From Pseudomonas synxantha (GTDB taxonomy: Bacteria; Pseudomonadota; Gammaproteobacteria; Pseudomonadales; Pseudomonadaceae), in assembly GCF_900105675.1 (NCBI RefSeq), contig NZ_LT629786.1, positions 1,550,001-1,614,000 of the forward strand: a DNA stretch of 64,000 bases, in the 5' to 3' direction. The notes under the pieces are model-generated. The model ran no database searches. It was not told the origin of the DNA and saw only the letters and a list, made by a program, of their open reading frames with translations. This document shows, piece by piece, positions 1-64,000 of the stretch. Both the position numbers and the translations under genes were made by a program. The stretch's first letter is position 1; the number at the start of each line of letters is the position of its first letter.

Positions 1-1694
1 AGGCTTTCCAGGGTGTTGAACGGTGTGACTTCCAGGCCGCAGTCTTCCAGTTGATGTTGCAGGGCCTGGCGCGCCAGTTCGTGGTTTTCCAGCACAGCCA
101 CGCGGCGACCCAGCAGCGGCGGGCCGGGCAGATCTTCAACGTCGTCACGGGTCTTTGGCAGGTTCAAGCTGATCCAGAACTCGGAGCCTTCACCTGGTGT
201 GCTGTCGACGCCGATTTCGCCGCCCATCTGCTCGATCAAACGCTTGGAAATTACCAACCCCAGGCCAGTGCCGCCGGGCTGGCGCGACAGCGAGTTGTCG
301 GCCTGGCTGAACGCCTGGAACAGTGCGCGGACATCCTGGTTGGACAGGCCAATGCCGGTGTCTTGCACGCTGATGCGCAACTGCACGCTGTCTTCCTGCT
401 CATCCTCGATCATCGCCCGGGCAACGATGGTGCCTTCGCGGGTGAACTTGATCGCGTTGCTGATCAGGTTGGTCAGGATCTGCTTGAGGCGCAGCGGGTC
501 GCCCACCAGCGCCAGCGGCGTGTCGCGGTACACCAGGCTGACCAGTTCGAGCTGCTTGGCATGGGCGGCGGGGGCGAGGATGGTCAGGGTGTCTTGCAGC
601 AGGTCCCGCAGGTTGAACGGCACGCTGTCGAGTACCAGCTTGCCGGCCTCGATCTTCGAGAAGTCAAGGATCTCGTTGATGATACCCAGCAGGTTGTCGG
701 CGGATTTTTCGATGGTGCCCAGGTAATCCAGCTGGCGCGGTGACAGCTCGCTTTTTTGCAGCAGGTGGGTAAAGCCGAGGATGCCGTTGAGTGGCGTGCG
801 GATCTCATGGCTCATATTGGCCAGGAACTCCGACTTGATGCGGCTGGCTTCCAGAGCCTCCTTGCGAGCCAGGTCCAGCTCGATGTTCTGGATCTCGATG
901 GTCTCCAGGTTCTGGCGCACGTCTTCGGTGGCCTGGTCGATGCTGTGTTGCAATTCTTCCTGGGCATTCTGCAGGGTTTCGGCCATGCGGTTGATGCCCG
1001 ACGCGAGCTGGTCCAACTCCTGGCTGCCTAACAGCGGCAAACGGGTTTCCAGGTTGCCGTCCTTGAGCTGGGCCACGGCTTGCTTGATCTGACCAATCGG
1101 CGAATTGATGGTGCGGCTGATTCGCAGGGCGAGGGCAGCGGTACACATCAGACCGATGGCGATCAGCAACAGGCTGGCGAACAGGCTGCGGTAGCCGCGC
1201 AGCAGCATGCCGTTGTGGGACAGCTCCACTTCGACCCACCCCAGCAGGCGGTCAGACTCATCGGGGATGAGTTCGCCGGCCAGATTGCGATGCCGGCCGA
1301 ATACCGGCAGCAGATAACGGGTGGCATCGTTGCCGGTGCGCTGCAGTAGATGCGAACTGTTACCGGTAGGCGGCGGGTTGAGCATGGTCGGGCCGGCGTG
1401 CGCCAAGGGCGAACGGTCTGGAGCGAGGAACGACACCGCGCGCACGTCTGACTGCTCCAAGGATTGAGTGGCGATGCGCTCCAGCAGTTCAGTGTTCTTA
1501 TGGCCCAGGGCAGGCGCCACCAGCGGCGCCAATTGTTCGGCGATCATTTCGCCGCGTTGCAGCAACTGGCTCTGCAATTCCGACAGTTGCATCCAGGTGA
1601 AATACCCTCCCAACACCAACACCAAGGCCATCAGGCTGGTCGGTAATAAGGTCAGCAACAGTACGCGGCCTTTTATCCCCATTCTTCTAAGCAC
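1..1694 (-). CDS. gacS: Hybrid sensor histidine kinase GacS (5' part, runs off the left edge)
   Basis: GacS is the inner-membrane hybrid kinase that phosphorylates GacA and so controls small regulatory RNAs, secondary metabolism and biofilm genes in Pseudomonas. The translation starts MLRRMGIKGRVLLLTLLPTS, with a first membrane helix, a periplasmic loop, a second helix and HAMP, a HisKA H-box (SHEIRTPLNGI, near 788-815), an ATPase domain with the GGTGLGL box, and the beginning of the receiver domain at the window edge. The start is GTG at 1694 with AGGAGAG just upstream. The receiver and Hpt domains expected for GacS lie outside the window. The gene is divergent from the response regulator that follows. 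Identification rests on recalled GacS sequence and domain order. Confidence 0.93.
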   Translation of the reverse strand, partial: MLRRMGIKGRVLLLTLLPTSLMALVLVLGGYFTWMQLSELQSQLLQRGEMIAEQLAPLVAPALGHKNTELLERIATQSLEQSDVRAVSFLAPDRSPLAHAGPTMLNPPPTGNSSHLLQRTGNDATRYLLPVFGRHRNLAGELIPDESDRLLGWVEVELSHNGMLLRGYRSLFASLLLIAIGLMCTAALALRISRTINSPIGQIKQAVAQLKDGNLETRLPLLGSQELDQLASGINRMAETLQNAQEELQHSIDQATEDVRQNLETIEIQNIELDLARKEALEASRIKSEFLANMSHEIRTPLNGILGFTHLLQKSELSPRQLDYLGTIEKSADNLLGIINEILDFSKIEAGKLVLDSVPFNLRDLLQDTLTILAPAAHAKQLELVSLVYRDTPLALVGDPLRLKQILTNLISNAIKFTREGTIVARAMIEDEQEDSVQLRISVQDTGIGLSNQDVRALFQAFSQADNSLSRQPGGTGLGLVISKRLIEQMGGEIGVDSTPGEGSEFWISLNLPKTRDDVEDLPGPPLLGRRVAVLENHELARQALQHQLEDCGLEVTPFNTLES

Positions 1695-1899
1695 GCCACT
1701 CTCCTGCTACCACGTTGTTATCAATTATCCACGCTGGCATCCGGCCCGCGCCACCTGCGCAGTGTAGCCATTTGCACGGTCTGGAATCTTGCAAATTAAT
1801 GACATGCGGCAATCTTCGGGCCATTCGGCGCCGCGTGGCGATTGCCTGTAACCATTTAATCTTGAATAATCAGTGATTGAGAATGACTTGCAGACGCTA

Positions 1900-2628
1900 A
1901 TGACTCCCGCAACAGTTGGCCTACCCACTATCCTGACCATCGAAGATGACCCTGTGTTGGGGGCCTACGTGCATGAGCAGCTCGGCCACAGTGGTTTTCA
2001 GGTGACGTGGTGTCGCAACGGCCAGCAAGGCCTGCAAATGGCCCGAGACCAGGCATTTGACCTGGTGTTGATGGACATCCTGTTGCCGGGGCTGGACGGG
2101 CTGTCGATCCTCACGCATTTGCGTCAGAGCCACGCCATGCCGGTGATTCTGATGTCGGCCCTGGGCGCCGAAGCCGACCGCATCAGCGGCTTTCGCCTGG
2201 GCGCGGATGACTATCTGCCCAAGCCGTTCAGCATGGCTGAATTGCGCGTGCGCATTGAAGCCATCCTGCGCCGGGTGGCCCTGGATCGCCGGCCTGAGCC
2301 GCCGCGCGCAGTGATGCGGGAGAATGCCCCGATGCTGCATTTTGATGATGAGCGCTGTGATGTGTGCTGCCAGGCACAGTGGGGCGGGCTGACGCGCAGC
2401 GAGTACCGGCTGCTGGAAACCCTGCACCGCAACGCTGAAGAAGTCCTCAGCAAAGCCTTCCTGTATCAGCAGGTGCTGCAGCGTGGTTATGCGCCCCATG
2501 ACCGCAGCCTCGACATGCACGTCAGCCAGATTCGCCGCAAACTCAAGGCCATCGGCTATGCCGAGCGTGAAGTGCGCACGGTGTGGGGCAAGGGTTACAT
2601 GCTGAGCGGTCATGATGAAGGGCTTTGA
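1900..2628 (+). CDS. OmpR/PhoB-family response regulator
   Basis: This is a two-domain response regulator: a receiver with the acid pair D16-D17, phosphoacceptor D59 (in LMDILLPG) and K108, then a winged-helix DNA-binding domain near residues 135-235 with the typical HVSQIRRKL recognition segment. The ATG at 1900 is preferred because it begins right before the receiver; an in-frame GTG at 1873 would add nine residues, and neither has a clear ribosome site. It overlaps the sensor kinase gene by 17 bases, so the two form an operon. The same neighbourhood next to gacS holds PA0929/PA0930 (called pirR/pirS) in P. aeruginosa, but no receptor gene is present here, so I leave the symbol blank. Confidence 0.9.
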   Translation: MTPATVGLPTILTIEDDPVLGAYVHEQLGHSGFQVTWCRNGQQGLQMARDQAFDLVLMDILLPGLDGLSILTHLRQSHAMPVILMSALGAEADRISGFRLGADDYLPKPFSMAELRVRIEAILRRVALDRRPEPPRAVMRENAPMLHFDDERCDVCCQAQWGGLTRSEYRLLETLHRNAEEVLSKAFLYQQVLQRGYAPHDRSLDMHVSQIRRKLKAIGYAEREVRTVWGKGYMLSGHDEGL

Positions 2629-3973
2629 GCGGCTGCCGGGCAAGCACTCGCTGTTCTGGAAACTGGCCTGCCTGTTGATCGCCTTCTGTTTGCTGATGAT
2701 CTGGCTCAGTTGGTCGTGGGGCCGCTATATGGAGCAGCAGAGCGCGTACCTGTCGGACAAGTCGCGGGAGATCCTCGGTGGCTATGCGGCAGGTGCCGAG
2801 CTGGCCTGGAGCACACAAGGTCGCGCCGGGGTGGATGCCTGGTTGCAACTGATGGCCAAGCGTGAAACCACCTGGGTTGGCGTGATCGGCAACGATTTGC
2901 AATCCCTCAGCAACACGCCCCTGAGTGACAAGGAAAGCCAGCGCCTGACCTTTTTGCGCGGGCTGGATTGGCCGGTCAGCCGGCATGTCATAGGGCTGCC
3001 GTGGATGAAGGTGCCGTTTCCGGTCAATCCTGGCCTGGGGTCACTGGTGATCGAGTTGCCGCAACGTTTTATGCCGGGGCGCTATCAACTGTTCTGGCGG
3101 GTAGTCACCAACGGTGTGATTCCGGGCCTGTTCACCCTGTTGCTGTGCATCGGCCTCTATCGGCTGCTGATCATGCCCCTCAATCAATTGCGCGAGCAGG
3201 CCAATGCCTGGCGTGCCGACCAGTTGCATACGCGGCTGTCCCGGGATGCGACCAGCCGCCAGGATGAATTGGGAGAGTTGGGGCGCGCCTTTGACCATAT
3301 GTCCGAACGCTTGCAGGGCACGGTGCGCTTGCAGCAGCAGTTGCTGCGCGACATGTCCCATGAACTGCGTACGCCCTTGAGCCGTCTGCGGGTGGCTTGC
3401 GATAGCGAGCAAGACCCGACCCGCCTGCGCGAGCGCCTGGGCCGGGAAATCGACGCCATGCAACGCCTGGTGGAAGACAGCCTGCAACTGGCCTGGCTCG
3501 ACAGCGAAACAGCGCCGCTGCCCCAGGAAGACATTCAGTTGCAGGCGTTATGGGACATGTTGCGCGAAAACGCCTGTTTCGAAAGCCACTGGCCGGCGTC
3601 GCGCTTGCCGTGCCTGTTGCCGGCTGACAGTTGGGTGCGTGGCAACCTGAACACACTGGCCCAGGCTCTGGAAAACATCCTGCGCAACGCCATACGCCAT
3701 TCTCCCGACGATGGCTGCGTGCAACTCGACGGGTGCCGCGAGGGGGATTATTGGCATATCTGGCTGCAGGATCAGGGCGGCGGTATTGATGAGCGGGATT
3801 TGGAACGCATCTTCGCGCCTTTCACCCGTTTGGACGGCTCGCGGCCCGGCGATGGTGGTTTCGGCCTGGGCCTGAGCATCGCCCGCAACGCCGTGCAGCG
3901 CCAGGGCGGGCGCTTATGGGCGGAAAATACCGGACAGGGCCTGCGGGTGCATCTGCGCTTGCTGGCGCGTTAG
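2612..3973 (+). CDS. Two-component sensor histidine kinase
   Basis: This is a membrane-bound histidine kinase of 453 residues, cognate partner of the response regulator whose 3' end it overlaps. It has an N-terminal helix near residues 15-32, a periplasmic sensor segment, a second helix near 158-185, HAMP, the H-box DMSHELRTPLSRLR with His at about residue 250, the N-box ENILRNAIRH near 353, and the ATP-lid glycine boxes DQGGGID and GFGLGLSIARN. The signal is unknown. Genomic position matches PA0930 (PirS) of P. aeruginosa, but the sensor segment alone does not prove the same ligand. Confidence 0.9.
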   Translation: MMKGFERLPGKHSLFWKLACLLIAFCLLMIWLSWSWGRYMEQQSAYLSDKSREILGGYAAGAELAWSTQGRAGVDAWLQLMAKRETTWVGVIGNDLQSLSNTPLSDKESQRLTFLRGLDWPVSRHVIGLPWMKVPFPVNPGLGSLVIELPQRFMPGRYQLFWRVVTNGVIPGLFTLLLCIGLYRLLIMPLNQLREQANAWRADQLHTRLSRDATSRQDELGELGRAFDHMSERLQGTVRLQQQLLRDMSHELRTPLSRLRVACDSEQDPTRLRERLGREIDAMQRLVEDSLQLAWLDSETAPLPQEDIQLQALWDMLRENACFESHWPASRLPCLLPADSWVRGNLNTLAQALENILRNAIRHSPDDGCVQLDGCREGDYWHIWLQDQGGGIDERDLERIFAPFTRLDGSRPGDGGFGLGLSIARNAVQRQGGRLWAENTGQGLRVHLRLLAR

Positions 3974-3977
3974 CTGT

Positions 3978-4493
3978 TCAGCGCCGACGCAATTTACGTT
4001 TTTTCCACTGGTGCGCCACCCACCAGCGCCAGTACGTCATCGTCAAGCAATAGGCCAGCGCCCCCAATACCAGCCCCAATACCACCGAGCCCAGCAGGAA
4101 CGGCTGCCAGAGCGTGCTCAGCTGGCCGCTGATCCATTCCCATGTGAGGTTATCGGGCAGGCTGCGCGGCGGTACGTTCATCAGCCAGGCGCCGGTCATG
4201 TAGGTACACACAAACACCACCGGCATGGTGATCGGGTTGGTCAGCCACACCAGGCTGACGGCGATCGGCATATTGCCGCGCACGACAATCGCCAGGATTG
4301 CCGCGAGCAGCATCTGCAACGGAATCGGTATAAAAGCCGCAAATAAACCCACCGCCATGGCACGAGCCACTGAATGCCGGTTCAGGTGCCAGAGGTTCGG
4401 ATCATGCAGCAGGGTGCCAAGAAACTGTAATGACTTATGTTCCCTGATACTGCTGGGATCGGGCATGTACCGTTTGAATAAGCGCCGGGGCAT
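3978..4493 (-). CDS. DUF2062 membrane protein
   Basis: This 171-residue protein matches the DUF2062 family, small inner-membrane proteins of unknown function common next to comEC in Pseudomonas (PA2985 position). It shows a conserved WLTNPITMP motif and hydrophobic stretches near residues 48-72, 78-105 and 132-158, with basic ends (RLFKR and KKRKLRRR). It is convergent with the sensor kinase gene, separated by four bases, and divergent from comEC. The biochemical role is not known. Confidence 0.85.
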   Translation of the reverse strand: MPRRLFKRYMPDPSSIREHKSLQFLGTLLHDPNLWHLNRHSVARAMAVGLFAAFIPIPLQMLLAAILAIVVRGNMPIAVSLVWLTNPITMPVVFVCTYMTGAWLMNVPPRSLPDNLTWEWISGQLSTLWQPFLLGSVVLGLVLGALAYCLTMTYWRWWVAHQWKKRKLRRR

Positions 4494-4628
4494 AAGGGGT
4501 CCAGGTCAATTTGAGGGGCAAGTATGCCCGGATTCTATAAACAGAAAATTCAGACTTTGTGACAAAACATCATAGGCGCTGCCGGTCAGCCAGCTAAGAC
4601 TGAATGGATCAGTGGAAAAGGATGATCC

Positions 4629-6854
4629 ATGAAAACAGCGATGTTGGCCTTGGCGCTGGGGTTACTGGCGTTGCGTTGGTTACCTGCGTTGCCGCCCGGC
4701 GCAGGGGTGTTGGCCATGTTGGTGCTGGCGTTGATGCTGCTGCCTTTTCGCACCTATCCCGGGGCGTTCTTTCTGTTCGGTTTGAGTTGGGCCTGTATCA
4801 GTGCGCAGTGGGCGCTGGATGACCGCTTGCGCCCGGTGCTGGATGGGCAGACGCGCTGGGTCGAAGGGCGTGTCATCGGCCTGCCGCAACAGACGGGCAC
4901 GAGCGTGCGCTTCGAACTGGCCGACAGCCGGTCGCGCACTGCGCGGCTGCCCAAGCGCATTCGCGTGTCCTGGCACGGCGGGCCCACGGTTAACAGCGGG
5001 GAGCGCTGGCGCCTGGCATTGACGCTGAAGCGGCCTGCCGGCCTGCTTAATTTCCACGGGTTTGACCATGAGGCCTGGCTGCTGGCCCAGCGTATCGGCG
5101 CCACCGCGACCGTGAAGGACGGCGAGCGCCTGGCGCCGGCCCGCAATGCCTGGCGCGACGCTGTCCGACAGCGCCTGCTGGCCGTGGATGCCCAGGGCCG
5201 CGAGGCGGGCTTGGCTGCATTGGTACTGGGCGACGGTTCCGGGCTGGCGCCTGAGGATTGGCAGGTGTTGCAGGACACCGGCACGGTGCATCTGCTGGTG
5301 ATTTCCGGGCAGCACATTGGCCTGCTGGCGGGGTTGATCTACGGCTTGATCGCTTTGTTGGCGCGCCATGGGTGCTGGCCCCGAACCTGGCCGTGGCTGC
5401 CGTGGGCGTGCGGCCTGGCATTTGCCGGGGCGTTGGCTTATGGCCTGCTGGCGGGGTTCGGCGTGCCGGTGCAGCGAGCTTGCGTCATGGTGGGGCTGGT
5501 GTTGCTGTGGCGTTTGCGCTTTCGTCACTTGGGTGTTTGGTGGCCGTTGTTGCTGGCGCTGAACGCTGTGCTGGTGCTTGAGCCCCTGGCCAGCCTGCAG
5601 CCGGGGTTCTGGCTGTCGTTTGCGGCGGTCGCAGCGCTGGTCCTGGCATTCAGCGGGCGCCTGGGGCCGTGGAGCGCCTGGCAGGTCTGGACGCGTCCCC
5701 AGTGGTTGATCGCCATTGGTTTGTTCCCGTTGCTGCTGGTGTTGGGTTTGCCCATCAGCCTCAGTGCACCCGTGGCCAACCTGGTTGCCGTGCCGTGGAT
5801 CAGCCTGGTGGTGCTACCCCTGGCGCTGCTGGGCACGGCGCTGCTGTGGGTGCCGTTGGCGGGCGGAGGTTTGCTGTGGTTGGCCGGTGGTGCGCTGGAC
5901 GGCTTGTTCAAGGGCCTGGCGCTGTTGGCCGCGCAACTGCCGGCCTGGATACCGGCCGAAGTACCTTTGGGCTATTGGCTGGTGAGCCTGGCCGGCGCAG
6001 TGATTTTGCTATTGCCCAAGGGCCTCCCGTTTCGGTTTTTGGGCTGGCCCATGCTGTTGTTGGCGGTGTTTCCACCCAGGGAGTCGATACCCCATGGGCA
6101 GGTGGACGTGGTGCAGCTGGATGTCGGCCAGGGGCAGGCCCTGATCCTGCGCACTCGCCATCACTCCTTGCTTTATGATGCCGGGCCCCGGTCGGGGCCT
6201 GTCGACCAGGGGGCGCGGGTTGTCTTGCCGTCGTTGAAAAAGCTCGGGGTAGGGCAGTTGGACATGATGCTGCTCAGCCATGCTGATGCCGATCATGCCG
6301 GTGGTGCGGCGGCAGTGGCCCGGGGGCTGCTCGCCAAGCGCGTGGTGGGCGGCGAAACCGAAGGCCTGCCAGGGTTTCTCGGTACCCAGCCCTGTACCAG
6401 CGGCGAGCGGTGGGAATGGGATGGCGTGGCCTTTGAACTGTGGCAATGGGCCGGTGCGATTGATGGCAATCCCAGGTCCTGCGTACTGCAGGTCGAGGCG
6501 AATGGCGAACGCCTGCTGCTCACCGGCGATATTGATCGCGCCGCCGAACAGGCATTCCTGGCCTCGCCGCTGGCGGTGCCGACCGATTGGTTGCAGGCCC
6601 CGCACCATGGCAGCCGCAGCTCTTCGTCCTGGCCCTTCCTGCAGCGGCTGGCGCCGGCATCGGTGCTGATCTCCCGCGGGCGCAGCAATGCATTCGGCCA
6701 TCCTCATCCACAAGTAATGGAGCGCTATCAGGCCCTGGGCAGTCGGGTATATGACAGTGCTGAACAAGGCGCTGTGCGCCTGCGCCTGGGAACGTTCCTG
6801 CCGCCGACTGTTGCGCGCAGTCAACGCAGGTTCTGGCGCGAACCGTTACCGTAA
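4629..6854 (+). CDS. comEC: DNA internalization/competence protein ComEC/Rec2
   Basis: ComEC forms the inner-membrane channel that takes up single-stranded DNA during transformation. The 741-residue protein has an N-terminal DUF4131 region with several helices, the Competence membrane domain around residues 200-460 (conserved HLLVISGQHIGLLAG), and a C-terminal metallo-beta-lactamase-like domain with DVGQGQALIL near 497 and the metal motif HADADHAGG near 549. Length is normal. The start ATG has AAAGGATG upstream. It is intact, so DNA uptake is possible in principle, although natural competence in the P. fluorescens group is poorly documented. The gene leads the exbB-murB block, as PA2984 does. 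Confidence 0.95.
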   Translation: MKTAMLALALGLLALRWLPALPPGAGVLAMLVLALMLLPFRTYPGAFFLFGLSWACISAQWALDDRLRPVLDGQTRWVEGRVIGLPQQTGTSVRFELADSRSRTARLPKRIRVSWHGGPTVNSGERWRLALTLKRPAGLLNFHGFDHEAWLLAQRIGATATVKDGERLAPARNAWRDAVRQRLLAVDAQGREAGLAALVLGDGSGLAPEDWQVLQDTGTVHLLVISGQHIGLLAGLIYGLIALLARHGCWPRTWPWLPWACGLAFAGALAYGLLAGFGVPVQRACVMVGLVLLWRLRFRHLGVWWPLLLALNAVLVLEPLASLQPGFWLSFAAVAALVLAFSGRLGPWSAWQVWTRPQWLIAIGLFPLLLVLGLPISLSAPVANLVAVPWISLVVLPLALLGTALLWVPLAGGGLLWLAGGALDGLFKGLALLAAQLPAWIPAEVPLGYWLVSLAGAVILLLPKGLPFRFLGWPMLLLAVFPPRESIPHGQVDVVQLDVGQGQALILRTRHHSLLYDAGPRSGPVDQGARVVLPSLKKLGVGQLDMMLLSHADADHAGGAAAVARGLLAKRVVGGETEGLPGFLGTQPCTSGERWEWDGVAFELWQWAGAIDGNPRSCVLQVEANGERLLLTGDIDRAAEQAFLASPLAVPTDWLQAPHHGSRSSSSWPFLQRLAPASVLISRGRSNAFGHPHPQVMERYQALGSRVYDSAEQGAVRLRLGTFLPPTVARSQRRFWREPLP

Positions 6855-6963
6855 TCCGGCGTTACCAAAGACTCTGGGCCGCGACGGGGGGGCCTGTAGC
6901 CGACGAACCCCGCTGCCGAACCTATATGGTAAAGTGGCGCACTTTTTCGAGGGGACATTCACT

Positions 6964-7599
6964 GTGTGGGAATTGGTCAAATCCGGTGGCTGGATGATGT
7001 TGCCGATCATTCTGAGCTCCATCGCCGCACTCGGCATCATTGCCGAACGCCTGTGGACCCTGCGCGCCAGTCGCGTCACCCCCGAGCACTTGCTGGGGCA
7101 AGTCTGGGGCTGGATCAAGAACAAGCAGCTCGACAAGCAAAAACTCAAGGAGCTGCGCGCCAATTCGCCGCTGGGTGAAATCCTAGCCGCCGGCCTGGCC
7201 AACTCCAAGCATGGTCGCGAGATCATGAAAGAGTGCATTGAGGAAGCGGCTGCGCGGGTGATCCATGAACTGGAGCGTTACATCAACGCCCTCGGTACCA
7301 TCGCCGCCATGGCACCGCTGCTCGGCCTGCTCGGCACGGTGCTGGGCATGATCGACATTTTCAGCTCGTTCATGGGCGCGGGCATGGCGACCAACGCGGC
7401 GGTACTTGCCGGCGGTATTTCCAAGGCCTTGATCACCACGGCTGCGGGCCTGATGGTGGGGATTCCCGCGGTGTTCTTCCACCGCTTCCTGCAACGGCGC
7501 ATCGATGAGCTGGTGGTCGGCATGGAACAGGAAGCCATCAAGCTGGTGGAAGTGGTGCAGGGCGACCGTGACGTGGACCTGGTCGAGGGCAAAGCGTGA
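6964..7599 (+). CDS. exbB: ExbB/TolQ/MotA-family proton channel protein
   Basis: This is the channel subunit of a proton-motive-force transducer of the ExbB/TolQ family (PA2983-like). The 211-residue protein has an N-terminal helix (MMLPIILSSIAALGII) and the diagnostic two-helix core near residues 110-185 (PLLGLLGTVLGMI, GISKALITTAAGLMVGIPAVFF). The start is the GTG at 6964, about eight bases after GAGGGGA; upstream in-frame codons overlap comEC and do not fit the family. It overlaps exbD by four bases (GTGA). Partner TonB is not encoded nearby, so whether it serves TonB receptors or another system is open. Confidence 0.93.
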   Translation: MWELVKSGGWMMLPIILSSIAALGIIAERLWTLRASRVTPEHLLGQVWGWIKNKQLDKQKLKELRANSPLGEILAAGLANSKHGREIMKECIEEAAARVIHELERYINALGTIAAMAPLLGLLGTVLGMIDIFSSFMGAGMATNAAVLAGGISKALITTAAGLMVGIPAVFFHRFLQRRIDELVVGMEQEAIKLVEVVQGDRDVDLVEGKA

Positions 7600-8024
7600 A
7601 ATTTCGCCGCAAGCAACGGGAAAATGTCGATATCAACCTCGCGTCATTGATCGACGTGGTGTTTATCCTGCTGCTGTTCTTTGTCGTGACCACCACCTTC
7701 ACCCGGGAAACCCAGCTGCGTGTCGATTTGCCTGAAGCAGTGAGCGGTTCGCCTGCCGAGGACCAGCAGGTCAAGCAACTGGATATCGCCATCAGCGCCG
7801 ATGGCGTGTTTTCGGTGAATAATCAGTTGCTGGAGAAAAACGACCTCGCCAGCCTGATGGAAGCCTTGCAGAAGGAATCCGGTGGTGACACCCAGCTGCC
7901 GCTGTCCATCAGCGCTGACGGCAAGACCCAGCACCAAGCCGTGATCACCGCCATGGACGCGGCCGGCAAGCTCGGTTTCAGTCATTTGCGCATGACCACC
8001 GTCGAGGCGGCGAGCCCACCCTGA
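7596..8024 (+). CDS. exbD: ExbD/TolR-family biopolymer transport protein
   Basis: This is the small periplasmic partner of ExbB, with 142 residues: a short cytoplasmic start ([28 protein letters not shown]) split by the single membrane helix that carries the conserved Asp of the SLIDVVF motif, then a periplasmic domain. It starts with GTG overlapping the exbB stop codon, and its own stop overlaps the lpxK start, which implies translational coupling across exbB-exbD-lpxK. Assignment is by the N-terminal motif, size and context. Confidence 0.93.
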
Positions 8025-9034
8025 TGGCCATGTCCGATCGTTTGCTCAAGGCCTGGTACGAGGGCCATCCGGCGCTGGTGTTGTTGCGCCCGCTGGAGTC
8101 ACTGTATCGCCGGATAGTGCAACGCAAGCGTGCGCGCTTTGTGGCGGGTGAGGGCGAGATCTATCAATCGCCGGTGCCGGTAGTGGTGGTCGGCAACATC
8201 ACCGTAGGAGGCACCGGCAAGACGCCGTTGATCCTGTGGCTGATCGAACACTGCCGGCGCAGCGGTTTGCGCGTGGGTGTGGTCAGCCGTGGCTACGGCG
8301 CCAAGCCACCGCAACTGCCGTGGCGGGTCGAGGCCAGCCACAGCGCCGACGTGGCCGGCGACGAGCCCTTGCTGATCGTACAGCGCAGCGGCGTAGCGCT
8401 GATGATCGACCCCGACCGCAGTCGCGCGGTAAAGGCCCTGCTGGCCAGTGAACCCCTGGACCTGATCCTTTCCGACGACGGCTTGCAGCATTACCGCCTG
8501 GCCCGCGATCTCGAACTGGTGCTGATCGATGCCGCCCGCGGGCTTGGCAATCGCCGCTGCCTGCCTGCCGGGCCGTTGCGCGAGCCGGTGGAGCGCCTGC
8601 AGAGTGTCGATGCGCTGCTGTATAACGGTGCCGCGACGGACCGTGAAGATGGCTTTGCCTTTCGCCTGCAACCCAACGCGCTGGTTAACCTGCACAGTGG
8701 CGAGCGCCAGCCGGTAGCCTACTTTCCTGAGGGCCAGCAGGTGCATGCAGTCGCTGGCATCGGCAATCCGCAACGTTTCTTCAATACCCTTGAAACGCTA
8801 CACTGGCAGCCGATACCCCATGCTTTTGCCGACCACGCGCCCTACAGCGCCGAGGTCTTGAATTTTACCCCGTCATTGCCGCTGGTCATGACCGAAAAGG
8901 ACGCGGTGAAGTGCCGCGCCTTTGCCCAGCCCGACTGGTGGTACCTTGCGGTGGATGCGGTGCCGTCACCGGCGTTCGTCGCCTGGTTCGACACGCAGCT
9001 GATGCGTCTGCTGCCCGACCGTCTCTTGCCTTAA
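8024..9034 (+). CDS. lpxK: Tetraacyldisaccharide 4'-kinase
   Basis: LpxK phosphorylates the 4' position of the lipid A disaccharide precursor at the inner membrane. The 336-residue protein carries the P-loop [14 protein letters not shown] near residues 58-71, the following VVSRGYG segment, and the [12 protein letters not shown] motif near 150, all characteristic of LpxK. Length is normal. It starts one base into the exbD stop codon. Placing an ExbBD-like pair and lipid A synthesis in one operon is the usual Pseudomonas arrangement. Confidence 0.95.
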
Positions 9035-9058
9035 AACGCTTCTTTCCAGGAAACACTC

Positions 9059-9244
9059 ATGGACACCAAACTGCTCGATATCCTCGCTTGCCCGATCTGC
9101 AAAGGCCCGCTCAAGCTCAGCGCCGACAAGACCGAGCTGATCAGCAAGGGCGCCGGCCTGGCTTACCCCATCCGTGACGGCATCCCGGTCATGCTCGAAA
9201 GCGAAGCCCGCACCTTGACCACCGATGAGCGCCTGGATAAATGA
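9059..9244 (+). CDS. Trm112 family protein (YcaR-like)
   Basis: This 61-residue protein has the Trm112/YcaR zinc-ribbon-like fold signature [12 protein letters not shown] at residues 6-17 and the closing [16 protein letters not shown] segment. It lies between lpxK and kdsB as ycaR does in enteric bacteria and PA2980 in P. aeruginosa. Only one CxxC pair is present. In eukaryotes and archaea Trm112 activates methyltransferases; the bacterial role is unclear. Its stop overlaps the kdsB start by four bases. Confidence 0.9.
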
Positions 9245-10005
9245 CCACCGCCTTTACCGTTGTCATTCCCTCCCGCTATGCCTCGACGCGCCTGCCGGGC
9301 AAGCCGCTGCAAATGATCGGCGACAAACCGATGATCCAGCTGGTGTGGGAACAGGCCTGCAAAAGCAGCGCCGAGCGCGTGGTGGTCGCCACCGATGACC
9401 CGCGTATTATCGAGGCGTGCAAAGGCTTTGGTGCCGAAGCGGTACTGACCCGTGAAGACCACAACTCCGGTACTGATCGCCTGGCCGAAGTGGCCACCCA
9501 GCTCGGTTTGGCGCCAGACGCCATCGTGGTGAACGTACAAGGCGACGAGCCGTTGATCCCGCCGAGCGTCATCGACCAGGTTGCCGCCAACCTGGCGGCC
9601 CATGGCGAAGCCCGCATGGCGACCCTGGCCGAACCGATCGAAGATATTGACACGCTGTTCAATCCGAACGTGGTGAAAGTGGTCAGCGACATCAATGGCC
9701 TGGCACTGACGTTCAGTCGCTCGACCCTGCCTTGGGCGCGGGATGCCTTCGCCAGCAATCGCGACATATTGCCGGAAGGCGTGCCGTATCGCCGCCACAT
9801 CGGCATATACGCCTATCGTGCCGGTTTCCTGCATGATTTCGTCAATTGGGGCCCCTGCTGGCTGGAAAACACCGAATCCCTGGAGCAACTGCGTGCGCTG
9901 TGGCACGGGGTGCGCATCCATGTCAGCGATGCCCTGGAGGCGCCGCCAGCAGGTGTCGACACCCAGGAAGACCTGGAGCGCGTCCGTCGCCTGCTGGGCG
10001 CCTGA
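9241..10005 (+). CDS. kdsB: 3-deoxy-manno-octulosonate cytidylyltransferase
   Basis: KdsB makes CMP-Kdo, the activated sugar for the LPS inner core, in the cytoplasm. The 254-residue protein starts with the nucleotide-binding signature [17 protein letters not shown], has [10 protein letters not shown] near residue 47 and the [12 protein letters not shown] motif near 96, and ends with [12 protein letters not shown]. It is coupled to the gene upstream by ATGA and its stop overlaps the start of the phosphatase gene. Confidence 0.96.
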
Positions 10006-10469
10006 TGGAAGTCCTGTTTGTATGCCTGGGCAATATCTGCCGCTCGCCGACCGCTGAAGGCGTGCTACGCCATAAATTGCGCGACGCAGGCTTGTCCGGC
10101 CAGGTTGAAGTGGCGTCTGCCGGCACCGGCGAATGGCATATCGGCAACCCGCCGGACCAGCGCAGTCAACGTGCGGCGCTGGCGCGGGGTTATGACTTGT
10201 CGTCCCAGCGTGCCCAACAGGTCAGCCGCGCTGACTTTGCGCGCTATGACCTGATTCTGGCCATGGACCACAGCAACCTGCGCAACCTCAAGGCCATGCA
10301 GCCGGGGCAGGGCAAGGCGGAGCTGGATTTGTTCCTGCGCCGCTTTGATGGCGAAATGGACGAGGTGCCAGACCCTTACTACGAAGGTGAGCAAGGTTTC
10401 GAGCGGGTCCTGGACCTGATCGAGCGCGCCTGCGATTTATTGGTGATCGAATTGAAGGGGCGGTTATGA
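10005..10469 (+). CDS. Low molecular weight protein-tyrosine phosphatase
   Basis: This 154-residue enzyme has the P-loop VCLGNICRSPTAEG at residues 6-19 with nucleophile Cys7 and Arg13, and the general-acid motif DPYY near 121, so the catalytic set for dephosphorylating phosphotyrosine is complete. The ATG overlaps the kdsB TGA by one base (TGATG), and its end overlaps the murB start. In P. aeruginosa the same place is held by PA2978. The physiological substrate is unknown; exopolysaccharide kinases are frequent partners, but none is encoded here. Confidence 0.93.
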   Translation: MEVLFVCLGNICRSPTAEGVLRHKLRDAGLSGQVEVASAGTGEWHIGNPPDQRSQRAALARGYDLSSQRAQQVSRADFARYDLILAMDHSNLRNLKAMQPGQGKAELDLFLRRFDGEMDEVPDPYYEGEQGFERVLDLIERACDLLVIELKGRL

Positions 10470-11485
10470 CCTTGCAAGTGCTTGCGCAGGTATCGCTCAA
10501 GCCATTCAACAGCTTTGGCATTGATGTGCGTGCGCAATTGTTTGCCGAGGCCCACAGTGATGCGGATGTCCGCGAGGCGCTGGCCTACGCGGCTGCACAA
10601 GCGCTGCCGCTGTTGGTGATCGGTGGTGGCAGCAACCTGTTGCTGACCCAGGATGTGCCTGCCCTGGTATTGCGCATGGCCACCCAAGGCATTCGCGTGC
10701 TGCATGACGATGGCGAGCAGGTCATCGTCGAGGCCGAAGCAGGCGAAGCCTGGCATCCGTTTGTGTTGTGGACCCTTGAGCACGGCTTTTGCGGCCTGGA
10801 AAACCTCAGCCTGATCCCCGGCACCGTCGGTGCGGCGCCGATGCAGAACATCGGTGCCTACGGCGTGGAGATCAAGGATGTGTTCGCCGGCCTCACCGCC
10901 CTGGATCGCCAGACCGGCGAGCTGCGGGATTTCAGCCTGGACGAATGCAGGTTTGCTTACCGTGACAGCCTGTTCAAGCATGAGGTCGGGCGCTGGTTGA
11001 TCCTGCGAGTACGCTTTGCCCTCAGCCGCGCCAGCCAGCTGAAACTTGACTACGGCCCGGTACAACAACGCCTGGCCGCCCAGGGTATTACCGACGCCAC
11101 GCCAAGCGATGTCAGCCGGGCGATCTGCAGCATTCGCCGGGAAAAACTGCCCGACCCGGCAGAGCTGGGCAATGCCGGCAGCTTCTTCAAGAACCCGCTG
11201 GTATCCCAGGCCCTCGCTGATGAGCTGAAAAGCCAGTACCCGGACCTGGTGGCCTACCCCCAGGCCGACGGGCAAATGAAACTCGCCGCCGGCTGGCTGA
11301 TCGACAAGGCAGGCTGGAAGGGCTTTCGAGACGGCGACGCGGGGGTACACAAGCTGCAGGCGCTGGTGCTGGTCAACTACGGCACCGCCACAGGCCGCGA
11401 GATTGCCAACCTGGCGTTGCGTATCCAGCAGGATATCTTCAAGCGCTTCAAGGTCGAGCTGGAAATGGAGCCCAACCAGTACTGA
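10466..11485 (+). CDS. murB: UDP-N-acetylenolpyruvoylglucosamine reductase
   Basis: MurB is the FAD- and NADPH-dependent enzyme that completes UDP-MurNAc for peptidoglycan synthesis. The 339-residue protein has the FAD-binding stretch IGGGSNLLLTQD near residue 52, LIPGTVGAAPMQNIGAYG near 116, and the catalytic serine region GNAGSFFKNP near 235, then KAGWKG and a terminal VELEMEPNQY. It is a type I MurB by length. It is the last gene of the operon, followed by a strong terminator. Confidence 0.96.
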   Translation: MTLQVLAQVSLKPFNSFGIDVRAQLFAEAHSDADVREALAYAAAQALPLLVIGGGSNLLLTQDVPALVLRMATQGIRVLHDDGEQVIVEAEAGEAWHPFVLWTLEHGFCGLENLSLIPGTVGAAPMQNIGAYGVEIKDVFAGLTALDRQTGELRDFSLDECRFAYRDSLFKHEVGRWLILRVRFALSRASQLKLDYGPVQQRLAAQGITDATPSDVSRAICSIRREKLPDPAELGNAGSFFKNPLVSQALADELKSQYPDLVAYPQADGQMKLAAGWLIDKAGWKGFRDGDAGVHKLQALVLVNYGTATGREIANLALRIQQDIFKRFKVELEMEPNQY

Positions 11486-11510
11486 CCATTCGTGCAGGCC
11501 TGAAAATAAA

Positions 11511-11547
11511 AATGCCCCGTATCTCACGATACGGGGCATTTTTTATT
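11511..11547. terminator. Bidirectional rho-independent terminator between murB and the BI-1 gene
   Basis: A 13-bp perfect stem, AATGCCCCGTATC at 11511-11523 with GATACGGGGCATT at 11528-11540, closes a TCAC loop. It is preceded by an A-rich and followed by a T-rich run, so it can stop transcription of murB from the left and of the convergent BI-1 gene from the right. Confidence 0.93.
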
Positions 11548-11558
11548 GTGACGACTGA

Positions 11559-12230
11559 TCAGTCGTCGCGGCTCATGATGCCGAAGATCTGCAACAGGCT
11601 GATAAACAGGTTGTAGATCGAAACATACAGGCTCACGGTCGCCATAATGTAGTTACGCTCACCGCCGTGGATGATGGCGCTGGTCTGGAACAGGATGCAC
11701 ACCGAGGAAAACAGCACAAAACCCGCGCTGATCGCCAGTTGCAAGCCGCTGATCTGGAAGAACATGCTGGCCACTACTGCCGCCAGCAACACGAAGAAGC
11801 CCGCGGTAATGAAGCCACCCAGGAAGCTCATGTCCTTACGGCTGATCAGCACGTAGGCCGACAGGCCACCAAACACCAGGGCAGTCATGGCAAACGCCGA
11901 ACTGACCACTTCCGCACCGCCGGCCATGCCGAGGTAGCGGTTGAGGATGGGCCCGAGGATGAAGCCCATGAAACCGGTCAAGGCAAACGCCGACACCAGG
12001 CCCCAGGCCGAATCGCGCAACTTGTTGGTCAGGAAGAACAGACCATAGAAGCCGATCAGCACGACAAAGATATTCGGATAACCAACGCGCATCTGCTGGG
12101 CCACGTAGGCCATCACGCCGCTGAATGCGAGGGTAAGGGCGAGCAGTCCGTACGTGTTGCGCAAGACGCGGCTGACTTCAAGCTGCTCAGCCTGCGCGTT
12201 ACCATTCACTGCGTAATTCTGTTCGCGCAT
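11559..12230 (-). CDS. Bax inhibitor-1/YccA family membrane protein
   Basis: This 223-residue protein has seven hydrophobic segments, and conserved BI-1 family features: VLRNTYGLLALTLAFSG near the start and AIIHGGERNYIMATVSLYVSIYNLFISLLQIFGI at the end, shown here only as a description of the last two helices. In E. coli YccA modulates FtsH; other BI-1 proteins conduct calcium. The C-terminal MSRDD is typical. A purine-rich site precedes the ATG. In P. aeruginosa the homologue (PA2604) also sits next to tRNA-Ser. Confidence 0.9.
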   Translation of the reverse strand: MREQNYAVNGNAQAEQLEVSRVLRNTYGLLALTLAFSGVMAYVAQQMRVGYPNIFVVLIGFYGLFFLTNKLRDSAWGLVSAFALTGFMGFILGPILNRYLGMAGGAEVVSSAFAMTALVFGGLSAYVLISRKDMSFLGGFITAGFFVLLAAVVASMFFQISGLQLAISAGFVLFSSVCILFQTSAIIHGGERNYIMATVSLYVSIYNLFISLLQIFGIMSRDD

Positions 12231-12307
12231 GGCGACACTCCTTCAGTTTTGAAACGTTCAGTCGCAAAGATCATAACAGACGCCCTGTAACAAGCGATGC
12301 AGAGAGT

Positions 12308-12335
12308 TTGACAGTGTGTTTCATTCGGGTATTAT
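12308..12335 (+). promoter_or_regulatory. Probable sigma-70 promoter of tRNA-Ser
   Basis: TTGACA at 12308-12313 and TATTAT at 12330-12335 are separated by 16 bases, and point at the tRNA gene 47 bases further on. A second TATAAT lies at 12363-12368 without a good -35 box. Confidence 0.6.
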
Positions 12336-12382
12336 GGCGCCCGCTGAGACGGGATGAGCTACTATAATCCTGTGATGCACAA

Positions 12383-12473
12383 GGGAAATTGGCAGAGTGG
12401 TTGAATGCACCGGTCTTGAAAACCGGCGAACGTTAATAGCGTTCCCAGGGTTCGAATCCCTGGTTTCCCGCCA
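12383..12473 (+). tRNA. tRNA-Ser(TGA), prophage integration target
   Basis: The gene folds as a class II tRNA: acceptor GGGAAAT pairs with GTTTCCC, the anticodon stem CCGGT/ACCGG closes the loop CTTGAAA with anticodon TGA, a long variable arm follows, and the T arm is CAGGG-TTCGAAT-CCCTG. CCA is encoded. It is complete and should be functional. Phage genes begin within about 120 bases downstream, with the integrase facing it, so the prophage most probably uses the 3' part of this gene as its attachment core. Confidence 0.97.
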
Positions 12474-12480
12474 AGATTTA
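12430..12480. other. Probable left attachment site (attL) in the 3' half of tRNA-Ser
   Basis: The junction of chromosomal and phage DNA must lie between the tRNA and the integrase gene. Tyrosine integrases of this type usually exchange strands inside the anticodon or T arm and restore the tRNA 3' end. The exact core cannot be set because the matching right copy is outside the window. Confidence 0.5.
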
Positions 12481-12484
12481 CACG

Positions 12485-12509
12485 AAAGCCTCGCGAAAGC
12501 GGGGCTTTT
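12485..12509 (+). terminator. Terminator after tRNA-Ser
   Basis: AAAGCCTCGC at 12485-12494 pairs with GCGGGGCTTT at 12499-12508 around a GAAA tetraloop, with one T-G pair, followed by a short T run. Confidence 0.75.
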
Positions 12510-12549
12510 GCGTTCCTGGGGTTTGAGAATGTTTCTTCTGCTTTTGGCG

Positions 12550-12587
12550 GGAGTTCCGAAACTTTTAGGTAGGAGTTCCGAAACTTT
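12550..12587. repeat. Two direct 16-bp repeats between attL and integrase
   Basis: GGAGTTCCGAAACTTT occurs at 12550-12565 and again at 12572-12587, 22 bases apart, that is about two helical turns. Their place between the tRNA and the integrase end suggests integrase arm-type binding sites. No coding explanation was seen. Confidence 0.6.
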
Positions 12588-12589
12588 GC

Positions 12590-13639
12590 CTATTTGGACG
12601 GTTTCGCGGTGGCGCCAATCCTCCTGTAAACCCGCTTTGTGATCTCCTGTTTGCTGTGTCCAAGCAGCAGGCTTGCATCCCCGATATCGATGATTTCCGA
12701 CGCGGCCTTCGGCCGGATGTCGCGGAACTGAAACTCTCCAATCTTGGCCGCGAGCAGCGGGTCGCCTTGTTCGATGGCGTTCTGCTGAGCTTTTTCCCGA
12801 GCCTTGTCCCAGCGCAAGCGCAACATCCCCTTCGTCATTCGCTTTCCATGCCTGTTGATCAACAGGTACTTGGATGAATGACCGACATTCCTTTCGGCAA
12901 TCTCCCTGACCAATCTCCCCAAGCTGTTTTCCCCGGCTTCTGCACGCATCAGGATTCGAAGCTTCTGGCCGGTCTTGCCCTGCGTTACCAGGAAGTAGTC
13001 ACCCTCGATATCGTCGCTGCGCATGATCAGCACGTCAGCTGGCCGCTGTCCGGTCAAATAGCCCAGGTCCATCGCTTCTTTGAGTTCTTGTTCGGCAACC
13101 GCGTAGACGGCATCCCAAACAGCTGCGTTGGCGTAGTAATCGCGCGGCGCCTCCTTGTTCTTCCTGATGCCCTGGCAAGGGTTCTCCCGCTCCGTCAGCC
13201 CCCACTCCCTGGCCATGTTGAAAACGTGCGACAGGAGCGCGATCTCGCGGTTGGCACGAACCTTTGCTGAGCGGGCATCACGGTAGCCGGCGATGTTGAA
13301 CGGCGTAATTGAATCGATGGGCGCCTCATCAAACGTAGGACGAAGCTGTTTCAGTTCGGCCATGTTGTCCTTCTGGGTCCGCTCCCCCTTTTTTGGGATG
13401 ACGTCGCGCACGTACCGGTCGAAGATGCCCTTCATCGTTGTCAGATCGGCAGGCTTTTCTTTGGCCTCCAGTTCGGCCCACTTCAGCCGGGCTTTGCTCA
13501 GGTCTGTACCAAGCGGAATCTCTTTTCCTGCTGAGTCACGGTAGTAGTAGCCGATCCAGACCTTGCCATTCTTCCTTGGGCGCTTACGGCGCACCATTCC
13601 TGGCGGCAAGTCCCTGTTTTCCGTATTTCGGGGGCGCAT
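12590..13639 (-). CDS. int: Phage tyrosine-recombinase integrase
   Basis: This 349-residue site-specific recombinase would insert and excise the prophage at tRNA-Ser. An N-terminal basic region (RRKRPRKNGK) and SAM-like core-binding domain precede the catalytic domain. There I see the first Arg in TGQRPADVL, a second Arg in FRDIRPKAAS, the His in LLGHSKQ, and the nucleophile Tyr in KRVYRR near residue 340. The residue usually written as His in HxxR is Arg here (RDIR), a common variant in phage integrases. It is the last gene of the leftward operon, next to the attachment site. Confidence 0.94.
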   Translation of the reverse strand: MRPRNTENRDLPPGMVRRKRPRKNGKVWIGYYYRDSAGKEIPLGTDLSKARLKWAELEAKEKPADLTTMKGIFDRYVRDVIPKKGERTQKDNMAELKQLRPTFDEAPIDSITPFNIAGYRDARSAKVRANREIALLSHVFNMAREWGLTERENPCQGIRKNKEAPRDYYANAAVWDAVYAVAEQELKEAMDLGYLTGQRPADVLIMRSDDIEGDYFLVTQGKTGQKLRILMRAEAGENSLGRLVREIAERNVGHSSKYLLINRHGKRMTKGMLRLRWDKAREKAQQNAIEQGDPLLAAKIGEFQFRDIRPKAASEIIDIGDASLLLGHSKQEITKRVYRRIGATAKPSK

Positions 13640-13640
13640 A

Positions 13641-13883
13641 TCAGTTCACTCTTGAGAAATCAGGCGTCCAAGCTGGACGCGCCGGCGGCGGATTTGGATC
13701 AGTGATTTCGGCGTTAACCATGCCAAGTTTCATGCGGGCGAACATCCGGCCAACTAGCGGTCGGCCGCCGCGGCTCTCGACGAACACCCAGTTGCGATCC
13801 TTGAGCCATTTGCGCTGATCAGATCGACGCTTGTAGCCGGTTAGGTCGGCGAGTTCATCGTCCGACAGGATTTCAGCTTGCAT
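13641..13883 (-). CDS. DUF4224 domain protein
   Basis: This 80-residue protein (MQAEILSDDELADLTGYKR...) matches DUF4224, a short family that lies directly upstream of integrase genes in many Pseudomonas prophages. The ATG at 13883 has a strong GGGAGGT site. Position and size would suit an excisionase or recombination-direction factor, but this is inference; no DNA-binding motif is certain. Confidence 0.8.
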   Translation of the reverse strand: MQAEILSDDELADLTGYKRRSDQRKWLKDRNWVFVESRGGRPLVGRMFARMKLGMVNAEITDPNPPPARPAWTPDFSRVN

Positions 13884-13885
13884 AT

Positions 13886-14107
13886 CTACCTCCCGCCGCC
13901 AGTAGTGGGTCGCGCTGTCTTGATGATGTGAACGACCAGGCCGAAGCTGACCAGCAGCCAGGCACATGTGCCGGCGAAGGCGTAGAGCAGTGCCTCGGTG
14001 GTGCCCGTGCCAACAAGTTCAGGCCCGGCCCAAAAGAACCAGTAGAGCGTTCCGACCAGGTACAGCAAAGCGCCCAGCAGTGTCAGGGTGAGTTTCATAG
14101 CAAGCAT
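13886..14107 (-). CDS. Small two-helix membrane protein
   Basis: A 73-residue protein with two hydrophobic helices (LTLTLLGALLYLVGTLYWFF and ALLYAFAGTCAWLLVSFGLV) joined by a short loop and a polar tail. ATG at 14107 has AGGA nine bases upstream. Holin-like topology is possible but its position in the early leftward operon argues against a lysis role. Function unknown. Confidence 0.6.
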   Translation of the reverse strand: MLAMKLTLTLLGALLYLVGTLYWFFWAGPELVGTGTTEALLYAFAGTCAWLLVSFGLVVHIIKTARPTTGGGR

Positions 14108-14226
14108 GGGGTATGTCCTAGCCGCGCGGGGCGGCATATAGGGGAATGGAGTGATAGCTTTCTGCCTATCTTTCAAACAGGTCCGAAGCGGTGTACAAAA
14201 GGGTTCAACTAAGTTCGTGATGAGGC

Positions 14227-14475
14227 ATGGACGTGTCACACAACTTCGATGCACCGATAGCGCACGCTTACCGGGGCTATGTGATGTTTCTCAAGTTCGA
14301 CTGGAGTCGCCCGAACGACGAGAGCCCTGTTGGCGCAAAGATCATTGAGTCAGCAGCCATCAATGGCCTGGGCGAGGTTGCAGCAGAATTAGAAGGCCCT
14401 TGGCCTGACTATCCGGCAGCGCTTGATGAAGCGATGGCGGCAGCTGAACGATGGATCGATAGTCAGTTGCCGTGA
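14227..14475 (+). CDS. Hypothetical phage protein (opposite strand)
   Basis: This 82-residue acidic protein runs against the surrounding leftward operon. It has aromatic-rich FLKFDWSRP and a C-terminal helix (YPAALDEAMAAAERWIDSQL). The start ATG has GATGAGG upstream. It belongs to no family I recognise. It is one of several rightward small genes embedded in the leftward arm. Confidence 0.6.
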   Translation: MDVSHNFDAPIAHAYRGYVMFLKFDWSRPNDESPVGAKIIESAAINGLGEVAAELEGPWPDYPAALDEAMAAAERWIDSQLP

Positions 14476-14509
14476 CTTCGCCCACCGCCAGGCATGTAGG
14501 GGATTGGGG

Positions 14510-14968
14510 TTAGGGCTTTGCTGCTGCTTTTCGTTTTCTGGCAGCGATGACCAGTGCTTTCGATGTGCTGGCCACTCCGCCGGCTACGTCTTCAGGGAGA
14601 ATCGCGGTCGTGCAATGAGGGCACAGCGGTGCCATCTTTGTGCTGCGCCAAGCCTCGTCCATTACTTTCGCGGCGCGGCTGCGCATCTGGAAAGTTTCGG
14701 CCTCTGCCAATTCACGCTGTCGCCGCTTCAGCGAGTTCATGCCGCCGCTGAACACCCCGACAATGCCAACGAATGCATCGAAGGGCTCGACCTCTGATTC
14801 GCAGTCGCTGCACCAAACGCGGCGCTCTTTCTCGTCGTAAACCAGTTTCTTGTGCTGGCAGGAGCTTGTCGGCCGTCGCGTCATGCCACGGGCAACGCGC
14901 AAATCTTCGATCTGCACGACCTTCACGCCGTACACGTAGTCCTGCGGCTCAATAGGTACGTCGCTCAT
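14510..14968 (-). CDS. Hypothetical zinc-finger-like phage protein
   Basis: This 152-residue protein has two potential metal knuckles: CQH with CSDC near residues 37-56, and CPHC near 116-119. The rest is basic and helical and ends in RKRKAAAKP. It is unrecognised. Its ATG overlaps the stop of a tiny reading frame upstream. A nucleic-acid-binding role is a guess from the cysteines and charge. Confidence 0.6.
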   Translation of the reverse strand: MSDVPIEPQDYVYGVKVVQIEDLRVARGMTRRPTSSCQHKKLVYDEKERRVWCSDCESEVEPFDAFVGIVGVFSGGMNSLKRRQRELAEAETFQMRSRAAKVMDEAWRSTKMAPLCPHCTTAILPEDVAGGVASTSKALVIAARKRKAAAKP

Positions 14969-15021
14969 GGCCTTGGCCCCTTGTAGATGAAGACGTAGGC
15001 GAACCAGAGGGTGGCGATCAT
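14965..15021 (-). CDS. Possible 18-residue hydrophobic leader peptide
   Basis: The frame encodes MIATLWFAYVFIYKGPRP. It begins one base into the stop codon of the upstream gene and ends overlapping the start of the downstream one, with GGGAGG seven bases before its ATG. It could be a tiny membrane peptide or simply a coupling device that carries ribosomes between the flanking genes. Confidence 0.35.
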   Translation of the reverse strand: MIATLWFAYVFIYKGPRP

Positions 15022-15467
15022 CAATAGTCCTCCCAGTTCAAGCCTTGGATATATTCGTTCGGGATGGTGACTGCTGCGTCCGGTATCGCGCTTTCGACCT
15101 GTGCGTTGCCGAAGTACCCGATTGCCGCCTGGGCCCGCTCCATTGACAGACGAGCGTGTCGCAGCTGCCAGGCCTTGCGTGCCTTGTAAGAGCGCAGTGC
15201 CAGTGCCTTGTCGGTGTAGGCGAATCGACGGCCCCAGTTGCCACCGTCTTTCAGCACGCGCTTTCTGCGTTTCTTCACCGCCTCAGCGGTCCAGCTGTAT
15301 TGCGGGCCTTTGACCAGGTCGCACGTATGGGTATCGCCGATGTAGAAACACTGCGCCGTCTCGCCGATCACCTGATAGGTGATGCAGTGCACCTCCAGGC
15401 CTTCCGGGCCAATGGTGTCGATATAGCGGAAGTGGTCCAGCCAGGCTTTGTTGATTTCTTCAGGCAT
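15021..15467 (-). CDS. Hypothetical phage protein
   Basis: This 148-residue protein has a cysteine-bearing N-terminal half (HCITYQVIGETAQCFYIGDTHTC) and a basic middle (AVKKRRKRVLKDGG). No family is recognised. It lies in the leftward early operon between two other unknown genes. Confidence 0.6.
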   Translation of the reverse strand: MPEEINKAWLDHFRYIDTIGPEGLEVHCITYQVIGETAQCFYIGDTHTCDLVKGPQYSWTAEAVKKRRKRVLKDGGNWGRRFAYTDKALALRSYKARKAWQLRHARLSMERAQAAIGYFGNAQVESAIPDAAVTIPNEYIQGLNWEDY

Positions 15468-15547
15468 GACTTCGTCCTTGCCGCTATAGCGGCTAACTTT
15501 GAAGGGGGAGGGGTTACAGGTTTTGCGGGTGGAGTACGGATGTACTC

Positions 15548-15907
15548 CTATCGGGGTTCTGCTGCATCGCTAGTGATCGGCACGGCCCTGGCCGCGATGT
15601 CTCGAATCACCTCGATAGACGGAGTTGGCATGTGCATCCCATCGTCAATGAATGCCTCAGCCCTACCGTGAATTCGGGTCAGCGCAGTGGTAAGCACATC
15701 CGTCCGCTCATCCGCCGCGGTCAGGCGCCGTTGCAGTTCCTTCTCCCGACGTTCCGAGGCTACGCAGCGTTCGGCCGCGTCTAGAAACAGGCGAGTGGCG
15801 TTGTCGAAGTCTTCGGCCATGACTACCGTTGGCTGGAAAACCGCCTTGCATTCACCCTCAACACCGGGCAGGAAGCCTTTCAACTTCCAGCGCTTCACTT
15901 CGCTCAT
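15548..15907 (-). CDS. Hypothetical coiled-coil phage protein
   Basis: This 119-residue protein has a mixed N-terminal part and a charged helix (ERREKELQRRLTAADERTDVL) likely to form a coiled coil. It overlaps the next gene upstream by four bases, so it is translationally coupled to the DUF4406-like gene. Function unknown. Confidence 0.6.
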   Translation of the reverse strand: MSEVKRWKLKGFLPGVEGECKAVFQPTVVMAEDFDNATRLFLDAAERCVASERREKELQRRLTAADERTDVLTTALTRIHGRAEAFIDDGMHMPTPSIEVIRDIAARAVPITSDAAEPR

Positions 15908-16314
15908 ACAGCCTCCCTCGTTACCAGATCATGGGCACTCATGACCGTCATGCCAGCGAACTCTTCGGCGGTGGGCAGATCTTCCAGGCAGGCAAAGATC
16001 GGCATACCCAGTTCACGGGCTCGGTGTACCTCGCCCAGGGTGCCGGCGCTGCATCGCCAGCCATTGATCAGGACAACCGCGTCACACCGCTCCATCAGCG
16101 CCAGGGTGCCGTCTAGGAAGAACTGGTCTTGGCCTGGCAGGTCGTCATCGAAGTGCGCGGTGTTGGTGTGCGGGCAGAGCGGGAACCAGCACAGACGGGC
16201 GGTGGCGACCGCGACCGACCTGGCAACGGCAATATTCTCGGCAATCAGTTCGCGGGTTGTGGCGCGGTAAGGGCCGGCCACGTAGACGACAGGGATTTTC
16301 TGTTTTGTAGGCAT
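15904..16314 (-). CDS. DUF4406/nucleoside deoxyribosyltransferase-like protein
   Basis: This 136-residue protein has VVYVAGPYRA at its start and the CDAVVLINGWRCSAGTLGEVHRARELGMPIF segment that marks the DUF4406/nucleoside 2-deoxyribosyltransferase-like fold (described, with Ser and Glu placed as in the family). The family cleaves or moves nucleobases on nucleosides; whether this one is active is unknown. ATG at 16314 is chosen because AAGGA lies seven bases upstream; an upstream start would lack a site. Confidence 0.75.
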   Translation of the reverse strand: MPTKQKIPVVYVAGPYRATTRELIAENIAVARSVAVATARLCWFPLCPHTNTAHFDDDLPGQDQFFLDGTLALMERCDAVVLINGWRCSAGTLGEVHRARELGMPIFACLEDLPTAEEFAGMTVMSAHDLVTREAV

Positions 16315-16471
16315 GGGGAGTCCTTGCCGGGCCATGCCCGGGCGGTGGAGTGGGGTCAATGGGGGAAAGATTTCAGAGGTAGTTGTAGTCGGGGCTTCTA
16401 CAAGGTTTCACCCGCGAGAACTTCAATAAGCGCGTCATAAACTGGGCGGACTTGAAAAAGAGGCTCAGACC

Positions 16472-16558
16472 ATGTTCGACAAATTTATGAAGTTCGTTCT
16501 GCTTGTCACAGCGATTCTCAAGCTTGTAGAAGTTATTCGCCGTACGGGCTGGTTTTGA
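16472..16558 (+). CDS. Possible 28-residue membrane peptide
   Basis: The frame reads MFDKFMKFVLLVTAILKLVE then VIRRTGWF, a single hydrophobic helix with a basic end. GAGG lies about eight bases before the ATG. It overlaps the 3' end of the methyltransferase gene on the other strand. Such short frames can arise by chance, so confidence is low. Confidence 0.3.
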   Translation: MFDKFMKFVLLVTAILKLVEVIRRTGWF

Positions 16559-18278
16559 GTTGCTGCAGAAGCCGCCGGCCGATCCAGCGAACTACGGTGA
16601 CGGCCTTGCTGTTGCCGATCGCCTTGTAGCGGGGGCCGTCTGGGCATTCGCTTGCAGGCTTGCCGCGCCAGGGGATCAGCGTGTAGTTGTCGGCCATGCC
16701 TTGGGGTCGTTCGCACTCGACAGGAACGAGTCGGCGCACAGAGCTTGTATGCGACACAACGTTGGGGCCCAGGGCTGAGTCCGTGTTGTCGACCTGTTTG
16801 CCGTAGTTGCAGGTCAGCGTCTGCGCCACTTCTCGACACGCAACAATCGGCTGCCCGCGACCTGTCCCATCCTCGCTACCGTCGAATCCCTCAGCTTTCA
16901 GCGTGTGAGTGATTTCTCCAGTGATGCACACAGCTACCTGGCCGCCGGCGTTTGCATGGCTGCCTGAGTGATTCATTGCGCGCAGGGTCGGCGCAATCAC
17001 CCCGGCATCAGCGCCGTGATCCTTGCAGGAGAAGGCCAGCAACGCATTTTCCGCTCCGTTGTTTCGGCCCAAGGCAAAGGCAAGACTGTCACTGACACCA
17101 GGGTCTTGCGTGCCATGCACCACCAGCAGACCCGATTCAGCATCCTGCTGAGTGGCGCTGCCAGCGGCCTTTCCGTTGGCGTTGAGTGTGCCTGCGATCA
17201 AGTGACCAGCTTGGGCGTGGTCGACATCGGCGCCGCCATCTGTGCTGCGTAGTGCGCCTGCGACCGCAAGAAAGTGACCTGCCGCTGCGCCCTCCGGTCT
17301 TCCGCCTGCGCCGCCACTGTATGCGTTACTTGTGAAGGCTCCGATGACATCTGGCTGAACAAAGAACGTCTCGCTGTCCAGATCGTTCCGGCCTTCATGG
17401 TGGGTGAGGGTGCCAGCCTTCTCGATGGAACCGGACATGCGGCCGGCACCGAAGGCCGGGATGCCGCCGAACATCGATACCGCTGGCCCGAAGTCGCCTT
17501 CGCAGTTCGGGCAGCCATAGGCGCCTAACTGCTCGGGGAAGACATACTCGCATCCTTCTCCGCACTGGAGCGCAGGGCCGAAAGGAGCTGTTCCGGTAAC
17601 GTCCTGCCCCTCGCCTCGGCGCGGCGCAGTATCCCGGCGCACGCCTTCTCGCTCAAAAAGTACCTCGGTGGGATCGAATGCGTCACGAGCACTTGCGACA
17701 ACGAACACACGACGGCGTCGTTGGGCCAGGCCGAAATATTGGGCGTCCAAGATCCTCCACGCGATTGTTCTTTTGGGTCCATACACACAACCAGCGTCCT
17801 GCCATTTTTTCCCTGGAGGCTGCAGCTCGCAGTCTTCCCCAGCAAGCGCGCCAAGAAAGCATCCGAAGGCGTTCCCTTTGTCGCTGAGGACGCCGGGGAC
17901 GTTTTCCCAGACGATAACGCTGGCGGGCTTTCGCTGGCCGGCGCGAACATAGTCAACTGCATCTGCAAGCTCCACGTACTTGATGGTGAGGGCGCCGCGC
18001 GGGTCGGTGAGGCCTTCGCGCATACCGGCGACCGAGAAGGCCTGGCATGGTGTGCCGCCGACCAGCACGTCCGGCGCCGGGATCTTGCCGGCCAGCACCA
18101 GGGCGGCCAGCTTGGTCATGTCGCCGTGGTTCGGCACGTCGGGATAGTGGTGGGCCAGGACCGCCGAAGGGAACGGCTCAATCTCGGCGAACCAGGCGGC
18201 GCGCATGCCCAGCGGGTGCCAGGCCTGGGTCGCGGCTTCGATGCCGCTGCACACAGAGCCGTAGGTGATATCGGGCAT
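16533..18278 (-). CDS. Phage DNA (cytosine-5-)-methyltransferase
   Basis: This 581-residue enzyme would methylate cytosine at C5 in a short DNA motif, protecting phage DNA from host restriction. It shows motif I (YGSVCSGIEAATQAW), the catalytic motif IV GGTPCQAFSVAG with Cys78, motif VI ENV at 125-127, motif VIII AQRRRRVF, and the closing motif X YKAIGNSKAVTVVRWI. Between VIII and IX lies an unusually long variable region of about 280 residues with CEGCEY and CPNC cysteine pairs and glycine-rich repeats. No restriction partner is nearby, so it is an orphan enzyme. Target sequence cannot be read from the protein. Confidence 0.92.
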   Translation of the reverse strand: MPDITYGSVCSGIEAATQAWHPLGMRAAWFAEIEPFPSAVLAHHYPDVPNHGDMTKLAALVLAGKIPAPDVLVGGTPCQAFSVAGMREGLTDPRGALTIKYVELADAVDYVRAGQRKPASVIVWENVPGVLSDKGNAFGCFLGALAGEDCELQPPGKKWQDAGCVYGPKRTIAWRILDAQYFGLAQRRRRVFVVASARDAFDPTEVLFEREGVRRDTAPRRGEGQDVTGTAPFGPALQCGEGCEYVFPEQLGAYGCPNCEGDFGPAVSMFGGIPAFGAGRMSGSIEKAGTLTHHEGRNDLDSETFFVQPDVIGAFTSNAYSGGAGGRPEGAAAGHFLAVAGALRSTDGGADVDHAQAGHLIAGTLNANGKAAGSATQQDAESGLLVVHGTQDPGVSDSLAFALGRNNGAENALLAFSCKDHGADAGVIAPTLRAMNHSGSHANAGGQVAVCITGEITHTLKAEGFDGSEDGTGRGQPIVACREVAQTLTCNYGKQVDNTDSALGPNVVSHTSSVRRLVPVECERPQGMADNYTLIPWRGKPASECPDGPRYKAIGNSKAVTVVRWIGRRLLQQLKTSPYGE

Positions 18279-18314
18279 AGGGGATCCTCGCCGGCTGGCG
18301 TGATTCGTTGATAT

Positions 18315-18354
18315 GGGGTATTACGGGTGACCGGCATGGAGCCGGATCAAGGAG
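18315..18354 (+). repeat. 40-bp leader repeat, copy 1
   Basis: This stretch differs from 19653-19692 at only two of 40 positions and ends in the ribosome site of the gene at 18360. It contains a short hairpin, CCGGC-ATGGA-GCCGG. The same strand and same distance to the start codon are kept in both copies. Confidence 0.85.
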
Positions 18355-18359
18355 TGGTT

Positions 18360-18575
18360 ATGAGCGAAGAGCATCGCAAGCTGATTGGAATCCCTGACGG
18401 GCATGAGCTCAAGCACACCAGTTCAAAGCGGGAACAGCGTAAAGGTCGCGATACTGATATTGACTTTTACGATGAGATAAATGAGGCGGGAGAAGTGCTC
18501 GCTAGCTACGAGGTACGAGACAGCATGTCTATCTACCCGCCACAAAGCACGACGCTGACGTTCAAAAAGCTCTGA
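18360..18575 (+). CDS. Hypothetical phage protein behind repeated leader
   Basis: This 71-residue polar protein (MSEEHRKLIGIPDGHELKHT...) runs opposite to the leftward operon. It has a charged middle and a C-terminal beta-like end (STTLTFKKL). ATG at 18360 is chosen because AAGGAG lies seven bases upstream. It shares its 40-bp leader with the gene at 19698 although the two proteins are not alike. Function unknown. Confidence 0.65.
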   Translation: MSEEHRKLIGIPDGHELKHTSSKREQRKGRDTDIDFYDEINEAGEVLASYEVRDSMSIYPPQSTTLTFKKL

Positions 18576-18584
18576 TTTTGCCGG

Positions 18585-19592
18585 TCAGTTGGCGGCGCGC
18601 TTGAGCTGTTCGGTCAGTTGGGTTGGCAACCCCTTTATGACCAAGGTGCCGCCTGCTTCGTCGAACTCGATCTTGTCGCCCAGCAGGTGCGCCTCGAAGC
18701 TGATCGACATACCTTCGGCGCGGCCGGTGAAGCGCCGGAATTTGTTAAGCGTCTTCTTGTCCGGCGGCAGGGTTTCGGAAAGCCCGTAGTCCTTCGCCTT
18801 GATGAAGTCATAGAAGTTCTTCGGCTGATCTTCGTCGATTAGCTCCGACAGTTCGCCAAGGGTGATCGGCTCACCCAGTTTTGCCTGGGCCATGGAGTAG
18901 CTGACCAGCGCTTGGGTCTTCTCGCGTGCTGACTCTTCTGGCAGATCCTCGCTTTCAACAAAGTCGCTGAACGCCTTGAGCAAGGTCCGGGTTTCGCTCG
19001 GGCCGTCGATACCTTCCTGACAGCCGATGAAGTCGCGGAAATAATCGTTGAGCTTCCGGCCCTGCTTGCCCTTGAGGTACGAGATGTACTGCTTCGACCG
19101 CGGGTTGCTCTGCCACTCGCTGATGTTGATGCGCGCGGCCAGGCGAATGTGGTCCAGGTCCAGGCGCTTCACCGTCAGCAGGCTGAGTTCCTCGGTCATG
19201 GTCACCGCTTCGGTTTCCTGCACCAGCGCAATGACCATGTATTCGGTCAGGCCTTGCTGGTAGTGGCAGAAGAGGGCGTTCCCGCCGGTGGTGAGGTTTG
19301 ACTCTTCCATGAGCTTGACCAGGTGCTCGACAGCGATGGTGCTGAACTCGAGGAAGTCGGCCCCCTTGGCCAGGTACTTGTTGATCCAGCCGCTGAGTGG
19401 GTGAGCGCCTGACTCAGGGTGAAAGAGGCCCCAGCCCTTGCCGGCAGTGGCGTTGTAGCTTTCGTTGAACTGGTGCATCAGATCGTCGCGGGCCTGGCTC
19501 TCCACTTGCTCAGCGCCGCCAAGGAATAGAACGGCCGGGCTGCCATCAGGCTTCTTATCGATCTTGTGGATTGCACTATGAAGTACGGGCAT
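18585..19592 (-). CDS. Nucleoid-associated protein NdpA/YejK homologue
   Basis: This 335-residue protein matches the NdpA/YejK family of nucleoid-associated proteins by length and the conserved C-terminal stretch ([19 protein letters not shown]) plus an N-terminal [17 protein letters not shown]. YejK in E. coli binds DNA and affects gyrase and topoisomerase IV; phage copies are known in Pseudomonas phages. Its role here, perhaps shaping host DNA topology or protecting phage DNA, is inferred. It belongs to the leftward early operon. Confidence 0.85.
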
Positions 19593-19652
19593 TGCGGTTA
19601 CCTCAGGTAGGCGCCGTCCTCCGTAACCGGTGGTGGCAATTTGGTTTGGGTT

Positions 19653-19692
19653 GGGGTATTACGGGTGATCGGCATGGGGCCGGATCAAGGAG
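19653..19692 (+). repeat. 40-bp leader repeat, copy 2
   Basis: This is the second copy of the leader at 18315-18354, with two base differences. The hairpin is kept as TCGGC-ATGGG-GCCGG, in which the changed first base still forms a wobble pair. It ends in the AAGGAG of the gene at 19698. Confidence 0.85.
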
Positions 19693-19697
19693 AGAAA

Positions 19698-20165
19698 ATG
19701 TCAGCTACTGCGGAAATGCTTTTCAACCTTCAGAAATTCCAATTGCTCACGCTCTTTACGAGCGATCGCACCGGAAAGAACATCACGCCCGCTTACGCGT
19801 ACGCTTGGGACAATGGCGTCTACCCCATTGCGAATGAGGGCGCGTCTTGGCACGAACCATACAAGGAACAGTTCGAAATCGGCGAAGAGCAGGTTTCTGA
19901 ATTGGCAAAATTTTTGGAAAACAAGTGGTTAGAAAAAGAAAAAATCTCCTTTTACGAACTTGAAATCCATTACGGTATTCGAGGGGCGGCAAGGTCTGCA
20001 TATGAGTGGGAGCGAGGATCTTTGATTAACGCCTGTCGTTATTTTTATCTATCAGACTGGTTTGATGATGAGTTCTGGAAAGGGCTTGTCGGCCATTCTG
20101 ACTGCCCATCTGAGTCGCACTCTATACGCCGCGAGTTCAAACCAGAGGGTGTATATTTCCTTTAG
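19698..20165 (+). CDS. Hypothetical phage protein behind repeated leader
   Basis: This 155-residue acidic, aromatic-rich protein (MSATAEMLFNLQKFQLLTLF...) runs opposite to the leftward operon and is visibly more AT-rich than its neighbours, as expected for a late-acquired cargo gene. ATG at 19698 follows AAGGAGAGAAA. No family is recognised. Its 3' end overlaps the convergent gene by four bases. Host-directed or defence-related roles are possible but not shown. Confidence 0.65.
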   Translation: MSATAEMLFNLQKFQLLTLFTSDRTGKNITPAYAYAWDNGVYPIANEGASWHEPYKEQFEIGEEQVSELAKFLENKWLEKEKISFYELEIHYGIRGAARSAYEWERGSLINACRYFYLSDWFDDEFWKGLVGHSDCPSESHSIRREFKPEGVYFL

Positions 20166-20521
20166 ACGCCCGGCGTTATTATTTCGTCGTCCGGGTCTGC
20201 TGATAATTCGGCCATGCTCTTCTCGTAAAAGTCTCTCGACACCTTTTCGCTTGGTTCGTAAGGTGTCGTGACACATCGAAGCATATTGCCCTGGGTCTCG
20301 AAGTCAGCCTCAATCAGATTCATCAGCAGCCGCTGGTGAACGTCCTGCTGGTTGTTGATGCCGTGGGCCTTCATGACTCGCTGAAGGTCCTTCTTGAAAA
20401 CGCCAGCAACCTCAACCGTGAACTTCTCGATGCCCAGGGCGGCGGCCTTCGCCGCTGCCTTCTCGCGCTTGCGACGCTGCTTCAAGGCTTCCGCCGTCGG
20501 CTGCTGCTCTTCCTCGGCCAT
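20162..20521 (-). CDS. Hypothetical phage protein
   Basis: This 119-residue protein has a basic Ala/Lys-rich N-terminal helix (ALKQRRKREKAAAKAAALG) followed by a segment FTVEVAGVFKKDLQRVMKAHG and an acidic tail. The strand-helix-helix pattern after the basic part is reminiscent of ribbon-helix-helix proteins, but no family match is claimed. Confidence 0.6.
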   Translation of the reverse strand: MAEEEQQPTAEALKQRRKREKAAAKAAALGIEKFTVEVAGVFKKDLQRVMKAHGINNQQDVHQRLLMNLIEADFETQGNMLRCVTTPYEPSEKVSRDFYEKSMAELSADPDDEIITPGV

Positions 20522-20590
20522 GGCCTACCTCTTCTATTCCGCTGGCCGGCAGTGCGAGCCAGGTTTGACGTTTGCGCTGCTGGGTGCGGG

Positions 20591-21061
20591 CTATGCGGCG
20601 CATGAATCGACCTTCACCTGGTGCCAGGCGCCGACCGCTTCGAAGATCCGTGCGGCGTTCGCCTCGTCCAGCGACATCACTTCGGGAATGGCGATCCAGC
20701 CCGACGCCACTATCTGGCTTTGATTGGCCTCGTCGCGGAGCTTCTTGTAGCAATGCTCTATTACGTCTTCCAAGTGGTCGGAGAAGTAGTTGCCCTCGGG
20801 CGCAATCTCTACCGACTTGCTGTAGCGGTCTCCGCGGGCGTCGATACACAGGGCGCTGAGGTAGATCGTCCAGCGGTGGGGGATGCCGCAGACAGCCTGG
20901 CCAATCTTCCCTGGAGCGATGTTCTTCAGCGATTTGTAGTTGATCATGCCCTGTCGGCCACTGGGGTCGATGTTCACCACTGCGACGTGGTTGGCGGCCA
21001 GCAGCGACCGGCAGGATCGGTCAATGCGCGCTTTGAGGTTGTGCGCCTTGCGTTTGCTCAT
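20591..21061 (-). CDS. Hypothetical phage protein
   Basis: This 156-residue protein starts with a basic stretch (MSKRKAHNLKARIDRSCRSL) and contains CGIPHRWTIYLSALCIDARGDRY. It overlaps the upstream small gene by four bases. I do not recognise a family. It lies beside the recombination genes in the leftward operon. Confidence 0.6.
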   Translation of the reverse strand: MSKRKAHNLKARIDRSCRSLLAANHVAVVNIDPSGRQGMINYKSLKNIAPGKIGQAVCGIPHRWTIYLSALCIDARGDRYSKSVEIAPEGNYFSDHLEDVIEHCYKKLRDEANQSQIVASGWIAIPEVMSLDEANAARIFEAVGAWHQVKVDSCAA

Positions 21062-21300
21062 AATGCCTCCGCTAGTTTGCGCAGCGCGTTACGCTCAGCC
21101 CTCGTGATTGGCGGCTTGCGGCGCTTGAGGATGGTTTCGGGATCGATCTTGGTGGAGCGGGGCGGTGGCAGCGGTTTGCGTGGCGGGCTTGGCAACTGCG
21201 CGACTGTCCCGCCAGCGGCCAAGAACTCCGCCGTACGCTCCGATATCGAGTAAGCGTCCTGGCGGTGCTGCTCGACCAGGCTGAGGTGGTTGCTGATCAT
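21058..21300 (-). CDS. Hypothetical small phage protein
   Basis: An 80-residue basic protein with a proline-rich linker (LPSPPRKPLPPPRSTK) between two helices. It follows the exonuclease gene by two bases and is coupled to the gene downstream through ATGA. Function unknown. Confidence 0.6.
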   Translation of the reverse strand: MISNHLSLVEQHRQDAYSISERTAEFLAAGGTVAQLPSPPRKPLPPPRSTKIDPETILKRRKPPITRAERNALRKLAEAL

Positions 21301-21302
21301 GA

Positions 21303-21965
21303 TCAGGCTCCTAAACGATGGGCTTGTGCCCTAGCTCTGTCTGCTACCTCGTCAACCATGCGATTCAGTTCCAAGTTGAACTGGACCAGCTCTTTGTGAA
21401 GGTTGGCGATGTAGTCTTCGTCGCGGTAAATCGTTTCGATGTAGAGCTTGCACTCGTCGTCCTGGCGAGAATCGAATGACAGGAAGTCCCACCACTTACG
21501 TCCCGTCACGAACATGCAGCCCTGGACTTGCGGCATGTGTTCCTCGGGCATGCCTTCAAGCCAGGTCCTGACGTGAATCGCCTCGCTGAAGGGGTTCTTC
21601 GATTCGATTCCGCCATCAATGTCTATCAGTCCGTCAGGGGAGCACCCAAGCCAGTCGTACTTTGGGTGAACGATGAATCCTGACTTGGTCACCACGTTGC
21701 CGGTCAGCATCTCGTATGCGTCGTGGGATGGCTTCTCTTGCTCATGCCCCCACGCAAGCGACTTGCTGCTGACGCTGTGCTTGGCGCGCCTTGCTAAGCG
21801 CTCAAAGCACAGCTCGTGCATATAGGTGGTGCGGGCGCCTTGCGGAACTCGTTTGCCGTTTTTGTCCGGCTTCCCCCAGGCCATCACATCTTTGAAGCGG
21901 CTGGCTGTCACGCGGCCAGATCGGTCCGCATGCCACTTCTCTGTGCCCTGAAGTTCCGTTCTCAC
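21303..21965 (-). CDS. YqaJ/lambda Exo-type recombination exonuclease
   Basis: This 220-residue protein matches the YqaJ viral recombinase family, PD-(D/E)XK exonucleases that resect double-stranded DNA ends for annealing by RecT or Beta. It shows the N-terminal WHADRSGRVTASRF, an acidic LAWGHEQEKPSHDAYE helix, GCSPDGLID with the catalytic Asp, GIESKNP as the ExK motif, and MPQVQGCMFVTG. It is coupled to recT by a one-base overlap. Together they form a phage annealing-recombination pair. Confidence 0.9.
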   Translation of the reverse strand: MRTELQGTEKWHADRSGRVTASRFKDVMAWGKPDKNGKRVPQGARTTYMHELCFERLARRAKHSVSSKSLAWGHEQEKPSHDAYEMLTGNVVTKSGFIVHPKYDWLGCSPDGLIDIDGGIESKNPFSEAIHVRTWLEGMPEEHMPQVQGCMFVTGRKWWDFLSFDSRQDDECKLYIETIYRDEDYIANLHKELVQFNLELNRMVDEVADRARAQAHRLGA

Positions 21966-22954
21966 TATGCCGCCTCCTCTGCCTGGGACTGGTCGCCGTT
22001 ATGGCCGGTCATATCTGTAAAGTCGGCATCGACAGTCGCCGCCATGGCTTTGAGGGCTTCGTGGCACTCCAGGCCGATTGCTGCGCGCTGCTTCGGCTTG
22101 AGACCTGCCCAGGCTGCCGCATAGGCCTCGATGTCTTGCTGCTTCGCGACGACCAGAAGGTCTGCAAATACACCGTCGATTTCTGGTGAAGGGGATTTGG
22201 GGCCGAACGAAACGCCAGCAGCGGCAGCAGTGTTTGCAGCATGCTTAGCGGGAGTAATGTCGATCTCGCCACCGTACGAGTCTTCGAATTCATCAGGGGT
22301 ATAGACGCCAAGGATGACGTCAGGGCAGAAGAGGCGGGCCCACTTTTTAGTGACCAGGTACGCGATTTGCTGCTTTGGGTCTTCCGCCCAAAGCGTAGAG
22401 TTGCGAGTACGGACCTGAGTCAGCAAAAGCTCAAGGGTGCGTGGTTCGTCTTCACCCCGGAAGGTCGCCCAAACCTTAACGCCGATACCTTTTTCGTCGT
22501 CAAAGCTCCAGGCCGGAACGCGGTATTTTTTAAACTCTCCGGTGTCCTCGTCCTTTTTGGTCTTGCTGGTGACTTCACGCATTTTCCCGATGACGTTTTC
22601 CCAGGGGCCAAACCATTCGAAGTTAAGGCGACTCTTGACTGGCGCCTTGGCGATGATTACTGCGTTAACGAGCTGCGCCTCATAGCTCAACGCGCCACCG
22701 TTGACGATGAAGGTCTTCTGCGCAACGGCGAAGGGATTCATCTGCCACTGCATCGCTTGAAGCACCACCGCCATGCAGTCGGCCTGGTTACCCTTGAGAT
22801 GTTTCGGGACGGTGGTCACTCCCTTCGACATCATCATTGCGAGGTCACTCATCGACCGCATGGTGCCCGGGTCGAGGATGAGTGCTGCCGCGTTGTGCGA
22901 TGGGTCGTGGTAGGTGGCGAGGCCGGTTTGTGCTTGAGTGTCTGTGTCGGTCAT
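21965..22954 (-). CDS. recT: RecT-family single-strand annealing protein
   Basis: This 329-residue protein matches RecT: MAVVLQAMQWQMNPFAVAQ, FIVNGGALSYEAQLVNAVI, a VWATFRG beta segment, and YLVTKKWARLFCPDVILGVYTPDE, in family order. RecT coats single strands and anneals them, working with the exonuclease encoded directly downstream. ATG at 22954 is preferred because GGAGAG lies seven bases upstream; a start at 22975 would add seven residues. The C-terminal 100 residues are less conserved. Confidence 0.9.
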   Translation of the reverse strand: MTDTDTQAQTGLATYHDPSHNAAALILDPGTMRSMSDLAMMMSKGVTTVPKHLKGNQADCMAVVLQAMQWQMNPFAVAQKTFIVNGGALSYEAQLVNAVIIAKAPVKSRLNFEWFGPWENVIGKMREVTSKTKKDEDTGEFKKYRVPAWSFDDEKGIGVKVWATFRGEDEPRTLELLLTQVRTRNSTLWAEDPKQQIAYLVTKKWARLFCPDVILGVYTPDEFEDSYGGEIDITPAKHAANTAAAAGVSFGPKSPSPEIDGVFADLLVVAKQQDIEAYAAAWAGLKPKQRAAIGLECHEALKAMAATVDADFTDMTGHNGDQSQAEEAA

Positions 22955-23007
22955 AGCGCTCTCCGTAGCCAGCATGGGTTGTGCTGGCCGTCAGATGGAA
23001 AGGGTGG

Positions 23008-24135
23008 TTAGAAGCGGATGGCACGAAGCCAGGCGAGAGCAGTTTCGAGGTCTACGTCAAAGCCCAGTGCTACAACCTCGACAATGTCGTCAACTGCCGG
23101 TGCGGACGTAGTCAAATCGTCCTGTTCAGCTCTGGTCGCCTGTGAGATGACTGGTGCGACCTCGGCCTTCGCTTCGATCGACGCAGGAGCCGTAGCAATG
23201 ACCGGAGCCGGCGCGGCAGCTTGTGCGCGCAGGCGGGCCAGTTCTTCCTGATCACGTTGGTTCTGCTCGTCCTTCAAACGCTGGGCATCTTGATCGCGCT
23301 GCAGTTGCTCGCGCTGCCGGTTGAGTTCTGCCTGCTGGTCTGCAATGCGCTGGCGATCTTCTGCTGCGATCCGTTGGCGTTCCTTTTCTGCGTTTTCATC
23401 GGCAATCCTTTGCTTCTCGCGCAACTCGTCGAGCTCTTTCTGCTGGGCTGCCAGCTTGGCGGCAGCCTCTTCACGCTCGACAGCAGCCCTGTGCAGCGTT
23501 TCAAGCTGCTCAATAGCGTTGTCCCGGGCGATGGTGCCTTCCGCTTCGAACTCGGCATATTCCTCTGGCAGGATTACCGACTCTTTGACGTTCTGCAGGA
23601 CGCTCGCAACATCAGCGGCGCTGCGGCTTGCATATGCGGCAGCGACAGAACTGAAACGGGTAATTTTTGCCCGGATGGCTTCGATTCGCTCTTGCTCCAG
23701 GCGCTCTTTCTCGGCCTTAGCGTCGGCGACGCGCTTCTCCTCCGCCTTGATCGCTTCATCAATTGGCTCTTCAAGTACGAGGACGCGAGCCCTAAGCGTT
23801 TCGCCAAACTCTTTGACTTGATTGACACGGGCCTGCGCCTCTTTGACCTTCTGCTGATATGGCACCAGCGCCGTCTTGGTGGTGTTCGCCAGGGCATAGC
23901 GCACGTCGCGGATATCGACGCGAACCTCCTTCGCATTTGCCAAGCCTTCGCTCGTCGAGCAGTCAACGACCAGCTTCGCGTAGGTTGTTTCCAGGCGAAC
24001 GATTTGTTCTTCGTGAGGCCGATATTCAGCGATGTCGGTGACCGCGACCGCAGGGGATACAGCTTTTTGCGCATCTTCGGCTTCGCTCATTTCGCGCGAT
24101 TCTTGTGCAGGTGCTTTTTTAGGATTTGTGGACAT
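23008..24135 (-). CDS. Long coiled-coil phage protein of the recombination operon
   Basis: This 375-residue protein is dominated by charged heptad-like helices from about residue 85 to 290 (for example EKERLEQERIEAIRAKI and DRQRIADQQAELNRQREQLQ), followed by an Ala/Pro linker and a small C-terminal domain ending FDVDLETALAWLRAIRF. It sits upstream of recT, where many Pseudomonas prophages have a DUF1351-like coiled-coil protein. A structural role in recombination is inferred only from context. ATG at 24135 has GAGGGA upstream. Confidence 0.75.
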   Translation of the reverse strand: MSTNPKKAPAQESREMSEAEDAQKAVSPAVAVTDIAEYRPHEEQIVRLETTYAKLVVDCSTSEGLANAKEVRVDIRDVRYALANTTKTALVPYQQKVKEAQARVNQVKEFGETLRARVLVLEEPIDEAIKAEEKRVADAKAEKERLEQERIEAIRAKITRFSSVAAAYASRSAADVASVLQNVKESVILPEEYAEFEAEGTIARDNAIEQLETLHRAAVEREEAAAKLAAQQKELDELREKQRIADENAEKERQRIAAEDRQRIADQQAELNRQREQLQRDQDAQRLKDEQNQRDQEELARLRAQAAAPAPVIATAPASIEAKAEVAPVISQATRAEQDDLTTSAPAVDDIVEVVALGFDVDLETALAWLRAIRF

Positions 24136-24192
24136 GACGATCCCTCGCCGCGCCTGGCGCAGCATTGAAAGTGTTGTGGTGGGTTGGCGCCG

Positions 24193-24420
24193 TTAAGCGG
24201 CGGAAACGGTAGAGGTGTTGTAGTTGGCGTAAATCTTGTCGATGCGGGCGCGGAAGTAACGATGTTCGTTCTCGTCTATAACCCGAAGCATGAAAGCAAG
24301 GGTTACGCACGATGTGGCCGCCGCGCTGGCGTTTGGCTTGCCCAAGTCAAGAATTAGGTTTTCGATTTCGCCTTCGATCCAGCGAACGGCTGTCTGGTGG
24401 TTTCGCTGTTTAAGATCCAT
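24193..24420 (-). CDS. Hypothetical small phage protein
   Basis: A 75-residue helical protein (MDLKQRNHQTAVRWIEGEIENL...). Its start overlaps the end of the gene upstream by 11 bases. No recognised family. It belongs to the leftward early operon. Confidence 0.6.
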   Translation of the reverse strand: MDLKQRNHQTAVRWIEGEIENLILDLGKPNASAAATSCVTLAFMLRVIDENEHRYFRARIDKIYANYNTSTVSAA

Positions 24421-24646
24421 GCTTCACCTCGATGGGCGGACAGACCAGCTCCATCTGAGCCATGGCCAGACCGATGCGTAGTTTTAGGCTGGCCCGCTCC
24501 TTGAGTCGTCGCGCCTCGCGCTTGGCCAGATCATCAGCCGTGTACTCGTGAAACAGATCGACGTGCTGTTTCCTTCCGAAGTCGGGCAAGTCCCAGCGCC
24601 TGTCGGATTCCCTTGCCTGGGCGCTATCCGCGTAGCTGGTTGGCAT
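24410..24646 (-). CDS. Hypothetical small phage protein
   Basis: A 78-residue protein with a basic helix (DDLAKREARRLKERASLKLRI) and C-terminal MELVCPPIEVKHGS. It overlaps its neighbours on both sides, as is usual in this dense operon. Function unknown. Confidence 0.6.
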   Translation of the reverse strand: MPTSYADSAQARESDRRWDLPDFGRKQHVDLFHEYTADDLAKREARRLKERASLKLRIGLAMAQMELVCPPIEVKHGS

Positions 24647-24890
24647 TGCGAGTCTCCAGGCGCCGAGCGAGGGCGCAGGCTTCGTTGTGTTGACGGCGGA
24701 AGCCCATAACCTTGCCTGTCTGGCTATCTACCACATGGTAGAAGTCACGGCCCGCAGGCTTCACCGTCATTCTGAAGGTGACCACTGGCATTGGCCGATC
24801 AATCAGCCGGTAGAAATCGGCAGTGGCGAGAAGGGAGCGCTGATGCAGACCGTCGACAATGTCGCGGCGCATTTGGATGTCAGGGTGCAT
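24624..24890 (-). CDS. Hypothetical small phage protein
   Basis: An 88-residue protein with VTFRMTVKPAGRDFYHVVDS and a basic C-terminal helix. It overlaps the next gene by 23 bases. Function unknown. Confidence 0.6.
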   Translation of the reverse strand: MHPDIQMRRDIVDGLHQRSLLATADFYRLIDRPMPVVTFRMTVKPAGRDFYHVVDSQTGKVMGFRRQHNEACALARRLETRNANQLRG

Positions 24891-24908
24891 GGTCGCCTCC
24901 AGGCGTGA

Positions 24909-25130
24909 TTACTCGATGGGTCGCATGAGGTGCGGTTGCCAATGGGTTACCCGATGCTCGAAGCGTGATCCGTCCGGATAGCGCCAATCGATGCCGTTCC
25001 AATAGAGGAAGCTCGATCCATTGGCGAACCGTTGCGCCTTTTTCGCTGGGGTGTAGGCAATGGCGTGGTGCTTTCCGCCACCCTTCGGCAGATCGGGCAG
25101 CCTGTCGCTGCACTTGATCCAATCGCTCAT
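24909..25130 (-). CDS. DUF551 domain protein
   Basis: This 73-residue protein has the DUF551 pattern: MSDWIKCSDRLPDLPKGG at the start and RVTHWQPHLMRP at the end, with a central AIAYTP and WNGIDWRYPDG. The family is widespread in prophages and has no known function. Confidence 0.8.
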   Translation of the reverse strand: MSDWIKCSDRLPDLPKGGGKHHAIAYTPAKKAQRFANGSSFLYWNGIDWRYPDGSRFEHRVTHWQPHLMRPIE

Positions 25131-25151
25131 GGCGACCTCCAGTGTTTGGGG

Positions 25152-25454
25152 TTAGGCGGTAGCCTTGGCGATGATGCATTCGGCGTCGGCCAGGGCCGCG
25201 TGGTAATTGCCCAGGTGCGCGGCGCCGAGCCTTGCCAGCCCGACTAGATTTGTCAGGCTCTCCAGCAGGTCGCGAGAGGCCGCCATTGCCTTCGCGGTGG
25301 AAAGCGCTTCGGCGTGGGTGATCTCGCAATCGGCAATCACCGGGTGCGCGTCTCGCTGAGCCACGATCGCGACACTCTGATAAGCCGGGCAACGATCTGT
25401 ATCAATGATCCGGAAGCCGCCTGTCACCGCGACCTCATCCACTTGAAGCACCAT
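25152..25454 (-). CDS. Hypothetical phage protein
   Basis: A 100-residue protein with a beta-rich N-terminal half (GFRIIDTDRCPAYQSVAIVAQ) and a helical C-terminal half with several alanines. Not recognised. The 144 bases upstream, to 25598, hold no gene I can support. Confidence 0.6.
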   Translation of the reverse strand: MVLQVDEVAVTGGFRIIDTDRCPAYQSVAIVAQRDAHPVIADCEITHAEALSTAKAMAASRDLLESLTNLVGLARLGAAHLGNYHAALADAECIIAKATA

Positions 25455-25598
25455 GTCGTTTCCTCCGTTGGTTCACCTGTATTCGTCAACACTCATTCCT
25501 CCCGCTGGTTGCCGATGGGCGCGGGGGAGGAGTGCTGACGTAATAGAGGTGGGGAAGGGGGGATGCCGGTCTTTCCCGGCTGTCATGGCGCTGGTTGT

Positions 25599-26372
25599 TC
25601 AGTCGTACAGGCCATAACTGAAATCGTGCTCGTCGCAATCGATCACCAGCTTGGCACCACCGAAGTAGAGGGCCGCAGTGAGCTTTTCCCACTTCTTGTA
25701 AATCATGAAGTTGCGGCCAATGGGTGCGCCGTCCAGCTTCGCGCTGTAGACCTCACCGAAGTCGTAGCCCCGGTCGTTCTGGCCCTTGACGCTGATGCTG
25801 ATCCGATTTGCCAGCTCCCATTCGGTGCGCTTGGTACCAGAGGAGTATCGAGATGACGAACTGCGCTCTTCCGGCTGTGGGTCAAAGCAGATGTGCATGT
25901 GCTTGCTGCTGCCGATGTAGTCGTTTTCAGCCTCACGAATGGTGATGTGCGGGCTCTCCCATTGCTCGTCGGTTGCACGCTCTTTGTTTTCTTCGATGAA
26001 GGCATTCAACAAATCGCTCAGGTTTACGAATTCCGGCACGATGTCGTCTTTCAGCGCATCGTCGATCGCTGCTTGCGAACGACGGAGCATTTCGCCTGTA
26101 ACGCCTGAAGACTCCCACTGTGTTTTCAATGCGGTAGCGATCAGGTCGTTGTAGCGAGTCAGCTCAAACAGATCGCTCACGTTGGATGGCAGCGCATCTT
26201 TAATGGCCTGGCTGACCAGCTTGCCCATGTCGCTGTAGCTGCGGAAATTGTCTTTGATGATGTCGGTGAACATGCTTTCCACATGTTTATCGATGATTTC
26301 GGCTGGCTTGGCGCTGTCTGTGAATCGGGTTACGCCATCCATCAGCATGGATTGAAGTGTTTGCTCGTTCAT
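25599..26372 (-). CDS. Hypothetical early phage protein, first large gene after PL
   Basis: This 257-residue acidic protein (MNEQTLQSMLMDGVTRFTDS...) has a helical N-terminal two-thirds and a C-terminal part with YDFGEVYSAKLDGAPIGRNF and ending FSYGLYD. ATG at 26372 follows GGAGCACC. As the promoter-proximal long gene of the leftward transcript it should be among the first proteins made on induction. No family is recognised; by position it could play an early host-takeover role. Confidence 0.65.
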   Translation of the reverse strand: MNEQTLQSMLMDGVTRFTDSAKPAEIIDKHVESMFTDIIKDNFRSYSDMGKLVSQAIKDALPSNVSDLFELTRYNDLIATALKTQWESSGVTGEMLRRSQAAIDDALKDDIVPEFVNLSDLLNAFIEENKERATDEQWESPHITIREAENDYIGSSKHMHICFDPQPEERSSSSRYSSGTKRTEWELANRISISVKGQNDRGYDFGEVYSAKLDGAPIGRNFMIYKKWEKLTAALYFGGAKLVIDCDEHDFSYGLYD

Positions 26373-26461
26373 TTGGTGCTCCGTGCTTGATCGGTTGTTT
26401 TCCCAATGCACCCGACCGAACTGCAGTTGGGTGCATCAGTGAAAACTTCCGCGGTAACCCG

Positions 26462-26608
26462 CTACTGGCGTCGGTCACCGGCTTGAATCAAATGTTCTTC
26501 CAGCCGCGGGCCTTTCGGCTTGTTCTCCCGCTGGATAACTGTTCTTGGCGCTTTACGCTGCACGCCCGGGTCAGTTGCCAACCCTCTGAACCGTTTAGGC
26601 CGGTTCAT
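26462..26608 (-). CDS. Possible small basic protein
   Basis: The frame encodes 48 residues, MNRPKRFRGLATDPGVQRKA and on, strongly basic, with AAAGG upstream of its ATG. It would be the first gene after PL, the place where lambda has N. No arginine-rich antitermination motif is convincing. The rest of 26373-26713 holds only leader sequence. Confidence 0.4.
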   Translation of the reverse strand: MNRPKRFRGLATDPGVQRKAPRTVIQRENKPKGPRLEEHLIQAGDRRQ

Positions 26609-26713
26609 CGCTGCCTTTGAATCTGGGCCGGTGGTGATCCGGCAAGGGGTGAAACCAAAGAGCGGTAGGCTGTGAGGCCCTGTCGAGCCCTGTTGGGTGA
26701 CTCGATGGAGCAA

Positions 26714-26756
26714 AGATAAGCTAATGCCTAATCACCTGTAAATAGGTAATGCCTAA
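26714..26756 (-). promoter_or_regulatory. Leftward early promoter PL with two repressor operators (OL-like)
   Basis: On the minus strand TTTACA (26742-26737) and TTATCT (26719-26714) are separated by 17 bases. Two operator-like sites overlap them: TAAGCTAATGCCTAA at 26717-26731 in the spacer and ATAGGTAATGCCTAA at 26742-26756 over the -35 box. They match sites next to the CI-like gene at 32602-32673, so the repressor should block this promoter. Confidence 0.7.
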
Positions 26757-26800
26757 TTATTTAAAGAAATTTCTCCTGCTGGTTATTCCCCTTTTTGGTG

Positions 26801-26838
26801 GTGACATTCAGATCGGGGCTGATATAAGCTTTGCCTAA
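26801..26838 (+). promoter_or_regulatory. Rightward promoter with an operator over its -10 box
   Basis: GTGACA at 26801-26806 and TATAAG at 26823-26828, with a 16-base spacer, point to the DUF1654 gene. TAAGCTTTGCCTAA at 26825-26838 resembles the operator TAAGCATTGCCTAA at 32602-32615 and overlaps the -10 box. Confidence 0.55.
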
Positions 26839-26877
26839 CCTGTATGGATATACAGCATTTAACCGGGAGGGGATTTC

Positions 26878-27189
26878 ATGGCGAAGAAGCAGGCGGTATC
26901 GGCAGCACGGCAGGAAATGAGCGGCATGGCGCGTCTGGGGCTGCGCGTCTCATCGATGATCAACCACCCCATCGCCCAAGAGCGGCGGGAGGTGACGATT
27001 CACCGCCTGGACACGGATGGAGATCGCGAGTGGGAAGAGGTGCTGAGCGTAATCGCCGAAACCGACGAGCTTGAGCTGACACTCAATGACGACGGCAGCG
27101 TGACGGTGAGGTGGGAGCAGCAGGAAGTCGAGGTAGCGGGGAGGGGAGAGGTCGAGTTTCAGCCAGAAGAAGAGGCGGCGCCTTTCTGA
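26878..27189 (+). CDS. DUF1654 domain protein
   Basis: This 103-residue protein matches the Pseudomonas-specific DUF1654 family: MARLGLRVSSMINHPIAQ then WEEVLSVIAETDELELTLNDDGSV (given as two segments), and an acidic tail. A GGGAGGGGA site precedes the ATG. Its promoter carries an operator like those of the CI repressor. Function unknown. Confidence 0.8.
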   Translation: MAKKQAVSAARQEMSGMARLGLRVSSMINHPIAQERREVTIHRLDTDGDREWEEVLSVIAETDELELTLNDDGSVTVRWEQQEVEVAGRGEVEFQPEEEAAPF

Positions 27190-27197
27190 TAGGCATG

Positions 27198-27220
27198 AAA
27201 AAGCCCGCTCGTTGCGGGCT
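27198..27220 (-). terminator. Terminator of the leftward membrane-protein gene
   Basis: AGCCCGC at 27202-27208 pairs with GCGGGCT at 27214-27220. On the minus strand a TTTTT run follows, so it stops leftward transcription from 27813. Confidence 0.8.
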
Positions 27221-27237
27221 CACTTAAGCATGGTTAG

Positions 27238-27813
27238 TCAGTCCGTAATCGGTGGGTACTTGCCGCTCACCGAGTCTCTGTAGACGATCTCGCTGAACAG
27301 CCTGGGGCCATCACGCATAGTGACCAGGGCTGCCTTGGCCTCTTCCTTGGTTTCATATGGGCCGGCACCTACGGCCAGGCCGATCATAGAAACTACTGGA
27401 AGCCCGGTACTGGTAATTGCCTCAATGGTTCGCTGCTGTTCTTCTTCGTCACGGCAGGCAGTTGATGCAACCCATCCATTTTTAAGGCGCGGGGCGGCTA
27501 GTGGCTCAACATCGGCGCCGCAGTGCTTGCACTTGACCGCAGCAGTCTTGATGCTCTCGGCACACATAGGGCAGGGGCGAGTGTCTTTCTCTGCCTGGGT
27601 AGAAGCGGGGGAGCCCTTACCGCCCAGCAGAACCATGAGCAAGCCCGCGAGCGCGATCATGCCACCAACGATCGTATGGATCTGTCGGTCGGCCATCAGG
27701 CCCATGTTGTTTACTCGGCCGCCAGCGCCGGTCGGCACGGAGACATCCATGCCCAGTGCGAAGATCAGCCAGCAGACGCCAACAATCAGCGCGAACATCC
27801 CAAATCCTTTCAT
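27238..27813 (-). CDS. Membrane protein with zinc ribbon and SPOR-like end
   Basis: This 191-residue protein has two hydrophobic helices (residues 4-24 and about 49-67), a zinc ribbon CPMC...CKHC near 79-98, and a C-terminal domain with AGPYETKEEAKAALVTMR, the pattern of SPOR-type modules. ATG at 27813 has GGGAGGG upstream. It lies in the immunity region with its own terminator and is leftward, so it may be expressed in the lysogen. A membrane-sited exclusion function is possible; nothing proves it. Confidence 0.65.
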   Translation of the reverse strand: MKGFGMFALIVGVCWLIFALGMDVSVPTGAGGRVNNMGLMADRQIHTIVGGMIALAGLLMVLLGGKGSPASTQAEKDTRPCPMCAESIKTAAVKCKHCGADVEPLAAPRLKNGWVASTACRDEEEQQRTIEAITSTGLPVVSMIGLAVGAGPYETKEEAKAALVTMRDGPRLFSEIVYRDSVSGKYPPITD

Positions 27814-27924
27814 TGGATCCCTCCCGTAATTGAGCCAGCACTCTACCATTCGTGGCGTACAGCCACCATCGGCCCTGCGGACGATCAATTGCTGCTAACG
27901 ACGCGAATCGGTCGCACGTCCAAA

Positions 27925-28131
27925 CTAATGCGCTCGTGCCCCAGTTATCACGTAGAGGACGTCAACGCCGGCTTTTGCGACATTGGCCAGGTAGTTTGCG
28001 TTCGGCACTCGAGCGCCTCTCTCATAGTTGCCCTGGGCATTGACCAATACGCCTCCGGCGGTCGCAAGTGCTTGCTGTGTGAGGCCCAGGCGAACCCTTT
28101 CTTCCTTGAGCCGATCAGTGATCTGTTTCAT
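27925..28131 (-). CDS. XRE-family helix-turn-helix regulator
   Basis: A 68-residue single-domain regulator: LKEERVRLGLTQQALATAGG is the HTH entry and QGNYERGARVPNANYL the recognition and closing part. ATG at 28131 has GAGGTAT upstream. Two direct repeats AAGGTGYCTG on the minus strand lie 22-55 bases before the start, probable autoregulatory sites. It is divergent from the gene at 28348. It is separate from the CI/Cro pair. Confidence 0.8.
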   Translation of the reverse strand: MKQITDRLKEERVRLGLTQQALATAGGVLVNAQGNYERGARVPNANYLANVAKAGVDVLYVITGARAH

Positions 28132-28152
28132 TGGGTATACCTCACAATTGGG

Positions 28153-28185
28153 CAGACACCTTATCACTTAATTCGCAGGCACCTT
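28153..28185. promoter_or_regulatory. Two direct repeats upstream of the XRE gene
   Basis: CAGACACCTT at 28153-28162 and CAGGCACCTT at 28176-28185 are 23 bases apart in the divergent interval between the XRE gene and the gene at 28348. They are candidate operators for the XRE protein. Confidence 0.5.
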
Positions 28186-28347
28186 TTGAGGGGGCGAATA
28201 CCAGGTCTTGCGCTGCGCTATATCCAGGAACAAAAAGCCCGTTCAGTGGCGGATAAACCGGAGTTACGAAATCTTGTGATAACCCAAATTACTGAACACT
28301 CATACGCGCTCCGAACTCAATAAACTGTGTCTTATTTGGTGGTGAGC

Positions 28348-28539
28348 ATGAGCAACGACAGGAAGGAAAATGCGCTAGCCCTTTGGCGCTCCATGATGGA
28401 AGAAACCGAACTGTATATCGACTATGAGGAGCTTTACGAAATTCTCATCGAAATGGCAAACGGCTTGATGCGTGAAGGAGTTGTCACTGAGGCTGAGTGG
28501 CTTGATCTCGTTCGACAGGCCTCCAAGATTCTGGCTTAG
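28348..28539 (+). CDS. Hypothetical small acidic protein
   Basis: A 63-residue acidic helical protein (MSNDRKENALALWRSMMEET...), divergent from the XRE regulator. ATG at 28348 follows GGTGGTGAGC; a GTG at 28327 would add seven residues. No family recognised. Confidence 0.6.
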   Translation: MSNDRKENALALWRSMMEETELYIDYEELYEILIEMANGLMREGVVTEAEWLDLVRQASKILA

Positions 28540-28576
28540 TCAGTCCACGGGTCCAGATCGGGGAATGCAATAACAA

Positions 28577-28612
28577 AAAGCCCGCCAGTAGGGGAGAGGC
28601 CATGGCGGGCTT
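28577..28612 (-). terminator. Leftward hairpin terminator
   Basis: AAGCCCGCCA at 28579-28588 pairs with TGGCGGGCTT at 28603-28612. On the minus strand TTT follows the stem, so it fits leftward transcription from the metalloprotease gene. Confidence 0.65.
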
Positions 28613-28678
28613 GGCCCTTGGCCAGATGGATAGACGCCTCACTGGCGATAGACCAGATCGGGAAGGGCGGATACAAGA

Positions 28679-28705
28679 AGCCCGGCGCTGGGCCGGGCTC
28701 GTTTT
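28679..28705. terminator. Hairpin terminator between 28539 and 28708
   Basis: AGCCCGGC at 28679-28686 pairs with GCCGGGCT at 28692-28699, followed by CGTTTT on the plus strand. It would close rightward transcription from 28348 and may also affect leftward messages. Confidence 0.65.
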
Positions 28706-28707
28706 GA

Positions 28708-29772
28708 TTATTTCACGATGCTAAGGCGTGGCTTTTGCTTGAAATTATACAAATTACCAAAGTCTTCAGGCGCCAATCCAAGGATGCTCATTAGATCTTC
28801 AAGCGAATATCCCAGATCTTCCAGGTGAAGCTCCAGAATCTCTGAAGTCAGATGAGCTTTCTCATGCGGAAAGTCCAGTTCAGCGGGCTCCCTCATTCGA
28901 TAGCCGAGGCTGCCGATTTGTCTCCACATATAATCGCTCTGAGACTTTGTAATTGCACCGATCGTGCCCGCCCTATAGAGCAAGGCGCTCATAGATACTT
29001 TCCATACAGGCTTAAGCGCGGCCAGCGACTGTATGCTGATGTTCTTCAACTGATAGAAAATATCTTTTTCTGGCATCAGTAATGCGGCTGCGAATTTGTT
29101 GGCCTCATCCTCCATCGTTGGACTGGGTTGTCGATGCATCACTAAATGACCGAGCTCATGAGCAAGTGAAAATCTCATTCTATCTGCGGATTGATTTTTG
29201 CTCAGAAAAATACAAGGCGGCATCCCACGAATGGCAAGGGTTACGCCGTCAATTTTTCCAGCAGGAAAATCGCAAACAAATATCAAAACGCCAGCGCGCT
29301 CCACGAAATCGGCGAGATTTTTGATAGGTCCGTCAGGGATCATCCACGATCTTCTGACCAAGAATGCGATCTCATCGGCATCGCCATTGTACTGGTCGAT
29401 GTCTAGATAAGGGAGCTCATAATCCTTTGCGAGGTCGACGGATTTAAGAAGCTTTCGGTAGTGCATGATGCGCAGATTCATTTCGGCCTGGATGGCGTCA
29501 AGCGTCTTCTGCGGGACAGTAGCCTTCTTGCGATAAGCATGAACACTAACCGGCAGCCCATACACCCGATCCTGGTTAAAAAAATATTCCCTAGGAAAGG
29601 AAAGGCACTTGCAGAAGGCTTCAACCATTTCCTCGGCAGGCTCCATTAATCCATTTTCAATCTTTGATAGGTAGCCTTGAGTGATGCTCATGGATTTGGA
29701 TAGAGCGCTCTGGCTGAAGCCGCGAAACTGCCTGGCCAGCTGAAGCATCTCAGGGTTAAATGTATTGCTCAT
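28708..29772 (-). CDS. HTH-IrrE/ImmA metalloprotease regulator
   Basis: This 354-residue protein joins an XRE-type HTH (residues about 9-45, SQSALSKSMSITQGYLSKIE) to an IrrE/ImmA (M78, DUF955) metallopeptidase domain with the zinc motif HELGH at 205-209 and downstream EDEANKFAAALLMP. Such proteins cleave repressors or antitoxins (ImmA with ImmR; IrrE with DdrO). The start overlaps the stop of the gene before it (TGATG; a GTG three bases earlier is possible), so the two are co-translated. The region is AT-rich compared with the flanks, a sign of separate acquisition. Confidence 0.88.
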   Translation of the reverse strand: MSNTFNPEMLQLARQFRGFSQSALSKSMSITQGYLSKIENGLMEPAEEMVEAFCKCLSFPREYFFNQDRVYGLPVSVHAYRKKATVPQKTLDAIQAEMNLRIMHYRKLLKSVDLAKDYELPYLDIDQYNGDADEIAFLVRRSWMIPDGPIKNLADFVERAGVLIFVCDFPAGKIDGVTLAIRGMPPCIFLSKNQSADRMRFSLAHELGHLVMHRQPSPTMEDEANKFAAALLMPEKDIFYQLKNISIQSLAALKPVWKVSMSALLYRAGTIGAITKSQSDYMWRQIGSLGYRMREPAELDFPHEKAHLTSEILELHLEDLGYSLEDLMSILGLAPEDFGNLYNFKQKPRLSIVK

Positions 29773-30407
29773 CACGATGGTCGGGCCGGTTTGCTTTCAG
29801 TAGGTTTAACTGGCGCCAGCTCTTTCTTGACTGTTGCTCGGCGCCTTCTCGCGGGCTGGGCGCCCTGCGAATCCTTCGATGGCGCTGCGGGCAGTCCAGT
29901 TGGGATAGCTTCAACAGGCGCGACTGGTCGCTCATAAACTGGACGGGACCAAGCTACCGACTCGCCATCCCTGCGAACCATGCGGACTTGAAAGATCTCG
30001 GTTTCAAGCTTGTTGAGGATGTAAATAATTTCGGTCTTTACTGCCTCTGGAATCCCAAGAACCTGCTGTTCGGGGTCGTGAAAGGCAAGAGCCATAGGCG
30101 TAGGGTAGTTGCTGCTGAACCCCTTTTCGTCGCCTTTTTTGAAGCGAAATGCCAATTGCTGGCCAATCATGAAAATACAGGTGTTTCCCGCCCTGTTAAC
30201 GTGGACGCCAGGGAGCGGATCAAGCGCCTCTTCCAAAGCTCCAATAGTGTAATCCCAAACAACGTTCGCCCGAGTTCTGTTATAGAACTGAGCTCGATTT
30301 GGCACCTCAAGCCATTGCTTCCAGCCTTTGAGTACGGCTTCTGCGATGACCTGTTCGTAGGGTTTGATGAGATTGCTGATTTCTGAGTCGGATAACTGGG
30401 CGGTCAT
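29772..30407 (-). CDS. Unknown partner of the HTH-metalloprotease
   Basis: This 211-residue protein has a helical N-terminal half (MTAQLSDSEISNLIKPYEQV...), a central mixed part with GQQLAFRFKKGDEKGFSSN, and a Pro/Ala/Lys-rich disordered tail ending PTESKPARPS. I do not recognise a family. It is the first gene of a two-gene unit with its own promoter at 30436-30465 and is coupled to the HTH-metalloprotease. By analogy with other two-gene IrrE modules it may be the toxin or effector, but the evidence is context only. Confidence 0.7.
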   Translation of the reverse strand: MTAQLSDSEISNLIKPYEQVIAEAVLKGWKQWLEVPNRAQFYNRTRANVVWDYTIGALEEALDPLPGVHVNRAGNTCIFMIGQQLAFRFKKGDEKGFSSNYPTPMALAFHDPEQQVLGIPEAVKTEIIYILNKLETEIFQVRMVRRDGESVAWSRPVYERPVAPVEAIPTGLPAAPSKDSQGAQPARRRRATVKKELAPVKPTESKPARPS

Positions 30408-30435
30408 ACAGGAGCTCTCTCTAAGGCTTGAGAGA

Positions 30436-30465
30436 ATCATAGAGCAGCTACAAAATATTAGTCAA
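30436..30465 (-). promoter_or_regulatory. Promoter of the metalloprotease module
   Basis: On the minus strand TTGACT (30465-30460) and TATGAT (30441-30436) are 18 bases apart, about 22 bases before the start codon at 30407. The AT-rich flank carries a repeated GGAATAWTTT motif (near 30465-30485) that may be an operator for the HTH protein. Confidence 0.6.
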
Positions 30466-30569
30466 ATTATTCCAAAAAATATTCCTAAATGCGCCGACTT
30501 CCTATTTTAGCCTTGTTTTAACCCCTTCCTTGTACCTTGCCGCGTCACGCTTTCAATGCCTTCTGCACC

Positions 30570-30785
30570 TCATCCCCGCGCACCGTAGAAGTGGTTCAGC
30601 AGCATCAGCTCAACCACAGCCACGAAAGCGCAGACCACGACAAAGCCAGGGCTGAAGACTCGCTTGCGATGGGATGAACTGCCGTCCGGCCAAATGCCAG
30701 CTTCGGCTGTGAAAACCAGCATGAGCGCCATCAGAGCATAGGTCCACACCTTGCTCCAGAAGCTCTGCTCTCGCCATGCAGTCAT
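30570..30785 (-). CDS. Small two-helix membrane protein
   Basis: A 71-residue protein with two helices (VWTYALMALMLVFTAEAGI and GFVVVCAFVAVVELMLLNHF). Its ATG overlaps the stop of the gene upstream by four bases, tying it to the repressor operon. Such a protein in an immunity operon may act in superinfection exclusion; this is inference. Confidence 0.65.
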   Translation of the reverse strand: MTAWREQSFWSKVWTYALMALMLVFTAEAGIWPDGSSSHRKRVFSPGFVVVCAFVAVVELMLLNHFYGARG

Positions 30786-31027
30786 TTTTTCTGTTCCGCA
30801 GACCGAATTATCCGGCCGTCCTTCACCTCATCCGCATAACCCGCCAGTCGATCCTCGTCCGCATGAAGCACGGTACACATCCTCAGCACGGCTTGGGCGT
30901 CCGCCTCATTCCTGGCAAGGCTCAGTCGCTCTGCAATCCTCATCAGCTCTACGGCCGACCACTTGAGGTCTGAGGCGATGCCTTGTAGGTCGCGCTTGAG
31001 ATCTTGGTTTGGTTTGTCGAGGGTCAT
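30782..31027 (-). CDS. Small helical protein, tandem family copy 1
   Basis: An 81-residue protein, MTLDKPNQDLKRDLQGIASD and on, with LKWSAVELMRIAERL and the end motif GYADEVKDGRIIR. It shares the plan (M-x-L-x-x-PN-x-x-L, LKWS-x-V, GYADEVK-x-x-x-I-x-R) with the protein at 31260-31496 and, more weakly, 31523-31750. No outside family is recognised. Confidence 0.65.
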   Translation of the reverse strand: MTLDKPNQDLKRDLQGIASDLKWSAVELMRIAERLSLARNEADAQAVLRMCTVLHADEDRLAGYADEVKDGRIIRSAEQKK

Positions 31028-31036
31028 AATGCGTCC

Positions 31037-31228
31037 TTACAGATCTATGGCTCGAAGGCGCTCAATGGCGTCTCTGAGCTTTACGGACTGCTCCAGGGCT
31101 GCTTCGCCGAGATCGATAAGGCCTGCATTCATTAATTCCACTGCCTGACTGGCCAGCGTTTCGGCGATAGCTTCAAGGTTCGCCGAGTAAGCTTCAATCT
31201 CAGATTTTGCAGTCTGCGTCATAGCCAT
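31037..31228 (-). CDS. Small helical protein, divergent member of the tandem cluster
   Basis: A 63-residue helical protein with LASQAVELMNAGLIDLGEAA and ending IERLRAIDL. It has the same size, helical pattern and placement as the three paralogues but lacks their end motif, so membership is tentative. Confidence 0.55.
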   Translation of the reverse strand: MAMTQTAKSEIEAYSANLEAIAETLASQAVELMNAGLIDLGEAALEQSVKLRDAIERLRAIDL

Positions 31229-31259
31229 GTTCTCCGCATTTATCTGTGCGATTATTTAC

Positions 31260-31496
31260 CTAGCGACTGACGCGCGTTATATGCGCCGTCTTTACCTCAT
31301 CCGCATACCCATCCATCAGCTCCTCGACCTCCTGGAACCTCATAGCGATCGCTATCAGTTCGCGAGCGTCATCTTCCTGGCCGGCATCAGAAAGCTTTAC
31401 AGCAGCCTGCTTCAGGTCGACGCCTGACCACTTGAGCAGGGCGGTAGCCTCTTTAAGGTCGCGGTGCAGTTGCTGGTTTGGCATGGTGAGGGGCAT
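31260..31496 (-). CDS. Small helical protein, tandem family copy 2
   Basis: A 78-residue protein, MPLTMPNQQLHRDLKEATAL and on, with LKWSGVDLKQAAVKLSDAG and the end GYADEVKTAHITR. It is the clearest paralogue of 30782-31027. Confidence 0.65.
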   Translation of the reverse strand: MPLTMPNQQLHRDLKEATALLKWSGVDLKQAAVKLSDAGQEDDARELIAIAMRFQEVEELMDGYADEVKTAHITRVSR

Positions 31497-31522
31497 GCAG
31501 TCTCCTTGCTGTTTCTTCGATC

Positions 31523-31750
31523 CTACTCAGATTCGGTTCGCGTTATCAGTCCAGCACCAACCTCGTCTGCGAGGGCGGCGAGCCGATCCGCATCATCGTA
31601 TAACTTCGCTACCAGCTTTAGGACGGCTGCAACATCGATATCTTGGCAGTCCTTAGTGATGTTGATTATGCCGCCCGCGGCTTGCTCGAGGCCCAGCCCA
31701 AGGTAATTGAGCTCGTTGCACAGCTGTTTGTTGGGCTTGGTGAGGGGCAT
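31523..31750 (-). CDS. Small helical protein, tandem family copy 3
   Basis: A 75-residue protein, MPLTKPNKQLCNELNYLGLG and on, ending LADEVGAGLITR. The start is identical in pattern to copy 2. It begins three bases after the repressor stop codon, so it is the first gene translated behind cI. Confidence 0.65.
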   Translation of the reverse strand: MPLTKPNKQLCNELNYLGLGLEQAAGGIINITKDCQDIDVAAVLKLVAKLYDDADRLAALADEVGAGLITRTESE

Positions 31751-31753
31751 GGG

Positions 31754-32608
31754 CTATACCAGATTGGCATTCCAGACGAGCAGCACACGCGCCTGGATGT
31801 ACGTTTCATCAAGAAAGATGTCCTCGGCCTTGTGCTTCCGATTGTCCGACAGCATCTTGAATTTGTCCTTACCCTTCATTTGCAGACGCTTGATGTACTG
31901 AAAGCCTTGGTACGAGAAGAAGTAGATTCCATCGCCAACGAACTCTTTGATGCTGACATCGACCAGTAGCGGATCGCCATGCTTGATGGTTGGCGTCATG
32001 GACTGCCCCCAGCCGGTGATCATCTTCAGATGGAAGTGCTCTTTGAACTCGACGCCCATGGCTCGGAGCTGGGAGGGGCTGACGCGCACGTCCTGGAGCA
32101 TCTCGGGGAAGTCATGAGCAATTTCGCCGCCGCCCAAGGCTCCGCGTACGTCATAGTGAGCAATCCATACTTCGTCGCCCACCTTTCCAGGCCTGTAGGC
32201 GTCATGCACCAAGCCGCCCAACTCCTCGCCCAGGGCGTCATCTTCCGCAATAGCTAGAAGCCTCATTAGCTTGTCTTCGCCGAGGCGCTTCCCAGCAAGC
32301 ATTGCTCGGAACTTCTCGACGGCGGTCGAAGCAGGCTCTGGCTCAGCAACTAAAACGCCAGTTCTGGCGCCGTCTCCAATATTTTCATATGAAAAGCCAG
32401 GGCGCAGACCCCAGTGCTCTGGGCCAACGACATCGGAGAAATAGGCGATCACGTCCATCAGCTTCGACTTGTCGATCCTGCCGTTTTTCACCCAGCCCTG
32501 TATCGACGGAGGCTTCACGGAGAAGTCGTCTGCGAGGTCTTTTTTCGATACGCCCTTGGCGATCCGCGCAGCTTCAATGGCTGCGCCTAATTCTGGTCCG
32601 GTAAGCAT
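31754..32608 (-). CDS. CI/LexA-like prophage repressor
   Basis: This 284-residue repressor has an N-terminal HTH (residues about 8-50, KKDLADDFSVKPPSIQGWVK) and a C-terminal S24 peptidase domain with the serine in GWGQSMTPTIKHGD (Ser203) and the lysine in QYIKRLQ (Lys240), so RecA-stimulated self-cleavage is expected. It would keep the prophage silent by binding the operators at 32602-32673 and at 26717-26838. Its start codon lies inside one operator-like site, and no standard ribosome site is present, as with leaderless cI of lambda. It is followed by the tandem small genes. Confidence 0.92.
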   Translation of the reverse strand: MLTGPELGAAIEAARIAKGVSKKDLADDFSVKPPSIQGWVKNGRIDKSKLMDVIAYFSDVVGPEHWGLRPGFSYENIGDGARTGVLVAEPEPASTAVEKFRAMLAGKRLGEDKLMRLLAIAEDDALGEELGGLVHDAYRPGKVGDEVWIAHYDVRGALGGGEIAHDFPEMLQDVRVSPSQLRAMGVEFKEHFHLKMITGWGQSMTPTIKHGDPLLVDVSIKEFVGDGIYFFSYQGFQYIKRLQMKGKDKFKMLSDNRKHKAEDIFLDETYIQARVLLVWNANLV

Positions 32609-32677
32609 TGCCTAATTAAGCCTATTGCGCTGACGGTTAGGCAATGGCTTGCCCGTGATAAGGTAATGCCTTATATT
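32602..32677. promoter_or_regulatory. OR-like operator region with rightward promoter PR
   Basis: Three related sites lie between the repressor and Cro-like genes: TAAGCATTGCCTAA at 32602-32615, TTAGGCAATGGCTT at 32637-32650 in the other orientation, and the near-perfect palindrome TAAGGTAATGCCTTA at 32659-32673. TTGCCC at 32649-32654 and TATATT at 32672-32677, 17 bases apart, form PR and are overlapped by the second and third sites. Confidence 0.75.
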
Positions 32678-32703
32678 CGACACAAATCTCCAGGAGAGAA
32701 CTC

Positions 32704-32958
32704 ATGAAATCAGCAGAAGCGGCCAAAGAAGCATCTCGCTTGCTGGGTAGTCAGGTGGAAATGGCGCGCCTGCTGCAGGTCACTGCACCCACCGTTAATC
32801 AGTGGTGCTCCGGCGAGCGCGCAGTCCCAGCAAAGCGCGCAGTTCAAATCGAAGCATTGACCGGTGGCGTCGTAAACCGCGCCGACCTTTGCCCATCGTT
32901 TCCATGGGGGCAGATCGCTTCGGCATCTATTGAGGCTTCGCAGCAGTCCGCCGCCTGA
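32704..32958 (+). CDS. Cro/YdaS-like regulator
   Basis: This 84-residue protein has an HTH of the YdaS/Cro type (LLGSQVEMARLLQVTAPTVN followed by QWCSGERAVPAKRA). It is the first gene rightward of PR, the place of cro. A CAGGAGAG site precedes the ATG. It should oppose the CI-like repressor at the shared operators. Confidence 0.87.
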   Translation: MKSAEAAKEASRLLGSQVEMARLLQVTAPTVNQWCSGERAVPAKRAVQIEALTGGVVNRADLCPSFPWGQIASASIEASQQSAA

Positions 32959-33008
32959 CATCCCCGTCCGCCGTTCCATTGAAGCCAGATTAGAAGAGAG
33001 CAGTCCCC

Positions 33009-33611
33009 ATGCAAACGTCGAACTTGCGACACGAAACACGCGATGCGGTCTTGGTCGCCATTGCGCGCGACATGATCGCGAGAACGAGCATGAGCCAAGA
33101 CGGCTTCGCTGAGCAGCTCAACCACCAGCTGTTTACGCGAGCGCCGGAGCGCTGCAAGGAAAAGGGTTTTCCGGATTTACAGGGCATGACCAAAACCGCA
33201 GACATGCAGGCCTACGGTCGCGCCTACAAGGCCTGGAGCAAGCGCGTAGAGCGCTGGCTCGATGACAGCGGCGACCGCATTGAGATCCCTTCGTGGATTG
33301 AAGAGTCATGGGTTGCAGCCCTGGATCAGCCCTGGCGTGACCGCGCATTGATTGAGCTGTCGAGTCGCTACGGTCTTTTGGCTGTTAAGCAGGTTGGCTC
33401 TGGTATCGACGACGCCTTGCAGGTGTTCGCCGGTATCTCAACGAGTTTTGGGCTCGTAGCTGGCCTGGGCGGAAAGGTTTTTGCCGATGGCGTGTTTGAC
33501 CAGAAAGACCAAGTTTACGCCGAGTCATTTGAAACCTTCTGCCGGTCCCTTGCCGCTCATGCCGTCGCAATGGCAGATCGGGCCGCGCTTGTTGGTTCGA
33601 AGGCTCACTAA
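33009..33611 (+). CDS. CII-position regulator (YdaT-like)
   Basis: This 200-residue protein follows the Cro/YdaS-like gene, where YdaT or CII lies in related phages. A basic N-terminal part, a DAVLVAIARDMIARTSMSQDGFAEQLN HTH-like stretch (described) and KRVERWLDDSGDRIEIPSWIEE resemble the YdaT/CII plan. The C-terminal part is Ala/Gly-rich. Transcriptional regulator is the best reading; no family match is certain. Confidence 0.6.
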   Translation: MQTSNLRHETRDAVLVAIARDMIARTSMSQDGFAEQLNHQLFTRAPERCKEKGFPDLQGMTKTADMQAYGRAYKAWSKRVERWLDDSGDRIEIPSWIEESWVAALDQPWRDRALIELSSRYGLLAVKQVGSGIDDALQVFAGISTSFGLVAGLGGKVFADGVFDQKDQVYAESFETFCRSLAAHAVAMADRAALVGSKAH

Positions 33612-33627
33612 ATCACAGGCACAAAAA

Positions 33628-33648
33628 AACCAGGTTCGTGGCCTGGCT
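33628..33648. terminator. Weak hairpin after the CII-position gene
   Basis: CCAGG at 33630-33634 pairs with CCTGG at 33642-33646. The A run lies on the left, so as an intrinsic terminator it would act leftward, against antisense transcription. It may also be only a fold in the leader of the next gene. Confidence 0.35.
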
Positions 33649-33672
33649 CATTGCTACATCAGCGAGGCAATA

Positions 33673-34533
33673 ATGAATACACAATCAACCCCCGTCAATA
33701 CCTCCAACAATCTCGCGCCACGTTTTTCGCAATCTGAAAACGTGGCGCGGATTAAACCAGTGACACCTTTCGACTTCCACGGCTTTCCCGTCCGCGTAAT
33801 TGACGACGGTCACGGGGAGCCATGGTTCATCGCCAAGGACATCGCCGAAGCCCTGGGCTACTCCAACACGTCGAAGGCGATCAATGTCCACTGCAAAGCG
33901 GTCAGCACCTGCCATACCGAAATGGGAGGTCAGGTCCGCGCAGTGCAAATCATCCCTGAACGCGATCTCTACCGGCTGGTGATGAAGTCCAAGCTTCCGG
34001 CTGCTGAGCAGTTCGAAGAGTGGGTGGTTGGCCAGGTCCTGCCGACCATTCGAAAGACCGGCTCTTACACCGGCCAGGAGACGAACAACTCCAAGGTCAT
34101 TGGCGAACTCGCCATTCTGGAATGCTTCGATCGCCTGCTGAAGCCGGCGCCCTCCAGCAAAATGATGATGCTTGTGCAGATCGCCGCCAACAACGGCCTG
34201 GATGCCAAATTCCTCCCAGGCTATGCAGTGGACGCCGCCTCCGACGCTGCCGGCGGGTCTTCGATGCCGACCAAGGCAATCACCGCCCTGATCAAAGATC
34301 ACGCCATCGCCAGCACTGCCCGCGCCTTCAACCTTGCACTTGAGGCCCACGGCTTCCTCAAGGTCCTCCAGCGCAAAAACTCCAAGCAGGAAATGGTGGA
34401 CTTCTGGTCTGTGACCGAGAAGGGCATGGCCTACGGCAAGAACCTCACCAGCCCTCAATGCCCCCGCGAGACGCAGCCTCACTGGTACGTGGATCGCTTC
34501 CTTGATTTGGCCGCTAAGGTCGGGAAGGCCTGA
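33673..34533 (+). CDS. BRO-N domain phage antirepressor
   Basis: This 286-residue protein has a BRO-N domain (FHGFPVRVIDDGHGEPWFIA, then KDIAEALGYSN and WVVGQVLPTIRKTGSY) near residues 35-135 and a C-terminal domain of the type joined to antirepressors (KLVDFW-like QEMVDFWSVTEKGMAYGKN). Such proteins bind repressors or DNA and help induction. ATG at 33673 has GCGAGG upstream. Codons 15-26 lie on a 12-bp-arm palindrome that recurs before the Acb2 gene. Confidence 0.85.
   Translation: MNTQSTPVNTSNNLAPRFSQSENVARIKPVTPFDFHGFPVRVIDDGHGEPWFIAKDIAEALGYSNTSKAINVHCKAVSTCHTEMGGQVRAVQIIPERDLYRLVMKSKLPAAEQFEEWVVGQVLPTIRKTGSYTGQETNNSKVIGELAILECFDRLLKPAPSSKMMMLVQIAANNGLDAKFLPGYAVDAASDAAGGSSMPTKAITALIKDHAIASTARAFNLALEAHGFLKVLQRKNSKQEMVDFWSVTEKGMAYGKNLTSPQCPRETQPHWYVDRFLDLAAKVGKA
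33715..33748. repeat. Palindromic element in the antirepressor gene, copy 1
   Basis: Arms GCGCCACGTTTT (33715-33726) and AAAACGTGGCGC (33737-33748) are perfect inverted repeats around a 10-base loop. Read in the gene frame it encodes APRFSQSENVAR. A second copy with the same arm and loop lengths is at 40151-40184. Confidence 0.8.
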
Positions 34534-34534
34534 C

Positions 34535-35512
34535 ATGCAATACACCGTCACGATTAATCAGGTGAAGGCGCTGGAGTGGGGGCTGAATTCTCAGCAGGCC
34601 CTGCTGTTTGCCTTCGTCTACGGCTGCCCGAGCTGGACCAAGCCAATCAAGACCGATGACGGGGTCTTCTTCGCGCTGAGCAAGGCAAAGATCACTGAGG
34701 AGCTGCCGCTGCTCACAGACAAGCCAGACACCGCTTACCGCATGCTGAAGGCCCTGGAAGAGGCCGGTTTGATTGAGCTTTCCAGCACTTCGAACATCAC
34801 GCTTTTTCGCCTTACCGAGAAGGCCATCGAGTGGAACCAGAAGCTTGATGGGTCGGAAAAATATCCGACCCCACCAAAAAACAAAGGTCGGAAAAATATC
34901 CGATCTACCTCGGATAAATCTCCGAGCAAGGTCGGAAAAAAATCCGAGCAAGGGTCGGATAAATCTCCGACAAATCAGGATACCAATCATCAGGGTACCA
35001 ATCAGGACACCAGTCAGGACTTGCAGGACGCCACCGGCAAGCCGGCTCAGTCCCGCGGCTTGGTGCTGGTGGTTGATCGCACCGATGCCCCACGGGTTGA
35101 GATCCCCGCCGATATGCCGGGCCCCAAAGACCAGACCTGCAAAACCTTCAAGGTCTGGGCGAACTACGCCATGGCTTACCGCAAGCGCTACAGCGCCTGG
35201 CCTGTGTGGAATGCCAAGGTCGGTGGCCAGCTCGGACAGTTGGTCGACCGCCTCGGCGCCGATGTAGCTCACCACGTCGCCGCCCACTTCCTGAAAACCA
35301 GCGACGCCGCTGTGCTGCGCAAGTGCCACAGCCTCAACGAGCTGCTGGCCAACGCCGAGAGCTATCACACCCAGTGGGTAACCGGGCAGCGCATCAACGG
35401 CACAACTGCTCGCCAGATGGAGCGGACAGAGGCGAACCACTCCGCAGCGGAGCAGGCCGCCCAGATGGTTCTGGCCAAACGCCAAGCAGGTGACCGCAAT
35501 GAATACCTCTGA
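34535..35512 (+). CDS. Lambda O-like replication initiator carrying its own origin
   Basis: This 325-residue protein has an N-terminal winged-helix region (residues about 1-105, with TDKPDTAYRMLKALEEAGLIEL), a low-complexity linker rich in Lys, Ser, Asp and Gln (about 105-175), and a C-terminal domain (FKVWANYAMAYRKRYSAWPV...). The linker DNA contains five iterons, as in the lambda O gene. It would bind them and load the host replicative helicase through the product of the next gene. ATG at 34535 follows GGGAAGG. Identification is by architecture, position and iterons. Confidence 0.82.
   Translation: MQYTVTINQVKALEWGLNSQQALLFAFVYGCPSWTKPIKTDDGVFFALSKAKITEELPLLTDKPDTAYRMLKALEEAGLIELSSTSNITLFRLTEKAIEWNQKLDGSEKYPTPPKNKGRKNIRSTSDKSPSKVGKKSEQGSDKSPTNQDTNHQGTNQDTSQDLQDATGKPAQSRGLVLVVDRTDAPRVEIPADMPGPKDQTCKTFKVWANYAMAYRKRYSAWPVWNAKVGGQLGQLVDRLGADVAHHVAAHFLKTSDAAVLRKCHSLNELLANAESYHTQWVTGQRINGTTARQMERTEANHSAAEQAAQMVLAKRQAGDRNEYL
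34853..34970. other. Probable phage replication origin: five palindromic iterons
   Basis: Five copies of the palindrome TCGGAWAAATMTCCGA (variants in the central bases) are at 34853-34868, 34888-34903, 34910-34925, 34932-34947 and 34955-34970. The last four are spaced 22, 22 and 23 bases, two helical turns, so bound initiator dimers would sit on one face. They lie in the linker-coding part of the initiator gene, as lambda iterons lie in O. Confidence 0.85.
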
Positions 35513-36296
35513 AATGAACGACCAGCAGGTTGCCGGGCTGGCCGCCGCCATCTGCGCCACAGCCGAGGCCATGGGCCAGGAAATGAACCCGGGGACCGCC
35601 GCAATGATGGCCGAAGACCTGTGCGCCTATCCGGTGCCAGCGGTCAAAGCCGCGTTGAAGGCCTGCCGCTTCGAGGTGAAAGGCAAGCTGGCTATGGCTG
35701 ACATCCTCCAGCGCGTCCAGGCCTCCGACGGTCGCCCGGGCAAGGACGAGGCTTGGGCCATCGCAATGACCACCAACGACGAATTCGAAACCGTGGTGCT
35801 GACCGACGAAATCCAGCTGGCCCTGGCCGCCGCTAAACCGGTCCTCGACGCCGGCGACAAGATCGGTGCGCGCATGGCGTTCATCAGCGCTTACGAGCGG
35901 TTTGTCGGCCAGGCCCGCCAGGACACGAAGCCGGTGAATTGGCATGTCTCCGTGGGATTTGACGCTGGTCGTCGCATCCAGGCTGTCACCAAGGCTCTGG
36001 AGTTGAAGCGCATTCCCAGCGAACACGGCCAGAAGTACCTGGCAGACCTGAGCGTTGAGCCGATCACCGAGGATGGGCGCGCCCTGGCTGGCCTGATCAC
36101 TGGCGCCGTTACCCGGCCGGCTCCAGCGCTGCGCGAAAAGTTGCAGATGGTGAAGGATTCGATGCTGGAAATGCGCGCTGCCAGTGCTGAAAGGAAGGAT
36201 GAAATGCGGATAGACGCGGCCAATGAGTTGGCAGATCGCCGGGCGCTGCTGCTGAAGCAGGCGCGGGACTTGGAGCAGGAGAGGGCGTCGCAATGA
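35499..36296 (+). CDS. P-position replication protein (helicase-loader candidate)
   Basis: This 265-residue protein follows the O-like gene with a 14-base overlap, the place of lambda P. The N-terminal part (EMNDQQVAGLAAAICATAEA, AMMAEDLCAYPVPAVKAALK) with GRPGKDEAWAIA near residue 80 recurs in replication modules of Pseudomonas phages; the C-terminal part is a charged helix. ATG at 35499 has GCAGGTGACC upstream; a GTG at 35490 is possible. Helicase loading is inferred from place. Confidence 0.65.
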   Translation: MNTSEMNDQQVAGLAAAICATAEAMGQEMNPGTAAMMAEDLCAYPVPAVKAALKACRFEVKGKLAMADILQRVQASDGRPGKDEAWAIAMTTNDEFETVVLTDEIQLALAAAKPVLDAGDKIGARMAFISAYERFVGQARQDTKPVNWHVSVGFDAGRRIQAVTKALELKRIPSEHGQKYLADLSVEPITEDGRALAGLITGAVTRPAPALREKLQMVKDSMLEMRAASAERKDEMRIDAANELADRRALLLKQARDLEQERASQ

Positions 36297-36799
36297 ATGA
36301 AGCCAGACAGCAACAGGTGCTCGCCGGGCAGTCCTCAATAGCTAAGAAGGTTTTCGGCTACGTCCCAATCCAAACGAGCTGGAGCAACCACGAAATCCAC
36401 GGCGCGGTATCGACAGCCAAGGCCACCAACGCATCGCCTTACGCCATCCGCCGCGCCCTGGGCGAACTCAAGGAAGCGGGCCTGATCCGCGAGCCAGTCG
36501 GCGGCAAGTTTCAGCGTGACGCAGCAACCCCTAAACCCAAAAAGGAGCAGGCCGTGACCCAGGTAGCCAAGCAGGCAGTTGTTTCGACCAAGAAGCCAGA
36601 GGCCGGCGCCCTGGATGTTCTCGCCGGCTTGTCGGTCGAGGTGGTCAGCTTGGCCGATGAGATTGGTCAGCGCTTGAAGACGCTGGCCGGCCGCATCGAA
36701 GAAGTGGCGCTGTCGGTTGAGGCTGAGCGCGAAACCAATGCCGCTGCCGTGGGCAAGCTGAAGCAGTTGCAGGAGCTGCTGAAGGGGATCTCGCAATGA
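36293..36799 (+). CDS. Winged-helix-like phage protein
   Basis: This 168-residue protein has an N-terminal segment typical of a winged helix (NASPYAIRRALGELKEAGLI with REPVGGKF), a linker rich in Lys and Pro, and a C-terminal helical part likely to form a coiled coil (VALSVEAERETNAAAVGKLK). It is coupled by ATGA on both sides. Function unknown. Confidence 0.65.
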   Translation: MNEARQQQVLAGQSSIAKKVFGYVPIQTSWSNHEIHGAVSTAKATNASPYAIRRALGELKEAGLIREPVGGKFQRDAATPKPKKEQAVTQVAKQAVVSTKKPEAGALDVLAGLSVEVVSLADEIGQRLKTLAGRIEEVALSVEAERETNAAAVGKLKQLQELLKGISQ

Positions 36800-36984
36800 A
36801 ACGAGCAAACCCAGCACAGCTACGCCAATCCATTGAGATGGCGAACACCATGGTCAAGCACGGTATTCGTTTCGTGTGCATGCCGGTGGTGGATGAGGCG
36901 GACTTAGCCAATCTCGCCAGCCAGGCCGCCGAGCGCTTTGAGCGCATGGCATTGATCGCAGAAGCAGCGGAGCAACGGACATGA
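36796..36984 (+). CDS. DUF1382 family protein
   Basis: A 62-residue protein matching DUF1382: PAQLRQSIEMANTMVKHGIR then FVCMPVVDEADLANL. The family occurs in lambda-like early regions. Function unknown. Confidence 0.8.
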   Translation: MKRANPAQLRQSIEMANTMVKHGIRFVCMPVVDEADLANLASQAAERFERMALIAEAAEQRT

Positions 36985-37247
36985 CCGACAAGATGCGTGA
37001 AGAGTTCGAGAAAAGCCCGCGCTTTCGTGGGATGGATTTCACTCGCTCGGCGACTCACCCAGAGTTCTACGACAGCCCTTACGCGAACGGCGCATGGGAC
37101 GGCTGGAAGGCCTCCCGCGAGGCGCTGGTGATTGAGCTTCCTGATTACACAAGCCCGTATTACGGCGGCGACCACTTCGACGAATGTCAGTACGCAGCTG
37201 ACTGTGAAAAAGCCATCGAAGCCGCAGGCCTGAAGGTAAAGCCATGA
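36981..37247 (+). CDS. Hypothetical phage protein
   Basis: An 88-residue protein with many aromatic residues (HPEFYDSPYANGAWDGWKAS) in a pattern seen in small nin-region proteins (the ANGAWDGWKAS motif is frequent in phage proteins). Coupled by four-base overlaps on both sides. Confidence 0.65.
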   Translation: MTDKMREEFEKSPRFRGMDFTRSATHPEFYDSPYANGAWDGWKASREALVIELPDYTSPYYGGDHFDECQYAADCEKAIEAAGLKVKP

Positions 37248-37603
37248 TAATCGACAAAGCGAAGCTCAAAGCGCTGGTCGAGCAGGGCAGCTTGCCTCCT
37301 ATCATCACGGCTCTAATCGAGGAAATCGAAAGGCTTGAAGGGTCCGTACAAAGCCTTATCCAGATGGAAAGGAACACCGGCAATCGGGCGCTCGAATATG
37401 CAGGGAGGTGTGACCAACTCCGCGCCGAAGTCGCCGGCCTCGAGACCGGCTACGAAGCCTACGAGCGGGTGAATGCTGAGCTGAAGGCTGAGGTGGAAGT
37501 CTTTCGGGGTCTTCTTCGTGAGATGCGCGCCATCGGGAACCATGCGCCTGCGGAGCTGACGCTGCGTATCGACGCGGCCTTGGGCAAGGGAGTGCGGTCA
37601 TGA
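37244..37603 (+). CDS. Hypothetical coiled-coil phage protein
   Basis: A 119-residue protein dominated by one charged helix (YAGRCDQLRAEVAGLETGYE...) likely to dimerise. The end LTLRIDAALGKGVRS is common to many phage early proteins of this type. Coupled to its neighbours by ATGA. Confidence 0.65.
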   Translation: MIIDKAKLKALVEQGSLPPIITALIEEIERLEGSVQSLIQMERNTGNRALEYAGRCDQLRAEVAGLETGYEAYERVNAELKAEVEVFRGLLREMRAIGNHAPAELTLRIDAALGKGVRS

Positions 37604-37827
37604 CTCTGGATTCAATCGCTTTATGGCTTGGTTACGGCGTGATGATGGTCGGTGGTGCGCTGCTGGTGGTGGCAATACTCCTTGCGATCAGCCTGGTTCT
37701 CTCAGCGAAGGTCGATCTGATCGGGAAGTACCTGCGGTTTTACTGGGACCTGAAGACATTGCGCGCGACCATGCGCCAGCTTGAGGCTGAAGGGAAGGTA
37801 AGCAAGACAACAGGGGTGAAGCCGTGA
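37600..37827 (+). CDS. Small single-pass membrane protein
   Basis: A 75-residue protein with one long hydrophobic stretch (residues about 6-37) and a basic helical tail. It lies in the nin-like region. Function unknown. Confidence 0.6.
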   Translation: MTLDSIALWLGYGVMMVGGALLVVAILLAISLVLSAKVDLIGKYLRFYWDLKTLRATMRQLEAEGKVSKTTGVKP

Positions 37828-38240
37828 CCAGCCTGCAGATCCGCAACGAATCAGACCGTGCCCGGGTGATTGGGCATATCGCTGGAATGGACATCACCAA
37901 GCCAAAGAAGCTCGCCATCACCGAAGTGGACCGTAGCGGGGAGCAGAACAAGGCCCTGCACGCGGCCCTGGCCGATATCGCCGCCCAGGTCGAACACGCC
38001 GGGAAGAAGTGGGACGTCCTGATCTGGAAGCGCCTGCTGACGGCCGCCTGGCTGCGCGAAACGGGCGACCAGCCGCAGCTGATACCGGCGGTGGACGGCA
38101 ACGGCTTCGACGTCATCTACGAGCGCACAAGCAAGCTCACCGTCAAGCAGTGCGGCGATTTGATCGAGTGGGTTATGGCTTTCGGCGCCGAGCACCAGGT
38201 GCGATGGACACAGAAGGACAAATGGGGAGGGCGTTATTGA
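37824..38240 (+). CDS. ninB: NinB/Orf recombination protein
   Basis: This 138-residue protein matches lambda NinB (Orf), a single-strand DNA-binding recombination mediator. KPKKLAITEVDRSGEQNKAL near residue 26, WKRLLTAAWLRETG near 68 and the end GAEHQVRWTQ are in family order. Its place before ninG is as in lambda. It may help the RecT pathway encoded in the leftward arm. Confidence 0.9.
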   Translation: MTSLQIRNESDRARVIGHIAGMDITKPKKLAITEVDRSGEQNKALHAALADIAAQVEHAGKKWDVLIWKRLLTAAWLRETGDQPQLIPAVDGNGFDVIYERTSKLTVKQCGDLIEWVMAFGAEHQVRWTQKDKWGGRY

Positions 38241-38825
38241 ATGGCCATCGAAAGGAAGCAGCCCAAGCCGAAAAAATGCCGCGTTGCTACGTGCAGGGCC
38301 TCATTCGTCCCTTCGCGGATGGGGCAGGCGGTTTGCAGCCCGGCCTGCGCGATCATCGACGGGCCGAGGCATGCACCGAAGGCGCGAAAGGCGCTGGCCG
38401 ACATCGAGCGCAAGGACATCAACGTCCGCAAGGAGAAGCTGAAGAGCAGGGCTGATCACCTTAAGGATACACAGAAGGCCTTTAACGCATGGGTGCGCGC
38501 CCGTGACGCCGAGTTGCCATGCGTGAGCTGTGGGCGTCACCACCAGGGCAAATATGACGCAGGTCACTACAGGACGGTCGGGGGCAATCCAGCGTTGCGC
38601 TTCGAGCCCCTGAATTGCCACCGCCAGTGTTCACAGTGCAACACCCAGCTTTCCGGGAACATCGTGAACTATCGAATCGAACTGGTTAAGCGTCTCGGCG
38701 TCGAGGCAGTTGATTGGCTGGAAGGTCCTCATGAGGCTAAGAAGTACACCATCGAGCAACTGAAGGCGATGACCGCCGAATACCGGGCAAAGACCAGAGA
38801 ACTGAAAAAGGAGCAAGCCGCATGA
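38241..38825 (+). CDS. ninG: NinG/Rap recombination protein
   Basis: This 194-residue protein matches lambda NinG (Rap), a structure-specific Holliday-junction endonuclease. It has an N-terminal cysteine knuckle (CRVATCRASF...CSPAC), the central HNH-like core CVSCGRHHQGKYDAGHYRTV, NCHRQCSQCN, and LEGPHEAKKYTIEQLKAM. It begins directly after the ninB stop codon. Confidence 0.92.
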   Translation: MAIERKQPKPKKCRVATCRASFVPSRMGQAVCSPACAIIDGPRHAPKARKALADIERKDINVRKEKLKSRADHLKDTQKAFNAWVRARDAELPCVSCGRHHQGKYDAGHYRTVGGNPALRFEPLNCHRQCSQCNTQLSGNIVNYRIELVKRLGVEAVDWLEGPHEAKKYTIEQLKAMTAEYRAKTRELKKEQAA

Positions 38826-39508
38826 AGCTGATCAATGCAAGACAGGTTTGGACCGAAGCACAACACGAATCGAACGCGTCGATCAGCGCTGCGGCCATCG
38901 ACCGGGCGGAGTCGGCACCAGTGAAGACCGGAGGGCGCATCGGCAAGCGTGACGCCCAGTTCCCAGCCCTGGGCAGCGAGAAGGGGGAGGAGGCCGGGCG
39001 CTTCTCAGTGCCTGGGCAGCGGATCAGCATCAGCGAAACCCGGCGCACATCCGCTGGCAAGTCCACGGCCCGCGCCGCACACCTGGCAACCATCGGCAAA
39101 GTCCTGCGCGCCATCGGTACACTTCCATTCCAGGAGCAACAGTTCGGGCACTACCTGTATCACCCATGCATGACGCTCGCTCACGTTCTCAACGCCGAGA
39201 AGCTGATCTGGAGTTGCGTGGACTTTTCCACCCTGACCGAAGCCAAGGAAGCAAAGGTGCATTGCCTTGTGACGATGGCCCTGCAGTCCTACAAGGTGGA
39301 GGCTCATGACGGCGCTCAATGGGGTCCAGCTCGTATCGCCGAGGGCATGCTCAAGCTCTACGGCGTCCACATAGAGCCCAAAGTATGGGATAGGGACTGG
39401 AAAGAAGCGTGGAATTTCCTGCGAGACGCCATTGAGGAAGTGGATATTCGTGTGCAACAGCCGGTTTGGCAGGTCATTCACGCAGAAAAAGAAGAGGTGG
39501 CGGCATAA
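38822..39508 (+). CDS. Q-position late antiterminator candidate
   Basis: This 228-residue protein lies between ninG and the late promoter/terminator pair, the place of lambda Q. A polar N-terminal part is followed by GKVLRAIGTLPFQEQQFGHY and a helical C-terminal domain. I do not see a certain Q-family motif, so the call is by location and by the tR'-like terminator right downstream. Confidence 0.6.
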   Translation: MKLINARQVWTEAQHESNASISAAAIDRAESAPVKTGGRIGKRDAQFPALGSEKGEEAGRFSVPGQRISISETRRTSAGKSTARAAHLATIGKVLRAIGTLPFQEQQFGHYLYHPCMTLAHVLNAEKLIWSCVDFSTLTEAKEAKVHCLVTMALQSYKVEAHDGAQWGPARIAEGMLKLYGVHIEPKVWDRDWKEAWNFLRDAIEEVDIRVQQPVWQVIHAEKEEVAA

Positions 39509-39513
39509 AGGTG

Positions 39514-39542
39514 TTGTCATGTTGGGGTTTTTGATGTACTTT
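39514..39542 (+). promoter_or_regulatory. Candidate late promoter pR'
   Basis: TTGTCA at 39514-39519 and TACTTT at 39537-39542 have a 17-base spacer. It starts directly after the Q-position gene and points to the late operon. The -10 box is weak, as is often so for activated phage promoters. Confidence 0.45.
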
Positions 39543-39583
39543 CCCCATAGTGCACAAGTAACGCGAAACGCACACGAAACCTT

Positions 39584-39609
39584 AAACCCGGCCAAGAGCC
39601 GGGTTTTTT
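39584..39609 (+). terminator. tR'-like terminator
   Basis: AAACCCGGC at 39584-39592 pairs with GCCGGGTTT at 39598-39606 and is followed by T residues. It lies about 35 bases after the expected start of the pR' transcript, where a Q-type factor would have to override it. Confidence 0.85.
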
Positions 39610-39672
39610 GTGCCAAAGATTTCCCCAAGCCCTCAGAGCCTCTGACTTGTCGCGCTGATGAGGGACCTGTTC

Positions 39673-39706
39673 AGGGCCTCTGCACATGCAGGGCCCTTTT
39701 AGTTTT
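39673..39706 (+). terminator. Second terminator before the late genes
   Basis: AGGGCC at 39673-39678 pairs with GGCCCT at 39692-39697 around an inner TGC-ACAT-GCA hairpin, followed by TTTAGTTTT. The interval 39509-39814 holds no gene I can support; it is a late leader with promoter and two terminators. Confidence 0.7.
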
Positions 39707-39814
39707 CGGCTCCGCCACACCCATTGCTCCGAGCTGGGAGTGCTGTGTGAGCCGATTCAATTCCGCAGGCCACGACCTGCCATATTCCTAACTCCCTGAC
39801 GGGGAGGAACCGAG

Positions 39815-40147
39815 ATGTCCAACATGCCAGACAAACCAGACACCTGGGCGATAGCGCTTGCGTGGTTGAGCCAGCATTCGCCGATTCTCTATGCGGCTGC
39901 GTTGTCCTGTGCGATGGCTGTTCTGCGAATCACCTACGGTGGCGGCACGCGTCGCCAGATGATCGTTGAGGGTGCTATCTGTGGTGGCCTGGCCCTGACC
40001 ATCATCAGCGGCCTTGAGTTCTTCTCGCTCCCACAGAGCATGGCTACCTTCGTCGGGGGCTGGGTTGGCTTCCTGGGCGTGGAGAAGATTCGGACCATTG
40101 CCGACCGGGTGACTGACTTCAAGCTGCCAAGCCGTAAGGTCGATTAA
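39815..40147 (+). CDS. Lambda-family holin
   Basis: This 110-residue protein has three hydrophobic segments (SPILYAAALSCAMAVLRITY, GAICGGLALTIISGLEFF, ATFVGGWVGFLGVEKI) and a polar tail, with the GGTRRQMIVEGAICGGLAL stretch typical of lambda-family holins of this size. It would permeabilise the inner membrane at lysis. It opens the late operon. A GGGGAGG site precedes the ATG. No endolysin gene follows it here. Confidence 0.88.
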   Translation: MSNMPDKPDTWAIALAWLSQHSPILYAAALSCAMAVLRITYGGGTRRQMIVEGAICGGLALTIISGLEFFSLPQSMATFVGGWVGFLGVEKIRTIADRVTDFKLPSRKVD

Positions 40148-40150
40148 GCC

Positions 40151-40184
40151 GCGCCACGTTTTCGAATGCGCCAAATCGTGGCGC
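40151..40184. repeat. Palindromic element before the Acb2 gene, copy 2
   Basis: Arms GCGCCACGTTTT (40151-40162) and AAATCGTGGCGC (40173-40184) match at 11 of 12 positions around a 10-base loop. In the frame of the downstream gene it would read APRFRMRQIVAR, like the APRFSQSENVAR of copy 1. Confidence 0.75.
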
Positions 40185-40204
40185 GCATTAATGAGGAATC
40201 ACCC

Positions 40205-40435
40205 ATGGATAACCAGCATAAGAAAATCACCGGCTACCGCGACCTGAGCCAGTCCGAGATCGACGGCATGAACTCCATCATGGCGCTTGAGGCTGACGCG
40301 GGCGAGCTGTTCAAGCAGATTGGCCAGATTGAAGGTGTTGACCCGCGCCTGCTGACCTTGGCCAAGACCAACCTGCAACAAGGCTTTATGTGGTTCGTGC
40401 GTTCCATTGCTAAGCCAGCTGATACGTTTAGTTAA
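40205..40435 (+). CDS. acb2: Acb2/Tad1-domain anti-CBASS protein
   Basis: This 76-residue protein matches the Acb2 family: KITGYRDLSQSEIDGMNSI at the start (with Tyr11), a helical middle and the closing KTNLQQGFMWFVRSIAKP. Acb2 proteins form hexamers that sequester cyclic oligonucleotides and so block CBASS (and related signal-based) immunity. It lies between holin and terminase as a separate cargo gene. ATG at 40205 has GAGGA nine bases upstream. The recognition is from recalled Pseudomonas phage homologues; binding residues should be compared with solved Acb2 structures. Confidence 0.85.
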   Translation: MDNQHKKITGYRDLSQSEIDGMNSIMALEADAGELFKQIGQIEGVDPRLLTLAKTNLQQGFMWFVRSIAKPADTFS

Positions 40436-40500
40436 CGCCCGCTCCTATCGTCGAGGTTCATCGAGGGCCATAATCGCGCCTTCAATAAATGGAGGTGTGA

Positions 40501-40986
40501 ATGAACGTTAAAATCCTAGATCAGGCACAGCACAGGGCAGTGAGAGACGCGAAGGGCAACCTGAAGAAAGCGGCGGAATTTGCGGATGAGTTTCGCACGA
40601 TTTTGCAGCACCAGTTTGCTAAACCTGGGGCTCCCGAAGCGTGGGGTGTGGACGTTGAGTTCGACTCCAGCGGCTTAGGCTTCAAATTGAAAACTCCATT
40701 TGGCCTTGCTCGAGCTATTGCTGTCAGCTCGATTATCCATGGAAAGTCTCAAATTCGATATGTAATTGAGAAGGAAGTAACGCTTGAGGGTGACGTGCAT
40801 GGGCACGTCAAGGTTGCTGCAATTTGCATTGACGAGTTTGGAGTAGTCAGTGCAGAGGATGACGGAGATAAACTCGCCAATTTGAACGTTATCGATGAGA
40901 GCCAAGTGCACAGAGAGGTTGGCGAAGTTGGCGTTTCGATTGTTCACGCGATAGGCGCTGAAGAGAGGTACTTTTCGCAGCAATAA
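40501..40986 (+). CDS. Hypothetical protein beside Acb2
   Basis: This 161-residue protein (MNVKILDQAQHRAVRDAKGN...) has a helical N-terminal third and a beta-rich remainder (VTLEGDVHGHVKVAAICIDEFGVV, described). It is more AT-rich in its second half than the flanking late genes, and has GGAGGTG before its ATG, so it looks like inserted cargo. No family is recognised. A place next to acb2 makes an anti-defence role worth testing. Confidence 0.65.
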   Translation: MNVKILDQAQHRAVRDAKGNLKKAAEFADEFRTILQHQFAKPGAPEAWGVDVEFDSSGLGFKLKTPFGLARAIAVSSIIHGKSQIRYVIEKEVTLEGDVHGHVKVAAICIDEFGVVSAEDDGDKLANLNVIDESQVHREVGEVGVSIVHAIGAEERYFSQQ

Positions 40987-41004
40987 CATGCCATGGAGTA
41001 GTCA

Positions 41005-41523
41005 ATGAACAAGCAATCCGACTGGGAGGCAATCGAGCGCGCCTACCGGGCCGGGTTGCTTTCAGTGCGTGCCATAGGTGAATCGCACGGTGTCAACCAC
41101 GCGACCATCCTGAAGCGAGCAAAGAAAGAAGATTGGAAGCGCGACCTCACAGACCAGGTCCGAGCGGCAACCAAGCAGAAGGTAACCACGGCGGTAACCA
41201 CTAAAAGTAACCAGTCGAAAGTGGTTACCGACGCCGAGATCATCGAAGAGGCGTCTGACCAGGCCGCAGCTGTCATCCTGGCTCATCGCTCAGGGCTGGC
41301 TCAGTGGCGTGGCATTGCAGACAAGCTCAGCTACGTTCTGTCCGGCATGGAAGTGACCCCAGACAATGCCGGCGACTTCGCCCGATCCTTGAACGCCGGT
41401 GTTGATGCCCAGCTCAAGGTCATCAAGGGTGAGCGCCAAGCCTACAACCTCGACACCGAGACCGGCGATAAGACAGTCAGCGACCTGGCTGCACTGATGG
41501 ACGATCTATCGAAGGAAGCCTGA
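41005..41523 (+). CDS. Terminase small subunit
   Basis: This 172-residue protein has an N-terminal HTH (AYRAGLLSVRAIGESHGVNH and ILKRAKKEDW) that would bind the packaging site, and a helical oligomerisation part. It ends one base before the large subunit gene. Size and position fit TerS of siphophages. Confidence 0.9.
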   Translation: MNKQSDWEAIERAYRAGLLSVRAIGESHGVNHATILKRAKKEDWKRDLTDQVRAATKQKVTTAVTTKSNQSKVVTDAEIIEEASDQAAAVILAHRSGLAQWRGIADKLSYVLSGMEVTPDNAGDFARSLNAGVDAQLKVIKGERQAYNLDTETGDKTVSDLAALMDDLSKEA

Positions 41524-41524
41524 C

Positions 41525-43015
41525 ATGAAGCCCGAGCACTTGAAGCTGCTCCGGGATAAGCGCTGGCGGTTGAACAACCTCTACTTCATCACGGACAAGC
41601 AGGGCAAGAAGGTCCGCTTCCGGATGACGGATGAGCAGATTGAATACTTCGAGGGGATGCACACCCGGAACATTATCCTGAAAGCCCGGCAACTTGGCTT
41701 TACCACTGAGTGCTGCATCATCCAGCTCGACGCAGCGCTGTTCGAGTCGGCCAAGTGCGCGCTGATCGCTCACACCCTGAACGACGCCAAGCGCCTGTTT
41801 CGGGAGAAGGTCAAATATGCCTACGACAACCTGCCTGCTGAGATACGTGCCGCCAATCCTGCTTCTAACGATGCTGCTGGTGAGCTTGTGTTCAGCAAGG
41901 GTGGATCGCTCTACGTGTCCACGTCCTTCCGGGGCGGGACTCTACGGTATCTGCACGTATCCGAGTTCGGGAAGATCTGCGCCAAGTTTCCCCACAAGGC
42001 CAGAGAGATCGTCACCGGCGCCTTCGAGGCTGTCGCCACCGATTGTTTCGTCACGATTGAATCGACGGCGGAGGGTCGGGCGGGCTACTTCTTCGATTAC
42101 TCGCAGAGCGCGGAACGCCAGCAATTGGCTGGTGTGCCCCTGGGCCTGCTCGACTGGAAGTTTTTCTTCTTCTCCTGGTGGAAGAACAATGCCTACTGGC
42201 TTAACCCGACTGACGTGGTCATCCCTCAGCGCCTGACCGGCTACTTCAACGAGCTGCACGCCAAACACGGGATCGTCACCAACGACGGCCAGCGGGCGTG
42301 GTACGCGGCCAAGGAGAAGACGCTCGGCGACGACATGAAGCGGGAATACCCGTCTCTGCCGGCCGAGGCCTTCCAGCAGTCGATCGAGGGCGCGTACTAC
42401 GCCAAACAGTTCACCAAGCTGTACAGCGCGCAGAGGATCGGCCCGCTGCCGGACAACAGTCATCTGCCGGTCCACACGATTTGGGATATCGGCGTCGGCG
42501 ACTCCACGGCCATCTGGTTCGTTCGGATCGTCGGCGAGGAATACCACGTCATCGATTTCTACGAGAACAGCGGCGAAGGCCTGCGGCACTACATGAAGGT
42601 GCTCAAGGATCGCAAATACACGTATGGCGATCACTGGGGCCCGCACGACATCGACAACCGCGAATTCGGTAGCGACGGCAAGACTCGGCGAGAACTAGCC
42701 CGGGAGGGCTACGAGATCGACGGACAAAAATACAGCCTCAAGTTTAGCGTTGTTCCAAAGCTCGGCATCGACGAAGGCATTGAGCAGGTTCGGGAGATCC
42801 TTCCGGCCTGTGCCTTCGATGAGTCCAAGTGCGAACTGGGCATTTCCTGCCTGGAGAACTACCGCAAGGAGTGGGACGACAAGCGCGGCTGCTGGAAGGA
42901 CAAACCACTTCACGATTGGTCATCGCACGGCGCGGACGCCTTCCGCTACTTCGCCGTCTCGATGGGCCGACGCAAACGCACAGGCGGAACACGCCGAATT
43001 GGAGGCTTGGCCTGA
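41525..43015 (+). CDS. Terminase large subunit
   Basis: This 496-residue packaging motor has an ATPase domain with the Walker A-like RNIILKARQLGFTT near residues 48-61, and a C-terminal RNase H-like nuclease starting at IWDIGVGDSTAIW near 320 with its first catalytic Asp. The end (WSSHGADAFRYFAVSMG) is typical for the family. It cuts and translocates phage DNA into the prohead with the small subunit and portal. Confidence 0.95.
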   Translation: MKPEHLKLLRDKRWRLNNLYFITDKQGKKVRFRMTDEQIEYFEGMHTRNIILKARQLGFTTECCIIQLDAALFESAKCALIAHTLNDAKRLFREKVKYAYDNLPAEIRAANPASNDAAGELVFSKGGSLYVSTSFRGGTLRYLHVSEFGKICAKFPHKAREIVTGAFEAVATDCFVTIESTAEGRAGYFFDYSQSAERQQLAGVPLGLLDWKFFFFSWWKNNAYWLNPTDVVIPQRLTGYFNELHAKHGIVTNDGQRAWYAAKEKTLGDDMKREYPSLPAEAFQQSIEGAYYAKQFTKLYSAQRIGPLPDNSHLPVHTIWDIGVGDSTAIWFVRIVGEEYHVIDFYENSGEGLRHYMKVLKDRKYTYGDHWGPHDIDNREFGSDGKTRRELAREGYEIDGQKYSLKFSVVPKLGIDEGIEQVREILPACAFDESKCELGISCLENYRKEWDDKRGCWKDKPLHDWSSHGADAFRYFAVSMGRRKRTGGTRRIGGLA

Positions 43016-44475
43016 TGCCAGTGCAATCGACAAACCCCGACTACGACGCGCACATCGCCGAGTGGGAGATGATGGACGACGCGCTCGAGGGTGAGTGCGC
43101 CGTGAAGCGCAACGAGCGCAATTTGCCCAAGCCGAGCGGCATGGTTGAGGCTGAAAAGCTCGACGGTGCGGGCAACAAGTACCTCTACGAGAACTACACG
43201 AACCGTGCCCAGTACGAGCACTGGGTGCGCGACTCGCTGCGGTCGATGATGGGCCTGGTTTCCCGATTGATTCCGGAGATCGAGCTTCCTGCTGGGCTTA
43301 AGGGGTTGGAGGACAACGCTACTGCTGACGGCTTCGGCCTGAAGCAGTTGTTTTTTCGCATGGTGCGCCAGGCCATTTCCCACGGCCGGGTGCCGCTGGT
43401 GGTGAACATCGACGACAGCGGCGAGCCGTACTTCTCGACGTACGCCACGCGCAACGCGATCAACTGGGACACCGCTGATCAAGGCGGCCGGCAGGATCTG
43501 GTGCTTTCTGTGTTCCGAGAGTTCCGCAAGAAGAGCGGAGATCGCTACAGCCATGACTGCGATGCGGTGTTCCGTGAGTTCTTCATGCAGGGCGAGGTCT
43601 GCTACACAGCGGTGCGCAACGAGGCCGGTGAGCTAATCGACGACGAACGGCCCCTGGGCACCACCGGCACCGACAACCGTTTGGTCAAAGGCCTGCCATA
43701 CCTGCCAGTGATCTACTGCGGTTCGACCGACAACTCGCCAGAAGTAGACGAGGTTCCGCTGCTGACTATGGCGCGCGCCGCGCTCAAGTCTTACCAGTTG
43801 AGCGCCGACTACTTCACTTCGCTGCATCAAACCAGCCACCCGCAACCATGGGTTTCAGGGCTGGATGAGGCTGTAGAGCTGAGCGTCACCGGCCCTTCAG
43901 CGGCATGGGACCTGGGCCCGAACGGCGAATGCGGCTACTTGGAGTTCCAGGGCGCGGGTATTGAAGCCGTGCGCAGAGCCATGGACGACCAGAAAAACGC
44001 CGCGCTTGAGGCCGGCGCCAAGGTTATGGACGTGGCCGGCACCGAGTCGGGGGAGGCGCGCAAAACACGCCAGAACGATCAGCACGCCACTCTGCATAGC
44101 ATTGTCATCACTGTGGCCGAGGCGGTCGAGCAGGGCCTGCGATACGCAGCCGAGTGGAAGGGCTACGACCCCAAGCAGGTCAAGTTCAAGGTGAACCCTG
44201 AGTTCGTGACCCCGGTGGTCGACGCCCAGGTTCTCGCCGAGCTGCTCAAGGGGGTGATGGCCGGCACGATCAGCGCCGACACCTACTGGCAGTACCTCAC
44301 CACCGGCAAGCTGCCGGAGCGCCCATACGAAGACGAGGCCGAACTGATCAGCGATGAGCGCGAGTCGGCCGGCATCAACTTGGACAAAGACGATGCCATC
44401 GACAAACCTGGTGCAGGCGGACAGCCAACTGCTGGAGCAGACGACGCGCCACTCGGTAATGCTGGAGCGGCTTAA
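43015..44475 (+). CDS. Portal protein (DUF4055)
   Basis: This 486-residue protein matches the DUF4055 portal family: YTNRAQYEHWVRDSLRSMMG near residue 60, FRMVRQAISHGRVPLVVNID, and the PQPWVSGLDE and LEFQGAGIEAVRRAMDD stretches of the clip and stem regions. It forms the ring through which DNA enters. The ATG overlaps the terminase stop by one base, so a longer reading frame starting further left is not the true gene. Confidence 0.9.
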   Translation: MPVQSTNPDYDAHIAEWEMMDDALEGECAVKRNERNLPKPSGMVEAEKLDGAGNKYLYENYTNRAQYEHWVRDSLRSMMGLVSRLIPEIELPAGLKGLEDNATADGFGLKQLFFRMVRQAISHGRVPLVVNIDDSGEPYFSTYATRNAINWDTADQGGRQDLVLSVFREFRKKSGDRYSHDCDAVFREFFMQGEVCYTAVRNEAGELIDDERPLGTTGTDNRLVKGLPYLPVIYCGSTDNSPEVDEVPLLTMARAALKSYQLSADYFTSLHQTSHPQPWVSGLDEAVELSVTGPSAAWDLGPNGECGYLEFQGAGIEAVRRAMDDQKNAALEAGAKVMDVAGTESGEARKTRQNDQHATLHSIVITVAEAVEQGLRYAAEWKGYDPKQVKFKVNPEFVTPVVDAQVLAELLKGVMAGTISADTYWQYLTTGKLPERPYEDEAELISDERESAGINLDKDDAIDKPGAGGQPTAGADDAPLGNAGAA

Positions 44476-45505
44476 GGCCGGCGAGGTCAAGAAGTTCGAG
44501 AAGTACCTGCGCCAGATCGACAAACTGGTGCGGGATCAACTGACTCGCAAGGAGCTGACCACCTACAGCCGGGATCGCCTTGAGCAGTTCCTGGCCCGGG
44601 TGGACGGCAAGCTGCTGGATATCTACAAGGCCTACGGCGACCTTGTGCAGGCTGATCTGGTCGACATCGCGTTGTATGAGTCGAGCTTTGAGGCCAAAAG
44701 CCTGAGCAATGCACTCCCCATCGACGCGGTGGTGCCGACCAATACGGTGATCCGGGCGGCGGTGTTCTCCTATCCGCTGCAGGTGAAGGGTATCGACGGC
44801 GGCAAGCTGCTGAAGAGCTTTGTGAGTGGCTGGACGCGCACCGAGACGATGCGGGTTACCAACACCATCCGTCTTGGCTTCGGTCAGGGCCAGACCAACG
44901 CCCAGATCATCCAGGCGATTCGCGGTACCGCGGCACAGAACTTCACGGACGGCGTCCTGGCGGTGAGCAACCGCAATGCTGCCGCCGTGGTGCAGACGGC
45001 AATCCAGCACGTAGCCACCACGGCACGAATGGAGACGCTGAAGGCCAACAGCGACGTGGTGCTGGGCTATCGCTGGGTGTCGACGCTCGATCGCAAAACC
45101 TCGCAGCAATGCAAGGGCCTGGATGGGATGCGATTCGACCTGGGCAAAGGTCCGCTGCCGCCGGCGCATATCAACTGCCGGTCAACCACGGTGCCGACCA
45201 CCAGGCTTTCGGAGATGTTCGCCAAGGACGCCACCCGTGCCTCGGTGGGCGACAACGGCGGTGCTCAGGTCGATGCAGGCCTGAACTATTACGAGTGGCT
45301 TGCCACGCAACCGGCGAGCTTCCAGGATCACGCCCTTGGTCCGGTCAGGGGCAAGTTGTTCCGCGATGGCGGGCTTACGCCGGAGAAGTTCGCCAAGCTG
45401 CAGCTCGACAAGTCGTTCAAGCCGCTGACGCTGGCGCAGTTGAAGGATGCAGAGCCCGACATGTTCACCCGAGCAGGCGTTACACTCGGCGCTCCACCAG
45501 GTTGA
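44393..45505 (+). CDS. Phage head morphogenesis protein (Mu F/SPP1 gp7-like)
   Basis: This 370-residue protein has a helical N-terminal half and the Mu F-like core near residues 200-270: SNRNAAAVVQTAIQHVATTA, GYRWVSTLDRKTSQQCKGLDG, and LPPAHINCRSTTVP with conserved Cys and His residues. It acts in capsid assembly or is carried in the virion. The start at 44393 overlaps the portal gene by 83 bases; a start at 44459 (MLERLKAG) is also possible. Confidence 0.88.
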   Translation: MPSTNLVQADSQLLEQTTRHSVMLERLKAGEVKKFEKYLRQIDKLVRDQLTRKELTTYSRDRLEQFLARVDGKLLDIYKAYGDLVQADLVDIALYESSFEAKSLSNALPIDAVVPTNTVIRAAVFSYPLQVKGIDGGKLLKSFVSGWTRTETMRVTNTIRLGFGQGQTNAQIIQAIRGTAAQNFTDGVLAVSNRNAAAVVQTAIQHVATTARMETLKANSDVVLGYRWVSTLDRKTSQQCKGLDGMRFDLGKGPLPPAHINCRSTTVPTTRLSEMFAKDATRASVGDNGGAQVDAGLNYYEWLATQPASFQDHALGPVRGKLFRDGGLTPEKFAKLQLDKSFKPLTLAQLKDAEPDMFTRAGVTLGAPPG

Positions 45506-45513
45506 GATAGCAC

Positions 45514-45999
45514 ATGCAGATCATCGTTGAGGATGGGAAGGGCAGGCCAGACGCGAATAGCTTCGTGCCGCTGGAGAAGCTGACCTTCTACCGCGACTAC
45601 TACGGGTTCCGGATACCTGAAGCAGAAGCTGACCAGGTCGAACTGCTGCTGCGCGCCGCAGCCGACATCAGCGGTCGCCAGTGGAAAGGGCGCAAAGCCA
45701 ATCCTGAACAGGCAATGGCCTGGCCTCGGCGTGACTGCAAGATCGAATACCAGACGCTATCCGAGACGTTCGTGCCCTTTGAGCTTGAGTGGGGACAGGT
45801 ACGGCTGGCGGTCGAGCTGTACGCCGCCGAGCAGGGCTTCCAGATCGAAGAACCGACGCATTGCACTGAGCCGAATGGCCGGCGCACGCGGCTCAACCGA
45901 GATACGCCCGGACTGCGCATGCGTCCGCCGCCATACGCGCCGAGCAGGACGCAGTTCGCCGATTACCTGGTGATGCGCGGGCTCTCGATAGTTCGATAA
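45514..45999 (+). CDS. DnaT-like/head-tail connector protein
   Basis: This 161-residue protein has DANSFVPLEKLTFYRDYYGF near the start and WKGRKANPEQAMAWPRRDC in the middle, the pattern of the family named DnaT-like in databases. The location between head genes makes a connector role more likely than replication. No other evidence. Confidence 0.75.
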   Translation: MQIIVEDGKGRPDANSFVPLEKLTFYRDYYGFRIPEAEADQVELLLRAAADISGRQWKGRKANPEQAMAWPRRDCKIEYQTLSETFVPFELEWGQVRLAVELYAAEQGFQIEEPTHCTEPNGRRTRLNRDTPGLRMRPPPYAPSRTQFADYLVMRGLSIVR

Positions 46000-46018
46000 A
46001 TCACAGAATTCACACCAA

Positions 46019-46041
46019 GCCGCCCAATGGGCGGTTTTTTA
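46019..46041 (+). terminator. Hairpin between head genes
   Basis: CCGCCC at 46020-46025 pairs with GGGCGG at 46029-46034, followed by TTTTTTATT. Similar CCGCC hairpins recur before the tail tube gene, gene I and gene J; in a Q-modified late operon they would be read through but could tune levels. Confidence 0.8.
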
Positions 46042-46083
46042 TTGCCTGCAAAGCGGGCCGACCAAACCCAAGGGGTGCACCAA

Positions 46084-46821
46084 GTGGCAGACGAAAACCA
46101 GATTGATCTTGAAGACCCGGCAGTTCAGACCGCCATTGCTGCAGCTGTCGAGGCTGCGACCCTGGGCCTCAAGAACAAGAACACCGAGTTGCTTGGCTCG
46201 CTCCGGACCACCAAAACCGAGCTGGACGGCTTCAAGTCCCAGTTCGAAGGCCTGGACATCGCCGCAGTGAAAGGTCTGCTGACCAAGGTTGGCCAGGATG
46301 AAGAGACCAAGCTGATTGCCGAGGGCAAGCTGGACGAGGTCATTACCCGCCGTACCGAGCGCCTGCGCACCGACTACGACACCAAGCTGGCAGCCGAGAA
46401 GGCCCGTGCCGACAAGGCCGAGCAATTCGCTGCCAAGTACAGTGACAAGGTGCTAGCCGACTCCATCCGCGCCGCTGCCATCAAGGCCGGTGCGCTCCCA
46501 GAGGCCGCCGAGGACATCATCCTGCGCGCCCGGGGCACTTTCAAACTCAGTGAAGACGGTGAGGCGATTGCCACCGACCGTGACGGCGAGGTCGTTTACG
46601 GGAAGGACGGGAAAACCCCGCTGTCGCCGCTCGAATGGGCGGAGTCTCTGCGTGAAACAGCAACACACCTGTGGCCAAGGGCTCAGGGCGCCGGACAGGT
46701 CGGCGATCAAGGTGGCAAGGCCACGAAAAAGTGGGGCGAGTACACGGAAACCGAGCGCGCTGCGATCGCTCGTGACAATCCCGATCTCTTCAAGAAAATC
46801 CAGGCCACCAAAGGAACCTAA
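46084..46821 (+). CDS. Capsid scaffolding protein
   Basis: This 245-residue acidic, mostly helical protein (VADENQIDLEDPAVQTAIAA...) has long coiled-coil stretches (LAAEKARADKAEQFAAKYSD) and lies immediately before the capsid gene, so it is the scaffold. GTG at 46084 is chosen because AAGGGG lies ten bases upstream and a start before this would run through the terminator stem. Confidence 0.85.
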   Translation: MADENQIDLEDPAVQTAIAAAVEAATLGLKNKNTELLGSLRTTKTELDGFKSQFEGLDIAAVKGLLTKVGQDEETKLIAEGKLDEVITRRTERLRTDYDTKLAAEKARADKAEQFAAKYSDKVLADSIRAAAIKAGALPEAAEDIILRARGTFKLSEDGEAIATDRDGEVVYGKDGKTPLSPLEWAESLRETATHLWPRAQGAGQVGDQGGKATKKWGEYTETERAAIARDNPDLFKKIQATKGT

Positions 46822-46824
46822 TCC

Positions 46825-47802
46825 ATGGCAACTACCCAACTAACCGACATCTTCGTCGGCGACTACTACGCCTCTCTGGCACCGGTTAACAGCCCGGAAA
46901 AGACTGCTGTATATGAGTCGGGCATTGTGACCCGCTCGCCTGTGCTGGATGCGATCGCCTCCGGCAGCCAGGGCACTGCCGAGATCAGCTACTGGCAGGA
47001 TCTCAACGCCGATGAAGCGCCGAATATCAGCAACGACGACCCGAACGACCAAGGTGAAGTCGGCAAAGTCACCCAGGACAGCATGCGTGCCCGAGTCCTG
47101 TACCTCAACAAAGGTTACGGCGTGGCTGACCTGACGGCTGAACTGGCCAACAGCGAGCCTCAGCAGCAGATCCGCAACCGTTTCGGCACCTACTGGACCC
47201 GCCAGTGGCAGCGTTACACCCTGGGCGCGGCTCGCGGCATCATCGCCTCGAACATCGCGAACAACGGTGGTGACATGGTCATCGACGCCGGTGCGACCAT
47301 CAGTGCGAATGCTTTCCAGGATGCAGCGTTCACCGCCGGCGATGCCGCTGACCAGTTCGGCGCGATCGGCGTGCACTCGGTGGTGATGAACCAGATGGTC
47401 AAGCAGGACCTCATCGAGTACCTGCGTGACTCCGACGGCAAGATCATCCTGGCAACCTACCTCGGCAAACCAGTCTTCATGGACGACGCCCTGGTGTACG
47501 GCGCAGGCAAGTACCTTTCCGTGTTCTTCGGCCAGGGCGCTTTCGGTTACGGCGAAGGCACGCCGAAGGTGCCGGTAGAGCTGGAACGCAAGCCTGGCGG
47601 CGGTAACGGTGGTGGTGCCGAAGTGCTGTGGGAGCGGAAGACCTACATCCTCCAGCCTGCAGGCTTCAGCTGGAAAGGCTCCGAGGCTCAGAACCTCAGC
47701 CCAACCGCGACTCAGTACGCAGCTGCTGCAAACTGGCAGCGCGTGTTCAGCCGCAAGCAAGTTCCCTTCGCTGCTGTCATCAGCGGTACCACCACGCCGT
47801 AA
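46825..47802 (+). CDS. Major capsid protein
   Basis: This 325-residue protein follows the scaffold gene by three bases. It has the VTRSPVLDAIASGSQGTAEI and SYWQDLNADEAPNISNDDP segments, RNRFGTYWTRQWQRYTLGAA, and a C-terminal domain with GAGKYLSVFFGQGAFGYGEG. The pattern is that of HK97-fold coats of lambda-like Pseudomonas phages. It forms the icosahedral shell. Confidence 0.92.
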   Translation: MATTQLTDIFVGDYYASLAPVNSPEKTAVYESGIVTRSPVLDAIASGSQGTAEISYWQDLNADEAPNISNDDPNDQGEVGKVTQDSMRARVLYLNKGYGVADLTAELANSEPQQQIRNRFGTYWTRQWQRYTLGAARGIIASNIANNGGDMVIDAGATISANAFQDAAFTAGDAADQFGAIGVHSVVMNQMVKQDLIEYLRDSDGKIILATYLGKPVFMDDALVYGAGKYLSVFFGQGAFGYGEGTPKVPVELERKPGGGNGGGAEVLWERKTYILQPAGFSWKGSEAQNLSPTATQYAAAANWQRVFSRKQVPFAAVISGTTTP

Positions 47803-47858
47803 TCCGGCCCACACAACCTGGCGTCTTTATCGGCGCCGGGGAGCTTTTGAGGTGACTC

Positions 47859-48164
47859 ATGAAAGTGATCTACACGGACAAGCCGGGCAAAGAGCGCAGC
47901 GTGTGCTACCGCCTGCTGAGCGAATTCTTCGGTGTCATCGGCTCCGCTACCGAGGTGGTGGTCGATGGCGATGCCCCGGACATCTACGACGCCTACCAAG
48001 CGGCCGGCATCAAGGTGTCTGACGGCAAGGAGCCGGAGAGCAAAGAAACCGACCCTCTGAAAATGAAGGTCCCCGAGCTGAAAGAATGGCTGACCGAGAG
48101 GGGCATTGCCTTCGACCCGTCCGCTAAGAAAGAAGACCTGCAGGCCCTGGTGCCAGCGGAATAA
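47859..48164 (+). CDS. HeH/LEM-domain head protein
   Basis: This 101-residue protein has a C-terminal HeH/LEM motif (MKVPELKEWLTERGIAFDPS with KKEDLQALVP) after an N-terminal region. Proteins with this domain are common directly after the capsid gene and may decorate the head or bind DNA. Function not known. Confidence 0.8.
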   Translation: MKVIYTDKPGKERSVCYRLLSEFFGVIGSATEVVVDGDAPDIYDAYQAAGIKVSDGKEPESKETDPLKMKVPELKEWLTERGIAFDPSAKKEDLQALVPAE

Positions 48165-48174
48165 GGACAAGCAC

Positions 48175-48552
48175 ATGACCGATTACATCACCGTCGCCGA
48201 TGTTGACGCCCAGCTCGGTCCCGACTGGGCCGGCACCGGTGATCCGGTCCTTGCTGTGACCATGGCCAATGCCTGGCTCACGGCCAAGATTAAGCGGGTT
48301 GTTCCCGATCCGGTCCCGGCCGAGATCAAAACAGCCGGCGCCCAGGTTGCCGAAGAGGCAGCGGCTGGCAAGCTGTACACAGCAACGCAGAAGGAAGTGC
48401 AGAGCAAGACGGTATCGGCTCAGTCCGGTACGTCCGTGAGCAAGACCTACGTGGCGGGCTCTACCGATCAGTCGGCGGGCGTCAACTTCGCCCTGGCCTT
48501 GCTGGAGCCGTGGATCAAGCGCTCCGGCGTGATGATGCTGAAAAGGATCTGA
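48175..48552 (+). CDS. Head-tail connector protein
   Basis: This 125-residue protein (MTDYITVADVDAQLGPDWAG...) has helices and the C-terminal stretch SAGVNFALALLEPWIKRSGV. Homologues are sometimes called singed in databases, a name without meaning here. Place and length fit a head-completion or adaptor protein. ATG at 48175 has AAGGAC upstream. Confidence 0.75.
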   Translation: MTDYITVADVDAQLGPDWAGTGDPVLAVTMANAWLTAKIKRVVPDPVPAEIKTAGAQVAEEAAAGKLYTATQKEVQSKTVSAQSGTSVSKTYVAGSTDQSAGVNFALALLEPWIKRSGVMMLKRI

Positions 48553-48554
48553 TC

Positions 48555-48947
48555 ATGGGCATGCGCGAAGAGATCCAGGCCGAACTGGCTGAAGCGTTCG
48601 ACGATCCTGACGGCTTGGCCGACGCGGTTAAGCCCGTGACGGGCGTGCGCAAGGTTGCGGGCGAGTATGACCCCGACTTGGGTGGCGAAACGCCGGAGAC
48701 CACGGTGACGTACTCGGGGCGCGGTGTTCTGGGCAGCTACCTGTCCAAGGAGATCGACGGTTCCCTCATCCAGACCACCGACAAGAAGCTGCTCGTGCTG
48801 CAAAACGAGCTATTCGTCTCGGATGGCGCCGTGCCAACGGCGTTACCGGCAGCGCCGGCCATTGGCGACATCATCAACGGCCTGCGGGTTATGAATGTGT
48901 CCGCCGATCCGGCCGATGCCACCTGGACAGCTCAGTTGAGGAAGTGA
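48555..48947 (+). CDS. Head-closure/neck protein
   Basis: This 130-residue protein (MGMREEIQAELAEAFDDPDG...) is beta-rich in its second half (GRGVLGSYLSKEIDGSLIQT). Location and length match lambda FII-type head-closure proteins. Homologues are sometimes misnamed glutamate 5-kinase. ATG at 48555 has AAAGGATC upstream. Confidence 0.7.
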   Translation: MGMREEIQAELAEAFDDPDGLADAVKPVTGVRKVAGEYDPDLGGETPETTVTYSGRGVLGSYLSKEIDGSLIQTTDKKLLVLQNELFVSDGAVPTALPAAPAIGDIINGLRVMNVSADPADATWTAQLRK

Positions 48948-48948
48948 C

Positions 48949-49545
48949 ATGGCAAGTAAAGGCGCCGGTCTGAGCGGAAGTTTTTCAGCTCAAATACAGG
49001 ATTTCGCAGACCAAGCAAAAGAAGCTATAGATGCGACGTTGCGCGACATCATTATCAAGGTCGGGACGAGTGTAATTACGATGTCTCCGGTTGGGCAGCC
49101 AGAGATTTGGAAGATCAACAAAATAAGCCTCGAGTACAACAAGGCGGTCGCCGAGCATAACGACAACCTGCGAAAGAACCCTCAAAATTTCGACAAGCGC
49201 GGGTACTTAAGGCGCGGCCTCAAACTCAATGACGGTATGGGTATTCTCGCTCCAAAGGGATACGTTGGCGGGCGATTTAGGAACAACTGGATGTTCAGCG
49301 TCGGCACACCGGACAACTCGACAACCGAGGCGGTTGATGCGTCAGGGGCGGGCTCAATGGCGCGCATCGTCAATGGCGCAATTGAGTTCAACGCGGGCGA
49401 AACAGCCTACATAACAAACTCCCTGCCGTACGCAATTCCTTTGGAATATGGACACAGCTCCCAGGCTCCAAACGGAATGATTAGGGTGACCGTGGCTCGC
49501 TTCCAGCAGACCGTGCTGGAGGCCATCAGGAATAACCAGGTATGA
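48949..49545 (+). CDS. HK97 gp10-like neck/tail-completion protein
   Basis: This 198-residue protein has FRNNWMFSVGTPDNSTTEAV and the NSLPYAIPLEYGHSSQAPNG motif typical of HK97 gp10/lambda Z-type proteins, then MIRVTVARFQQTVLEA. It joins head and tail. It is slightly more AT-rich than the flanks. It overlaps the next gene by four bases. Confidence 0.83.
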   Translation: MASKGAGLSGSFSAQIQDFADQAKEAIDATLRDIIIKVGTSVITMSPVGQPEIWKINKISLEYNKAVAEHNDNLRKNPQNFDKRGYLRRGLKLNDGMGILAPKGYVGGRFRNNWMFSVGTPDNSTTEAVDASGAGSMARIVNGAIEFNAGETAYITNSLPYAIPLEYGHSSQAPNGMIRVTVARFQQTVLEAIRNNQV

Positions 49546-49961
49546 GTCACGCAATCATCGCCTCGATCTACGAGGCAAAGCTCATCGCCTGGAACGCTGC
49601 CAGGTCGGAGAAGTTGAAGATCGTCTTGGAGAACAAGGCCTACACGCCGGCGGCGGACGAGACCTACCTTAGGGCGTTCACGATCCCGGGCGATACCGCG
49701 AGCAACACGCTCGGCGGTGATCACCGGCTGTTCACCGGCGTGTTCCAGGTGAGCATCATCGCGCCGGCGGGCACCGGCAAGACCAAGACGAACCCGATAG
49801 CAGCCGAACTGACCGACCTCTTCCCGCTGTATGTGCGCGACACGAAGAACGGCTTCGTCGTCACGCCCATGACACCTGTCGATCAGGGCCCCGGTATCAC
49901 CGGCGACTCCACCTACACCGTACCGCTGTCGTTCTCATACCGGTCCGACACCACACCATAA
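49542..49961 (+). CDS. Tail terminator protein (lambda U-like, DUF4128)
   Basis: This 139-residue protein shows the DUF4128 pattern: a helical start (YEAKLIAWNAARSEKLKIVL), LRAFTIPGDTASNTLGGDHRL, FQVSIIAPAGTGKTKTNPIA and a terminal beta strand. Such proteins cap the tail tube at the end of polymerisation. Confidence 0.85.
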   Translation: MSHAIIASIYEAKLIAWNAARSEKLKIVLENKAYTPAADETYLRAFTIPGDTASNTLGGDHRLFTGVFQVSIIAPAGTGKTKTNPIAAELTDLFPLYVRDTKNGFVVTPMTPVDQGPGITGDSTYTVPLSFSYRSDTTP

Positions 49962-49983
49962 CCCGCCCGTTGGGCAAATCCTG

Positions 49984-50007
49984 AACCCGCCAAGTGCGGG
50001 TTTTGTC
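49984..50007 (+). terminator. Hairpin before the tail tube gene
   Basis: AACCCGC at 49984-49990 pairs with GCGGGTT at 49996-50002 and is followed by TTG. Confidence 0.7.
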
Positions 50008-50029
50008 ATTACTGCAAAGAGGAAAACCC

Positions 50030-50701
50030 ATGTCGATCTACTTCCCCAACGGGGCAACACTGGCGCTCTCGACCGGCTTTGCTGCCGCCAAGTTGATCTC
50101 CGCCATCAGCAACGCAAATCCGGGTGTGGCCACGGCCCTGGCCAACGGTTTCGCCAATGGCGACATCCTGCTGATCACTTCTGGCTGGGAGGACATCAAC
50201 GAGCGAGCCGTGCGCGTGTCCAACGCTGCGGCCGGCGCCTTCACGCTGGAAGGCATCGATACCTCGAACGTTGCGTTCTTCCCGGACGGCATCAGCGCGG
50301 GCACCGCCAAAAAGGTCACCGGCTGGGTTGCGGTGAACCAAGTGATCGGTAACTCGATGTCTGGCGGTGAGCAGCAATACTGGACGTACGCACCGCTGGA
50401 GGCTCGCCGCGACAAGCAGATTCCGACCACCAAGAATGCCCAGGCGTTTGCTTTCCAGCTCGCCGACGACGACAGCCTGGCTTGGTACGACGAACTGGAC
50501 AAGGCTGATCGTGAGAAGGAAGTGCGCATCCTGCGGATGTCTCTGCCGAACGGTAAAACGATCTACTACGCCGGTTACCCGTCGTTCAACAAAACACCAA
50601 CGCTGGTGCGCAACGAGGGTGCTGCTGTGACGTTCGGCTTCACCATCAACGCTGAGATTACGGCGTACCGCGCGCCAGTGGCTGCTGGCGGGGGTAGCTG
50701 A
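50030..50701 (+). CDS. Major tail tube protein
   Basis: This 223-residue protein has the tail-tube pattern: a beta-rich core with GWVAVNQVIGNSMSGGEQQY, YAPLEARRDKQIPTTKNAQA and SFNKTPTLVRNEGAAVTFGF, ending in a short Gly-rich tail. It forms the non-contractile tube. ATG at 50030 has AGAGGAAAA upstream. It precedes the chaperone genes as lambda V does. Confidence 0.9.
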   Translation: MSIYFPNGATLALSTGFAAAKLISAISNANPGVATALANGFANGDILLITSGWEDINERAVRVSNAAAGAFTLEGIDTSNVAFFPDGISAGTAKKVTGWVAVNQVIGNSMSGGEQQYWTYAPLEARRDKQIPTTKNAQAFAFQLADDDSLAWYDELDKADREKEVRILRMSLPNGKTIYYAGYPSFNKTPTLVRNEGAAVTFGFTINAEITAYRAPVAAGGGS

Positions 50702-50703
50702 TC

Positions 50704-51093
50704 ATGGCGAAGTTCAAGATCGCGCAAGGCGCAACCTTCAAGGCTGATGTGGAGATTCCGCGCGTTGGCGGTGCATTCATCAAGGTGCCGTTTGAGTTCA
50801 AGTATCGGAACCGCAATGAACTGGCGGCCTTGTTTGCGGGGTGGCAGCAACGGGCGAAGGACGATCAGGAGGCTTTCAAGGCCAAAGCTGACGATCTGAC
50901 CCTGGTGGATATCACTGATGCGGACATTGAACGCCAGGTAGATCAGGTCCAGGCATTGGTTGAAGGCTGGGGGTTTGAAGACAAGCTGAGCCCTGAGTCG
51001 ATCCGTGCGCTGGTGGAAACATCTGCCGGCGCCGGTGAGGCCATTGTCGCGGCCTATCAAGCGGCTTACGCACCGGCCCGCGCGGGAAACTGA
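50704..51093 (+). CDS. Tail assembly chaperone (lambda G-like)
   Basis: This 129-residue protein matches lambda G-type tail chaperones: KFKIAQGATFKADVEIPRVG at the start, FEFKYRNRNELAALFAGW, a helical VDQVQALVEGWGFEDKLSPE part and an Ala-rich end. It coats the tape measure protein during tail assembly. Its last codons contain GGGAAAC at 51084-51090 directly before TGA, a classical -1 slippery heptamer, so part of the ribosomes should continue into the next frame. Confidence 0.9.
   Translation: MAKFKIAQGATFKADVEIPRVGGAFIKVPFEFKYRNRNELAALFAGWQQRAKDDQEAFKAKADDLTLVDITDADIERQVDQVQALVEGWGFEDKLSPESIRALVETSAGAGEAIVAAYQAAYAPARAGN
51084..51090 (+). promoter_or_regulatory. -1 ribosomal frameshift site GGGAAAC
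   Basis: In the G frame it reads G-GGA-AAC then TGA; slipping one base back gives GGG-AAA then CTG at 51090, opening a frame that stays open to 51404. This is the XXXYYYZ design used for lambda G/GT. Confidence 0.88.
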
Positions 51094-51404
51094 TCCGCGT
51101 CGCACGCGCCCTGTATGAGCCACCTCCGAGTGCCGAGCAGTTGGCGGCATTCGGTCTTGACGCCTCGGACATGGAAGATGCGTTCGAGGTGTGGCCGTGT
51201 GTTTGGCCTTCATTCCGCCTATTCGACGGCCTCTCTACTCAGTGGCGCACCGGCGCGTGCGGCGCGACCGGCATTGATTACACCGCAATCACCAGCGTTG
51301 CCGAGCTCATCGGCATGAAGAAAAAACAACTCAGAGAGATCTTCCCCGACCTTCAAGTAATGGAGGCCGAGGCGTTGCTCGTTATGTCTGAGCAATCGAA
51401 ATAA
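51090..51404 (+). CDS. T extension of the tail chaperone GT fusion (DUF1799), read by -1 frameshift
   Basis: After frameshifting, codons from CTG at 51090 encode 104 residues, LIRVARALYEPPPSAEQLAA then FGLDASDMEDAFEVWP, with the DUF1799 core around ATGIDYTAITSVAELIG and the end REIFPDLQVMEAEALLVMS. The full GT product would be 233 residues (50704-51090 joined to 51090-51404). The frame has no good start of its own: only a TTG at 51141 with a weak site. In lambda the T part binds the tail tube protein. Confidence 0.85.
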   Translation: MIRVARALYEPPPSAEQLAAFGLDASDMEDAFEVWPCVWPSFRLFDGLSTQWRTGACGATGIDYTAITSVAELIGMKKKQLREIFPDLQVMEAEALLVMSEQSK

Positions 51405-51414
51405 TGGAGCACTC

Positions 51415-54400
51415 ATGTCTACGATCGCTGAGCTTGGCATTGCGGTAAATTCAGGCGAAGCGGTCAAGGCCACCTCCGACCTGGAGAATCTCGCCCAGGC
51501 CGGCGCCAAGGCCGAGAAAGCGGCTGATGGTGTGTCTGCCGGCTTCGACAAGGCGGCGACCGCAACGGCGGATCTGTCGGCGTCTGAGCGCAAGCTTTCC
51601 GAGACGCTCGACGAAGCCAAGGCCCGCCTTCTGGCAACGGCGAAGGCCTCCCTGGAGTCGAGCGAGTATTACCAGCGCCTGACCACCAGCGTGAACACCA
51701 ACGCTTCCGCTATGGAGTCGTCGGGATCGTCGGTAAGCAGCCTGGCTTCGCTTCAGCGGCGCTTGCAGGCTGAATCGGATGCGCTTGTCGGCTCGACTGA
51801 TCGTCAGGCCGAGGCAACCAAGAAGGCCGCCGCAGCGACCGGAGTTCAGGCCGAGGGCCTGCAAGAGCTGCTCGGCAAGCTCAACCCAACAATGGCCGCG
51901 CTCGACAAGCTCGATCAGCAGCAGGCGCAGTTGCAGAAGTACAAGGCGGCCGGCGTCATTGATGCCGACACCTTCCGCGAGTACTCGACACGTATCGACG
52001 CGTCCCGGCAGAAGCTGGGCGAATTCGATGAGGGGCTTCGGAAAACCGGTATCAGTTCGGGGCAGACGCAGGCGGCGCTACGGCAACTGCCCGCGCAGTT
52101 CACGGACATTTTCACCAGCCTGGCGGGTGGCCAGAACCCTCTGATGGTCCTGATTCAACAGGGCGGTCAGATCAAGGACTCGTTCGGCGGCATTGGCCCG
52201 ACAATGGACGCGCTCAAGGACAAGTTCCGCTCGCTGTTTTCTGGCGGTGCTGGTGCTGCTGTGCTGGGCGAATCCCTGGCGGGCATTGCTTCTGGCGCGA
52301 AGGACACTGCCGAAAACGCAGGCGAGGCAGGCGAAAGCCTCTCAGACCTGGCTGAAGGCTCGAACACAGCGGCGGAAGCGGCTGAGAACGCGCAGAAGGC
52401 ATATGGCGCACTTCCGCCAGCCGTTACCGGCGCCTCTATGAGTATTTTGGGCATGGTCGCGGCGGTGGCGGCGGTCGCAGCAGTCCTTGGTACCGTGATC
52501 TATGGATACAGCCAGGGTAGCCAGGAGGCTGGTGAGTACAACAAGGCGCTGATCCTCACCGGGAATTACGCCGGCACCTCGGCTGATCAACTAGCAAGCT
52601 TGGCGCGCCAAGTCAGCGCAACGAACGGCACCACAGGCGAGGCCGCCGCATCGCTGGCCAAGCTGGCCGGTAGCGGCGCCGTCGCAGGTGAGAGTTTCGG
52701 AATGATTGCCGAGGCTGCGGCGGCAATGGAGGACGCCACCGGCAAGTCGGTAGACGCAACCATTGCCGAGTTCATCAAGATCGCGAAGGACCCCGTTGCG
52801 GCGGCCAAGGAGCTGAATGACCAGTACAACTTCCTTACTGCGTCCGTTTACTCGCAGATTGTCGCGCTCAAGGAACAGGGCGACACGGTAGGCGCAGCCG
52901 ATCTGTTGACCAAGGCTTACGCAGAAACCATTCAGACCCGAAGCGGTGAAATCACCCAGAACCTAGGTCTGATAGAGCGCGCCTGGAAGGGTATCAAAGA
53001 GGCAGCCGCTGGAGCGCTGGATGCGACATTGAATGCCGGCCGCGCCCTCACCATGGAAGAGCAGGCCCAGGCTATACGGGATCGTCTCGCAACCAATCAA
53101 GGAAAGGGCGGTCGCCTCCAAGGGCTTGGAGCTGAGACGCGGAATACCAAGAAAGACCAGGCCGACCTGACGCTCCTTGAGCTTCAAATCGAAGCTGAGA
53201 AATCCAAGACAGGCTACTTGGGCGAGCAGGCGCGAATCCAAAAAGAGGGTATTGCCGCCGAACAGCGCCTGAAGCAGATCAGCGACTCTAACCTCACCAA
53301 TGCCGAGAAACGCGGCAAATTGACTGAGGAGTATCTGCGCTACGTCAAGCAGCTCAAGGAGGCAAACCCGGACAGCCCGTTCGTCAAGGATGACTACGTT
53401 GCCAAAACCCTCCAGAACATCAAGGACAAGAACAAAGATCCAAAGGGCACGTCCGCCGGCCCCGTGGACCTTACCGTCTTCAACGACGCCCAGAACGCAC
53501 TCAGGGGTATTCAGGACGAGTACGCTAACACCCTAAGGCAATTGGACGCCGCACAGAAGGCCGGGCTGATTTCGCAGGCTGATTACGCCACACAGCGCGC
53601 AGTTTTGATCCGCGCCGAAAAGGACGAGGTAACCGCCGGCTACCAAGCCGAGATATCGGCGCTGGAAGCTGCCCAGGGCAAGAAAGCTACAACGGCTGAG
53701 CAAAGCATCCAGCTGGACCAGAAGATCGCCGATGCACGCGCCGGCATGGTCAAGGCGCAAAAAGATGCCGACAGCCAGTTGGAAGTGCTGGCGATTGCGG
53801 AGAAGGGACGACTCGATAAGCAATCGCTCAACATTAAACGGTACGTCGATGCGCTGGGTGAGCAACAGAAGGCCCTGGAGCTGGCCGGTCAACGTGCCGT
53901 TATTGGGGTAGGCCAAGGAGATCGGCAAAACGCATTGTCCGGCGAGCTGAATGGCCAGCAGGACACCTATGCCAAGCAGGTTCGCGATCTTGAGAGCCAG
54001 CAGTCCGACCCATCACGGAAGATGGACCCGGAAGAGTTCGCTCGAAAGTCGCAAGCCCTTGCCGACGCGAACAAGAAAGCCACCGATCAGATCCGGCAAA
54101 ACTACGCGGACGTGGAGGCCGCTCAGCGCGATTGGACGAAGGGCGCATCTGCTGCCTGGGAAAACTATCTGGATTCGGCGCAGAACGTTGCAGGCCAGAC
54201 CAAGGCGCTGTTCAGTAACGCGTTCAGTTCCATGGAGGACGCGATTGTCAACTTCGCCATGACCGGGAAGCTGTCCTTCGCGGATTTCACCAAATCCATC
54301 CTGGCGGACATGGCGCGTATTGCCGCCCGCCAGGCTGCTTCTGGGCTGCTCAGTTCTCTTGCGGGGCTTGGGGCTTCGGCTTTGGGGGCGTATTTCGGTG

Positions 54401-54879
54401 GAGGTTCTGCCCCGTCATCTGCGGGCTCAACCGCTGCCGGCTACAGCCCTGAGGTTCTTGCTGGCTGGTCCGGTGTCACTCAGGCCAACGGGGGCGCCTG
54501 GTCGGGCGGTGTACAGATGTTCGCCGACGGCGGCGCGTTCACCAACTCAGTCGTCAGCAAGCCAACGGCCTTCGGTATGGCCGGCGGCAAGAAGGGCATT
54601 ATGGGAGAGGCGGGTGATGAGGCGATCATGCCTCTCGCCCGGACATCCAGCGGCAAGCTAGGCGTTATGGCCATGGGCGGCGGCGGGGCCGGGTCAACAC
54701 AGATCAATGTCGAGGTGCATATCGATGGTGACGGTAACGCGTCGTCCTCGGCTGATGCGCCTGGCTATGACCTGTTCGGCAAAGAGCTGGCCACGTTCGT
54801 TGAGCAGAAGTATCAAGAGTTGCGCTCAAGGGACATGCGCCAGGGCGGCGTCATCAACAAAGCAATCAAGGGGCGCTGA
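51415..54879 (+). CDS. Tail tape measure protein
   Basis: This 1154-residue protein sets tail length. It has a coiled-coil N-terminal region (residues 1-220), a lambda-type tape-measure core with a membrane-like helix near 340-365 (SILGMVAAVAAVAAVLGTVI), TGTAGEAAASLAKL-like ATNGTTGEAAASLAKLAGSG, and a C-terminal lambda H-like domain near 900-985 (SAAWENYLDSAQNVAGQTKA, FAMTGKLSFADFTKSILADM). It ends overlapping the M gene by one base. Length predicts a tail of roughly 170 nm if each residue spans about 0.15 nm. Confidence 0.95.
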   Translation: MSTIAELGIAVNSGEAVKATSDLENLAQAGAKAEKAADGVSAGFDKAATATADLSASERKLSETLDEAKARLLATAKASLESSEYYQRLTTSVNTNASAMESSGSSVSSLASLQRRLQAESDALVGSTDRQAEATKKAAAATGVQAEGLQELLGKLNPTMAALDKLDQQQAQLQKYKAAGVIDADTFREYSTRIDASRQKLGEFDEGLRKTGISSGQTQAALRQLPAQFTDIFTSLAGGQNPLMVLIQQGGQIKDSFGGIGPTMDALKDKFRSLFSGGAGAAVLGESLAGIASGAKDTAENAGEAGESLSDLAEGSNTAAEAAENAQKAYGALPPAVTGASMSILGMVAAVAAVAAVLGTVIYGYSQGSQEAGEYNKALILTGNYAGTSADQLASLARQVSATNGTTGEAAASLAKLAGSGAVAGESFGMIAEAAAAMEDATGKSVDATIAEFIKIAKDPVAAAKELNDQYNFLTASVYSQIVALKEQGDTVGAADLLTKAYAETIQTRSGEITQNLGLIERAWKGIKEAAAGALDATLNAGRALTMEEQAQAIRDRLATNQGKGGRLQGLGAETRNTKKDQADLTLLELQIEAEKSKTGYLGEQARIQKEGIAAEQRLKQISDSNLTNAEKRGKLTEEYLRYVKQLKEANPDSPFVKDDYVAKTLQNIKDKNKDPKGTSAGPVDLTVFNDAQNALRGIQDEYANTLRQLDAAQKAGLISQADYATQRAVLIRAEKDEVTAGYQAEISALEAAQGKKATTAEQSIQLDQKIADARAGMVKAQKDADSQLEVLAIAEKGRLDKQSLNIKRYVDALGEQQKALELAGQRAVIGVGQGDRQNALSGELNGQQDTYAKQVRDLESQQSDPSRKMDPEEFARKSQALADANKKATDQIRQNYADVEAAQRDWTKGASAAWENYLDSAQNVAGQTKALFSNAFSSMEDAIVNFAMTGKLSFADFTKSILADMARIAARQAASGLLSSLAGLGASALGAYFGGGSAPSSAGSTAAGYSPEVLAGWSGVTQANGGAWSGGVQMFADGGAFTNSVVSKPTAFGMAGGKKGIMGEAGDEAIMPLARTSSGKLGVMAMGGGGAGSTQINVEVHIDGDGNASSSADAPGYDLFGKELATFVEQKYQELRSRDMRQGGVINKAIKGR

Positions 54880-55217
54880 TGGCAATCGAACGATTCACCT
54901 GGGCAACGGAGAAGGGCGCGGAGGGTGATATCACCCAGCGCGTTCGCTCTAAGAAGTTCGGTGACGGTTATGAACAGTCGGTCGAGGACGGCCTCAATAA
55001 TAAGTCGCAGTCCTGGCCGGTCACCTTTACCGGCATGAAGTCGCGCATCAAGGACATCATGGCCTTCCTCGACCGGCACAAAGGGGCAACGGGCTTCCTC
55101 TGGGAGCCGCCCCTGGGTGAGCTTGGCCTTTACAAGTGCAACGGCTACAAGCCAGTGCACCGGGGCGGCCAGGTCTACGCCATCACCGCTACTTTCCAGC
55201 AAACCTTTCATCCCTGA
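54879..55217 (+). CDS. Minor tail protein M
   Basis: This 112-residue protein matches lambda M: FTWATEKGAEGDITQRVRSK then FGDGYEQ near the start, FLDRHKGATGFLWEPPLGE and a terminal TATFQQTF. It is part of the tail tip baseplate. Confidence 0.92.
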   Translation: MAIERFTWATEKGAEGDITQRVRSKKFGDGYEQSVEDGLNNKSQSWPVTFTGMKSRIKDIMAFLDRHKGATGFLWEPPLGELGLYKCNGYKPVHRGGQVYAITATFQQTFHP

Positions 55218-55228
55218 GATAACCGCCC

Positions 55229-55981
55229 ATGGCACTGATCACGGACATCCAGAAACTGGAGCCCGGCGGCGAGATTCGCCTGTTTGAAATTGACGGGACG
55301 GAATACGGCGCTGATTACCTGCGCTTCCACGGTCACGCCATCCCGCACACGCCAGAGGAATTGCTTGCCTACGAAGGATCCGAAGAGGACCTGCCAGCCA
55401 AGTCGATTATCTGGCAGGGCCAGGAATACGCGGCCTGGCCGGTGCAGATTGAGGGTATTTCCTCGAGCAGCGATGGCACCGCTTCTCGGCCGACTTTCGC
55501 CGCAGGCAACGTCAACGGGCGCGTAACAGCGTTGTGTCTGGCCTTCGAGGACATGCTCAAGTTCAAGCTGACGGTCCGCGAGACCCTGGCCAAGTACCTG
55601 GACGCGGCCAACTTCCCCGATGGCAATCCGACAGCCGACCCGACCCAGGAGGCGCTGGAGATCTGGTACATCGACCAGAAAACCAGCGAGGACGGCGAGG
55701 CGGTGGTCTGGGAGCTGTCTTCCCCGGGTGAGATTGATAACCACGGGCTGCCCGGCCGGCAAATGACGACGTTCTGCCACTGGGCCATGACCAACGGTTA
55801 CCGGGGGCCGGACTGCGGATACACCGGCGCGGCCATGTTCGACGACGAGGACAACCCAACGGACGACCCAGCGCTGGACCGGTGCAAGGGTTGCCTGTCG
55901 TCCTGCAAGCTGCGCTTCGGCGAAAACAACGAACTGTCCTTCGGTGGATTCCCTGCCGTTTCCCTGATAGCAAGGAGCTGA
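55229..55981 (+). CDS. Minor tail protein L
   Basis: This 250-residue protein matches lambda L. C-terminal cysteines in TTFCHWAM, GPDCGYTG and DRCKGCLSSC are in the pattern that binds an iron-sulphur cluster in lambda L. The N-terminal part is beta-rich. It lies in the canonical M-L-K order. Confidence 0.92.
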   Translation: MALITDIQKLEPGGEIRLFEIDGTEYGADYLRFHGHAIPHTPEELLAYEGSEEDLPAKSIIWQGQEYAAWPVQIEGISSSSDGTASRPTFAAGNVNGRVTALCLAFEDMLKFKLTVRETLAKYLDAANFPDGNPTADPTQEALEIWYIDQKTSEDGEAVVWELSSPGEIDNHGLPGRQMTTFCHWAMTNGYRGPDCGYTGAAMFDDEDNPTDDPALDRCKGCLSSCKLRFGENNELSFGGFPAVSLIARS

Positions 55982-55983
55982 CC

Positions 55984-56748
55984 ATGCGCAAGCACATAAT
56001 TGCGACGGTCCAGGCGCATGCGGCAGCCGAGTATCCGCGCGAATGCTGCGGTCTGCTACTCGCTGTTGGCCGGGCGCAGAAGTATTTCCCTTGCCGAAAC
56101 ATCGCCACCGAGCCGAACGAAGAGTTCCGGCTTGATCCCGAGGACTATGCTGCGGCGGAAGACTTGGGCGAAGTGATCGGCATTGTTCACTCACACCCGG
56201 ATGCCACCAGCAGGCCGTCACCGCATGACCTGGCCATGTGCGAGGCCACGGCCTTGCCCTGGCACATTCTGTCCTGGCCCGAGGGCGACCTGCGGTCGAT
56301 CACCCCGACCGGCAATACCCCGTTGCTGAATCGCCCGTTCGTGCACGGGGCCTGGGACTGCTGGCAGGTCTGCGCTGACTGGTATCAACGTGAGTGGGGG
56401 CTCGAGTTCGAAGCCTTCCAGCGCGCCGACGGCTGGTGGGAGAGTGCGCAAAACGCCAGCCTGTACGAGGCGAACTACGAGGCGGCTGGGTTTGTGCGCG
56501 TCGACCGGCCACAGCGCGGTGACATGATCGTTATGCAGGTTGGCCGTACGGTGCACCCGAACCACGCAGGCATATACCTGGGCACCGATCCGGCGCTACC
56601 TGGTGAAGACTCAGGTACCTTCGGCCCTGGCCCGTTCCTGCTGCACCACCTATACGGCAGGCCATCCGAGATCATCGTCTACGGGGGGCCATACCTCGAC
56701 AGAACACGCTTGATCCTGAGGCACAAAACAGCATTCAACCCTGAATGA
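55984..56748 (+). CDS. Tail tip protein K (JAB/MPN plus NlpC/P60)
   Basis: This 254-residue protein joins a JAB/MPN metalloprotease-like domain (YPRECCGLLLAVGR, GIVHSHPDATSRPSPHDLAM with the HxH-x7-D metal site) to an NlpC/P60 peptidase domain (HGAWDCWQVCADWYQREWGL with the Cys, HPNHAGIYLG with the His). It may cut peptidoglycan cross-links during DNA entry. ATG at 55984. Confidence 0.92.
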   Translation: MRKHIIATVQAHAAAEYPRECCGLLLAVGRAQKYFPCRNIATEPNEEFRLDPEDYAAAEDLGEVIGIVHSHPDATSRPSPHDLAMCEATALPWHILSWPEGDLRSITPTGNTPLLNRPFVHGAWDCWQVCADWYQREWGLEFEAFQRADGWWESAQNASLYEANYEAAGFVRVDRPQRGDMIVMQVGRTVHPNHAGIYLGTDPALPGEDSGTFGPGPFLLHHLYGRPSEIIVYGGPYLDRTRLILRHKTAFNPE

Positions 56749-56794
56749 TAATCCGAATAGATCCTTGCAAAAGGTTGCGAATACTTGTTTACGG

Positions 56795-56822
56795 TTGTAA
56801 ATGGTTGGGCAATCGTTATAAT
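56795..56822 (+). promoter_or_regulatory. Strong sigma-70 promoter of the toxin-antitoxin pair
   Basis: TTGTAA at 56795-56800 and a perfect TATAAT at 56817-56822 with a 16-base spacer lie in an AT-rich interval (56749-56889), 68 bases before the antitoxin start. GGTTG pentamers repeated around it may be binding sites for the antitoxin. Confidence 0.75.
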
Positions 56823-56889
56823 TGGTTGACACCAGCTACAAAGCCGAATAGGCAGCTGAAACGCTATCGACCCAAGTAGGGCGAATCAA

Positions 56890-57060
56890 ATGACAAATAC
56901 TGAAATCCGGTTGGATGGAAAGAAATCCACGCTTAGCGCCTACGAGCGCAAGATGGCCCGTCAGCGCCCTGCTTTTCTCAATCAAGCCACGCTTGATTAC
57001 ATTGCTCATGATAGTGCCGCCTATCTGATTGAATTGGGTAAGAAGTCCGGCGCTAAATGA
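56890..57060 (+). CDS. Probable antitoxin of the YafO-type toxin
   Basis: The frame encodes 56 residues (MTNTEIRLDGKKSTLSAYER...), too small for usual size cut-offs. Its stop overlaps the start of the YafO-like gene in ATGA, the typical antitoxin-toxin coupling, and it has its own strong promoter. Sequence similarity to YafN is not evident; position and coupling carry the assignment. Confidence 0.7.
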   Translation: MTNTEIRLDGKKSTLSAYERKMARQRPAFLNQATLDYIAHDSAAYLIELGKKSGAK

Positions 57061-57515
57061 CAGCAGTCATCCTGAGCAGGAGGCTCACTCTTCTGATGCC
57101 GCGACAGGAAGCGGTTTCCCTCGTTTCCGAATTTAAGCTATGGCGCGAAGGTGGTATTGGGCCAGGCGATACGTTCGGTAAAGACTCAGCTTTTAAGAAA
57201 CCGAAGAGTCTAGTTGATATGGGCTTGAGGAAGGTTCATCTGGAAGAGCCTTCCGTCTCCCAAGAGTGGGACCGCGGGATACGCCGTGGGATTATAGACC
57301 CTCAGCGATTTACATCAAACCGAGTGCTCGTATATGGGCAGCTTGGTGAGATGAAGCATAACCCTTATCTGTTACTGACTATTCTTGATCCTGGGCACTC
57401 GTTCATGGAGCAGCCGGACCTTGTAAGGGGGTTGGGCGTTTTCTTTGAAACAGAGAGGCAGGATATCGGAAAATATTTCCCGTCTCCTGAGTGGATTTCA
57501 GCCGGCCCCCCATAA
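57057..57515 (+). CDS. YafO-family type II toxin (ribosome-dependent mRNA interferase)
   Basis: This 152-residue protein follows the YafO plan: FKLWREGGIGPGDTFGKDSA near residue 25 (YafO has SYKRDGVLPDIFGRDA), LRKVHLE, RVLVYGQLG, and LLLTILDPGHSF. YafO cleaves mRNA on the ribosome. Located among tail genes with its own promoter and terminator, it is a moron. It may hold the prophage or act in abortive infection. Confidence 0.82.
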   Translation: MTAVILSRRLTLLMPRQEAVSLVSEFKLWREGGIGPGDTFGKDSAFKKPKSLVDMGLRKVHLEEPSVSQEWDRGIRRGIIDPQRFTSNRVLVYGQLGEMKHNPYLLLTILDPGHSFMEQPDLVRGLGVFFETERQDIGKYFPSPEWISAGPP

Positions 57516-57539
57516 AACCGTTTTGCCGTGTGCCAGAAC

Positions 57540-57569
57540 GCCCAGCCTAACCGCTGGGCTTTTTCGTTT
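57540..57569 (+). terminator. Terminator of the toxin-antitoxin unit
   Basis: GCCCAGC at 57540-57546 pairs with GCTGGGC at 57553-57559, followed by TTTTTCGTTT. Confidence 0.88.
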
Positions 57570-57592
57570 CTGAGTATTGGTACAGGCGAGAA

Positions 57593-57612
57593 AAGCCCAG
57601 CGGGCCGGGCTT
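57593..57612 (-). terminator. Terminator of the Mnt-like gene
   Basis: AAGCCC at 57593-57598 pairs with GGGCTT at 57607-57612; on the minus strand TTCTC follows. It faces the toxin-antitoxin terminator. Confidence 0.6.
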
Positions 57613-57661
57613 GGGGGAGGGGTGTTCATACTGTGAATACCCCTCTGTTAAGCATAGGTCG

Positions 57662-58096
57662 TCAGTCGGGCGGATTAGAAAAGTCGATGCGGATGCTGCT
57701 TAGCTCATCAAGCGCCACTTTATAGCCTTGCTCTTCGAGGGCCTTGACAAGCCGCTTCAAGAATTCAAGCTTTTCAGACGGCAATTCAGCAAGGTTGTAG
57801 TCGTCAAGCCTTACAAGGGTTTCTGTGACTCCAGCGTTTGCTGCTGCAAGGATGAACCTTTGAACTCTCTCCTGAACATTCGTAGCGACATCCTTCCTTG
57901 CATATTCCGCGAGCGCCAGCGCCCGATCTGCGGATAAGAATCTATCCGGGCTTGGAGTGTCGAGTGCCACGCTGACCTCGAGGCGCATGACTACTTCTGA
58001 CGTAAGTGAACGCCCGTTCGATTTTGCCGCCGCTTCAAGGTCTCTCTTGAGGCTGGCCGGCATTCTGAAATTGACCTGCAATTCTTCTTTGCTCAT
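57662..58096 (-). CDS. Arc/Mnt-type ribbon-helix-helix repressor
   Basis: This 144-residue protein begins with a ribbon-helix-helix domain: QVNFRMPASLKRDLEAAAKS then GRSLTSEVVMRLEVS, the Arc/Mnt pattern. The C-terminal 90 residues are helical and may add tetramerisation as in Mnt. It is divergent from a second RHH gene and shares three operators with it. It is the Mnt counterpart of a P22 immI-like module and should repress the antirepressor operon in the lysogen. Confidence 0.88.
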   Translation of the reverse strand: MSKEELQVNFRMPASLKRDLEAAAKSNGRSLTSEVVMRLEVSVALDTPSPDRFLSADRALALAEYARKDVATNVQERVQRFILAAANAGVTETLVRLDDYNLAELPSEKLEFLKRLVKALEEQGYKVALDELSSIRIDFSNPPD

Positions 58097-58110
58097 ACAG
58101 AGAATTCTCT

Positions 58111-58170
58111 AGCACTTTGCTATAGACGGCAATAAAGCAAAGTGCTTTAATCGAGACCAAGCAAAGTGCT
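58111..58170. promoter_or_regulatory. Three identical operators between divergent RHH genes
   Basis: AGCAAAGTGCT occurs at 58136-58146 and 58160-58170 and as its complement AGCACTTTGCT at 58111-58121, spaced 25 and 24 bases. Each is a pseudo-palindrome (AGCA-AAG-TGCT), as RHH dimers recognise. Confidence 0.85.
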
Positions 58171-58190
58171 ATACGAAAAGGAGAGGGCTA

Positions 58191-58346
58191 ATGAGCAGGA
58201 AAGACCCGCAGTTCAACCTGAGGCTACCGGAGGAGGTAAAGGAATGGGTGGAGCAAAGCGCAAAGGAAAATTGCCGGTCACAGACTGCCGAGATTGTCTT
58301 CTGGCTTACGGCGGCAAAGAAGCGTCAAGAACAGGCGATAGCCTGA
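58191..58346 (+). CDS. Arc-like ribbon-helix-helix repressor
   Basis: This 51-residue protein reads MSRKDPQFNLRLPEEVKEWV then EQSAKENCRSQTAEIVFWLT, a single Arc-type ribbon-helix-helix domain. GGAGAGG precedes the ATG. It is the first gene of the antirepressor operon, as arc is in P22, and should reduce its own transcription. It is too short for usual gene finders. Confidence 0.88.
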   Translation: MSRKDPQFNLRLPEEVKEWVEQSAKENCRSQTAEIVFWLTAAKKRQEQAIA

Positions 58347-58352
58347 AACGAA

Positions 58353-58380
58353 GAAGCCCCGGCGTGCAGGCCAGGGCTTC
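58353..58380 (+). promoter_or_regulatory. Intercistronic hairpin between Arc-like and antirepressor genes
   Basis: GAAGCCC at 58353-58359 pairs with GGGCTTC at 58374-58380. There is no T run, so it may be an attenuating fold or the counterpart of the P22 sar region, which produces an antisense RNA against ant. No promoter for such an RNA was confirmed. Confidence 0.5.
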
Positions 58381-58408
58381 AGGTGTAGTTAATTTCGAGG
58401 TCAACCAC

Positions 58409-59299
58409 ATGAGCAATATTACCGCAGTTCCAGCAGAACACAATGTCCGGCGTCAGACGGCCGAAATTATCCCTTTCAGTTTCGGCAAACGGCAGGTCCG
58501 CACCTTGCTGATTAATGATCAGCCTTGTTTCGTAGCGACTGATGTGTGCGAGGCGCTTGCGATCGTCAACACTGCACGAGCACTTAGCCGACTGGATGAT
58601 GATGAAAAGGGTACTCACGCAGTGAGCACCCTTGGTGGCACGCAGAATCTCAGTGTGGTTAACGAGTCTGGCCTCTATTCATTGATCCTCACTAGCCGGA
58701 AGGCCGAAGCCAAGATTTTCAAAAAGTGGGTAACGGCCGAGGTTCTCCCTGCCATCCGCAAGCATGGTCGCTATGATGACCACGGCAAGATGACAACCCT
58801 CATGGACGAATTGATCGGAATGAGCGAGCTGAACGTCATCAAGGGCTTGATCCGAGACAAGTCCAAGGCTGTTCCGGCTGATCAGCGCCAAGGCTTTCAA
58901 CTGGTGATGCACAATCGCCTGCACACCCGATTCAATGTTCCGCGCACCGAGCTGATTCCTGCCGCCCAATTTGATCAAGCCTGCAACTTCATTGGCAGCT
59001 ATGCGCTTGAAGGCGAGTACATCCCGGCGCGAACGCACACGGGTGGGATTCATCTCGATCAGTTCGAGACGGCTAGCCTTTACATGCTGATGTCGCGCTT
59101 TGTGACTATGGAGAAGCATAAAAGCAGCATGCTCGCCGCCTCAAGGGCGCTGGGCTCAAGCGCGCTGATGGACTTCTTCGACCAGTTGCATGACGGCCAC
59201 ATTTCATTTTCTGTTCTGGACAAGCGCCGCGATGAAATTTATGCCGCTTACAAAGCGACTGGTTGCGAAGGTGGCTACGTGTGGAGGGCTGCGGCATGA
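58409..59299 (+). CDS. Phage antirepressor (BRO-N domain, Ant-like)
   Basis: This 296-residue protein has a BRO-N domain near residues 18-125 (FSFGKRQVRTLLINDQPCFV, ATDVCEALAIVNTARAL, FKKWVTAEVLPAIRKHGRYD) and a C-terminal P63C-like domain (DQACNFIGSYALEGEYIPAR, SALMDFFDQLHDGHISFSV). It would inactivate the CI-like or an incoming repressor when the RHH repressors release the operon. ATG at 58409 has GAGG nine bases upstream. A second BRO-N protein is encoded at 33673. Confidence 0.88.
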   Translation: MSNITAVPAEHNVRRQTAEIIPFSFGKRQVRTLLINDQPCFVATDVCEALAIVNTARALSRLDDDEKGTHAVSTLGGTQNLSVVNESGLYSLILTSRKAEAKIFKKWVTAEVLPAIRKHGRYDDHGKMTTLMDELIGMSELNVIKGLIRDKSKAVPADQRQGFQLVMHNRLHTRFNVPRTELIPAAQFDQACNFIGSYALEGEYIPARTHTGGIHLDQFETASLYMLMSRFVTMEKHKSSMLAASRALGSSALMDFFDQLHDGHISFSVLDKRRDEIYAAYKATGCEGGYVWRAAA

Positions 59300-59514
59300 A
59301 CTTCACCCTAAAAGCTGGCGGTCGCGCTCTGATCCTTTCCCCGGCGCGGCCAAATCTGGTCGGTCGCTCCGGCCAGTTGATCCGCAAGATTGAAGAAAAC
59401 TGGCTGATGCTGGTCGAGGGCAAGCGCTGCTCGGTCAGCGAGAAAAGCCTGATGCCGCTGGACGGCTTCAATCCTGGCGCGGCGGCATCGGTTGAGTTGA
59501 GGAAGATCGCATGA
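59296..59514 (+). CDS. Hypothetical small beta-rich protein
   Basis: A 72-residue protein (MNFTLKAGGRALILSPARPN...) with basic beta segments (GRSGQLIRKIEENWLMLVEG). It is coupled by ATGA to the antirepressor and to the KilA-N gene. No family recognised. Confidence 0.65.
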   Translation: MNFTLKAGGRALILSPARPNLVGRSGQLIRKIEENWLMLVEGKRCSVSEKSLMPLDGFNPGAAASVELRKIA

Positions 59515-60008
59515 AGTCGACCATCATCCCGTTTGACTACAACGGAAACGAGATCAGCTTCAACACTGATGGCTGGATCAATGCCACTGAAATCGCAAGG
59601 CCATTTGGGAAGCGCCCCGTTGACTGGCTGAAGCAGGATGAGACCCGGCAGTACCTTAAAATTCTGGGCGAGGTTCTTAATTGTGATCCTGAGTCACTTT
59701 TAGAAACCCGCCGAGGCAGGCATCACGGCGGAACCTGGCTTCATCCGAAACTCGGCGTTCGGTTTGCGCAGTGGCTGGACGTCAGGTTCGCCGTCTGGTG
59801 TGACTTTCAAATTGATTCGATCTTGCATGGTGATTTGGGTGCGAGGCAGCAATTTGAAAATGCGTCCAAAGCTCTGGACCATCGCAAAGACCTTGCAAGC
59901 CTCCAGGGAAAGGGTCTTGCGGCATGGCGATGGCAAAAACCCACCCTTGAGAATCGCGTGGAGTATTGGCGTGAACAACTGCAATTGCAGCTCACGCTAG
60001 ACGCGTAA
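59511..60008 (+). CDS. KilA-N domain protein
   Basis: This 165-residue protein has a KilA-N domain: EISFNTDGWINATEIARPFG near residue 13, RPVDWLKQDETRQYL, and GGTWLHPKLGVRFAQWLDV near 73. KilA-N proteins bind nucleic acids and often lie in antirepressor operons. The C-terminal part is a charged helix. It is the last gene of the operon starting at 58191. Confidence 0.9.
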   Translation: MKSTIIPFDYNGNEISFNTDGWINATEIARPFGKRPVDWLKQDETRQYLKILGEVLNCDPESLLETRRGRHHGGTWLHPKLGVRFAQWLDVRFAVWCDFQIDSILHGDLGARQQFENASKALDHRKDLASLQGKGLAAWRWQKPTLENRVEYWREQLQLQLTLDA

Positions 60009-60027
60009 CCCCCACGAACCCGAAGAA

Positions 60028-60043
60028 CCCCGCCCATGCGGGG
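60028..60043 (+). terminator. Hairpin after the KilA-N gene
   Basis: CCCCGC at 60028-60033 pairs with GCGGGG at 60038-60043, followed by CTTCCGTGTTG. The T content is low, so the terminator call is moderate. Confidence 0.5.
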
Positions 60044-60102
60044 CTTCCGTGTTGCCCCCTTGTTGGTGATAAAGTCTCGCCACATATCAACGAGGGAACG
60101 AC

Positions 60103-60453
60103 ATGAAATTATTCGTAGGGGCGCTGGCCTTGGTTGCGCTGTCAGGATGTTCAACTCCATCAGACTTGATGGCTGGGAAGCCTGTTACGACGCAATTTAC
60201 GACGAAGGACCCGCGCGCGGTCGCGGTATGCGTGTATCCAGCCTGGCAGGACTACCGCTCCAACGCTGTGATGAGCGAAACCACAACTGGTTATCGAATC
60301 GTTGCTGGATCTGATGCTGGACAGACCGACGACGTTTTGGATATCGAGCGCGGGAGCCAGGGTAAGGGCAGCATCGTGAAACATTACCAGCGCGCCGCAT
60401 GGTCGCAAATTGGACGCGGCGGGCTTCTGCCGGCCCTAAATAGATGTATTTGA
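60103..60453 (+). CDS. Small prophage lipoprotein
   Basis: This 116-residue protein has a lipoprotein signal, MKLFVGALALVALSGCSTPS, with the lipobox LSGC and Cys16 as lipid site; Ser follows, so outer-membrane sorting is expected. The mature part is polar with a second and third Cys. Phage lipoproteins near tail-tip genes (Cor, Llp) block receptors against superinfection; this could be one, but no sequence similarity is claimed. Confidence 0.8.
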   Translation: MKLFVGALALVALSGCSTPSDLMAGKPVTTQFTTKDPRAVAVCVYPAWQDYRSNAVMSETTTGYRIVAGSDAGQTDDVLDIERGSQGKGSIVKHYQRAAWSQIGRGGLLPALNRCI

Positions 60454-60462
60454 GTTCAACTT

Positions 60463-60490
60463 AAAAAAGCCGCCTCCGGGCGGTTTTTTT
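60463..60490 (+). terminator. Terminator after the lipoprotein gene
   Basis: CCGCC at 60470-60474 pairs with GGCGG at 60479-60483, with flanking A and T runs extending the stem, followed by TTTTTTT. Confidence 0.85.
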
Positions 60491-60506
60491 ATTCCCGGAG
60501 AAAGCC

Positions 60507-61088
60507 ATGTCAGCATTAGCAATCAACTATCAACCAATGACAACAATTCTGCTTTACGGCCAGCTACGCCAGTTCGGTAGGTCATTTCGACTATCCGTTC
60601 GATCGCCAGCTGAAGCGATCAAGGCGCTATGCGTTCAGATACCGGGGTTTGAGCGGTTTATCTCAAACGCCAAATCGCGCGGGATAGAGTTCGCTGTTTT
60701 CCGGGGAAAAAAGGCTCTTGGCGAGAAGGAAGTGGCGTTTTCAGGCGCTGGTGACATTCGAATCGCCCCGATTATTACCGGCAGCAAGCGAGGCGGTCTT
60801 ATTCAGACAATCATCGGTGCGGTGTTGATTGCTGTGTCTTTCATCCCGGGGTTCCAAGTGCTTGCTGCGCCTGGGATTGCGCTGGCGGCCGGTGGCGTAA
60901 TCCAGATGTTGAGCCCTCAAGCCACGGGCCTAAAGACCAGCGCCGCGCCCGAGAATACCCCCGGTTATGCCTTCGGCAGTGCCAAGAACACCACGGCGTC
61001 GGGTAATCCGGTCCCGCTCTGCTACGGCAAACGCCGGGTGGGCGGCGCGATCATCAGCGCCGCGATCTATGCCGAAGATCAGATGTAG
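60507..61088 (+). CDS. Tail assembly protein I
   Basis: This 193-residue protein matches lambda I: TTILLYGQLRQFGRSFRLSV then SPAEAIKALCVQIPGF near the start, a central hydrophobic Gly/Ala helix (GLIQTIIGAVLIAVSFIPGF) and the C-terminal GNPVPLCYGKRRVGGAIISA. ATG at 60507 has GGAGAAA upstream; 60537 is an alternative. In lambda I lies between K and J; here a cargo block separates it from K. Confidence 0.92.
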   Translation: MSALAINYQPMTTILLYGQLRQFGRSFRLSVRSPAEAIKALCVQIPGFERFISNAKSRGIEFAVFRGKKALGEKEVAFSGAGDIRIAPIITGSKRGGLIQTIIGAVLIAVSFIPGFQVLAAPGIALAAGGVIQMLSPQATGLKTSAAPENTPGYAFGSAKNTTASGNPVPLCYGKRRVGGAIISAAIYAEDQM

Positions 61089-61109
61089 CGAACACCTGAA
61101 ACACCGCTG

Positions 61110-61131
61110 CCGCCCATGAGGCGGTTTTTTA
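61110..61131 (+). terminator. Hairpin between I and J
   Basis: CCGCC at 61110-61114 pairs with GGCGG at 61120-61124, followed by TTTTTTATT. It is like the hairpin before the scaffold gene. Confidence 0.8.
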
Positions 61132-61147
61132 TTGCCTGGAGAAAAGC

Positions 61148-64000
61148 ATGGGCGCAGCACGCAAGATTGACATCCACGGCGCCAAGGGCGGCGAAGATAA
61201 ACCAAAAACGCCGACCGAAGCGCCAGACAGTCTTCGTTCTGTCGCCATTGCCAAGATGCTCATTGCCATTGGTGAGGGCGAGTTCGAAGGGACGCCAATC
61301 GCCAAGGATATCTACCTCGACAACACTCCGCTGCAAGACCCACAGGGGAACATGAACTTCCCGAACGTGAAGTGGGAGTGGCGCACCGGGGCAGTGGACC
61401 AGACCTATATCCAGGGGATCCCGTCGGTCGAGAACGAGACCACCATCAGCACCGAGCTGCGCAGCGGTACACCCTGGGTCAGGGCGATCAATAACACCCA
61501 GCTTTCCGCCGTGCGTGTGCGCTTCGCCTGGCCTGCGCTCCAGTCCGTGGATGCCGGGGGCAACATCAATGGGTACCGGATCGAATACAAGGTTGAGCTG
61601 GCCACGGATGGCGGCGCCTACCAGCAGGTGCTGAGCGAAGCTGTCGATGGCAAGACCACCAGTGTGTACGAGCGCACGCGCCGTATCGACTTACCCAAAG
61701 CCACGACCGGCTGGCTGATGCGCATCACCCGCATCACGCCCAACCAGAACAACAACAAAATCTCGGACACCATGCAGATCGCCGGATTTACCGAGGTGAT
61801 CGACGCGAAGATTCGCTACCCGAATACCGCACTGCTCTACATTGAGTTCTCAGCCGAACAGTTCCGCAGCATCCCGGCGGTTACGGTCGAGACCAAGCTG
61901 AAGAAGATGCAGGTGCCGAGCAACTACGATCCTTTGTCGCGCTCGTACAGTGGTGTTTGGGACGGCACCTTCAAGCAGGCCTGGACCGACAACCCTGTCT
62001 GGATGACCTACGACGTTACCACCGCTGACCGATTTGGCCTTGGCCGGCGAATCAAGCCGTGGATGGTGGATAAGTGGGAGCTGTACCGGATCTCGCAATA
62101 CTGCGACCAGTTGGTGCCAGACGGGAAGGGTGGCCAGGAGCCGCGCTTCATCTGCAGCCTCAATCTGCAAAGCAAAGCCGACGCCTGGTCACTGCTGCGT
62201 GACATCTCGGCGATCTACCGAGGCATGACCTACTGGGCCCAGGGCCAGGTCTTCACCCTGTCGGATATGCCGCGTGCCACTGACTTCGACTTCGCTTATA
62301 CCCGGGCCAACGTCCTCGACGGCAAGTTCACCTACTCGAGCGCGTCTGAGCGCACCCGCTACACCCGTGCACTGGTCAGCTACGACAACCCGCTGAACAA
62401 CTACGACACCGACGTCACCGCCGTGACCGATCAGAAGCTGCAGCGGCGCTACGGCGACAACCCGCTGGAGATCAGCGCTATAGGCTGCACCCGCGAATCC
62501 GAGGCCCAGCGCCGCGGTAAGTGGGCGCTGCTGACCAACTCCAAGGATCGGGCCGTAACCTTCAAGGTTGGTTTGGATGGCCGTATCCCGCTGCCTGGCT
62601 ACGTGATCCCGATTGCTGACGAGCTGCTGGCCGGCCGTGCCATTGGCGGGCGTATCTCAGCGGTAAACGGCAAGGTCATCAAGCTGGACCGCGACACCCA
62701 GGCCAAGCCCGGCGACCGACTGATCCTCAACCTGCCTGACGGCAAGTGCGAGGGGCGTACCGTGGAAGTGGTCAGTGGTCGGCAGGTCACGGTCACCGTG
62801 GCCTATTCAGTTACGCCTGAGCCGGAACTTGTGTGGGCACTGGATGCTGATGACTTGGCCGTTCCGCTTTACCGGGTGGTCAGCGTTGCGCGGCCAGAGC
62901 CTGGCGTGTTCGAAATCTCGGCCGTGCAGTACGACCCGAGCAAGTTTGCGCACATCGACACCGGCGCACGCCTGGAAGAACGCCCAATCAGCGTTATCCC
63001 GATCACCGTGGTACCGCCGCCGGCTAGCGTCACGCTGACGTCGAGCTACGCGGTGAACCAGGGCATAGCCATCAGCACCATGAACATCTCGTGGCCTGCC
63101 GTCGCTGGAGCCGTCGCCTATGACGTGGAGTGGCGCAAGGACAACGGCAACTGGATCAAGGTGCAGCGCACAGGCTCAACGAGCGTCGACGTCACCGGCA
63201 TTTACTCAGGCGCCTATCTGGCCCGGGTGCGTTCGGTAAGCGCTTTCGAAATTTCGTCGATCTGGAAAAGCTCCAACCTGACCAACCTGGAAGGCAAGAC
63301 AGGTCTGCCGCCGGCGGTGTCGTTCCTGACAACCACCAGCGAGCTGTTCGGCATCGGCATCAAGTGGGGCTTCCCTGCTGGCGCCGAGGATACGCAGCGG
63401 ACCGAACTTTGGTATGGACCGGCGAACAACCTGGCGGCCGCGACGAAGCTGGCCGACCTGGCTTACCCGCAGGCTGACTACCGGATGCAGTCCCTGCTGG
63501 CGGGCGCCACGCTGTTCTTCTGGGCGCGCCTGGTGGACCGTACCGGCAACATCGGTCCGTTCTATCCGGTGGTGAATGGGGTTATGGGGCAGGCCAGTTC
63601 GGATGCCGGGCCGATTCTTGAGCAGATCAAGGGGCAGATAGACGAGACCGCCCTGGGTCAGCATTTGAAGGACCGGATCGACCTCATCGACGGGACGGGG
63701 CCTGGCTCTGTCAATGGCCGCATCGAAGCAGCCAAGGACGAACTGGAAGGGCTGATTGACCAGATCGTCGACGCGCTTGAGTACGACCCTGCGAAGGCGT
63801 ACGCGCTTAACGATATCGTGCGCATGGGGCAGCACCTGTATCAGGCCAACGGCCCGGTTCCGGCGAACAGCCCGCCGCCGAACGCTACTTACTGGACCGA
63901 CATCGGCACGGTAACGCAGACGGTCAACGCCCTGGTGACTCAGGTTCAGCAGAACTCGGCGACGATCAACCAGCACGGCCAGGACATCACCGCCCAGGCG
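61148..64000 (+). CDS. Tail tip/host specificity protein J (runs off the right edge)
   Basis: At least 951 residues of a lambda J-type tail-tip protein: N-terminal KIDIHGAKGGEDKPKTPTEA, VAIAKMLIAIGEGEFEG with DIYLDNTPLQDPQG, then the baseplate hub-like domains, fibronectin-like repeats near residues 620-800 (SVTLTSSYAVNQGIAISTMN, SWPAVAGAVAYDVEWRKDNG), a helical stretch, and a carbohydrate-binding-like YDPAKAYALNDIVRMGQHLY near 878. The receptor-binding end is outside the window. ATG at 61148 has GGAGAAAA upstream. Confidence 0.94.
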   Translation, partial: MGAARKIDIHGAKGGEDKPKTPTEAPDSLRSVAIAKMLIAIGEGEFEGTPIAKDIYLDNTPLQDPQGNMNFPNVKWEWRTGAVDQTYIQGIPSVENETTISTELRSGTPWVRAINNTQLSAVRVRFAWPALQSVDAGGNINGYRIEYKVELATDGGAYQQVLSEAVDGKTTSVYERTRRIDLPKATTGWLMRITRITPNQNNNKISDTMQIAGFTEVIDAKIRYPNTALLYIEFSAEQFRSIPAVTVETKLKKMQVPSNYDPLSRSYSGVWDGTFKQAWTDNPVWMTYDVTTADRFGLGRRIKPWMVDKWELYRISQYCDQLVPDGKGGQEPRFICSLNLQSKADAWSLLRDISAIYRGMTYWAQGQVFTLSDMPRATDFDFAYTRANVLDGKFTYSSASERTRYTRALVSYDNPLNNYDTDVTAVTDQKLQRRYGDNPLEISAIGCTRESEAQRRGKWALLTNSKDRAVTFKVGLDGRIPLPGYVIPIADELLAGRAIGGRISAVNGKVIKLDRDTQAKPGDRLILNLPDGKCEGRTVEVVSGRQVTVTVAYSVTPEPELVWALDADDLAVPLYRVVSVARPEPGVFEISAVQYDPSKFAHIDTGARLEERPISVIPITVVPPPASVTLTSSYAVNQGIAISTMNISWPAVAGAVAYDVEWRKDNGNWIKVQRTGSTSVDVTGIYSGAYLARVRSVSAFEISSIWKSSNLTNLEGKTGLPPAVSFLTTTSELFGIGIKWGFPAGAEDTQRTELWYGPANNLAAATKLADLAYPQADYRMQSLLAGATLFFWARLVDRTGNIGPFYPVVNGVMGQASSDAGPILEQIKGQIDETALGQHLKDRIDLIDGTGPGSVNGRIEAAKDELEGLIDQIVDALEYDPAKAYALNDIVRMGQHLYQANGPVPANSPPPNATYWTDIGTVTQTVNALVTQVQQNSATINQHGQDITAQA

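Follow-up and report, generated by a model that had tools for sequence, protein, structure and literature searches.

A prophage region in a tail operon of Pseudomonas synxantha appears to be a variant of the secondary immunity switch of Salmonella phage P22, with a probable antisense RNA between its second and third genes. The window, that is, the whole stretch of 64,000 nucleotides analysed here, covers positions 1,550,001-1,614,000 of a single-contig 6.84 Mb genome, and all local coordinates are relative to it. The module (57662-60008) sits inside a lambda-type tail operon, with gene K on one side and gene I on the other. We consider it likely that it is a second immunity switch of the P22 immI type, housed as a moron within the tail operon of a Pseudomonas prophage of the lambda type. 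The genes concerned are as follows.

55882-56748: tail gene K (PHROG 30, 5.4e-124)
57662..58096, minus strand: Mnt-like RHH repressor, 144 aa, recognition strand ELQVNFRM (Pfam Arc, 6.7e-07)
58191..58346, plus strand: Arc-like RHH protein, 51 aa, strand DPQFNLRL (Pfam Arc, 1.5e-11)
58409..59299, plus strand: BRO-N antirepressor-like protein in the ant slot, 296 aa (Pfam Bro-N, 1.2e-22; PHROG anti-repressor families, best 6e-49)
59296..59514, plus strand: small conserved ORF after ant, 72 aa (weak PHROG 2529 match, 6.9e-05)
59511..60008, plus strand: KilA-N / ORF11CD3 protein, 165 aa (Pfam KilA-N, 5.3e-20; ORF11CD3, 1.8e-07)
60507-61088: tail gene I (PHROG 32, 6.1e-70)

A sequence-only reading of this DNA had described a Mnt-like RHH gene facing an Arc-like one, the latter leading to a BRO-type antirepressor, a small gene and a KilA-N protein, all placed between tail genes K and I. 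The two RHH genes are indeed divergent and both carry the Pfam Arc domain, which is the RHH pair of an immI-type switch; the Pfam and PHROG matches agree with the remaining genes and their order, and the PHROG assignments of the flanks bear out the placement. Among PDB sequences, the Mnt-like protein finds nothing but P22 Mnt up to E 0.1 (1mnt, 2.6e-4), while the Arc-like protein matches P22 Arc (1arq/1par/1bdt, E 7.9e-5), the engineered pArc (1u9p, 9.4e-7) and also solved Mnt (7e-4). The Arc stop and the ant start are 62 bp apart on one strand, and arc is the first gene of the predicted ant operon. The same reading had expected the 51-codon Arc-like gene to be missed by normal cut-offs; annotators do not miss it in every case, as a homologous 51-codon gene has been annotated in Pseudomonas phage UFJF_PfDIW6. 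The small ORF after ant gave no match in a Pfam search, and it has relatives after ant in loci L003, L004, L024, L035, L053, L055, L071 and L076. In addition, the prophage has a CI-like S24-peptidase repressor (31754-32608), a CII-like gene, a terminase, a tape measure and J. An identical BRO protein occurs on an IMG/VR contig of 51,120 bases (L002), which represents the window's own phage. When the DNA of the region was compared with phages, 59 records matched, and none of them reaches 80% coverage.

The 94-bp divergent gap between the RHH genes contains three operator-like sites around a putative promoter, as expected of an immI-type switch.

58111..58121, minus strand: site O1, exact copy of AGCAAAGTGCT, just upstream of the putative -35 box, a place kept in loci with the same Mnt-like strand
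58123..58151, plus strand: putative arc-ant promoter TAGACG-N17-TTTAAT, the top-scoring rightward site in the gap
58136..58146, plus strand: site O2, exact copy of AGCAAAGTGCT, between the -35 and -10 boxes and touching the -10
58160..58170, plus strand: site O3, exact copy of AGCAAAGTGCT, downstream of the -10 box

The three identical sites noticed earlier have palindromic arms (AGCA-NNN-TGCT). One of the three runs in the opposite direction to the others, and from centre to centre the spacings are 25 and 24 bp. The sequence is absent from the rest of the 64-kb window, even allowing one mismatch, and dinucleotide shuffles (n = 100) yielded a mean of 0.01 exact copies, with three copies in none of them. 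The 6.84 Mb genome holds nine exact copies, three in the module and six single ones elsewhere. The putative arc-ant promoter occupies the position where relatives have promoters, and a consensus promoter scan did not list 58123..58151.

Comparison of loci bears on which of the two RHH proteins reads these sites. Among 28 loci, with strands read by eye and shuffles that ignore shared ancestry, site sharing follows the Mnt-like recognition strand (partial r 0.46, 0/5000 shuffles), whereas the Arc-like strand, given Mnt, has a partial r of 0.02 (1746/5000 shuffles). When the strands of 23 loci were instead read by script, the values were 0.45 for Mnt and 0.05 for Arc. It should be noted that the operator test omitted four RHH loci (L082, L096, L103 and L105), L031, which is a copy of L003, and the near-copies L006, L051, L055 and L066. 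Mean site sharing is 0.17 for pairs with the 'same' Mnt-like strand (75% threshold) and different Arc-like strands (15 pairs), 0.06 for 15 pairs in which Arc is the same and Mnt is not, and 0.03 where both differ (289 pairs). The first value is low because the 75% threshold mixes N and K variants, and also because the six-base measure misses the AGCA..TGCT arms common to L053, the window, L065 and L100. Since the sites track the Mnt-like strand, binding of the Arc-like protein to them is not expected here. In our judgment, the three sites are unlikely to serve the Arc-like protein as operators, or to serve both RHH proteins to the same degree. P22 Arc does have its own operator within the promoter according to the annotated P22 record, and the Mnt-like and Arc-like strands are alike across loci (r 0.63), so that a single site could serve both RHH proteins in many loci; but the partial correlations oppose this, and one Arc-like strand, DPQFNLRL, is common to the window, L037 and L038, yet these have three different site sequences.

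The sites vary between loci, and they do so together with the Mnt-like strand. Loci with the strand QVNFR (the window, L053, L065 and L100) have AGCA..TGCT sites; those of the QFKLR type (7 loci) have ACC..GGT cores, with variant cores in two; the strand DPQFNLRI (L005, L038 and L072) goes with ATGCATCAC, and IYRSQFR (L024, L033, L071 and L078) with GTCACTA. The layout of the operators is similar across these classes, though not identical. In the QVNFR and QFKLR classes, the centres are 24-26 bp apart and the sites stand before the -35 box, in the spacer and behind the -10 box (just two sites are visible in full in L065); the DPQFNLRI loci have a second centre distance of 32-33 bp, and the GTCACTA class has distances of 24 and 11, with sites directly on the promoter boxes. 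L078, L100 and L106, which came from the RNA search described below, bear the sites of their own Mnt class, and the divergent gap of L037 holds GGACCACGGTGGTCC-type sites. In 13 of 13 further loci tested, the place of the Mnt-like gene is taken by an HTH protein of the Cro/CI type (Pfam HTH_3 or HTH_31). The pattern among relatives points to a joint exchange of the repressor with its DNA sites.

The region between arc and ant, together with the first codons of ant, carries three further features on the minus strand.

58349..58411, minus strand, ends approximate: probable sar-like antisense RNA, covering the leader and the start codon of ant (Rfam sar, family model R1)
58353..58380, minus strand: leftward terminator-like hairpin (covariation and strand-specific wobble pairs in 29 loci)
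58416..58443, minus strand: putative leftward promoter in the Psar position, TTGTGT-N16-TAATAT (score 7.0)

An antisense RNA at this place had been absent from the sequence-only reading. In all 13 first relatives read, a hairpin with a T-rich tail on the minus strand lies directly behind the arc stop, and most of them have a leftward sigma-70-like site within the first ant codons. We note that sar was proposed from the position of the hairpin before the Rfam search, and that Rfam sar then matched at that place. The match to RF00262 covers the full model (1-68) on the minus strand at 58349-58408, with 22 bits and an E value of 0.83 in 7,001 bases, at a relaxed threshold. The gathering score of 43 bits was reached in none of the loci tested (22.0 bits in the window, 37.4 at best elsewhere), which tells against our preferred reading. 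Of 10 further loci, four have an Rfam sar match in the corresponding position and none elsewhere, namely L038 (37.4 bits, E 0.00067), L033 (29.9, 0.063), L032 (26.5, 0.5) and L037 (24.7, 1.5); the absence of sar up to E 10 from the other six also weighs against that reading. Weak Rfam matches other than sar were regarded as chance.

A covariance model of the family, R1, was built from 29 loci with P22 excluded (28 distinct sequences, some very alike). It matches the window, which belongs to the training set, at 58343-58411 with 51.3 bits, and its best match in a 14-kb piece of P22 is the annotated sar (36.8 bits, with a rough E value of 2.5e-5). Across the 29 loci, the hairpin is paired in 96.6% of cells. 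It scores 0.555 for covariation, compared with 0.280 for shuffles that ignore relatedness (0/500) and at most 0.182 when the structure is slid; two of five covariation measures were unremarkable (pairs changed on both sides, 29/500; further pair types, 57/500). The leftward strand has 45 G.U cells against 6 A.C cells, the latter being G.U on the mRNA strand, and the 8 bases behind the stem contain on average 4.6 T leftward against 1.1 rightward. Of the two folds, the leftward one has the greater stability in 25 of the 29 loci and the mRNA-strand one in four. From the excess of G.U pairs, the T tail and the stability of the leftward fold, the hairpin seems to have been conserved as an antisense RNA terminus, so that a sar-type hairpin behind arc is seen at the level of both sequence and structure.

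The leftward promoter is best judged at the family level. Scored with promoter weights based on E. coli frequencies, the best sites have a median of 10.4, compared with 2.2 at 973 control gene starts, and they are at or above the 95th percentile of the controls in 28 of 29 loci and the 99th in 19. The end of the -10 box stands at a single distance from the ant start in 25/29 loci. Synonymous recoding equals the promoter in fewer than 5% of trials in 20 loci, and the remaining 9 of 29 fail at 0.05. In this test L052 and L054 were dropped, as the script rule found no ant start; near-identical loci were collapsed, yet the near-identical L005 and L006 are both among the 29. In the window, the score of 7.0 is the second lowest of the 29 loci, 19.6% of synonymous recodings are as good, and the consensus promoter scan did not list 58416..58443. 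A putative Psar-type promoter within the start of ant is thus strong in the family and weak in the window, so sar there may be decayed or may start elsewhere.

Could the antisense RNA be absent altogether, the hairpin being just a fold of the arc-ant mRNA or a terminator of stray transcripts running leftward? The Rfam scores under gathering, the weak promoter of the window and the four loci in which the mRNA strand folds better would fit, but the wobble pairs and T tail suit the leftward strand, the leftward promoter exceeds synonymous choice in 20/29 loci, and the family RNA matches the annotated sar of P22. We regard this explanation as quite improbable; an antisense RNA is well supported in the family by these comparisons, and it is probable in the window copy. 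A rather unlikely, though somewhat stronger, alternative is that the module is decaying here, with intact genes and incomplete control, or that BRO and KilA-N serve some other function. The leftward promoter, second weakest of 29, is in line with it, as is the BRO N-terminus of the window protein, which deviates from its relatives, and P22-like phages with degraded ant morons are known (PMC2629481). However, all frames of the module are open, the three sites are exact, the hairpin is intact and the gene order is complete.

For the preferred reading, an immI-type switch, comparison of loci supplies the gene order, the sites with their link to the Mnt-like strand and the antisense hairpin, and the leftward promoter at the level of the family. 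In a lysogen, the divergently encoded Mnt-like repressor would occupy the three sites that surround the arc-ant promoter, keeping it shut. Upon infection, or upon loss of the Mnt-like repressor, arc and ant would be made, and the Arc-like protein would then turn the arc-ant operon down again. A short antisense RNA, starting near the ant start codon and ending just behind arc, would cover the ant leader, and together with the Arc-like protein it would limit Ant once the promoter opens. The BRO-type Ant, perhaps with the KilA-N protein, might disarm the repressor of a prophage, for instance the CI/S24 protein. This last step draws on the names of the PHROG anti-repressor families and on the analogy with P22, as in the part of PMC7549136 consulted, and the CI-like protein at 31754-32608 is a candidate target solely as an S24-peptidase repressor. 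The binding, the RNA production and the antirepressor action are those that we infer for an immI-type circuit with exchangeable parts.

How widely is the circuit distributed? A search of 398 same-genus genomes with R1, whose E-values are approximate, reported 173 at E up to 0.01, of which only the 31 genomes with at least 44.6 bits were used. Many of the matches below about 40 bits consist of the hairpin part alone and were read as ordinary terminators. In each of the 30 best loci retrieved from this RNA-only search, an RHH gene on the opposite strand ends inside the RNA match; 14 of them are training loci (by contig or identical sequence) and 16 lie outside, 15 of these being new. In a class-wide draw, none of the 368 other genomes passes E 2e-5, a limit that, with the strict filters used, could miss copies as weak as that of P22. 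The gene under the RNA encodes a DUF3077-like protein of roughly 103 aa in 8 of the 30 loci (Pfam DUF3077 in both of the two examined, 2.1e-06 and 1.4e-07). The idea that these cases are unrelated to antirepressors was rejected, as an antirepressor-type protein adjoins in 3 of the 3 loci inspected (L108, L109 and L110); a PHROG search of two other proteins in L110 gave no antirepressor.

A search with the BRO protein led to 28 viral loci, among which a divergent RHH pair is present in six, L002 included; the RHH genes of L012 are otherwise arranged, and 21 loci are without an RHH match. In 36 loci from genome contigs, the Arc-like gene is present in 23 and absent in 13. Relatives of K and I flank both sides in 10 of 36 other loci, many loci being too short to judge. 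The ant genes of cassette relatives have different heads, namely Bro-N (L003 and L035), Phage_pRha (L037) and P22_AR_N (L038). It seems to us an even chance that mnt-arc-sar-ant, rather than being peculiar to P22, is a portable second-immunity platform of Pseudomonas prophages, with arc and the antisense RNA as its core, and with the repressor with its operators and the gene under the RNA swapped as cassettes. In such a platform, the exchangeable maintenance repressor would be an RHH or a Cro/CI-type HTH protein together with its operators, and the exchangeable gene under the RNA would be a BRO, a Rha, a P22_AR head, or DUF3077 before an antirepressor. If this holds, there would be families of mutually heteroimmune switches, and the correspondence between RHH recognition strand and operator would form a natural, readable code.

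Where repressor strand and operator change together, natural variants of RHH specificity are at hand as a ready set, and heteroimmunity at this second locus becomes directly testable through the swaps. Furthermore, three-layer control of antirepressor synthesis, by two repressors and an RNA, is opened to wide comparison. The sources on immI treat P22-like phages in the parts available (PMC2629481; PMC8022706), and the circuit described here, with its probable antisense RNA, is found in long-tailed Pseudomonas prophages. Among the titles and abstract openings of the matches listed, in a search outside which most subscription journals fall, there was no description of a sar-bearing immI in Pseudomonas.

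With respect to known systems, the mnt-arc-ant logic of P22 had been proposed from the letters alone, and it holds against the annotated P22 record (NC_002371), with sar adding strong support. In P22 immI (mnt-arc-sar-ant), mnt and arc are likewise divergent with operators at the shared promoter region, arc is likewise first in the ant operon, and the region lies among late genes, again as had been claimed. There, sar lies between arc and ant at 7022-7091 on the minus strand, ant starts at 7092, and the sar promoter is inside ant. In other respects the two differ. As the earlier reading had it, the antirepressor is of another type: Bro-N (1.2e-22) is found here instead of the P22_AR of P22 Ant, and therefore we call the module 'immI-type' rather than the P22 immI region itself. 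P22 has one Oarc and one Omnt, whereas the window has three copies of one site; the Mnt-like protein has 144 aa here and 83 aa in P22; and the window, unlike P22, has a small gene and a KilA-N gene after ant. The prophage lacks P22-type short-tail virion genes, having a lambda-type tape measure, K, I and J, and the module stands between K and I.

The immI region is very variable in P22-like phages, as stated in a portion of PMC8022706, and parts of PMC2629481 describe their variable 'ant moron' and name sar. That moron is likewise a variable immunity insert in a late operon, but it belongs to phages with P22-type virion genes, whereas the window has its insert in a lambda-type tail operon. UFJF_PfDIW6 (OM418631) offers another parallel, since g19-g21 likewise comprise a divergent RHH pair and ant; passages of PMC8951688 report two Arc family proteins and an antirepressor there, and those on UFJF_PfDIW6 make no mention of sar or operators. 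It gave the best Rfam sar match found (37.4 bits, E 0.00067), and it differs from the window in the P22_AR_N head of its Ant and in the neighbourhood of this gene, where a tail spike gene and an integrase are found.

The antirepressors of the compared loci look, on alignment and domain content, like mosaics. Their N-terminal heads vary among the Pfam domains Bro-N, Phage_pRha and P22_AR_N, the middle region is related among the loci, and the C-terminal parts vary independently in the alignment. An antirepressor-type protein also adjoins the DUF3077-like gene in L108, L109 and L110, which are wider views of the fetched loci L098, L097 and L099, respectively. This DUF3077-like gene adjoins arc and is overlain by the sar-like RNA, the probable antisense RNA between arc and ant, in L082, L095, L097, L098, L099, L101, L103 and L105.

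Further weak matches to the covariance model of the sar-like RNA were found, for which E-values are rough. One, weaker than that in the module, lies outside it at 11501-11577 (-) of the window (23.2 bits, E 0.016, 192 kb searched). The other, at 4927-5000 (-) of L012 (25.3 bits), is beside a distant BRO gene on an IMG/VR contig, where the RHH genes are arranged differently from the module.

Other genes occupy the gap between tail genes K and I, and a filamentous phage, PfAC03 (L039), carries a relative of the Mnt-like protein and a second Arc-like protein:

Window 56890-57515: 56-aa ORF, then YafO-toxin-like protein (Pfam, 2e-09), K-I gap
Window 60103-60453: small lipoprotein-like ORF (PHROG 914), directly before tail gene I
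L039 3429-3923 and 5055-5357: Mnt-like protein relative and second Arc-like protein, PfAC03

The 56-aa ORF and the YafO-toxin-like protein are possibly a toxin-antitoxin pair, sharing the K-I gap with the module; a relative of the latter is in the equivalent position in L076. Relatives of the lipoprotein-like ORF are close to I in L004, L006, L043, L051, L052, L053 and L055.

The PfAC03 relative of the window Mnt-like protein matches it at 34% over 144 aa, and a second Arc-like protein is also encoded by this phage. Arc/Mnt proteins of Pf phages are treated in PMC7549136.
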